Of a DNA stretch of 64,000 nt, positions 1 through 64,000 are shown piece by piece; the first letter of the stretch is position 1; each line of letters begins with the position of its first letter. The notes below the pieces were generated by a model, which worked only from the letters and a program-made list of their open reading frames with translations, was not told where the DNA came from and did not search any database. This stretch comes from Synaphobranchus kaupii (Eukaryota > Chordata > Actinopteri > Anguilliformes > Synaphobranchidae), in contig CM056376.1 of assembly GCA_029718625.1 (NCBI GenBank), forward strand, positions 21,564,701 through 21,628,700, read 5' to 3'. Made by a program: the position numbers and the translations under genes.

Positions 1-1064
1 GTGCTCGATTATGTTAATTTAGTTAACATAATCGTTAAAATAATCACAGTCAAAAGATGAAAACTGATATTTAATCTCAGTGGGAGCATCTGATTGTATA
101 AAGAAAAAAATCTGAAGGAAATCTTACAGCTAAAAGAATGCTGACTGGGTGAGCTTGGAGAAAATAGGCTCTCTGGAGAAACCCCAGTCAGACGTTTTGG
201 CAGAATAGATGTGCATAGCGCTCCAGTACCTTATTCTGAAGTTTAGGGACACATAAAACCGTGCTGTGCTGTGCTGAACTGAAAAGACTTATAACGAATA
301 ATTGTGCTTGCTGTAAGCTGACACTATATTGTATACTATAAATCTGACTATGAGAAAAATAGACTTATTTTTAAGGATAAATCTTAGACCTACACTCCAA
401 GGAAAATTCTATTCATGAAGGTGTGCTCATTTGGAGTCCTATTTGCAGTATACTTTTCAGGGTTGTAATTATTTATTATGTGTAATATGTGGAGATGGTT
501 TTAGCTCTAGCATTAGGTCTGTGCTGTAATATAACAGATGGATAGATAGGAAATCTGAGGGCAGTGACATACTGCGCATGACTGGTTTGTAATGATTGCT
601 CGTCTAAGGTTTATGTAATATAGATTTTCCCAGTGATGCAGACTGCTCTATGTGATTGTGCTCCTAGGTTGGAGAATATTTTGTAATATATTGCGTAATA
701 GTGTAGCTTGATGCGTGTTATAATGTTCAAATTGGTGATGATCAAGAATTCAATTGCACGAAAAGCTGCACTTAAGGCTAAAAAATATTTTATCTGACTG
801 GGGCTTCCATAGGCTTCTCATTGTGTTACATTGGCTGGGGAGGTCTCATTACAGTGGCATATGCTGCCACCTACTGGTAATATATGAAATTGTCATTTTC
901 TTTTCCATTACTGTACAGTATCTTGATAACATTAATTTGAGTGCATTCATTTCTGAAACATATGAACCCTTGTTTGCTATTGTAGTTTTATACTGATTTA
1001 TACTCAGTAAGTTTGTGAGACACAACATTAATATGTCTGGACTGTGATGTTCTGTGTTATACAG

Positions 1065-1117
1065 GGAAAGAACTGAAGATCACAGACGATCCAAAGGAGA
1101 CAGATTCTTGCTTTCCT
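1065..1117 (+). CDS. tacc1: tacc1 exon (variable region, upstream of coiled coil)
   Basis: Follows an ACAG acceptor and ends at a GTGAGT donor. It reads [17 protein letters not shown] after two bases of a split codon and ends in phase 0, matching the next exon. It lies in the poorly conserved part of TACC proteins, so identity rests on phase, splice sites and position. Confidence 0.6.
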
Positions 1118-4100
1118 GTGAGTACACACTCATGTTTGGATCCAGCTTCATGCCGGACTGTGGAACCAATGAACGGAAAAGATCAGTGGAAAGCCTGCTT
1201 GCATTTTAAGATCACCATTTTGATCATCACAAATGAATTATTAAATTGCCATTTGGCCATCCAGTCATTTAAGGCACTCACCGCGGGTGCAGTCTGTGCA
1301 GTGTGGCCTGGTCATTGCTTGTTTGAGCCTGGCCTGTGCCATTTAGCTGACTATGACCAGGAATTCACAGTGGCTGGGCACAATTTGCTTTGTCCCACCT
1401 GCAGTGTAAAACAGTGTTTGTGATATAGTGGAGAGGCAAGAGGACAGTATAATTGCCAATTCACAATGAGAGAATATTTGGAGGGGAGAGGGGCGGGGGG
1501 GGGTGGGGGGTCATAGAGTACATTGAATTATTACTAATGATGTTCCTACATGATTGTGTTTGAACCATTTGTGGTGGCCACTAGGTGGTAGTAAGATGCA
1601 AGTTAGCTGCCCCACTTAAATTCAACATGGGTTTGCAATGATGTCATCACACATACATAATAACTGAAATCAAATTGCAATTTGGCTATAACCAACCACT
1701 TAGTTAACATTTTTTGAGCAACTGAAATGTTCAACACTAGGTTATTATGGAATAAAGCGTACAACTACTACAATAAAGTGTTATTTGCTGTTGTCGCCTA
1801 CTCTTGTGAAAAACACATTGATATGTTCTATAACTATTAGACCTGGAATAGAACAACAAGATTGTTAAAGTAATTTCTGGCGTAGTTTCAGTTTGAATAT
1901 GAGCTGGAGCGATTGCCGTATAGCTTATTAGCCTAGCAGTAGTACACGGATAGAAACAGGCTACTGTGTATTATTACTGATAAATGCAGAGTAGCAATAA
2001 TGGGTGCAGTGAAATGGCTGCCGTGCAGCATGTGATGTGTTTCTAAATCATGGCTTACATTAACTGCAACAACATTACAGTGGCTTACATAAACAGAAGT
2101 ACCATGTACAACGTCATAAAGAATGTGAGTACCGCAGGCTTAAATAGGCTAAGACGACCCTTTGTGTCCTGAACTGAGAGACTGTGAGAGACCTGGCATT
2201 AGTAAAGGGGCGAGTAGGTTGCACATTTGCGTTCACTGTTGTGATGCTTCTAGGCAGTGACTTCCACTGGAGAGTGTTCATACAGCAAAATGCATATTTC
2301 CATATTGCTTATCGTCTTTCAGCACATATAGAACATCTGTAGAAACAGCTTTTGTTTCATATATTCCCTCATCAGCAGATTCGGTACTTAGTCACCAAAT
2401 CAGTGATTTAGGCTGTGAGTTGTGTGTATGAGTGTATCTTTAAACTCTTTTAACACTTAGGCAATTAAATTTAGACATCAGTATGTCAGAACATAATCCA
2501 AAAGGGTTCACACATTTCCCTCGCTAAACTTTCAGAGATACATTTTCAGTTTTTGGAATCTCTTGGAAAAACAACACCATGGCAGTGAGCCAACATGGCC
2601 TCCTCTATTCGTTGTACAGATATTAGAATCTGAGGCTGCTGCTCGCCATACAGAAACCTGACAGACTTTCCTAAATCAATTGCAAAATGAGTGCGATTGA
2701 ATCATATGCTTGTCCACACCTATGAATGCCCCGGCTGAGATGGAAATAAGGACGTCCAGATAAAACGGATTATCGTTTAAGCGGCGTCATAATCCGCAGA
2801 AGGACAGTTAGAGAGCAAGTGAGGATTTGCCTTGTTGGAAGAAAGAGGAACTTTCACCTTCCTCCACTGCAAAAAATGTCTGTCTTAACAAGTGTTTTAG
2901 TCTTGTAATGAGACTTAAAAATCTTATTTTTCTCTCAAAAGTGGAAAATATTAGCTTGTTTTAAGTTGCTTTTTGCTTGACAAGTGAAATTATCTTACCC
3001 CACTGGCAAATCTTGAAATGAGTAAAACTACCTCACCCCACTGGAAGATAGTTTGTCTTATTTAGCAAAGAAGTAACAGAGATAAGATTCTAACGTCGAA
3101 ATATAAGATTAAAAAACTAAGATTTGGTGTTTGCAGTGGATTAAAACTGAATTAAAAGGTTTTTTTAAATCTAATTTGAAACCTCAGTGAGTGGGTTTTG
3201 TGGTGTATATCAGGTCATGCCATTTCTGCTTTGTGTTTTCACAGTGCACAGGCTCATATTTCTAAGGACTTAAATTGTGATTTGCAATGTTGAAATGTAC
3301 CAAATATTAAAGTTCTGTTTGCAACAATGGGAAATGTAATCAAATCCTTTAAGTTTTAGTTGGAAACGGAAAGGCCTGTAACAATACCTCCAGGACCCAT
3401 TTAAAGATCTTCACAGCTGCAGCCTGATACTGAAACTGCACAGTGTGTGTGTGTGTGTGGGGGGGGGGGTCTAATGTAGATCCCCGATGTTCCTTGAAGT
3501 CACGACTTTGACCCCGGTGTCCTCGTGCTCCTCCCCGCAGTATGAAGACCCTTCAAAAGCCAAGAGCGCAAAGCTGACAGGAAGTGAGAGTCACGACAAA
3601 GGAAGTCCAGTTCTAGACACCATCTGCATCAGCGAGGCGGACAAAGCGGCGGTTCTCACGCTGATTAGAGAAGAGGTGATGGTCCTGTTTCTCATGCCAT
3701 TTCACTGACGCAACCGGCTCTTTCTCTCTTACTTCTGTATTTTGTGTGCAAGTCATTTTGCCAAACGAATGTGCACAGCCAGTAATGTAATCTGCTTGTG
3801 ATCCAAATGTATGTACGTTTTGAATTTACTTGAAGAGGATGGTAGTTTGGGTTAAAACCACAATCCCAAGTCCAGGTGCTTTGCTTTCACCCTTACTTTG
3901 CTTTTGTGTATTAGTTAAAGGTTTCTGGCTGTTCCCATTAATATATATCAGACAAGGGTAACCTATCTCTGTCACTAGTTTCAGTGAAGAAAAATCTCTT
4001 CTGCCGTAGATCATAACTAAAGAAATAGAGGTGAACGACTGGAAACGAAAGCACACGGACAGCAGACAGGAAGTCATGGAAATGAGGTAGGCTTCTCCAG

Positions 4101-5783
4101 TGGGCTTCTCATCTCATGCTGAGCCACGGGGAACTGGTTCATTCACACCCATTTGTTTGTTTGTAGGAAGATTGTGGCAGAATATGAGAAGACGATTGCA
4201 CAGATGATAGGTGAGTGACTGCATCCTGCATTTAGCGGTTGGCCCTTATTTATTAAACATTTGAGTAGGAGTACTGATCTAGGATCAGGTTCCGCCTGTC
4301 TGTATCCTAACATTATCCCTTATGAGCTAAAACGCTAAACTGATCCCAGATCAGGGCTCCTTCTCTGAGACCCTCTCAACGTGGGTCCTGTACACCATTT
4401 CTGGCGTGCCGATCTTGCTGGAGATATATATGAATAAAAGATTAAGTAAACGGCATGTTTCTGAAAGGGGGTGACGGGGGTTGGCTGGCTGTGGTTATGA
4501 GCGGGTAGCGGTGATCAGCACGCGATCAGCGTACGATCAGTGTGTGATCAGCATCCCCGCCCCGCAGAGGACGAGCAGCGCACCACCATGAGCTCTCAGA
4601 AGGGAATGCAGCAGTTGAGCGTGGAGAAGGAGCAGGCCCTGGCCGACCTGAACTCCGTCGAACGCTCCCTCTCGGACCTCTTCCGGCGCTATGAAAACAT
4701 GAAGACCGTCCTCGAGGGATTCAAGAAGGTGCGCACGCTCCTGCAGTACGGTCCCACAGTACCCAGGGTCTACAAATACCACACTGTGTTATTCTATAAC
4801 TGACATATCATTTGATCGCATCTAATATAAACATTTGGACTGTGGGAGGATATTTTGGTAATTAACTAATGAAATATTGATTGGAGGGACATTCTGGAAT
4901 CCTGCATTTTATTCTTTTAGTGTCCTAAGTGTTATTATAAGTGTGTATGTTGTTTGTGTGTTGTTTCTACTCGTCCACTTAAGCTGTCGTTGTCTAGTGT
5001 CTGCATCTAATGTGAATTATTTAATGACTTTACTTAATGTCACCTTATTAATGACAGAGCAACAGTGTCATTTGGTCTCTGAGCTGGGACTTTTGGTCTT
5101 GAGAGCTACAGGTTGTGTCTCTGAGGAGTGTCCCTGTGTTTCACTTCCAGAATGAAGAGGTTCTGAAGAAGTGTGCGCAAGAGTACCTGGCCAGGGTGAA
5201 GCAGGAAGAGCAGCGCTACCAGACCCTCAAGATCCACGCAGAGGAGAAACTAGACACGTAAGAGCAGGCACCGGCTGCATGGTGCCAGACACAAACACCA
5301 CAGCCAGCGATAACCCTTATGGAAAAAGAATATATTGCAGTATATTGTAAATATATCAAAATTATCGTCACAATATATTTAAAATATACTGCAGTATATT
5401 ACATTTCCATAAGGGTAAGGCCATGAGGGGAAAATGCAGAGTTGACCAGCGAATGTAGGCCAGTTACATCAGTGCTACAGGACTGCAATTGGCCACCCCT
5501 GGTATAGACACAGCTGGCTAACCACCAGCTCTCTCTCTCTCACTCTCTCTCTCAAACTCTCCCTCTCTCAATCTCTCTCTCACCCTCTCTCTCTCTCTCC
5601 CCCAGGGCCAATGAGGAGATTGCCCAGGTTCGGTCTAAGGCCACCTCGGAGAGCCTCGCTCTCAGTGCCAGCCTGCGGATGGAGCAGATGAAAGTGGAGT
5701 CTTTGGAGAGAGCTCTCCATCAGAAGGTGAGAGTCAGAGCCATGGCCACGCATTGAGTCCGCCCAAACTCTTTGCACTCTGTC

Positions 5784-5859
<76 letters not shown>

Positions 5860-6507
5860 GGTGCTGAAGTTTGAAAAGCGAGAGCATTGTGTACATAAGC
5901 CCCCATTAAGTACTTACACAACTTGTTTCCACAATGTTGAGGAAGTTCAGAATGTTCCCCAAACAGCCATTTTATTTCTCCAAGCACGCTCTGTCACTGG
6001 TAAAACATTCAGTGTCACATACAAACTTTCTGGCAGCATCCAATGATGGTTATTATTTAGTCATGAAGAAAAGCTCATGAAGGTTAAGGGTCAAACATGT
6101 TGTCTAAATGTTCCAAGCAAAAGCGCTGAAATGGCAGATTTGTTTAGCAATGCTAACATTCTTGATAAAATTCACAAATGACCACCCAGGTTTTGATTTA
6201 TTATTACTTTTTTAATCTTGAGTAAAACTTGAATTTTTTTTTTCTTACAATGTTCCCTGTGAAAGATAACATTCAAGGGACATCCGGTAATCTTGACAAG
6301 TATATGTACTAGGAACGTTGACTTTATCATTCCTAACGCTCCAGGAACATTTTGGAGAACCAAAAATTGTTAGCCGGCGAGCTCCCTGACCTTTAAGTTC
6401 TGTGAAGGTTAACAAACCCTTCTTTTTGTTCATTCCAGAATCAGGAAATTGAAGAACTCACCAAGATCTGCGATGAACTGATTGCTAAGATGGGTAAAGC
6501 AGACTAA
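1065..6507 (+). CDS. tacc1: Transforming acidic coiled-coil protein 1, C-terminal exons (gene enters from the left)
   Basis: Eight coding exons are seen: 1065-1117, 3541-3675, 4010-4086, 4167-4210, 4568-4728, 5151-5257, 5606-5726 and 6439-6507. All junctions have GT...AG and matching phases, giving about 254 C-terminal residues ending in TAA. The last six or so exons encode a long, heptad-rich, charged helix, the TACC domain. TACC proteins use it to bind ch-TOG/XMAP215 (CKAP5) and act at centrosomes and microtubules. Family hallmarks are [21 protein letters not shown] and the end [20 protein letters not shown]. The ending is closer to TACC1 than TACC3 (recalled, not aligned), and plekha2, tm2d2 and htra4 downstream agree with the TACC1 locus. 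The variable N-terminal region and promoter lie left of the window. Confidence 0.93.
2871..3139. mobile_element. Nonautonomous DNA element (MITE-like), CACTGCAAA ends
   Basis: About 270 bp of TCTTA/AAGA-rich sequence in a tacc1 intron, starting CACTGCAAAAAA and ending TTTGCAGTG, so the ends are inverted. Internally CCCCACTGG-type motifs recur. No clear target-site duplication is visible. It resembles common fish hAT-like MITEs, but class assignment is tentative. Confidence 0.55.
3541..3675 (+). CDS. tacc1: tacc1 exon (45 codons, before the coiled coil)
   Basis: CCCCGCAG acceptor and GAG|GTGATG donor, phase 0 to 0. It begins [12 protein letters not shown] and ends [13 protein letters not shown], leading into the coiled coil. 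Confidence 0.88.
4010..4086 (+). CDS. tacc1: tacc1 exon (start of TACC coiled coil)
   Basis: GCCGTAG acceptor and GTAGGC donor. It encodes [15 protein letters not shown] and the following residues, ending with two bases of an Arg codon. The continuous charged helix begins here. Confidence 0.9.
4167..4210 (+). CDS. tacc1: tacc1 exon (44-nt small exon)
   Basis: TTTGTAG acceptor and GTGAGT donor. It completes the Arg codon and reads [14 protein letters not shown], a conserved TACC segment, ending in phase 1. Confidence 0.9.
4568..4728 (+). CDS. tacc1: tacc1 exon (central coiled coil)
   Basis: CCCGCAG acceptor and AAG|GTGCGC donor. It encodes [12 protein letters not shown] through [19 protein letters not shown], a strongly conserved TACC stretch. 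It is GC-rich compared with its introns. Confidence 0.94.
5151..5257 (+). CDS. tacc1: tacc1 exon (distal coiled coil)
   Basis: TTCCAG acceptor and GTAAGA donor. It reads [20 protein letters not shown] through HAEEKLD and ends with two bases of a Thr codon. Confidence 0.94.
5311..5417. mobile_element. AT-rich palindromic MITE, copy 1
   Basis: Starts ACCCTTATGGAAA and ends TTTCCATAAGGGT, with a nearly self-complementary interior rich in ATATACTGCAGTATATT. It lies in the tacc1 intron 5258-5605. A second copy, in the opposite orientation, is at about 28650-28760 in a plekha2 intron. Confidence 0.7.
5526..5603 (+). repeat. CT-rich tract before a tacc1 acceptor
   Basis: Imperfect (CT)n with CTCTCTCTCTC blocks running directly into the CCCCCAG acceptor of the exon at 5606, so it serves as an exceptionally long polypyrimidine tract. 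Confidence 0.8.
5606..5726 (+). CDS. tacc1: tacc1 exon (distal coiled coil)
   Basis: The acceptor follows a long CT tract (about 5526-5603) ending CCCCCAG, and the donor is AAG|GTGAGA. It reads [19 protein letters not shown] through [13 protein letters not shown] 72-nt (GT)n array starts about 60 nt after the donor. Confidence 0.95.
5786..5857 (+). repeat. (GT)n microsatellite, about 36 repeats
   Basis: Uninterrupted TG dinucleotides in a tacc1 intron, about 60 nt after a splice donor. In the transcript this is (UG)n. Confidence 0.97.
6439..6507 (+). CDS. tacc1: tacc1 terminal coding exon
   Basis: CATTCCAG acceptor. It reads [20 protein letters not shown], then AD and TAA, the expected end of the TACC domain and protein. 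Confidence 0.95.
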   Translation, partial: NQEIEELTKICDELIAKMGKAD

Positions 6508-8332
6508 AATCTCCCTAGAGGCCAAACCCTGATCCTTCTACAATGCCTACTCTCAACCCCGCGTATTTCTCCTCTACACTGTGCATGTGACCGCGGATGA
6601 CACCCAAGCGCGCACGCTAGCCAGCAATCGGCCAGCGCCTGTAGAATGCCTCGCTATGCTGGCAGGTTAGGTATTACATTTACACGGTCTTATTTTCTCA
6701 AGCGCGAAGACACCCTCAGTGCTAATGTGGACTGCTAGAGCCAGGCAGCAGTCCCAGGCTAACATCTGGCTAAGAAAACCTAGCAGCTGAGGATGCATCA
6801 AAACTGCAGTTCAAGCACATAGATCCATGACTCTTTTTGAACAAATTACTGATGTAAAGGTTCCTTTTGTTTAAATGCTTGTGCGTACATATGCGGTTGT
6901 CAAATTAGTAACTTGTGGATGACAAATGTAAGGAAATGCTTTGATTTGATTGTGTTTTACATTCTTTAAAATCTGTTTTTATTTTGTTGATTTCATTAGA
7001 ATTAGATTTCTTAAGTGTCTTTGACAGCTGAAATTCCTGACAGGATTTGGTAGTGTGGTTTTGGGACAGATGTATTGCTTTAGAGAGAGAGAGAGAAAGA
7101 GGGAGAGAGTAGAGAGGGTGGAGACATTTTACACAGGAAATGAGTGTTAAATTACTAGCAAACAGAGCCCCAGATACACTTCCTCATACACAGCAAGAAA
7201 AAGTCTCACCTTCATTCTTTGTGAATATGAAGTGTACACAAAAGGACATCAGTTTACATTTTATTTTCCCTTGGATTGCTTTTGACATGGCAATCTATTC
7301 CTGTGGATGGGAGTTTGAAATTTAAGCCTTAAATCTCTATCACAACCAGGTGTTTGACGAGGCTTGGATGCCTCAATGGATGAGAGCCCATCCTGAATGA
7401 TACATGCACTAAATGCTATACATGTATAGTTTACTTCTCGCCCACAGCTGAGCTCTGAATACCCCCACTAACTGCCCGATGTTCGGTGGGACTGTTGCTT
7501 CATCACTATCATTGCTAGGAATGCAGACATTTTTATTGTAATGGTGGTGCCATTGTTTCATTAGACAAATGTACACATGCGTACACCTCAGATGTAGATT
7601 AATACAGCCATGCTTTATCTTCATGAATTCTGTTTTTCTCAATAAATTTTGTGCTCCCCAAGAAAGCTGAGCGACGCTATACAACATTATATTTTGAAAT
7701 CCTCGTGCATACTTCATGGCCTTATGTCCAGTTATGAAGAACTGCATTTTTTTCATGCCAATTGTTGGCTTCATGGATACAAAATGAAGTACTGTAACAG
7801 AATATTATGAATTGAATAAGAGCAGGTATGTTTAGTAAGGTGGGAGACTATTTGAAAGCAAGGGTATTTACTTTTTACTTTCATGTCTATGTACAATAAT
7901 TCTCTTTTCAGATGATCAATTATGTAATTACTTTTTTTTTTTAATTTTAGGCACTTAACCTCCAAAGAATCAAATTAAGTGCACCTGTAAAATGATGAAA
8001 TTTTTTTATTTTTATTATTTAAACTGAAGTGTACATGAAATGGTAAGTTGCTGTAATAATGGACATATTTCACCTCCTCACAGAGGAACAGGCAGTTTGT
8101 GTTTTTTTGTTTTGTTTCATTCAGTTCACATTTCCCTCCATTTTAAACATGCCTTAGTGAATTGTGAAAGGAGTATGTGCAGTATGGTGGTTGTCTTGGC
8201 TTTGGCTGTTGTTTTTGCATGTCCGGTCTGGAGGGGTGCCGAGGCTGAAGAAGAGCCTTTTACCCTGAGAGGCAATGTTTCTAGCAACATCATAGCAACA
8301 TAATCTCCACACACACTCGCGTGTGCGCACGC

Positions 8333-8368
<36 letters not shown>

Positions 8369-8388
8369 CTCTCCCTCTCTGTCTCGTG

Positions 8389-8420
<32 letters not shown>

Positions 8421-8453
8421 CACCACACATATGCTCATACAAGCATGAAACAT

Positions 8454-8539
<86 letters not shown>

Positions 8540-9650
8540 CTATGCTATCAACTGACAATAGACAATGATTTCCTTGTGCCAAATGACTTGTTCCAGACTA
8601 AGTCTGACTGCAGTTATATTGCTCTAACTCACACACATTTTTATTTCTTTTTAGATTTCAAGTTGTGTTTGATGACATTTTTTCTACGGAAATGAGAAAT
8701 AACCATTTTGTCCCCTGTTGTCATTAATATTTGTAAAGTGGAAAAGAAACTAGTGAAATGACAATGTTTACTAATATATATTTTGTCCAAATCTCTGCCT
8801 GAATAAAAAATTACTGTAATTATCGGAGATTGTGAAATAGCATGGCTTCTTTGTGTGCTGATGGTTCCCTCAGGATAACTGTACTGACATATTTTTAATG
8901 AATGAATTAATTTACTCCAGGATAAAAACCACTTGAGATGTACACTCTCATTTATGTGGAGGTCCTGACACATAAAACACATCTTCATCCTGGTACAGAG
9001 AAATGGAAAAAATGAATGTTCTGAAGGCTTTCCTTTAACGTGATTATAACAAGTGTGAGGCCTTTTCCAGAGTCCAGCTTCAAGTGTGTGGGTCAGGAAT
9101 GGTAAACCTATCCTCTTATACTGAGCCGTAATGGCCCCTGACAGCTGATCATGCCAAAGAGGATGATAGCTATTAATGTTCAGAGATGCAAACTTTGCCC
9201 TTGTGATTAAGGGCAACAGCAGGACAATTCACCTGCTAAAGGCCTGAAGGATAGCCGTTACTCCAAGGACTTCACTACGGAAATACAGAAATCAAGTGTT
9301 CACGTGCCTATTGGCAATGACACTGTGAAACGTTAAATTGTATTCTATTTAAGAAATAAATTGAAGCGACTGTATTGGAGAAAAAAACTAGCTTCATATC
9401 CCAGACAAATGTTGGACAAATTCAGTTTTTTATCAATCAAACTTATTGGATCCTCGAGTGACTTGATTTTACATTATTGTCTTCTAATTGACATGACTGT
9501 CGTGTCCTGTGGCAAATTTCAAAACGTAGATATCTAAAAACGTGGTATCATTGATGTATAATGCTAATCGAGAAATTGAGAATGTTAGGGAATTCAATCA
9601 TAAATATAAAGCCGGAGGATTGTGTAAAAAAAAAAAAAAATCCACCAGAG
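6508..9650 (+). other. tacc1 3' UTR and spacer before the Ly6 gene
   Basis: No coding signal. Candidate poly(A) signals AATAAA occur at 7641 and 8802, and the true end is not resolvable. The region holds a GA tract near 7082, three (CA)n arrays at 8334-8536 and AT-rich unique-looking sequence. The open frames here are low-complexity or featureless. Confidence 0.45.
8334..8536 (+). repeat. Cluster of three (CA)n microsatellites
   Basis: (CA)n runs at about 8334-8364, 8391-8413 and 8457-8536, separated by short unique sequence and a CTCTCT stretch. They generate spurious His/Thr and Cys/Val open frames. Confidence 0.95.
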
Positions 9651-10027
9651 AAAGCTATCACCTGAGGGAGGCCTTGACGTGGTGGTTGTAATTGGATCTG
9701 TCAGTGCCTGACTCCTGTAACCACATCGCCAGATGCTGGTGTGTCAGATACACTGTACTCCTCTACCAGTCGAGCCAGCGATGAGCCTAAATGTGTTATT
9801 GCTACGGACGCAGCTCAAATGGTCGGACAGGACAGTATTGTGGTTGAAGGAGCTACTCCCTGAATGGTGGGAAGCAGTTAAAACGAGCTTCGCTAAGTCC
9901 ATTATCCGCAGGTGCTGCGTGTGCAGACCACGGCGAGATTAGCCGTAAGATCTTAATGCTCCTCAGTGCCGTCCCGCCTCTCCTCAATCATCTCATTTAC
10001 TGTGCCGTTCAATCCCGCTCCAGGACC

Positions 10028-10076
10028 ATGAAGATTCTCCTGGCCTCGCTGCTGCTCGCTGTACTGGCCGTCCACA
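10028..10076 (+). CDS. Ly6 gene exon 1 (signal peptide)
   Basis: ATG in GGACCATGAAG, a good initiation context, 16 codons of hydrophobic leader, then donor GTGAGT after the first base of a Ser codon. Confidence 0.88.
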
Positions 10077-13000
10077 GTGAGTGTGACAAGCCTTCCTATC
10101 ACAGGATACGAGGGGAAGGGGGGTCATTGATCATTGGACACAACTAATTCAATTTGGCAGATGCTTTGAAGGAAGAACATTGGGTGGGGTGTGGGTAGTA
10201 GCTCCATTGCTTGGTGCTATTATTGCCAATGTAATATGACCCGTATCAGTAGCCTGATAAGGGATAATTGGCTCCAGCCAGAGGGGCCATTAGGGTGTCT
10301 TTGGCCGAGCTGAGACTGTTCTGTTCCTGGTGATATGGAGCTATATTTACTGATCCCCTGTGTGGGCATAGCGGGGTTATGTCTGGTCACTGATACAGCC
10401 GGTCCTGCAGTGTGCTGGGTGGGTGATGCAGTTTGCTGAACCTTTGGTCAGTTGTCATGTCTTGCTCTGCTGTGTGAAGGCGAGGCGTTGAAGTGCTACA
10501 CGTGCGTGGCGTCCAACGAGGAGGAATGCAACCGACAGGGCTCCTCCAGCTGCCCGCAGTATGCAGACGCCTGCTCCACCATCACAGGACCCAGTAAGTA
10601 CACAGGATCTATTGCGTACAGGTACTAAACACGGTAGCTACAGCGGCCATTATGTACAAGCCCTTCACACAATCATTATTTACATGACCCACTGGACGCA
10701 GCCACTTCACACATGCAGTAGCTATGGGATACCACGAGTACACTCTTCACATTGTGATGTCACAATAGCTCAGACATCTAACAGGCCCACAGTTTGCTTT
10801 GGAACCAGGGGCTGGCGCGTAGACTGTAAAGAAATATTGACAACGTGACTGTGACGTCATCGATTGACTTTACATTGGTTTGCGAAAAGTGTTTTTAAGC
10901 CGCGGAAGTGCAGTTTTTGTGCTGCTGTGTTGTACAAATTGGAGCCAAAGACTGTGCATTAGGGAAAAGGGGGACACTTGTAGTCATGAAGTCCGGGCGG
11001 GGTCTGGGTCGTCCACTAAGCACTAATATTGTCTAAATGACAATAACTTGGGGCACATCAGCACATGCGGCGACATTAGACAAAGAAAAATCACCTATTG
11101 CGACTACATGTTCTTGTGGGAAAAAAATGATTGACTTCGTATTTTGACTGCATTGGTGCCATTAACTTACACTGAAACGGGCGGCTGAAAGAATGTGCTG
11201 AGAATGGCACTACAGAGAGACGTCTCTCAACAAGACCAGGAAGTGAGCTTCAAAAGGGAAAACCAGTCTTGGCCCCTTGGGCTGGCACCACACCTAAGTG
11301 AGTTTTTACTGGTACATGTGGCACATGTGTAACGTGGTTCGCAGAGCAACTAGTAATATAATATGATGCTTACAAGTCAATAACAATATGTAATAAAAGG
11401 AGGAATGCACTGCTATTTAACGAGAAATGCAAATTAAATGGTATAATTCATAGCCCCAGTGCTCAGAGTTGTATATATACAGCATAATTAGTTTACTTTT
11501 GCCTTCTGTGATGGGTCACATGAGGGCAGTGTAGTATTCACTGAGGTCTCCAAGGTCAAATCATTGGAAAACTTCTCCTGCAAGCCTTGTTTGAGTTACA
11601 AATCCAAACTGCCACTAGATGGCACTATAATACTGAATGCACCATTGATATCCTGTTTGCTATCAGAATAAATGAACAAGGTGCTGAATCATGGATGTGT
11701 CCATAAGTGCCATGGCCAGCACATTTGTGATTATTACAAAATAACATAAAGCCAATTACCTTATATCGCCAGTATTTTATTTTGTGTGGTTTCATTATAT
11801 TTTGTGCGAAAAGCATGAATCCTCTAGTTTTTAATAAACATAGATGCCATAAATTGCACTGTGCACGGCGGCCATACAGTACTTGTATTGAACTTGACAG
11901 AGTAGCTCATGGGTTTTGCATGAGGGTAAGAGATATGACTTGCAATGATGGGTTTGGAATATTTTCCATTTATTTCTTGAATGTTTATGCTTATGTGATT
12001 ATATTGGCATAGACACACACACACACACAAACTTTGGACTAAAATATATATATTTTTGTCTCTGTAAGCAAGTGAAACCTTATAGAACTACGAGCTTAGA
12101 TTCCAACTGAATGCAATAGAGAAATGATTGTGTCACTGCAAAGAAGTTTAGCTTTTGTGTTCTGTTACATTATGCGTCGGATGAGAGTATTTTAAAGGCC
12201 AGGAAACCTATTGCGAATGTATTTTCTTCATTTGTTTTTGTCAGGGAGGAAAGTGATGGTTTAAGTGCAATCTGAGCTCAAGCCTTACCCCCTATAATCA
12301 CAGTATGCGCCTGTTGCTTGTGGAGGACCAGGCTTCAGCCTGTTCTCATCACTTTGGCCCGTGCACTAAAAAACTCCCACTGGTGAGATTTATTAACAAC
12401 ATCCATCTCTGCCTGCGATATGGTCGGAGAGTGCAGAGAAGGCCACAGAAGATTGCTACAGTCTGTGTTTTAATTTGGCCTACTGCCAGCTCTGTCCACA
12501 TGGCCTGGAGGGAAAAAACAAAACAGCACATCTGATTAATCCAAGTTTCACAGTCACCGCAGTTCTTTTAATAGCTCTGACCAGATCTGGGTAAGACTTA
12601 CTGGGAAATAGTGATTCAGCAATGCCTTGCACTGAATCGAGATTGCGTTACTAAACCCCCCCCCCCGCTAACCCCCTCCACATGTGCGCTGGGGCTGAAT
12701 ATGCTGAGGCAGCGCTTTGAGGGAAGAGAAAGCCACATGGCGTCGAGTCTCCCGCAGTTCAGAGGGCAGGAGTCGGCCGCATCGCGGGGGAAGAGGAGGA
12801 GAAACGGGGTTAAGGGGCGGGGCTCCCGCCTGGGTTAACTCCTTAGCGTGGCGGCCGCGGTTCTGAACAGAAAATCAGACACCTCTAATGGACCGCGGTC
12901 TGTGGTTGCTGGTTCTGAACTTGGTACAAGTGGTTTCCACTTAAGACATTTCAAAACATCTCAATAATTATACAATAACAATAATTATAATCCCTCAGAA

Positions 13001-13526
13001 GATGTGTCTTTGCATCCCAGGGAAATGATCACTTCAGCTATGACTCTTTTTTTCTTTTTTAAAGCTAAACAAACTCCTCTGTGTATAGGAATCACCATTT
13101 TCCAAGCTGTAGTCAGAATGAGTGATAGAATAAAATGGACAAATGTTTTCTTCAGGTCCTCTGTAACTGCCACAGTTTGGAATATGAACTAATAGTTGAC
13201 ATGGGTATCTCTCCATCAAATGCAAACACTGCCTCTCACTTCAACATGAGTATAAGCACAGTTTCTAAATTGTCTTAATTTTGGCTTTGATCATGCGCTG
13301 TTTCACTCCCATAGACATTGTCATGAAGTCCTGCTCCTATAAGTCCTTCTGCGACAAGGCGAACAACGGAAACTCAGGAGCCAAGATGGAGTGCTGCTTC
13401 TCCGATGACTGCAACGGACCTCACAAGGGCCACAGTCACGGTGGCCACCGTAACGTCGCAGGGGCCCTGATGTCCAGCCCCGCCCTGCTGCTAGGGGCCC
13501 TGGTGGTTCGGCTGATCGTCGGCTAG
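10028..13526 (+). CDS. Ly6/uPAR-domain protein, secreted and probably GPI-anchored
   Basis: Three exons: 10028-10076, 10480-10593 and 13315-13526, with correct splice sites and phases, giving 124 residues. The start MKILLASLLLAVLAVHS is a classic signal peptide. The mature part begins LKCYTC and has ten cysteines, ending CCFSDDCNG, the three-finger Ly6/uPAR pattern with its final CC...CN. A His/Gly-rich linker (HKGHSHGGHRN) is followed by a hydrophobic tail (ALLLGALVVRLIVG) with no cytosolic part, as expected for GPI attachment. The ligand and exact family member cannot be told. I recall no Ly6 gene at this place in the human locus. It is flanked by tacc1 and plekha2 on the same strand. Confidence 0.9.
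10480..10593 (+). CDS. Ly6 gene exon 2 (first fingers)
   Basis: TGTGTGAAG acceptor and GTAAGT donor, phase 1 to 1. It encodes EALKCYTCVASNEEECNRQG onward to CSTITGP, holding five of the ten cysteines. Confidence 0.9.
10594..13314 (+). other. Ly6 gene intron 2, no gene found
   Basis: Contains one perfect CRE palindrome TGACGTCA at 10852-10859, a short CA run near 12012 and a C-run near 12657. I see no exon, RNA gene or clear transposon boundary. Confidence 0.5.
13315..13526 (+). CDS. Ly6 gene exon 3 (end of domain and GPI signal)
   Basis: CCCATAG acceptor. It begins NIVMKSCSYKSFCDKANNG, contains ECCFSDDCNGP and the hydrophobic C-terminus, and stops at TAG. The intron before it is 2.7 kb. Confidence 0.92.
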
Positions 13527-14326
13527 GTCTAGCGTCCCTTCCCAGCTGGGCTCATGTCTGTGTGCTGCTTGTGTACTAAGGTGGTAAGAACATTGAAACG
13601 GCCTGCAAATGGAACAGCCCCCAGTATAAGGGAAGCATCTTGGGCACTGCCACTGTATGCGGCAAAACGGCCTAGTGCAGTTAGTCCTCTGTTCTGAACC
13701 ACCTTAGAGATAATTCCTGCTACCTAATTCTATATTTAATGATGTAGGATGAAATTATTTTTTGATGCGGCATGAGTTTGAAAAAAATGTAAGTGTTCAT
13801 TGTTCTTTGTTTTGGATTGTGTTTAGCCATTTTGCTGGAATTACCCTATTCTATTTTCACTTCTATTTTACAGCATTATCAAGCTCAGCCCCTACAAGAT
13901 GGGCAAGCATATACGAAGGTCCAATAGTAAAGATCCATTCAGTATAAAATTAAAGAGTATGCGAATTTTCAGAATGAATAACAAGCGAAAGACAAAACAA
14001 GACTGGGAGTTCACAGTTTACAAATGTTAATTTAACCCCAGAGTGCACGATAACCTTTCAGTTAGTGTTACATTCATAACTGTTGCCATGCTGAATTTCG
14101 TATTTGCATTCACGATGCGAGTAGGTAGTTCAGTGCATTTTAAAGGTCATGCGCTTTTAAAAGGCACTGCAAGGAGCAAATATTAGTTATTGTTTTCAGA
14201 ATCATAAATAGTACTCTGCGATCACATTTAAAACAGAGAAATGTATTTGGTTGCTTTTAGGCCAATTGTATATGGTTACATATTTTTGTCCTTGTTGTTA
14301 TTACTGTGCTTTTGGGCTAATTGCTA

Positions 14327-14332
14327 AATAAA
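14327..14332 (+). terminator. Candidate poly(A) signal of the Ly6 gene
   Basis: AATAAA in GCTAAATAAAATG about 800 nt after the stop codon. Other usable sites cannot be excluded. Confidence 0.35.
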
Positions 14333-14989
14333 ATGTACTTTATTTTCTCCCAAATAATCAATAGGCTATTATCTTTGTCTCAAGGTCACATGGCAAAGAT
14401 CTATGAATGTTTTTTTTTCTTCTCGGTTTGCATTGCTTGAGACTAAATGTTTTGGGTTAGTGTGACAGAACGTGTTTTTAAAGTATGTCTCAATAACAAC
14501 AAAGACAGCTTTTCTCACAGTGAGTGTTTCCATTTGGCAGTGACAGCAGAGTGAGAACACAGACGATTCTCCTCACCACCAAACTAAGCTGTGAGAATGT
14601 TTGGAGTGCCAAGTGTTCCTGCAAGGTTCGAGGTCACAGCTGATAAAAAGGCATATTTGTTCTTCAGTAGGAAGCTGAGGGAGGCCTTCCAAACACAAAT
14701 GCTGTGGGTGCACTTTGCACAACACAATACTAAACAATAACTTTACCTGTTCCATGTTGAATCATTTTGGAAATGTTTCATGCATCTGCTATTTAGTGCC
14801 ACCAATTGCATGCTTGTAGTACAATAGACCCTAGCTTGCCATTTGCAGAATTTAAAATATTCATGTGAGGTAGCACATGTTCCTGGCTTCATGGACATAC
14901 AGCTCACAGTACATTATGCCCGACTGTGTGCTCATAGATGTTATTTTACCAGTTATATTTGTATTCAGACATACGTATATTGTGATGTA

Positions 14990-15443
14990 CAGTGAGCACC
15001 ATAATTCATTGGACAGTGACACGTTTTTTATTATTTTGGTTCTGTAATCTAGCACTTTGAGTTTGAAAGGATACAATGACAATGAGGTTGAAGTGCAGAC
15101 TGTCAGCTTTCATTTGAGGGCATTTTCATCCATATCGGATGAATCGTTTAGAAATTATAGAACCTTTTGTACATACAGTGCCCTCCACTATTATTGGCAC
15201 CCCTGGTAAAGATGAGTAAAAAGGGTTATAAAAAATTCACCTTTTAGGGGGGGGGGGCTATGTACAAAAGGTTCTACATTTCCTAAACGGTTCATCCGAT
15301 ATGGATGGAAATACCCTCAAATTAAAACTGACAGTCTGCACTTCAACCTCATTGTCATTGTATCCTTTCAAACTCAAAGTGCTAGAGTACAGAACCAAAA
15401 TAACAAAAAATGTGTCACTGTCCAATGGATTATGGTGCTCACT
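14990..15443. mobile_element. Tc1/mariner-type MITE with long terminal inverted repeats
   Basis: Left end, after TA, is CAGTGAGCACCATAATTCA. The right end reads as its near complement (GGATTATGGTGCTCACT). Arms of about 180 bp match each other and carry AACGGTTCATCCGATATGG and CTGACAGTCTGCACTTCAA on the right side. An unrelated fragment lies at the centre (15176-15256). A single arm of the same family occurs near 31970-32164. Confidence 0.75.
15176..15256. mobile_element. Fragment of a second Tc1-type element nested in the MITE
   Basis: Begins after TA with CAGTGCCCTCCACTATTATT, a terminal repeat type known from fish Tc1-like elements, and ends in a G-run. It interrupts the palindrome centre: ACATA on the left and TATGT on the right match. 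Confidence 0.55.
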
Positions 15444-15449
15444 ATACAT

Positions 15450-16134
15450 TTATTCATAATAAATTTTAGCACACAGCATATTATCTTATTACAGGATTAT
15501 TAGTTTATAAGATTCATAAGGTATGATCTGTATATGAGATGAAAGGAATAAGAAGTAGAAGGAATTTGTGATTTATGCTAACACAGAAGCAGCCAGAAGG
15601 CTTTGGACCTCCTCTGGAAGTAAAGTTAATAAATGTGCAAGAGAACGAGCCGATTCTTACAGGCCCGTGTGTGCTCACCTTCCCCACAAATGTCATTTCT
15701 CAGGTTCATATTATGTAAAGAAGAAAACACTTTCCCTAAATATGAAATCTGCAAGAACAGTTAAGGCAAAGACGTTAACTCCCTGTGCCAATATTTAAGT
15801 CAATTTATTACAGCATATATTTTTTTATTTATCTATGTCATGGTAAATTACGAAATTATGGATGGAGATAATCCTAATTCATAATCCCTTCAGCGAAATA
15901 GAAAAACATGAAGCTGGTACCTTAGAGATTTCAGATGGATGCAGTGGCAATAATATTATCATTAGGAAACACCATGTAGCTGTGCACTTAAAAAGAATAC
16001 GTTTAGAACATGTATCCTGTTTCACGTGCAGGGTATCACTGGTGTAGTCGTCTCTTTGTACTTGTTTGATGTGCAGGAGATTCTGAGTGGGTGGAATTAG
16101 CGGACCTGACAGAGATGGAAACATTTTCTTTTTG

Positions 16135-16175
<41 letters not shown>

Positions 16176-17600
16176 ACCTCTGAACAAATGAAAACCACAG
16201 GAAGTCAAGGCAGCGACAGGTGAAATGTCACTGTGAAAAATACGAACCTTGGCAATTTTGCAGAGAAGGTCAAATGCAGCTGGCAAAAGGTGGAACATTC
16301 ATAAGACCTGTCTCGGTCTCTGTAATTGCTACCTCCTGAATCTGAAGAGTTGCTCCTGGCTTCTTTATAGCCAGAATATGTTTTGTTCTCACAAAAACCC
16401 TGTGCTCAAATTCAAATAATGGCTCCGGCCTGTGACCAAACTCCAATGATATGAAACCAATGCACGCACTTAACAGTTTCTCCCCAGTTGTCCCCCAGTA
16501 CCTCAAAGATCAGAACAGGAATGGCACACAGTGCCACAGTGATTTGTGCTTTTGATTTTCAGGCTTTCTGTGAATATCCACCGTTCTGTGGAGGAGATTG
16601 CTGCAAAAGAGCAGGTTTGCCGGCAAAGTCTCGTGGTGAATCTCATCAGCTGAGCCGCTCCAGAAAAGAGGCATTTGTGATACCATAATGAATCATATGA
16701 TTTAACTTTAACCTAGTTCCCATGGAAATGCTCTTGGTTGATGAAGAAGGGAAAGGGGGAGAAAGGATGAATGTGGGGAGAGACCCTCGTTGTTCAGAAG
16801 TGCAGAGTGAAAACTTAATCACTCAGTATGCACAGCTGACAACTCATTACAAATATTTAGTCAAACCGTCAATAATAAAATTGTTGTTATTCACAGTCAG
16901 TGACAATGGCTTAGAGCTAACTTCCATTCAGTGACACTGACATCCCACATTAAGTGATAATTACTGTTATTATTGCAAAATCAGAAATGATATCACAAGT
17001 TAAATTGAAGATGGAACCACAGTGATGTGATGGTTCAAAATTGAACTTTTGAACAGCCTGTTGGTTGCATATTTGTTGAGATGCACCGGTTTTCGGTAAT
17101 CAAAAGATATGTACCAACTGGCATACTGATTCCGGTAGTTCACAATTTGTTTCATTTATTTTTTTGCTCGTTTACAATTGTAGATGAGGCAGATGGCCAG
17201 GTTCTTCCCCAGCCTTGGCCATTCACTAAAGAATTAAACGAATGATTTCAATCGTAATCATTGTGCATGCAGAATGCCTATTCTGACCGAGAGACTATGG
17301 TTGAATGCATGAGTCAGATTGTCAATGTCCACGTTTTTTTTTACTGTTGTGTCATGGCTCATATACAGCGTTAACCTTATAATCACTTATAATTACAGTA
17401 TATGTGGATAAGTAGCCTATAACTGGAAGCACGGAAAACCAAATTCCATTTACAGATGAATAGAAATTCGCGATTGTTTCCTTCCTATTAATTGTCTTCG
17501 GCTACCTCTGCATGTGATCACCGATGAGATCATTGATATAAATCCCAAACAAATAAAATTTGGATTTGAGAGGCGATTTCAAACATTCTGCTTTAAAGCG
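15450..17600. other. Intergenic, no gene found
   Basis: AT-rich sequence with a (CT)n tract at about 16139-16173. No exon-like conserved segment or RNA gene was recognised. Confidence 0.4.
16139..16173 (+). repeat. (CT)n microsatellite
   Basis: Uninterrupted CT dinucleotides ending in TAACC. Confidence 0.9.
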
Positions 17601-17640
17601 CAGCATTTATATATATATATATATATATATACAGTATATA

Positions 17641-19225
17641 CAGTCAAGCCAGAAAGTCTGCACACTCCTTTCACTTTCTCCACGTTTTATTACGTTACAG
17701 ACTTATACTACAATAGATTGAGTTCATTTTTTGCCTCAAACATCTACACACAATAGCCAATAATGACGAAGTGAAAACAGGTTTATGCAATTTTATTTTA
17801 CTGACAAAAATAGGTTATTTAGGGGTTACATATCTGTACACACCCTTAGCCCATTACTTGGTTGCTGTACCTTTGGCAGCGATTACAGCTTCAAGGCGTC
17901 TTGGGAAAGAAGCTACGAGCTTGGCACACTTGTTTCTGGACATTTTTGCCCATTCCTCTTGGCATATCCTTGCAAGCTCCATCAGGTTGGATGGGGAGCG
18001 TCGGTACACAGCCATTTTCAGCTTTCCACAGATGTTCAATTGGATTCAGGTCTGGGCTCTGGCTGGGCCACTCAAGGACATGCACAGACTTTCTCTGAAG
18101 CCACTCCTTTGTTCTTTTGGCTGTGTGCTTCGGGTCGTTGTCATGTTGGAAGGTAAACCTTCGCCCCAGTCTGAGGTCCAGAGCGCTCTGGAGCAGGTTT
18201 TCTTCAAGGATCTCGGTGTACTTAGCTGCATTCATCTTTCCCTCTATCAGGACTAGTTGCCCCGTTCCCACTGCTGAAAAACATCCCCACATCATGATGC
18301 TGCCACCGCCATGCTTCACTGTAGGGATGGTATTAGCCAGGTGATGAGCGGTGCCTGGTTTTCTCCAGATGTGACGCTTGGTATTCAGGCCAAAAAGTTA
18401 AATTTTGGTTTCATCAAACCAGAGAATCTTGATTCTCATGGTTTGAGAGTCCTCTAGGTGCCTTTTGGCAAACTCCAAGTGGGCTGTGATGTGCCTTTTA
18501 CTAAGGAGGGGCTTCCGTCTGGCCACTGTACCATAAAGGCCTGATTGGTGGAGTGCTGCCTGGATGGTTGATCTTCTGAAAGGTTCTCCCATCTCCACAA
18601 GGATACGCTGGAGCTCTGTCAGAGTGACCCTCGGGTTCCTGCTCACCTCCCTGGCCAAGGCCCGTCTTCCCCGATTGCTCAGTTTGGCCGGGCGGTCAGG
18701 TCTAGGAAGATTCTTGATGGTTCCAAACTTCTTCCATTTACGAATGATGGTGGCCACTGTGCTCTTTGGGACCTGTAAAGCTGCAGAGATTTTTCCGTAC
18801 CCTTCTCCAGATCTATGCCTTGACACAATCCTGTTTCTGAGGTCTGCAGATAATTCCTTTGACCCCATGGCTTGGAGTTTGCTCTGACATGCACTGTCAA
18901 ATGTGGGACCTTATATAGGCAGGTGTTGGCAATTGAATTTATCACAAGTGGACTCCAATTAAGTTGTAGAAACATCTCAAGCAGTATCAGTGGAAACAAA
19001 ATGCACCTCAGCTCACTTTTGGGTGTCATATCAATGATATATTTTACATTTTGATTTTTAATAAATTAGCACAAATGTCTAAAAACCTGCTTTCACTTTG
19101 TCATTATGGGCTATTTTGTGTAGAATTCTGAGACAAAAAAATGAACTCAATCTATTGTAGAATATGTCTGTAACGTAATAAAACGTGGAGAAGGTGGAAA
19201 GGGGTGTGCAGACTTTCCGGCTTGA

Positions 19226-19228
<3 letters not shown>
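17641..19228 (-). mobile_element. Tc1/mariner DNA transposon, near full length (1588 bp)
   Basis: Bounded by TA on both sides and inserted in a (TA)n microsatellite. The left end CAGTCAAGCCAGAAAGTCTG is mirrored by CCGGCTTGACTG at the right end, and the inverted repeats continue for over 100 bp (both contain ACGTTTTATTACGTTACAG-type sequence). Size and layout fit a fish Tc1 element with one minus-strand transposase gene, which is broken. Confidence 0.95.
17854..18868 (-). pseudogene. Tc1-type transposase, inactivated by a stop codon and a frameshift
   Basis: Begins at ATG 18868 with MGSKELSADLRNRIVSRHRS, a helix-turn-helix DNA-binding region, followed by a second one around RVTLTELQRIL. The DDE-type catalytic positions are recognisable: D in FDETK, D in [10 protein letters not shown] in NPIEHLW. 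An in-frame TAA at 18398-18400 directly follows the DETKI motif. Near 18020-18045 the frame shifts, so the normal ending ([11 protein letters not shown]) is read in another frame down to 17854. It cannot give an active enzyme. It is a parasitic gene unrelated to its neighbours. Confidence 0.92.

Positions 19229-19301
<73 letters not shown>
19229..19301 (+). repeat. (TA)n microsatellite at the Tc1 insertion site
   Basis: TA dinucleotides continuing on both sides of the transposon (also 17609-17632), so the element landed in a pre-existing TA array. Confidence 0.93.
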
Positions 19302-19305
<4 letters not shown>

Positions 19306-19637
19306 TGTTAATAACACTGCGCTCTATTTATTGTAGCTGTATGCGCCACATACATAAAGATTTAATGACAAAAAACTTGTAGGCAATAAAAAAAATGCCC
19401 TCAAATAACGTTTCATCCATGTGACAGCGCCTGTCAGACCTCAAACATGTTTCGGTTTTCGCACAAACGCGGGTAGAGACCTTCAGTTTACCTAGCGCCA
19501 AACTTGTGGGTAGAGTGCAAATTGGTCTTCAGGAACGGATGACTACTGTTACATAAACTTGATTTTTCTTTTTCTTTAAACGAATGGACACCAAAAAAAA
19601 AACACATCAACCTTTTAGTTCCCACTTTTTTTTAAAC

Positions 19638-19670
<33 letters not shown>

Positions 19671-19698
19671 AAGAGAAAGAAAGAGAGAGAGAGAGAGA
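19638..19698 (+). repeat. (GA)n-rich microsatellite
   Basis: GAGAGA and GAAAGA units, about 60 bp, imperfect. Confidence 0.9.
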
Positions 19699-22600
19699 CT
19701 ACTAGATCATATCCGGGGTTGGTTTATTCTAATCTCTATCGCTTTTACCCCGGAAAAAAACTCCGATCACATACACACAGACAACACAAATGCGTGCACA
19801 ACGTGAGATAAATGCAACAAGTCGTTTTTTGTTTTCCAGAAATATGGGACGCTAACTTGCTTCGTTGTTTGTAGTAGTATATATTTGGGGTCGTTTAAAC
19901 TGCTACGTTTGGACAACGTCTTCCCCAGCATAGCCTGCATTTGTATTGGGGTAAGTTTGCCGTTGCTGAGGGCTTTTAGAAGGTGTGGCAGCCTGGCAGG
20001 TCAAAGTGCTGCACAGTATCTAGGTGACATGAAGCCGGGGAAACTTGCGTCAGAGTCAAACCTGTTCGTTAAGCGGCAAATGCTCCGATTTCCAACCCAG
20101 CATTAGCTCCTTTTTAATGTTTTAATGGCATGGCACGACTCGATTAATTTCCCTGGGCGATTTTGTTGAATGTCATCTTTGGAAAATAGGCTGTGCTGCC
20201 TTTCCAACAATTCGGTAGCGTCATATTAGGAGTTGCCGGTCGATTTCACGTTGTTACAACCAACACTGGTTTATCCTTCTGGAGTAACAGAATGGTGTGG
20301 TTTCATTAAGTAGCCTACATTTACAACTCTGCGTGATAATAATATGAATGATGACAGTACGCTAAGTTATTAAACCCAGTTGCATATTTTTAATCTTGAG
20401 TTACTCTAATCGCGAGGACTCATTTGTAATTAGTTAATTTATGAGAAATCATTGCACACAATTGAGTTGATGCGGTAATTATGCTGCATGCAACAAGGCG
20501 GAGTAATTCCAGGATTGAAATGGAATCCGTTGGCAGGCACCCGTTTGTGTGGTTCTTGCGCAGATTTTGGCATTGTCAGCATGTTTTCATCATTTAATTA
20601 CTGATTACTTGATATCTTTGGATAGCTTAATAACAAGTGTAGGCTATCTGCGCCTGAAATGGCTCCCAGTTATTGCATTTTCTTTTTCCTACTTGTGGGA
20701 ATTGTGTTCAAAATGATATATTGGTTGTGGCGCATTGACAGATTTCTCTTATTGACTTGGATGTGCTTCTGGAGCTTCATTAAACGTAGTTATACTTACA
20801 GATGTAGGTGTCTTTTCAGAAGGATGGTTACAGTTATGCCTATTTTGACAAGTGCCCTACAAAATAAATATATTTTTCCCTCCCCACATCCTAAAAAGAG
20901 CACAAAACTGCTTTTTTCAAACTGCATTTTAGGTTTATATTAATAAGAGGCCGCTGTAGTTATCTGCCACTCCATGGTCATGTAAAGGCTGAAAACTATT
21001 TTTGGAGTTTGAGTAACCAGTTATGTTAACATATAATTACAGGCTTGGTGACTGCAGTGCTTAATTCCTAAAACAGACGGTTTGTGATGGAGGGAAGTAC
21101 AACAGTTTTCTTACTAAAGATGTCCTCTGTGAATATGGCAAATGCCTACAGTGTAAAGATCACTGCAGGTAGTGTGTGTGCGCCCTCAGACTGGCATAAA
21201 CAGCCGATCCTAACAGTCACAGTTTCCCAATTACACACTTCTGCTGTCATTATCTTGTTACCTTTATTTCATAGCTCTTGAATGAATCGTTTGTCCGTTG
21301 CACAAAGAACACAGTTGTTTTCAGTTTTTTTAATGGCCCACACCCCTGCAGCTTATCCATTATTTTGTACATATATTTTTCGTGGTTGCTACCTGGTCCA
21401 GTACTGTTAAAAGCAAGGGAAATTAAAAATTTGTTAATGAAGAGTAGTTTGCAATCATTTAATTTAGTTTAGCCTTTTATGGAAAACCATTTATCACACT
21501 TTAAAATTCGCTTAAATAATCTAGTTTGGCCAAGCCGAGAGCGATCAAGTTACTATGAAGCTATGTGAACTGCATAAGAAGCTTGGTTGCTTTTCAAGAT
21601 TCTGAGGCCACACTAAGGAGAAAAGACAAAGGTCTATTCACTACTTATTTTCTTGGAAGATTCCTGTAACCATGTTAAAATACCATGCAAGCAATTCAAG
21701 AGAATGTAAAGACTAGGCTATACAAGCTAAATGTAAGATGAATAATACAAAGGATCTTTTATTGTTAAATGACAGGTATGTTTACTTGGTTTTTATGAAT
21801 ATATCTTTCTGATTTGCAGACTGCAGCCGATATTTAGACAATAATGTTTAATCTTTGTTTATGATATGATATTTTAATAGGCATAATGCCTCGTTCTGCT
21901 GGATTTGTGTAAGAGTATTCTACCAGTTAATGTATCACTGGGCTCCTCATCTGACTGAAATGCATGATATTATAGCCAGTCCATTCAGTATGCTCAGTGT
22001 TGTACAGAGCAACCTTAACTAAGGGCACATCTCAAAATAAAAATTCCCAACAATGGCTAGTTATTTGGTTAACCCAGTTGGCCGCCGTGTTGTGAGCTTC
22101 CAGGAAGTAATATGTAGCATGTCTACAAAGAGCACTTTATTAGATAGCGGTGTTTACGCAAGCCCGGTTCCATGGGGCTGATAAGTTGAATGAGTGATGT
22201 GTTCCTGGTGGCGTGACGTCAGCTGCTCGGACTGCCGAGATGCATACTGTGAATTGCACACTGTGGTGTGATTGCTGTCATGCAGGGACGTCGAGCTGGA
22301 TGGCTCCTAGGGTAGTTGTGACAGGCCTCTGAAACGTGTGAATTCCTGCTGGGTTCATCGGGGCAGTGGACTGAAATTGTCTTGTTGTGCGGAAACCTCA
22401 CACGCAGAGGCGAGATCACAGCCCTGTTGTTGAGATTCAGTTGCAGTTCCGAGCATCTCATCGCTCTGACATTTTCCTCAATGGGCCCTCGGAAACCTGG
22501 GGTGATCCTTAGTCTCTCTCTGGAACAGAGAGGAATTGGTCATTTTGTTAGGGTGACCTTTTGCCTGTGCGCTAAGACCCAGCGACTCGCCTTCTAAATG

Positions 22601-22934
22601 TTCTAGTCTCTACAGTATGATTGCTTAGCTGAACATGAAGTCAGAGGCTACAATACTTTGTCTAAGTCTCGGGAGTTGCGTGGGTCCTTGAGTGTGATCC
22701 ATAACGCAAGGGGCACTGTCACTTACCCATTTGACATTATCATTGTTTGTTAAGTAACTATAAATTCCATTTGCGTCAGCAAGGGATTTCTGTGGCATTT
22801 TCCAGTTGGTAATGTTAAAAATGTGCACTGTAGAGGTCTGCAGCACTCTGGGCAGTCTTTCATACCCCTCGCAGTTAACCATTAAAGACTTCATAATGTG
22901 ACTGGGTGCCTGGAAAGAGTCTATTTATAATTGT

Positions 22935-23030
22935 CTGCGTGCGTGCGTACGTGCGTGCGTGCGTGCGTGCGTGCGTGTGTCTGTGCATGCATGCATGCGT
23001 GTATGTATGTGTGGGTGTGTGTGTGTGCCA
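22935..23030 (+). repeat. (GTGC)n and (GT)n compound microsatellite
   Basis: GTGC tetranucleotides, then ATGC and GTAT variants, then (GT)n. Confidence 0.9.
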
Positions 23031-23666
23031 TTACTCTGAGCGTATTAACTTTATTTACTGAACCACAGGGTCAGCTCATGTTAAGCACGGGCGTGTGCTC
23101 ATTCTTTACCACTGAAAGGGGAAAAGCTCAGACCAGTTATTTTTGAGGCAGTTGGCTTTTTCTTGATGTGCTACAGAGCCATGTGTAACGGCTGAATGTT
23201 CCGCAGCTGCACCCTGCACCATGTTTTTGGGGCACAGGGGAGGTTCACTTACCAAGTAACTGTGTCTTGGGCATTGAGTTGCATCTGGAATCTTCATCTG
23301 ATGTTCTCCTTGCTTTCTCATGGGTTCAGATTGTCTCTCTCTCTCCCCACGCGGATGATGGATGTTAGTTTCTTTGGTGATTTGCTGCGCCCCTCACTTG
23401 AGGGAGCTTGATACCGCCGATGATAGCGCGACAGAGAGTTGAGCTCTCTGCACATCCTGTATTGTCATTACAAATCTGTCTTTCCGTTTATCTGAGGTTG
23501 TGCGTTTGGGCCAAAAAAATAAGCCTCTGTATTCAATTACGCTTGCATAAATAACATTTGGAAAAATATTAATATTGTGATTAGTATGCTAGTTTGTTGG
23601 TTGAGGCCATTGTTAAAGTGAACCAGTGGGTTCTTGCCCATAGGCTTCATTGAAGCCCCCATGTGC

Positions 23667-24385
23667 AAACCCCAATTCCAAAAAAGTTGGGACAGTATGT
23701 ACAATGCACATAAAAGCAGAAAGCAGTGATTTGTAAATTCCCTTTTACATATATTTAATTGAAAACAGTACAAGGAAAAGATATTTAATGTTATCAACTT
23801 TATTGATTTTTGTAAATATACGCTAATTCCGAATGTGATGCCTGCGATACGTTCCAAAACATTTGGGACAGGGCCAAAAAAATAAAAACACCTGTTTGGA
23901 ACATTCCACAGGTACACAGGTGATGCTATCATGACTGGGTATAAAAGGATACCAAAAGACTCTTGATATCTTATTTTCAGGTACACTTACATACTATAAC
24001 CTCTCTGCATTTGAATGGATCTCTATGGGAATTGGGGGGTGAGACTAGATTTAGCTGTAAATTACACTGGAACAGTATGGAACACATGGTTGGCTAAATG
24101 GCTGTAAGTCATCAAGGGTCTGAGGTATCAAACGAACCTCAAACCATCACTTTCCTGCAGTCTTTTTTTTTTGCCCCTGTCCCAACTTTTTTGGAATGTG
24201 TTGCAAGCATCAAATTTGGAATTTGCGTATATTTACAAAAATCAATAAAATTGATAAGGTAAACCATGAAATATCTTTTCCTTGTACTGTTTTCAGTTAA
24301 ATTTATGTAAAAAGAGAATTTACAAATCACTGCTTTCTGCTTTTATGTGCATTTTACATACTGTCCCTTTTTGGAGATGGGGTTT
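23667..24385. mobile_element. Long-TIR nonautonomous DNA element (about 720 bp)
   Basis: The ends are inverted: left AAACCCCAATTCCAAAAAAG, right the approximate complement ending TTTTTGGAGATGGGGTTT. The arms stay complementary for about 160 bp and include GCACATAAAAGCAGAAAGCAG on the left. The centre shows no clear transposase frame. Parts of its interior recur in reverse at 31646-31863 and 32401-32470. Confidence 0.75.
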
Positions 24386-45755
<21,370 letters not shown>

Positions 45756-48427
45756 ATGTGGGGGGGCAGCATTCCTCTCGCAGAATCCCTCTGCACTGTT
45801 GCCACTATCTGTTGTCAGTTTCCTGTTGTTCCATTCCCACTAAAAGTGGCCAAACCATAAGCAGAGGCTTACTGGTTAAGCTCTGCAGGGTCCAGCTTTA
45901 GAGCGCATTCACTCCCTTGTGGTGAGTTGTAGTACTGCAGATCTGGTAGATGACAGTGCCTTCTGACTAGATGGATAGCTTTGTGAGAGCAGTGTCAGGT
46001 TAGAGTGATAGTTCACGGTCTCTGTTTTTTTTAATATTATTTAAATTTTAGTGTATGTGTTTGATTGGCCCAGACAGTTTTCTGCAATGAAGGATATTTA
46101 TGACGCATACAGAAGTTTCTGAGGACCAGCTGGGTTTAATTAACAATGGTGGGTATAAGGGCATTTGGCTTTGCGGTTTAAAGCAAGAAAATACTCAGAA
46201 AAACAGCTTGTACAGCAATGTTACACATCCAAAAGTTGTACGTATGAATAGATAAATTTTATTGCATGAGTGTATAATTTTAAAAAAAAATCATGCTGGT
46301 ACTTTCCTTCTCAGTTCAGAAGTGGCAGAAGCTCTTTGCTCCCAAGGACCCACATGTGCTGATATAGGATGCCGCAACCACAATTTCTTTGACAGTAGTG
46401 ATCTCAGGTTGCATGTGCCTTCGGAAAGAGTTCCAACCAAAAATAATAATTTAAAAAACTAAGAATTATCAGGTGATATGCACACATACAACCTCTGGAG
46501 GCATGAAGTTACGCAAAGTGTGTGTTTTTTTTCTTGAGACCAAGAACCCTGAATGCCCCCATATCAGTTATTGTAAAGCCGGCTGGTCATCGGAAACTTC
46601 TGTAAATATATAAAATATCCTTCATTGCACACTCAACCTGCCTGAGCCAATCAAAACAATACACTATAGCAGAAATAATATTTTAAACCCCCAGAAAGTG
46701 AGGTCTCACTTTAAAATGGAAATATTTCAGGTGTACCACTGTAAACTTTAATAAAGGTGGTTGTAATGGTACTAAAATGAAGGATGGGTGTAGGAGAAAG
46801 TATTTGCTGTGCTAGGCCGACTCAACAACAAAAAAAACACATTATTTCCGATGAAAATCTCCAGTCTATGAAAGAGCATCCTTTATTTTACCCCAATCTT
46901 CTGAGAGGAGATATTTTATCTTATACTTTAGTGTAGTTAGTTTTTAAGATGCTGTTTCTGCCAAATCTTTCCCGAGATAATCCTGCTTTTGACACTTGAA
47001 AATGTTAGTGGACAGTCATGTTGGACCTTGGAATGCTAAATACAATTTGAAACCTTTTTTTTTTATACATACAATGTCGTCGCTACACCAGGATTGTGAA
47101 TTGCCATTATATTGACACAAGAACTTGAAGGAGAATGTGTATGTTCAACTTTTTTCCCCACTCTAGGCACAAACTTTGTAACAAACAAACAAACATTTCT
47201 GAAGTTAAATAGGCAAACCTGAGCAAAACAACAGGTTAAATCCTTGCTGTGTTTATTATTTTTTTTTACTTTGGCCTGCATTAGTTCTACTGTCCAGATA
47301 TTCTAAACAAGATAATTACATTTCAGTTAGTTATTTGATGTACACTGCCTGTACAAGCCATATTGATAATGTACATTTGTTTCAGGAAATTCTCATCATT
47401 CAAAAGCAGTTACATTTAAAACAAAAAAGATGGATATTCTCAATATCTGCACATTGTGTACATCTTTAGTTGGCTGCATTTTCTCACAAAATATTATAAA
47501 TCTTATCAGGTGTGTTTAAATATAATTCAGACAATTTTATTATCCACATCCCATAAAAATTGTGAGCACAGTAAGCACAGGACCAAAGATCATCTTCCAA
47601 AATATAAAGGAGAATTGGAAGTGATGCTTTCATTTAGCATCATTCTCCCATGTACCATCCATTAAAAACATGTTTGGTTTTAAGTCACAGGATGTATCAT
47701 GAATATGATCTCCAACTGAATTGGGTTCAATGTACAGGTTTGTTTGATTTTTGGTTTTGGTGGTCATAAGCCCCCTTATTTATCTATATCACTATTAATA
47801 ATCTGTCCTGGAAGACCCAGGCTCAACAGGTAATGTTGAACAGTTCCATTTTTCATATATTTATACAAGTGGACAAATTCATTTTAAATTGTCATAGATT
47901 TTTTTAATTAATAATTTAATTGACCTGAATTAACTAAATTAAGTAAAGCAAATACATGATTTCAATAATTCTATGCAATTTCGATAGCATCACACACACA
48001 GAATTACTTTTCTTTCATTGGGTACAGTTACAGGAATTTTCCCTTTTCACTTTAGGTTTCACCCAGCTGAAGTAACAATTTGTGTGGTTTGTAAGCACAA
48101 CTTAAATCTCTTTGTTTGAATATCTTATTAAAATGTTTTGATACACAGACATCAGTCAATATTTTTTTCCTAAGCAGTCAAACTTGCAAGCCTTTTAAAT
48201 GTTGAAAAATGATTACAAATATTCAAAAATAAATGCAATGTTGGAGTCAACTCTAACAAGCATACAGGCTGATTATTTTACTTTGTGGTACCTCTTGAAT
48301 GTATCTGGTGATAACCTTGAATTGTGATGCCATTTTGTGCAAAGCCATATTTGACAACTATATTTGCATGGCATTATGTCCTATACTGAAAATAATATTC
48401 AAACTTTCAACAATGTGAAATAATAAA
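45756..48427 (+). other. plekha2 3' UTR and spacer to tm2d2
   Basis: AT-rich, no coding signal. A candidate poly(A) signal AATAAA is at 48422-48427, with alternatives further on around 48533-48550. No repeat with clear ends was recognised. Confidence 0.4.
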
Positions 48428-48890
48428 GATGCCTTTGTTCTTAAGCCAACTGGTCTTTTGGTTCATTTAAGTATAAGCACATGTGAAAAGAAAAAGCATT
48501 GAAAACGGTACAGTACCCTCAACTTCAATATATAATAAATAAAGAATAAAATTTTAATATACTTTGCTATTTCAATAATTCATATATTATGATTTTGGTT
48601 TTGTTTAAATTAATATAATGAATATGTAATGTAGACTACAACCTTGAAAGTTAAAAATCGTAATAGTATCAAGTATAAGGACATTAGATTTGAGAACATT
48701 CTATTAACCGGAGTATTAACAAGAGGTATCATTTCAAGATTACATATAACATTAATATATATAACATATATGCTGCAATTATTTAAACAGTTCACAATCA
48801 TGAAATTCAGCTATTGTTTTACATGGACAACAAACCATCGAGATATGCAACAGACGCAACTCTTTCCCGTTCCAAATGATCTCACCATAT

Positions 48891-48898
48891 TGACGTCA
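48891..48898. promoter_or_regulatory. CRE palindrome upstream of tm2d2
   Basis: Perfect TGACGTCA about 390 bp before the tm2d2 ATG, close to CCAAAATGGAC, which resembles a YY1 site. This is a plausible promoter-proximal CREB/ATF site. An 8-mer this short is expected about once per window by chance. Confidence 0.35.
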
Positions 48899-49279
48899 TA
48901 TCCTCCGATCAATCCAAAATGGACGACAAAAAGGTTTTTGCCTTGCCTGTGAACGCGGTTTACGTCTTATAAATTAATTTCATATATTAGCACCTTGGAT
49001 CATAAAAAAACTGATTGTGTGTAATGTAAAGTATAACTGCGTGAGATGTAGAAACAAGCTAGTACGTTGGTGGAAATGTCCACACCGTCCTTCCTGTCTA
49101 ACACAGGACACAAACTAACGTTAGCTAACTTAGCTTGATAACACTCAAAATCAAATAGGCCTATATTTAATATTATGTGCTCAACATTTTTTGCGCCATT
49201 AATATGTAGTCATACTTAGTTAAGTGTAGCTAGCTTAACTTTATAGTTTAATCGCTTGCTATCTTCCGTCAAAGTGAAA

Positions 49280-49563
49280 ATGTTCCGGGTTTCTGTGAGC
49301 TACATTCTACTGTGCGGCCAGATTGTGCTTCTTCTGACCGTGTTGTTGCTGCAATGTTTGGAAGGGACTCATTCTCACAACGCTTCCACCGCACCTGGAA
49401 ACAGAGGCGCAACCACACCTGGAAACAGAGGTACAACCGCTGCGTTTGGAGACCAAGATAACGGGACATTTGGTATCACACCAGCTGATCACCCGAATGA
49501 GTCCCACCACCAAAACGTCTGGGAATACAGACCCCCATCGCCGGTTGTCCCCTGTAGCTATCT
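49280..49563 (+). CDS. tm2d2: tm2d2 exon 1
   Basis: ATG in GTGAAAATGTTC. It encodes the signal segment [20 protein letters not shown] and a variable Thr/Gly/Asn region with two near-identical TPGNRG units, ending PCSY plus two bases, donor GTAAGT. Confidence 0.92.
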
Positions 49564-52500
49564 GTAAGTGGTTTCTGGTTAGCTAGCTCGCTCGCTATCT
49601 AAGTTTGTTGTGTTTCTGTAACGTTAGATGTTGTTTAGGGCCACAGACGACTAGTCTTAAATGGAATATCGTGAGTACCTATTCCGCTACTAGCTTGCCT
49701 AATTTGGTATGACTATAAACTCAATTAGAGAAGTGTAGATGCTATCTAACGTTAATTGTCTAGTGCTTTTCACTGGCTCACTTTTTTAGACAACCACCTA
49801 GCCATATCCGCATTCCCATACATCCTGATAAATGTGTATGTAATTGTGGTGTTTATTTTTCTTCTGATCAAAGGCCGGACGAGTTTATATATTGTCAAGC
49901 ACCTGTCGACCACGCAGGGAATATGACTGCTTTTCAGGAACTGGGCCATGGTTGTGTGAAGGTAAGCGGCTTGACTCACCGGAAAATATACTTGTACAAC
50001 ACACTGTCCTAATGTGTGTTCTCGTCAAGGTATTGTGATTGAATTATAGCGCATGGGGGTGTTTTGAGTAATAATGTAATAAAGTGAACCCATGACTCCT
50101 ACTCCACAACACAGTAAGTGTCATCCTCCAAAGCTCATCCTAGCATGTCATTATGTCAGATAGGTGTGATTGCTACAGTATACTTGTCAGTCATATTTCC
50201 CAGAATTAAGGAACTACTACTTAACCAAACAACACATGACCTTGTAAAACCATTATGTTTGCTGATATAAACATATAAAAGTTAAAATACAAATTCCACA
50301 TGTAGCCTACGCTTCAAGGGAAACGTTTATGTTGCTGTACATATTTCAGGAATAAGCTATTTTGGGAAGCGGACTGTTCTCAGGGAAGTGAGGAACTCTT
50401 GCCGAGTGTGTGATCTGAACCCTGGTCTCTAACAGCCCCTAGAGTCAGGGCTCTCTGCAAGCCAGTGAACCTCTACACCAGGGATCTCAAACTCAAATCC
50501 TGGAGGGCCGCTGTGTCTGCTGGTTTTCGATGTGTTCCTGCACTTAAGTGTTTAATTTAAGTCATTGATTGGCTAAAGAGTCTGCACACCTTGTTTCCAA
50601 GGCCTAAACTGGCTGCTGATTGAAAGGAAATCACAAAAACCAGCAGACACAGCGGCCCTCCAGGACTGGAGTTTGAGATCCCTGCTCTACACTGATCTCG
50701 ACAAACCATTTCTATATGGACCTCAATTTGTTCACACAGGGTCATTGTCGTGCTGAAATGGGAAAGGACCTTCTTCAAACTGTTGCCACAAAGTTGAAAG
50801 CCTATAATCGTCTAGAGCTGGGGTCTTAAACCTTATCTCGCAAGGGCCGGTGTGTGTGCGGGCTTTTGTTCCAACCAAGCAGTTACACACCTGATTCTAC
50901 TAATCAAGGTGTTACTTTAGCAAAGACTCTAGTGATTGATTAGTAGAATCAGGTGTGTAACTGCTTGGTTGGAACAAAAGCCCGCACCCACACCGGCCCT
51001 TGTGGGATAAGGTTGAAGACCCCTGCTCTAGAGTCTCCTTGTATGCTGTAGCATTAAGATTTGCCTTCACTAGAACTAAGGGGCCTAGCCAGAACCATGA
51101 AAAACAGGCCCAGTCCAAAGTGTGTCCGGATACCTTTGGCCATGTAGTGTATTATTGGACATGTACTTCACTGCTCAAGAGAAATTTTACATTCTTTTAC
51201 CTAAAACTTTGCTATGGTAATTGTGCATAGCGTAGCCTCAATGTTTCCTCATCGTAACGTTCTCCCAATATAGCATTTAATGCAATTCTCAGTTATTGAT
51301 TGATAGTCAAAGTCAGACCTCATTGGCTGTCATTTAGCCACTCCCCTCACACCCAACTATAATAAAACCTTCTGACAATCGCACATCTGTGTAAAAGCCA
51401 AAACATCTTTAAGTAAGTATATCATGTCCCAGTATTGTTTTTTTTCAGGGACTGTTCATTTTTAGTCTCAACAGTATGTCTCCATTTTGTTTCAGTTTGG
51501 AGGCCAGGCATATACAGTATGTCTCCATGTTGTTTCAGTTTGGAGGCCAGGCATATACAGTATGTCCATGTTGTTTCAGTTTGGAGGCCAGGCATATACA
51601 GTATGTTTCCATGTTGTTTCAGTTTGGAGGCCAGGCATATACAGTGTGTCCATGTTGTTTCAGTTTGGAGGCCAGGCATATACAGTGTGTCCATGTTGTT
51701 TCAGTTTGGAGGCCAGGCATATACAGTATGTCTCCATGTTGTTTCAGTTTGGAGGCCAGGCATATACAGTATGTCTCCATGTTGTTTCAGTTTGGAGGCC
51801 AGGCATATACAGTATGTCTCCATGTTGTTTCAGTTTGGAGGCCAGGCATATAAAGATGTGAACCACACGCGAGTGCTTTGCACAGCTCTGGATGACATCG
51901 AGTGTTCCGGGCCGCGAGAGTTTCCGAGGGGGAACGAACCCTGCATTAAGTAAGTTCTGCACGTCACAAACACTTACGCTTTTGTACGTTATTTCTCCCA
52001 ACCAGGGTCCAGAAACGGACATCGTGTTTGACTGTACTGCGGCTGGAATTCACATGCAGGCTCAACCACGCGTTTGCATTAAGATGCAGATCAGTTATTT
52101 TTTAATGAAATCTTTGTGGTGCATCTCTGAACATTTGACAAAGGGCTTTTGTTTAAAAAAATAAAATTACATTAGCATTTAGCAGACGCTCTTATCCAGA
52201 GCGACTTACACAACTTCTTATTACATTTATCCATTTATACAGCTGGATATATACTGAAGCAATTCAGGTTAAGTACCTTGCTCAAGGGTACAACGGCAGT
52301 GTCCTACCTGGGAATCGAAGCTGCAACCTTTCGGTTACAAGTCCTGGTCCTTAACCATTATACTACACTGTAGTAGTATAATGGCAGTGGCTTATAATCC
52401 ATGTTTAATAATCGTACAGATCCTGAAGCGTGCTGATTTGCGAAATGTGAAATGGAAAAAGCTGCACAACATATTGACCAAGGGAATCAAATACTTATAG

Positions 52501-53446
52501 TCTGCAGTATTGATTTTAATTTGCTGACAAACTTGGTTTATGTATACATATGCTTACTCAAAATGCTCTTAGCCCAGATGACAGCATATAGCAGCCAATA
52601 ATAATCACATGTTGCGGGTGTAACATTTGGAAAACTAATGCATGATAAAAACTACAGGGACACGCCTTGAGAGCAAAGAGAAAATGAACAAACTTTGTAT
52701 TCAAATGATTTCAAATGTGTTGTGTTTTTAAAATACTTAATATTTAATAATATTTCAAATGCACTCACAGGAATATTCTAAAATATTTCAAGACCACTAG
52801 AGGGCAATATTCACAAATGTACGCATGGATGCAGCAGAATCGGCCTGTAAAAAAAAGTTTATTTTCTTTCCCCATTTTGCTGTTTGTTTTACATTAATGC
52901 CATTAACCTTAAAACGTATACAACCTGAAGATTTTTTCAAAAGTATATAATTTCAGAAACATCATGTTTTTGTTCTATATTTTTTTTAAACGTAAAAACG
53001 AGAGGACTATGTTTTTGGATACTCCGTCACCTTTCATGACTGAGCAGGCAAAGCTGTCTGTCGATGTCCGAAACGTCACGCCTCCAAGGCGACGTTGAAA
53101 CGGGCGCCGCCCCCACGCCCTCGTGTCACGGTTCCCTCGTTTCCGTGGCGCGCCGCGCGCCGTTCAGTTGTGTTGTCACGGCGGCCCTGTCCGTTCCCCT
53201 CTCACCGGCATGCTGGGTGCTGTGGTTTCAGGTACACAGGGCACTACTTCATAACCACGCTGCTCTACTCCTTCTTCCTCGGCTGTTTCGGGGGTAGACC
53301 GCTTCTGCCTCGGGCACACGGGCACGGCGGTGGGGAAGCTGCTCACCCTCGGAGGACTGGGCATCTGGTGGTTTGTGGACCTGATCCTGCTCATCACTGG
53401 CGGTCTGATGCCCAGCGACGGCAGCAACTGGTGCACTTTCTACTGA
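49280..53446 (+). CDS. tm2d2: TM2 domain-containing protein 2 (one-base frameshift in last exon)
   Basis: Four exons: 49280-49563, 49874-49961, 51834-51949 and 53232-53446. Start [14 protein letters not shown] is a signal/anchor segment, followed by a Thr/Asn-rich variable stretch and a Cys-containing extracellular part ([36 protein letters not shown]). Exon 4 encodes the TM2 domain: [20 protein letters not shown], the loop with the conserved DRF motif, and a second membrane helix ([15 protein letters not shown]). Five Gs at 53290-53294, where four are expected, shift the frame just before DRF. The other frame then matches TM2D2 to its TGA at 53444. About 233 residues would result without the extra base. 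In animals TM2D proteins have been linked to Notch signalling and phagocytosis. Confidence 0.93.
49874..49961 (+). CDS. tm2d2: tm2d2 exon 2
   Basis: GATCAAAG acceptor and AAG|GTAAGC donor. It completes Leu, then [20 protein letters not shown] through GHGCVK. Confidence 0.93.
50479..50684. mobile_element. hAT-type MITE A with perfect 8-bp target duplication
   Basis: 206 bp, CAGGGATCTCAAACTC at the left and GAGTTTGAGATCCCTG at the right, flanked by CTCTACAC at 50471-50478 and 50685-50692. The arms continue as TGGAGGGCCGCTGTGTCTGC and its complement. It lies in tm2d2 intron 2. Confidence 0.92.
50818..51025. mobile_element. hAT-type MITE B with 8-bp target duplication (one mismatch)
   Basis: 208 bp, CTGGGGTCTTAAACCTT at the left and GGTTGAAGACCCCTG at the right. 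Flanks are GTCTAGAG and CTCTAGAG. The interior is almost a full palindrome (CAGTTACACACCTGATTCTA against its complement). Confidence 0.88.
51486..51852 (+). repeat. Minisatellite: 9 x 41-43 bp containing acceptor and exon start
   Basis: Nine copies of TTTCAG|TTTGGAGGCCAGG, then CATATACAGTATGTCTCCATG. Potential exon starts are at 51496, 51539, 51580, 51623, 51664, 51705, 51748, 51791 and 51834. Only the last continues into the conserved tm2d2 sequence (CATATAAAGATGTG). Units are 43 or 41 bp and nearly identical. Confidence 0.96.
51834..51949 (+). CDS. tm2d2: tm2d2 exon 3
   Basis: Acceptor TTGTTTCAG (ninth array copy). It reads [20 protein letters not shown] through [18 protein letters not shown] plus two bases of Lys, donor GTAAGT. 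The start is fixed by homology, since eight identical upstream acceptors exist. Confidence 0.9.
52168..52372 (-). mobile_element. tRNA-derived SINE, minus orientation
   Basis: On the minus strand it starts with a tRNA-like head, A-box region TATAATGGTTAAGGACC and B-box CTTCGATTCCC, and ends with GTAAGTCGCTCTGGATAAG and AGCGTCTGCTAAATG, a 3' tail widespread in fish SINEs and resembling L2-type LINE tails. An A-rich tail follows. It lies in tm2d2 intron 3. Confidence 0.8.
53232..53446 (+). CDS. tm2d2: tm2d2 exon 4 (TM2 domain), frameshifted
   Basis: GGTTTCAG acceptor. Begins by completing Lys, then [20 protein letters not shown]. The G run at 53290-53294 has one base too many. After it the normal product is read one frame over, to TGA at 53444-53446. 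Taken literally, the protein leaves the family sequence before the second membrane helix. Confidence 0.93.
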
Positions 53447-55319
53447 GGGCAAAGGAGGGAGAGACAGAGGGACGGACGGAGGGAGAAGGGGCTGGGCAAC
53501 GTCCGTGCGGTTCTGGGTACTTGGGCTTCTCTTCAGTCTAACCACAATGTACCTTGTTAACTTGGATCAATGAATTTAAGAAACCGTTGTTACTTTCTTT
53601 TTCTTTTTGCTTCTTGTGTAACATTTTTGATTAATATGTTTAATATGTGATGAGATCGAACGCTGGATTATTTCAGTATTCAACCGCGAGGTCTCAAATT
53701 GATTGCTTGGATCAGTTTTCAGATGCTTGTCAATTAACAAAGAATGAAGAGTGTTAATATTTCTTATCAATATTCATGAAGGAGAGCCTAAGACCTCGGC
53801 ATAAAGTAACAGATAATTCACTTATTCATTTTCCTTCCTGAAAACGTGAGTGAATACCCATTTCTTTGCAGTGGGCCATTATTTACACAAAGTGCATTTA
53901 TGCAGCACTAGGCAGGAAAACAACATGGTCTTCATTTGATCTTGTGAGCCAAGAAAGTAGAAATATCAAATACATAAATTAATCTCCTTAATCTGAGTGA
54001 CCAATAGACTCATTATATTAAGTGGTGGGGGAAGCACTTGCTTAAATAACCTTGTTACCCATAGTTAATTGTAAAGGAAAAAGGCGTTGGATGTTGTGCG
54101 GTGTTTGTACTGGTGTAGCTTTTTAAACATCGTGCTAAGCGTCTGCAGTGTCAGAAACACACTGCCCCTTAAACATTCCTAACATTTTGATTTTATGTAA
54201 TGGGTTGCCAACAGCACCAGGATGCAGGCAGACGCATGCAGGCACCAGCATGTTTTGATTGATAACTCTATGCTTCATGAAGATGTACAGAGTTTGGGTC
54301 TGTGGGGGACACAAAGTTGGCACTCGTTCTTTGTTTTTGTGAGTTTCACCTTCGGTGTCATGCTCATTCGTGTTTCTCAAACAACACAAACATCTGTGTG
54401 GTAAAAGTTCACACGTGAAATTCACATCTTGTCAAGCTCATGTTTACATAATTAACACTTGATACACGCAAAGCCCTACTGTATCACCCTTAACACTTTC
54501 TCTCTTGTCAAATTAGTGACTCTCGGCCGGTGATTTGTACCAGCCACGCTGACAGGGAAAGATGAAGCGAATCCCGCGTAGGGTTGGAAAGCTCTCAGAG
54601 AAAACTCGCTTTTGAACTCGTTTGGCTTGTCGTCTTTAATCTCGTTCCAGTGGTCCCCCATGGCTTCAGCTGTTGTATTGTTGGCCTGCTTGTTCTCATC
54701 TGAATTCACAATGTCGTCTGACCTATTGTGAGGCAAGACGTGCTTGTATACACGCTGGTTACATCGAACTGTATTGAACGTGTTTTTTATCGAATCATGC
54801 ACTGTATAGAACATGCCAAACGGCAGCAAAGAAAACCGTTAAAACCCACACACTGTAGACGAGACGCCAGTATGGATCTTGCGACCTTGGGTTTCTGCCA
54901 AGCCTTTAACCTGAGCTGTATGGTCTTCCCTCATGTTTCTGAAATGAGCTTGCTTTGTATACATTGACTTTGCGTGGGTGAAATTTGTAAACTTCCTGAT
55001 TTAATGAGTTTGAGGTTGGAAGTCTGTAGGAGCAGGTCTGTACTGTATCTCAAAGTCTGTCTTTTCCCAAAACTGATCAGTGCTGTTACTTGATGGATTG
55101 AGGACTGATGGGTTGAATAAACTGATACATATAAACTCCATATAAAGGTAATTTAATACATGGATTGTTTAATGGAATTATTATGTACAGGTGTATTATT
55201 TTGTGAAAAGATTCTGTTTAAATTATGTTCACTGTAGCACAGGGAGACATAGGACTTTGATATTGTCCATTCAAATGTTTTTGTTATTCTACAGTTTGTT
55301 GCTTTTTAGCTCCAATAAA
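53447..55319 (+). other. tm2d2 3' UTR
   Basis: Non-coding. Candidate poly(A) signals AATAAA at 55116-55121 and 55314-55319. Confidence 0.45.
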
Positions 55320-57309
55320 ATGGAAGTTTCTTTGCAGATTGATATGAAACTCTTTTCTGGATTCACTGTATATATGAATAAATGCAAGAAGGAACGCATA
55401 TGGGAATACACTGGGATATTAGCAAAGTGTGTTTCTCAATTATTAATCGAGCAATTAACAGATTAGCATATTGGTCGATGGATAGAGTGCCAGCTCTACC
55501 CCTCACTACCCAGCACAGTAGTGAGAATTGTAATCAGCAAAGAAAGTGAGTGTGCAGATGTGGCACTGGGTTTAAAATTTAAGTCGTCAATATTTGGAAG
55601 CTACTTCTGTCTCTCATTATCTATTCTTCTCAGAGTTGCGCCTGAAATTCCTAATCCCACTGGGGTTTAGTTGACAGGATTTATTAGCGTGTTAGCCAGC
55701 GACAATGAATAATTAATAATTCATAAAGGGGCTGCAAGGTGGCTCATCCTGTTGAAATGCTACGCTTTTTTTTGTGTGTGACGCACCACACAGCCTGGCA
55801 CTAAATCCTGGCCCTGCCAGTGCTGACTGTGGCACGGAACATAAACACCACAGTTAAGAGCCTGCAATGGACATCAAACATTTTTAATAGTTATGCATAA
55901 ATAACCAAAGAATAGCTACTATAATAGAAATTTTATTCAGTTGAGATTTTGTATACTTTACTATACTGCTCAGTACAGGAAGATTTGGTTTTGCTCATTG
56001 TATAATTTTTTTTATACAAAAAATTTGGTTTGGTTTTGCTCATTTCACTATTGTATAACTAACTTGGCATTTTACATTTTAGCCAATCAGTGATGCAACC
56101 ATCCAGTGAGCTGCCAATCAGAAGTGGGCTTGAAGTGAATGTCCATACTCATGCTGTGTGTCAGTCCCTCAACTCTTGTGTTTATAAATTACATCCTTTA
56201 CACCAAAATAAAATAGTATTTCCTGTTCATAAATTGAAAACAGTATACATCTTTTATCTTAACAGTATACATCTTTTATCTTGTGGCTTAATGAACCATT
56301 TAAATGCAAGAAAAAATGTAAATGCAAGAACCCTTGCATTTACATTTTTTCTTGCATTTAAATGGTTCAAAATGTCTTGAAAAATTTATTTGGCTCATCC
56401 TAGTCATCATGCATGACTATATTTTATGCGTTGGAATTATTCCAATTTATTGGTCAGTTTATTGTTGATTTAGATATCCACGGCAACCACAACACTATGG
56501 TTTGTCTTATAAGCTGGAAGGAAAATATGTACTTTTTTCACTGCAACTAGTGTTCTAAATGGAGACTGGAAGTTCTAGTCTCTTCTGTCTGCCTTGTACC
56601 ATGTGTGCCCTGCATGATTTAAGGATTTACAACATGATTTAAGGAGTCTTGGGTGCTTCTTCTCATGCTGGTACATGCAGGGTTGCGTAGGAAGAAATAT
56701 GCCAAATTAATTTTTTTGAGTTTTTTTTCCTTCTTTTTTCGTGACCAGTCAAGGGACCTAGAAGCTAAGAACATTGCTTTATTGAACTGTAGGCCCGTAA
56801 AGTTTAATTATATTTTGACGCTGCACATCAAATACTGCTACTGCATTGTTAATTGGATTTATCGGAGACAGTTTTAAGACGCCAAACTTCAATCAGGGCT
56901 AATCACTGTCACAAAAAAGCAGGCTGTTGAATCCAAGATTAATTTTAAAAGGTTTTTTTTTATTAGAAATGATTTGAAAAATGAATTTGTCATCTTCAAA
57001 AGAATACTGTTCATTATGAATCCCTACCATGAACAGAAATCACAATTTCCTCGATGGTTGTCTTTGCCGTATTCATGGTAATATGCGTTTATTTTTCCCT
57101 CTCCTCTGACTTTTGGTCATATGTGAAGCAGAGATGTACAAAGGACAAATAAACGTAAGGAATATGAGCACATACATACACAGACAACATGTACAGTACA
57201 TAAATATGTGCGTTTGTATATTTCTTGGTGCGGTAACATTAGGGCAGCGAGCTCCGGAAACATGCTGTATATTGCAGAACCTCCTCGACTTTTATGGAGG
57301 AAGTGCAGC
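55320..57309. other. Spacer between convergent tm2d2 and htra4
   Basis: AT-rich, no gene. It contains a 22-bp direct duplication (56239-56282) next to a perfect inverted repeat, and TTTATT (minus-strand AATAAA) at 57088-57093, a candidate htra4 poly(A) signal. Confidence 0.45.
56292..56369. repeat. Perfect inverted repeat, 37-bp arms, 4-nt loop
   Basis: Arms 56292-56328 and 56333-56369 are exactly complementary, with loop AACC. Arms start TGAACCATTTAAATGCAAG and the ATGCAAG motif occurs twice per arm. Complementarity stops abruptly at A/A on either side. Confidence 0.97.
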
Positions 57310-57475
57310 TCAGTCCACTTCCTCTGGGACCACGGTGAGGACCACGTCCACATTGGACCGGCGCACCAACACTGCAAGGGGTCTGCCGGACTGGACGGCG
57401 TTGCTCACGTCCTCCGTGGTCTGGACAGGCCGTCCGTTGATGCTGATGATAACGTCTTGATTCTTTAGCCCAGAA
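57310..57475 (-). CDS. htra4: htra4 terminal exon (second half of PDZ domain)
   Basis: CTCCTCCAG acceptor. It completes Ser, then [20 protein letters not shown] and on to [11 protein letters not shown] and TGA. Confidence 0.95.
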
Positions 57476-60400
57476 CTGGAGGAGCAAAAAGCAACGATTG
57501 AACGTTTTATAAACTACCTTCCTGTCCTCCATTTTACGTTTCTTTCTCTTTGGTGGTTGGACAACAGCCTGGCCAAACCCCGCCCTCTCTTCCTCTGATA
57601 GGCTGAAATATTTGGCCTTCGCACAAGGTTGAGATGTTTCTCTAGATCCAAGGCCCAGATTGAGACCTAAGTACTCGGTGGAGAGGTCCTCTCCTATGCG
57701 AGAGGCTCTCGTGTCTTTTGTCATGGCTTAAACAACTTGCATTCTGCAGAATCTACCATGCAAATATCAGAAAAACAACATGCAGCTATCCTCAAGCTCT
57801 TTCCAAAGCTTTCAGTCTGTGAGGGATTAGTATACATGCTGAGCCTGTGCACAAGAGCTTTGGAAAGCAGCCTGTTGTCAATCTCACAGAAGAATAAAAG
57901 GTGACAGAGCTGGAGGGATCTTCATTCCCTTCCCACCCGTTCTACCTGGGCGGGGTGGTTTGATAACCAATAGAATACATGCGGCTAGGCTGTAAAGGAG
58001 AACAGTAGAACAGGCTGTCTACGGCTTTGAGGAGGACCCCAGTGAGGTCCACGTTCCTCCCCCGCGAAAGTATCACCTCGCCTCTTCACAGTATTACCTC
58101 AGCACTGCCAATCCGTTTGGCAAAGAGCAGAGAGCTGGACAACGAAGCAGAATCCCCTCATGGATCATTCTAGTACATTTCAGGCTGTGGACCTTAGACG
58201 TGAGACAGTCTATTCAACAGTCATCCTCTTAACTTATTTTGAAGGTATTACACCTTGTCAAATGATCGGGATTTGAATGTATTACCTTTCTGTTTAATGC
58301 TGACCTGGGCCCCGTTTCTCAAAAGGATCTTGGGTAAAGATCATCTTCGTCATCTATTTTGTTTTATATTACTTTCATTGTTTTTCGTCATTTGTTTTTA
58401 GACTTTCATCCTCTATTTTTATTATCTTTTTTATGTAATGTCAGTAAATTTGAATCGTTGTGCTCATAAAATTAATAAAGCACAAACACAAAACACTCTG
58501 AAGATGATCTTAACTGCTTTTGGGAAACGGGGCCCTATGTTGTTTTAGAACGCATTTAAGTGGAAATACCGTGATTTTTTTTGAAGGGTCTGGTGCAATA
58601 AATACTTGCACTCCTAGTCAGATTTGTATGATTGCAAATCGAAAGTAAGCTGAAAGCAAGTGTGAGGAGTGATGGATGGGTACAGAGTGGAGGAGGCATG
58701 TGTACCCTGCACGTGTGGGAAGAGTCTGGACCTGTTTCATACCTAGATGCAGCTGTCCCAGGAATCACCTCGTACACGTACACGCCCGAGTTTACATCAG
58801 GGAAGTCTCTGTCACGGTCCTTCAGATCTCTGATCATACTGAGATGACAAGAGCGGGATTTATTAGGGAGAAAAAGTGGGTGTGTTCTGTTAACGACTTT
58901 CTGGGTACTCAAAGTGGACGTACATTGCTGAAGCTACAGCAAGTTTCAGCTCGCATGGATTCCCACAATAGTAAGAGAAGGTGGAGATCCTGATGTGTTG
59001 AGGTATAGTGTTGGTGCCGCGGCGCAATTAACTTACGCTGCTGAAAGCTGTAGCATTCTCACTCCCATGTACTTCTTTTTAGGAAGTGTCTTTCCTAAAA
59101 GGTCAAAAAAGGATTTCGGTTACATAATGTACAACTTGGTTCAGAAACGGCATCCTGTCCTCACTGTACCTCCTAATTAGTTCGGGGTGAAACGGAGTGC
59201 CACGCAGCTGGTGTTAACGATATATTTACCTGCGCTGAATAAAAATTCCACCTACCTTTTATTTGTCTGTCGTAGGAGTCCGTGAGGAACTGGCGTATTT
59301 TGTCTGAAGGAATTGCGAATGAGATGCCTGCTGTGACTTTCAAAGTGTTTATTCCAACAACCTCCCCATCCTTCAATACAAATAAATATATTGTGAAGGG
59401 GGGGGGGGGTTCATTCATTCAAAAATTGATTTACTGGAACGCAGGAAGAATACATGAATGTGAACAACATTTAGGCAACAGAAGAAACTGCAGTACAACC
59501 TTGCTGTAAAACCCTCCCCATAAAGGAAAATACTTAAATATGATAATGGCACAGCTGATTTCAAACTTACAAGGCCATCAACCTTGGGCTTTTTTCTCAT
59601 TTACTTTTTTTTTTTTTTGGTGTTGCACAAAGTACTGTACATCATAAATGGTACAGTACAGAAAGACTCCCATAAGACATAGCAGGGCGTTCCTAAAACT
59701 TGTGCATGAAGTTGCCCAGTGCTGCCTGACGGTACCTCGCTACAATATGTTTTTCTTTTGAAATGTTCATTTTAAAGTGACAGTAAGGAAGCAGCTCCTG
59801 TGGGTAAAAGTGAACTGATAAGGTAACAATTGTTAGAGAAAAAAAAAAAAGTTTTCCCATGTAAATAGATCTGCGGTCAAAGCAGAAGTTGTATCGACTT
59901 GATCGTATCCTCTCATGATACATGTTTTAACGGAAAACTACCAAGTTATTTCCTGAACTGCACGTGTATGTAGGTTTACATTATCGCAAAGGTTTTTCTA
60001 TATGAAACGGACTAAACATACAGCTATTACTGGGAAGCTATAGACTAGAATATCCCCTGAGGCATTTATTACTAGTGCAGTGATGCACCCTACAGTCCAT
60101 ATCCAATCCTGATCGTACTAGTACTGACTGCAGCCAGGAGTCCGGAGCAGCTCCACACACGATGCATCCCAATATTCTTCACTCCCCACCTCCACACCTC
60201 CACTCCTACTACCACTACCACTCCTCTACCACTCCTCTCCTACCCGGAAATATGCAAAACTGCCTTAACGTTTTGAGTACAAGTATTTGCATGTACAGTA
60301 TCCAATGTACATGACATTGCGGTTTGCGTCGAGACATTAATATGTAAGCATTAATACTTAATTAAGACGTAATTAGATTAAAACACAAAGGTCCGTTTCC

Positions 60401-63400
60401 GGGGCACGGAGTAGAGGAGTGGTAGTGGAGGAGTAAAGGTGGCATTTTTCGACTATTGGGACGCACCCACAGTGTCTCCCAGAGAGGAAGCGCTTCGCTC
60501 AGAATTCCCTGCCCCCATCGCACATTAGCGCCTCCGCTGGCCGCTCCGACGCCTGCCATCTGCGCAGTGCTCCCGTCCAACTACCGCTGAGCCGCCGGCC
60601 GAGATTACAGCGGCTGTCAGCGTGTGTTTCAGGGGACGGCCGCGCTAATGTGTTCCCTCCTCAAATTTCACAGAGTGGGGTGGGCCTGTCGTTACAATTT
60701 TATATTCCAAGTAAAAGGGCAAAAAAATAAGTTTTTAGAAAACATGTCCATTCCCCCAATGAGTCAGGAAAAGAAAAACAGTTGAAGGCAAAAAAAAAAA
60801 GGTTTGGTTTGAGCGATGCCCCTGGGTTTGCATCAGGAACTTGAATTGGCATGCTGCAGCCTGACTGCTGCAGAAACACACTATGCACAAGCAGACTCTC
60901 CATTTGGGTAGTAAATAAAAGGTAACTCAGAAACGGTAAATATTAAACACTGGTTATCCACCCTTTAGACGCTTTATTAATGAAAACAAAACTGCACAAA
61001 CTAACAGTAGCGTGTTTCAATGGCACGTGCTTGATTCAGAGGTTCTTTACTTTGCTTCCTTCCAACAGAACAAGTAATGTGACCATGAGTGCTTTGTGAC
61101 CATGAGTGCTTTGTGACCATGAGTGCTTTGTGACCATGAGTGCTTTGTCTCTGAGATAAAAAAAGCCTCACACATCACATTGTGTGTTTAGCTTGTGAAA
61201 AACGTTTTCCGTTCAAAATATTATCATCCACTTCTATTGCTTTCAATAAAGTGCTTTGTCATGACTTACCAAGTTAACCAGTGGGCCCCCTGAGTTGCCA
61301 TACTGTAGAAGAACAGAAAAATAATGAACGGTTTTTACAATCTTAATTTTACACCATTTAAAGGAAGAACAGATGTGTACAGATTTCTGGCAGAAGCAGG
61401 GGCAGCTGAAGTAGTGTGTTGCTGATGTAAGCGAACATGGTTTCTGGCCTTGACTCACGTTGATGATGGCGTCGGTCTGAATGTACTCCATGTCTGAGTC
61501 CTTAAGCCCCAGCTCGTGGCCACCCCTCTGCGTGGTGCTGACGATGCCGGTGGTCACTGTGTTCTGCAGGGAGAAGGGGCTGCCCACAGCCACCACAAAC
61601 TCCCCTGGCCGCAGGTCCGACGAGCGGCCCAGGAGGAGCACGGGCAGGTGGTTCTGGGAAAACCGATAACACCGGGACTCACCGATAGCCTTGTTTTTTT
61701 TTAAAGATATCTTTTTAGGACTTTTTCAGATTTGTTGGACAGTACAGTTCGGAGAGACGGGTAGAATGGGGAGCGAGGGAGAGTCGCGCGACGAAGGTCG
61801 CGCGGTCGGATTCGAACCGCCGACGTCGCGGCACGCAACGCGCGAGTGGACGACCGAGACACCCCCAATAGCCTTCTGTTTTTATTTATTTATTTATTTA
61901 TTTTTACACGGATGACGAGATGCCTTTCGGAAGGCTTACAGTGGTCCCGCAAATGTTGCCAGATTAAGCCTATCGCGCTTTCTCTGGCGCCTACGGACAG
62001 GTCTGTCCGTCACAGCGACTGTGGATCAGCGAGAGCCCTTCGGCGGCGCCCCGTCCCTGCCTGCCGACGCACGTCGCCTCTTGTCGAGGCGGAATGCTGT
62101 TCTGTTTTATCGCCGGGATGCGAATCGCACGCGCACGCTATGACCCCTGCTTCCCTGCACCCGGGGCCTAAAGCCGTGCTCCATCGCTGCGAGCCTCCGG
62201 CAACCTCTCTGCACTGCAGCTGGAGGGAGGGACGAGGAGCTGTCGGCACCAGGCGGCTTCATTGCGCCTCCCTTACGCCTCCCTTCCATTGTGCAATCCC
62301 TGCGGGGCACCGCACTCTCTTTATTTATCTCCCAAGTACGCCGCAGCGCTGATGTGGTTCATCTCTAATCTGCTACATAATGTGCTGTGGCAAGGATTAC
62401 ACCACTGTTACCTGATTCTTAGGAACGTGACGTGAAGCGCCTTGAGAAACCCCTGTGAATACTGCCATTTCTTCCTAATGCCCACTTTGAGAAGTAGCTT
62501 TGTTCGTGCTGTTCATTCAACCCTTATCCGAATATGGTTTGACTATGACATTTCATTTAGCATCTGGCTTATTAGTCATTGATTCTATTTCTGTATTAAT
62601 CTGATTTAATACAGGGCACGGAATGCTCAATTAATTGGAAGATGGTTTTTATCTGACTTTTTATCTGCACAATCACCCCCTCAACACCATGTTTCAGGTA
62701 AAAAGCTGTTGAGGGATGTCGGATCAAGATCTGAATTCAATTAACAACTCAATCAAACCTAATTAACAAAGCTCTTCTGGAAGGGAATCCAGCGTATAGG
62801 ACGCAGCAGGTCCCGAGGACATGCTTTGTGCAATGTACTATCAACGAGAAGCCTGTTGGCCTATTGACCAGCACAGTGTCTCTGGTTGAGTAAGCTAGTT
62901 ATCAGATATTTTGTTGCACAGTGAGGTCCCGGAATAAAGGATTTGATAAATAAATTGGCTGTCTTTTTTTGTCCAGGGATCTCTTAATACTGTACAGAGG
63001 AGCTATTTACAAGAGTGGTTGTCAGAAAGGTAGCACATGTTTAGCATCCTCGCACCTGCGAAGGCTGAAATGAGCTGGAACTGTGGGTTTCTGCCACCAG
63101 AAGCAATACCCCGGGAGGAAATCAGACTGCAAACTGACTGTGTCAAGTAGTGGAATCTAATTTTAGTCAGCAAAAGCCCTTTCTGGCATGCTCTTGGTAC
63201 ATCTGCTGGACTCGTTCCCTGGGACTAATTCACTTGCAGCCTCTTTGATGTTAGTTATTGATGACAAGCCAGTGGGACCGGGCTGATGTAAACTGCAAAA
63301 CAAAACAACACAAAAAAAGATTGGATGTTGGCGTGGGAGGGGGGTGGGCGGGCGGGCGGGCACTCACATTTGACTCAATTTTAATGAGCGCAATGTCTAG

Positions 63401-63572
63401 TTTCTGGTCCACATCCTTGACGGTGGCTTCATGCTGAGCCCCGCTCTTCAGCTCTACGTTGATGCGCTGCTTGTTGGACAGAACGTGCGCGTTGGTGACG
63501 ATCCAGCCTTCCTCTGACACAATGAACCCTGAACCAGTGGACACTGGGATTTCCTGCTGGGAGAACGGCAAT
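57310..63572 (-). CDS. htra4: HtrA serine peptidase 4, seven 3' exons (5' part off the right edge)
   Basis: Minus-strand exons in order: 63572-63368, 61653-61459, 61302-61270, 59370-59256, 59094-59037, 58838-58743, 57475-57310, all in phase. The trypsin-like protease carries the catalytic triad His in TNAHV, Asp in LDIALIKI and Ser in GNSGGPLVN. The segment KKKYMGVRM leads into the PDZ domain, ending VPEEVD. HTRA4 rather than HTRA1 is supported by GTAASSSGL and [11 protein letters not shown] in the PDZ domain and by the TACC1-PLEKHA2-TM2D2 neighbours. HtrA1/3/4 are secreted proteases with an N-terminal IGFBP/Kazal module, which must lie beyond 64000. Confidence 0.94.
58307..58535. mobile_element. 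MITE with GGGCCCCGTTTC ends (229 bp)
   Basis: Left GGGCCCCGTTTCTCAAAAG, right CTTTTGGGAAACGGGGCCC, then AAGATGATCTT-type inner matches. It lies in the htra4 intron before the last exon. No clear target duplication. Confidence 0.75.
58743..58838 (-). CDS. htra4: htra4 exon (first half of PDZ domain)
   Basis: CATCTCAG acceptor and GTATGA donor. [20 protein letters not shown] then [11 protein letters not shown] and two bases of Ser. Confidence 0.95.
59037..59094 (-). CDS. htra4: htra4 58-nt exon (linker to PDZ)
   Basis: CCTTTTAG acceptor and GTAAGT donor. It completes Gly, then [18 protein letters not shown] and two bases of Ala. Confidence 0.9.
59256..59370 (-). CDS. htra4: htra4 exon (end of protease domain)
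   Basis: GTATTGAAG acceptor and GTAGGT donor. [20 protein letters not shown] through [18 protein letters not shown] plus one base of Gly. Confidence 0.95.
60163..60465. mobile_element. MITE family 'GCGTCCCAATATTC', copy 2
   Basis: Begins TGCATCCCAATATTCTTCAC and ends GACTATTGGGACGCA. Shares GGAAATATGCAAAACTG with the copy at 42431. It lies in an htra4 intron in the same plus-strand orientation as copy 1. Confidence 0.7.
61079..61146 (+). repeat. 17-bp tandem repeat, four perfect copies
   Basis: Unit GTGACCATGAGTGCTTT repeated four times without change in an htra4 intron, about 120 bp from the catalytic-Ser exon. Confidence 0.95.
61270..61302 (-). CDS. htra4: htra4 33-nt exon (catalytic Ser)
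   Basis: TTCTACAG acceptor and TTG|GTAAGT donor, eleven codons [11 protein letters not shown], with the nucleophile Ser in GNSGGP. Confidence 0.96.
61459..61653 (-). CDS. htra4: htra4 exon (protease core)
   Basis: TTTCCCAG acceptor and AAC|GTGAGT donor, 65 codons, [20 protein letters not shown] through [15 protein letters not shown] and YIQTDAIIN. Confidence 0.96.
61691..61866 (-). mobile_element. GC-rich tRNA-derived SINE, minus orientation
   Basis: On the minus strand it starts GGGGGTGTCTCGGTCGTCCA, has a B-box GCGGTTCGAATCC, then CCGTCTCTCCGAACTGTACTG and a tail AAAAGATATCTTTAAAAAAA, typical of a fish SINE family. It lies in the htra4 intron 40 bp from an exon. Confidence 0.75.
61867..63367. 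other. htra4 intron, no further gene found
   Basis: A TTTA tract at about 61880-61902, GC-rich sequence to about 62350, then AT-rich sequence and a (GGGC)n stretch at 63346-63361. Open frames here lack homology and splice logic. Confidence 0.4.
63368..63572 (-). CDS. htra4: htra4 exon (catalytic His and Asp)
   Basis: Minus-strand acceptor TGTCTCAG and donor GTGAGT. It reads [20 protein letters not shown] through IVTNAHV (catalytic His), [16 protein letters not shown] (catalytic Asp). Confidence 0.95.
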
Positions 63573-64000
63573 CTGAGACACAAAAAAAAAACAAAACAAC
63601 AATCTGAGACAAAAAAAACAAAACAAACTCAAAAATGTTTGTACTATTATAACACTCAAATATATGCATCAGTGAGCAAATCCAATTCCCAAGAAGGTTT
63701 GTCTGATGTGAAATAGTTTTCCTATACTGTATTTGTATCATTGTATCACTTAAACGTGTGCCTGTAACCATGGACACCGGCTAGAATCACTCAGGACAAA
63801 TCACTGCATGGAATTAACAAACTGCAGCACATTAATTAAGATTAATTTCCCAAGACTCAAAGATTAACTTGAAATCTGCAAGCTTGAAAAAGCTTTGTTT
63901 TTTCCCCCCAAGCAAATGGCATTTAGTTTTTTGACAAAGCTCAATCGATAGCAAAAGTTTATCTAGGCAGCGTAATTAAGAGCGTGTGTGCTGACAAAGC

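What the first reader, a model, noticed from the sequence alone, without database searches (positions are those of the whole stretch)
51486..51852. Nine tandem copies of a splice acceptor plus exon start in tm2d2
Each 41-43-bp unit includes TTTCAG followed by the first bases of exon 3, so nine equivalent acceptors compete. Distances to the true start are 43, 86, 129, 170, 211, 254, 295 and 338 nt. Only the one at 51705 (129 nt) keeps the reading frame, and that stretch is open, so it could add 43 residues in the extracellular part. All others shift the frame. This is a natural test of how the spliceosome picks among identical 3' splice sites.
Basis: partly seen in the sequence, partly recalled or inferred. 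Interest (0 to 1): 0.8.

Follow-up and report, generated by a model that had tools for sequence, protein, structure and literature searches.

The report
Repeated splice sites in fish genes
In an eel-like fish, a short stretch of DNA holding the end of an intron and the start of an exon is repeated nine times in a row, and a neighbouring gene shows the mirror image with repeated exon ends, which makes a natural test of how cells choose between near-identical splice sites.

Summary
The array is real: TRF gives 9.2 copies of a 43-bp unit at 51471-51859 (score 694; best of 20 shuffled windows 60). Each unit holds the last 23-25 nt of tm2d2 intron 2 (with TTTCAG) and the first 18 nt of exon 3.

Three points change the reading. 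(1) The sites are not equivalent: copy 1 scores higher, a stronger acceptor-like site lies upstream at 51449, and the best branch-point candidates (51458, 51470) lie just outside the array. Simple scanning favours frame-shifting sites, not the in-frame copy at 51705. (2) None of the 120 listed relatives has an insertion at this junction, and no public protein matched the 43-residue insert. (3) In plekha2, about 24 kb upstream, a 15-copy 68-bp array repeats an exon end with its donor site.

Such arrays are published as 'mirages' in amphioxus, where normal splicing reportedly survives. I read this as a passive boundary-straddling minisatellite whose last acceptor is still used enough to make the protein. 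No RNA data were available.

The parts
51471..51851 (+). Nine tandem units (43,43,41,43,41,41,43,43,43 bp): last 25 (or 23) nt of tm2d2 intron 2 + first 18 nt of exon 3; the last unit is the exon-attached one
   Evidence: TRF; units join exactly
51834..51949 (+). tm2d2 exon 3 from the exon-attached acceptor (copy 9)
   Evidence: Gives the protein junction seen in relatives
51496..51851 (+). Exon 3 form if copy 1 acceptor is used: +338 nt before 51834, frame shift, stop in exon 3
   Evidence: acceptor score 8.81, best of the nine
51705..51833 (+). In-frame open 129-nt extension (43 residues) if copy 6 acceptor is used
51449..51470 (+). Unique intron end upstream of the array: starts at the acceptor-like T8CAG|GG site (first base 51449, score 12.4); holds branch-point candidates A51458 and A51470
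   Evidence: recalled matrices
51496..51516 (+). Example of a possible 21-nt in-frame micro-exon TTTGGAGGCCAGGCATATACA (FGGQAYT) followed by donor-like GTATGT; the same in the other upstream copies (GTGTGT in two)
   Evidence: donor-like score 3.94, below the gene's real donors
49280..49563 (+). tm2d2 coding exon 1
49874..49961 (+). tm2d2 exon 2
53232..53446 (+). tm2d2 exon 4 (coding part), with an extra G in the run 53290-53294 that breaks the frame as assembled
25980..27010 (+). Mirror array in plekha2: 15 units (14 of 68 bp, one of 70 bp) of the last 27 nt of an exon + donor CAG|GTGAGC + intron; 14 donors intact, one CAGATGAGC
   Evidence: TRF 15.1 copies, score 1932; units and donors; exon 25866-26006 by homology

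Best explanation
A minisatellite that straddles an exon-intron boundary, the kind of structure called a 'mirage' in amphioxus. Shown: a 43-bp segment (25 nt of intron 2 end + 18 nt of exon 3 start) is present nine times head to tail, its left edge lies just 3' of the best branch-point candidates, and a second array of the same kind sits on a donor site in plekha2. Inferred: it arose by tandem duplication followed by slippage or unequal exchange and is carried passively; the exon-attached last acceptor (51834) is still used in enough transcripts to make TM2D2; upstream sites leak, mostly into frame-shifted mRNAs that would be degraded.
For: Array structure. TM2D2 sequence is conserved: 2 departures at 124 conserved columns, where 22 of 120 relatives also have 2 or more; the 51 residues after the exon 4 frame break are 100% identical to Anguilla and Aldrovandia. 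No insertion at this junction in the 120 listed relatives. Amphioxus mirages are reported not to interfere with regular splicing (passages of PMC3087553 and PMC3902484). Mirror array in plekha2, whose 11 mapped coding exons are in frame with Anguilla.
Against: No RNA data: use of 51834 is not shown. The branch-point and acceptor scores point to frame-shifting sites (51449, 51475, 51496) rather than 51834, so the claim that 51834 is used enough goes against the simple scanning model. The frame break in exon 4 as assembled leaves open that the gene is damaged. Conservation speaks for the past and would not yet show a recent loss. 'Lineage-specific' is not tested: no DNA of relatives was available.
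Confidence: 0.65

Rival explanations
1. Scanning wins: a branch point at 51458-51470 directs the spliceosome to the first usable AG, so copy 1 (51496) or the AG just before it is used, and this allele makes mostly frame-shifted tm2d2 mRNA (a weak or null allele).
For: Best branch-point candidates A51458 (4.20) and A51470 (3.93) lie outside the array; copies 2-9 have at most 1.98. Copy 1 is the best-scoring of the nine. Scanning rule as described in passages of PMC1431707. From A51470 the first AG beyond about 12-15 nt is copy 1; from A51458 it is the site with first exon base 51475. All these shift the frame.
Against: TM2D2 protein sequence is conserved. Amphioxus mirages reportedly splice normally. 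The candidates are not outstanding: 6.1% and 7.3% of all A in the window score higher; the matrices are recalled.
Confidence: 0.2
2. One reading: copy 6 (51705) is used to a useful degree and adds 43 residues to the extracellular part of TM2D2.
For: It is the only in-frame copy and the stretch is open.
Against: Its acceptor core is the same as in seven other copies and it has no better branch point. The whole array happens to be stop-free in all three + frames, so the open stretch is not special. No such insertion in the 120 listed relatives; no match to the insert.
Confidence: 0.03
3. Exon birth: copy acceptors pair with the donor-like ACA|GTATGT at the unit junction, so that one or more 21-nt in-frame micro-exons (FGGQAYT) are included, as in the published mirage model of intron gain.
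For: The 21-nt segment is in frame and open in 8 of 8 upstream copies. Model described in PMC3087553 (passages).
Against: Donor-like score 3.94 (3.82 for two copies), below the gene's three real donors (5.27, 11.19, 7.67); 9-10% of all GT in the window score higher. Later copies lack a good branch point.
Confidence: 0.04
4. The array or its copy number is an assembly artefact.
For: A likely base error lies nearby (five G at 53290-53294 where relatives' reading frame needs four). An amphioxus draft mis-assembled one mirage.
Against: Units carry ordered variants: three of 41 bp, a pair with G, one with an extra T, one T in copy 1. All 11 mapped plekha2 coding exons align without gaps to Anguilla.
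Confidence: 0.05

Closest known systems
'Mirage' minisatellites of amphioxus (Adh3, globins BflGb6 and BflGb9, TnC, PGBD5)
   Same: Minisatellite-like tandem copies of an intron-exon boundary, at 3' or 5' boundaries, many copies with splice signals (passages of PMC3087553 and PMC3902484).
   Different: Vertebrate host; nine and fifteen copies; all nine acceptor cores intact. Length instability and normal splicing, reported in amphioxus, are not tested here.
Internal tandem repeats at exon-intron boundaries of human duplicated genes
   Same: Repeats at a boundary can change splicing and form novel introns (passages of PMC2812944).
   Different: There found in recent human paralogues, with transcripts; here tm2d2 and plekha2 with no RNA data.
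Intron gain by tandem genomic duplication
   Same: A duplicated segment that carries both splice signals (PMC4974935, listing and start of abstract only).
   Different: Here the boundary already belonged to an intron, and no new intron is shown.
NAGNAG tandem acceptors
   Same: Competing AGs at one intron end (PMC3250501, listing and start of abstract only).
   Different: Steps of 41-43 nt with near-identical units, not 3 nt.

Membership tests
Mirage minisatellite | Tandem repeat unit spans an exon-intron boundary | tested here: met
   Unit = 25 nt intron + 18 nt exon in tm2d2; 27 nt exon + 41 nt intron in plekha2
Mirage minisatellite | Repeat copies carry splice signals | tested here: met
   9 of 9 acceptors; 14 of 15 donors
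Mirage minisatellite | Length instability between haplotypes or cells | not testable with these tools
   One assembly only; no reads
Mirage minisatellite | Regular splicing is kept | not testable with these tools
   No RNA data; conserved coding sequence is indirect
Mirage minisatellite | Turnover within the array, edge copies set apart | tested here: inconclusive
   Copy 1 alone has T at column 16, copies 5 and 6 share two variants; too few changes for a tree
New intron by tandem duplication | A spliced intron formed from the repeats | not testable with these tools
   Only donor-like and acceptor-like sites shown
TM2D2 | TM2 domain and orthologous sequence | tested here: met
   PF05154 E=6.3e-17; 87% to Anguilla TM2D2; the query was read across the exon 4 frame break

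The most novel reading that the evidence does not exclude
Boundary-straddling minisatellites are a recurrent feature of this eel-like fish genome. They would supply natural series of alleles with 1 to n competing 3' or 5' splice sites behind a single branch point, and some units may already be spliced as in-frame 21-nt micro-exons: exon and intron birth in progress in a vertebrate.
Probability: 0.08. Interest if true: 0.85.

Novelty: new member of a known kind. Interest (0 to 1): 0.5.

Why it matters
Nine acceptors with one core sequence, at 41-43 nt steps behind what looks like one branch-point region, separate distance from sequence in 3' splice-site choice: scanning predicts the first copy, a rule based on the attached exon predicts the last. 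The plekha2 array asks the mirror question for 14 intact donors. Copy-number alleles in a population would give a dose series without engineering. If such arrays are common in these fishes, amphioxus mirages are not a lancelet oddity and are a plausible source of new introns in vertebrates.

Tried and rejected
Isoform in public data: a search with the insert (residues 125-172 of a 205-residue query) gave 5 candidates and none at E<=1. It cannot exclude the isoform, since the best TM2D2 match is 87% and the species seems not to be sampled.

Decay of tm2d2: the exon 4 frame break suggested it. Set aside as the main reading because the 51 residues after the break are 100% identical to Anguilla and Aldrovandia and conserved positions are kept. 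A base error or a very recent change is more likely; neither is shown.

RNA folding as a device to hide decoys: the array folds better than 100 of 100 shuffles (z -3.28), but an array of a partly self-complementary unit tends to. The three single units that I folded (of nine) were not exceptional (z -1.09, -0.11, -1.72; 33, 72 and 13 of 200 shuffles at least as good). Not used as evidence.

Chance estimate for two boundary arrays is post hoc: I counted only the three arrays with units of 20 bp or more and at least 9 copies in 25866-53446. One search lists others there that I left out, such as 40 bp x 3.5 (29166-29304, TG-rich), 22 bp x 2.2 (28684-28729) and 24 bp x 2.1 (49388-49438, inside tm2d2 exon 1); by their coordinates none of these three covers a boundary. 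Some of the 26 boundary positions were typed approximately.

Failed or weak steps: the first junction regex was too strict and mostly returned 'no match'; it was replaced by an alignment. One search stopped with a division by zero after the scores had printed, so an acceptor background rank was not obtained. The per-column table includes a flank row and is not used. The PLEKHA2 junction regex matched 109 of 120 relatives, all with the normal spacing; the other 11 were not examined. Splice-site and branch-point matrices are recalled, not trained; their ranking is indicative only.

Full report
What is there. TRF reports 51471-51859, period 43, 9.2 copies, 96% matches, score 694. Split at ACAGT, the array is nine units of 43, 43, 41, 43, 41, 41, 43, 43 and 43 bp, which join exactly to 51471-51851. 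The commonest unit is ACAGTATGTCTCCATGTTGTTTCAG (intron end) + TTTGGAGGCCAGGCATAT (exon 3 start). Variation lies only in the intronic part (columns 6, 10, 11-12 and 16); the stretch TTGTTTCAG and the 18 exonic bases are the same in 9 of 9. In 20 order-1 Markov resamplings of the window the best TRF score for periods of 20 or more was 60.

The gene. Exons at 49280-49563, 49874-49961, 51834-51949 and 53232-53446 encode a protein with a TM2 domain, 87% identical to Anguilla anguilla TM2D2, 85% to Aldrovandia, and 82% to Megalops and to Albula. The window thus looks like an elopomorph (eel-like) fish whose own TM2D2 is not among the 120 listed of 849 hits. In an alignment of the query with those 120 (121 rows), the stretch across the exon 2/3 junction is 18 residues in 105 rows, 19 in 8, 20 in 4 and shorter in 4; none has 7 or 43 extra residues. 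Splicing to 51834 gives this conserved junction.

What the copies could do. Exon 2 joined to each copy: 338, 295, 254, 211, 170, 86 and 43 nt shift the frame and reach a stop in exon 3; 129 nt (51705) stays in frame and open. The array has no stop in any + frame. Scores from a recalled weight matrix: copy 1 8.81, copies 2-9 6.75, the acceptors of tm2d2 exons 2 and 4 6.17 and 5.45, and a site outside the array (T8CAG|GG, 51449) 12.4; use of 51449 also ends in a stop. With a recalled branch-point matrix the best candidates in 51400-51833 are A51458 (4.20) and A51470 (3.93); for copies 2-9 the best A in the 15-50 nt upstream scores 1.98 (the A of the previous acceptor AG) and the next 0.80. The same matrix gives 5.41 and 5.51 for the best candidates of exons 2 and 4 and 4.31 for the next plekha2 exon, and 6.1% and 7.3% of all A in the window score higher than the two candidates, so they are modest. 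The unit appears to begin just 3' of the branch-point region and not to copy it.

Prediction. In the scanning model the first AG beyond about 12-15 nt below the branch point is taken (PMC1431707, passages). From A51470 that is copy 1; from A51458 it is the site with first exon base 51475, with copy 1 next. Both shift the frame. Against this, TM2D2 is as conserved as in relatives: 2 departures at 124 columns, where 22 of 120 relatives have 2 or more, and published mirages are said not to disturb splicing. I judge that the exon-attached site is still used in enough transcripts, with leakage. This is inference; RNA would settle it.

The mirror array. Plekha2 exons were mapped with a recalled human protein and with the Anguilla protein (11 stretches, all without gaps). 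The array 25980-27010 repeats the last 27 nt of the exon ending MDNPQ with its donor CAG|GTGAGC and 41 nt of intron: 15 units, one of them 70 bp, with 14 intact donors and one CAGATGAGC. Joined to the next exon, 13 of 13 alternative donors lead to a stop. The third long-unit array (25 bp x 30.2, 35985-36738) lies in a plekha2 intron. If one unit each of 68, 25 and 43 bp is placed at random in 25866-53446 with 26 coding-exon boundaries, two or more hit a boundary in about 0.5% of 200,000 draws. This is post hoc, and shorter arrays were left out.

Known kind. [quoted passage not shown] Haplotypes differ in repeat number, somatic instability is reported for Adh3, and a model has a unit becoming a new exon (PMC3087553 and PMC3902484, passages; the 2002 paper on Adh is not held, and known here only from its citation). 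Human duplicated genes have boundary repeats that can form introns (PMC2812944, passages). Three of my paper searches held a fish term and others were general; in the listings, which were partly capped, I saw no fish case. The library lacks most subscription journals, so this is not proof of novelty.

Potential micro-exon. The unit junction makes ACA|GTATGT (GTGTGT in two units), score 3.94 (3.82), below the real donors of the gene (5.27, 11.19, 7.67). With a copy acceptor it frames TTTGGAGGCCAGGCATATACA, 21 nt, in frame, FGGQAYT, in 8 of 8 upstream copies. This is the first step of the mirage model in outline, but the donor is weak.

Frame break in exon 4. GGGGG at 53290-53294 puts the following 51 residues, 100% identical to Anguilla and Aldrovandia, in another frame, so as assembled even the normal product is altered there. 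A base error is the likeliest cause; I could not check reads.

Verdict: a real, clean example of a known but seldom reported kind, with a second example nearby. The proposed isoform is possible but unsupported.

Noticed in passing
25980-27010: 15-unit array in plekha2 that repeats an exon end with its donor site (14 of 15 donors intact), the mirror image of the tm2d2 array.
   Followed up: yes
53290-53294: Run of five G in tm2d2 exon 4 breaks the reading frame as assembled; the next 51 residues are 100% identical to Anguilla in the other frame.
   Followed up: partly
49388-49438: 24-bp in-frame tandem duplication in tm2d2 exon 1 (8 residues more than Anguilla and Aldrovandia).
   Followed up: partly
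35985-36738: 25-bp x 30 minisatellite inside a plekha2 intron, not at a boundary.
   Followed up: partly
51434-51449: Strong acceptor-like T8CAG|GG 47 nt before copy 1; how the unrepeated gene avoided it is not explained.
   Followed up: partly
52169-52222 (-): UnaL2 LINE 3' element, 62.3 bits against a gathering score of 55, in tm2d2 intron 3.
   Followed up: no
17891-18910 (-): ORFs that look like a Tc1-type transposase (by eye, not searched).
   Followed up: no
59173-63628 (-) and 4501-4803 (+): ORFs that look like HTRA4 and TACC1 exons (by eye, not searched); with plekha2 and tm2d2 this recalls the human 8p11 gene order (recalled).
   Followed up: no
61078-61148: 17-bp x 4.2 perfect tandem repeat.
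   Followed up: no
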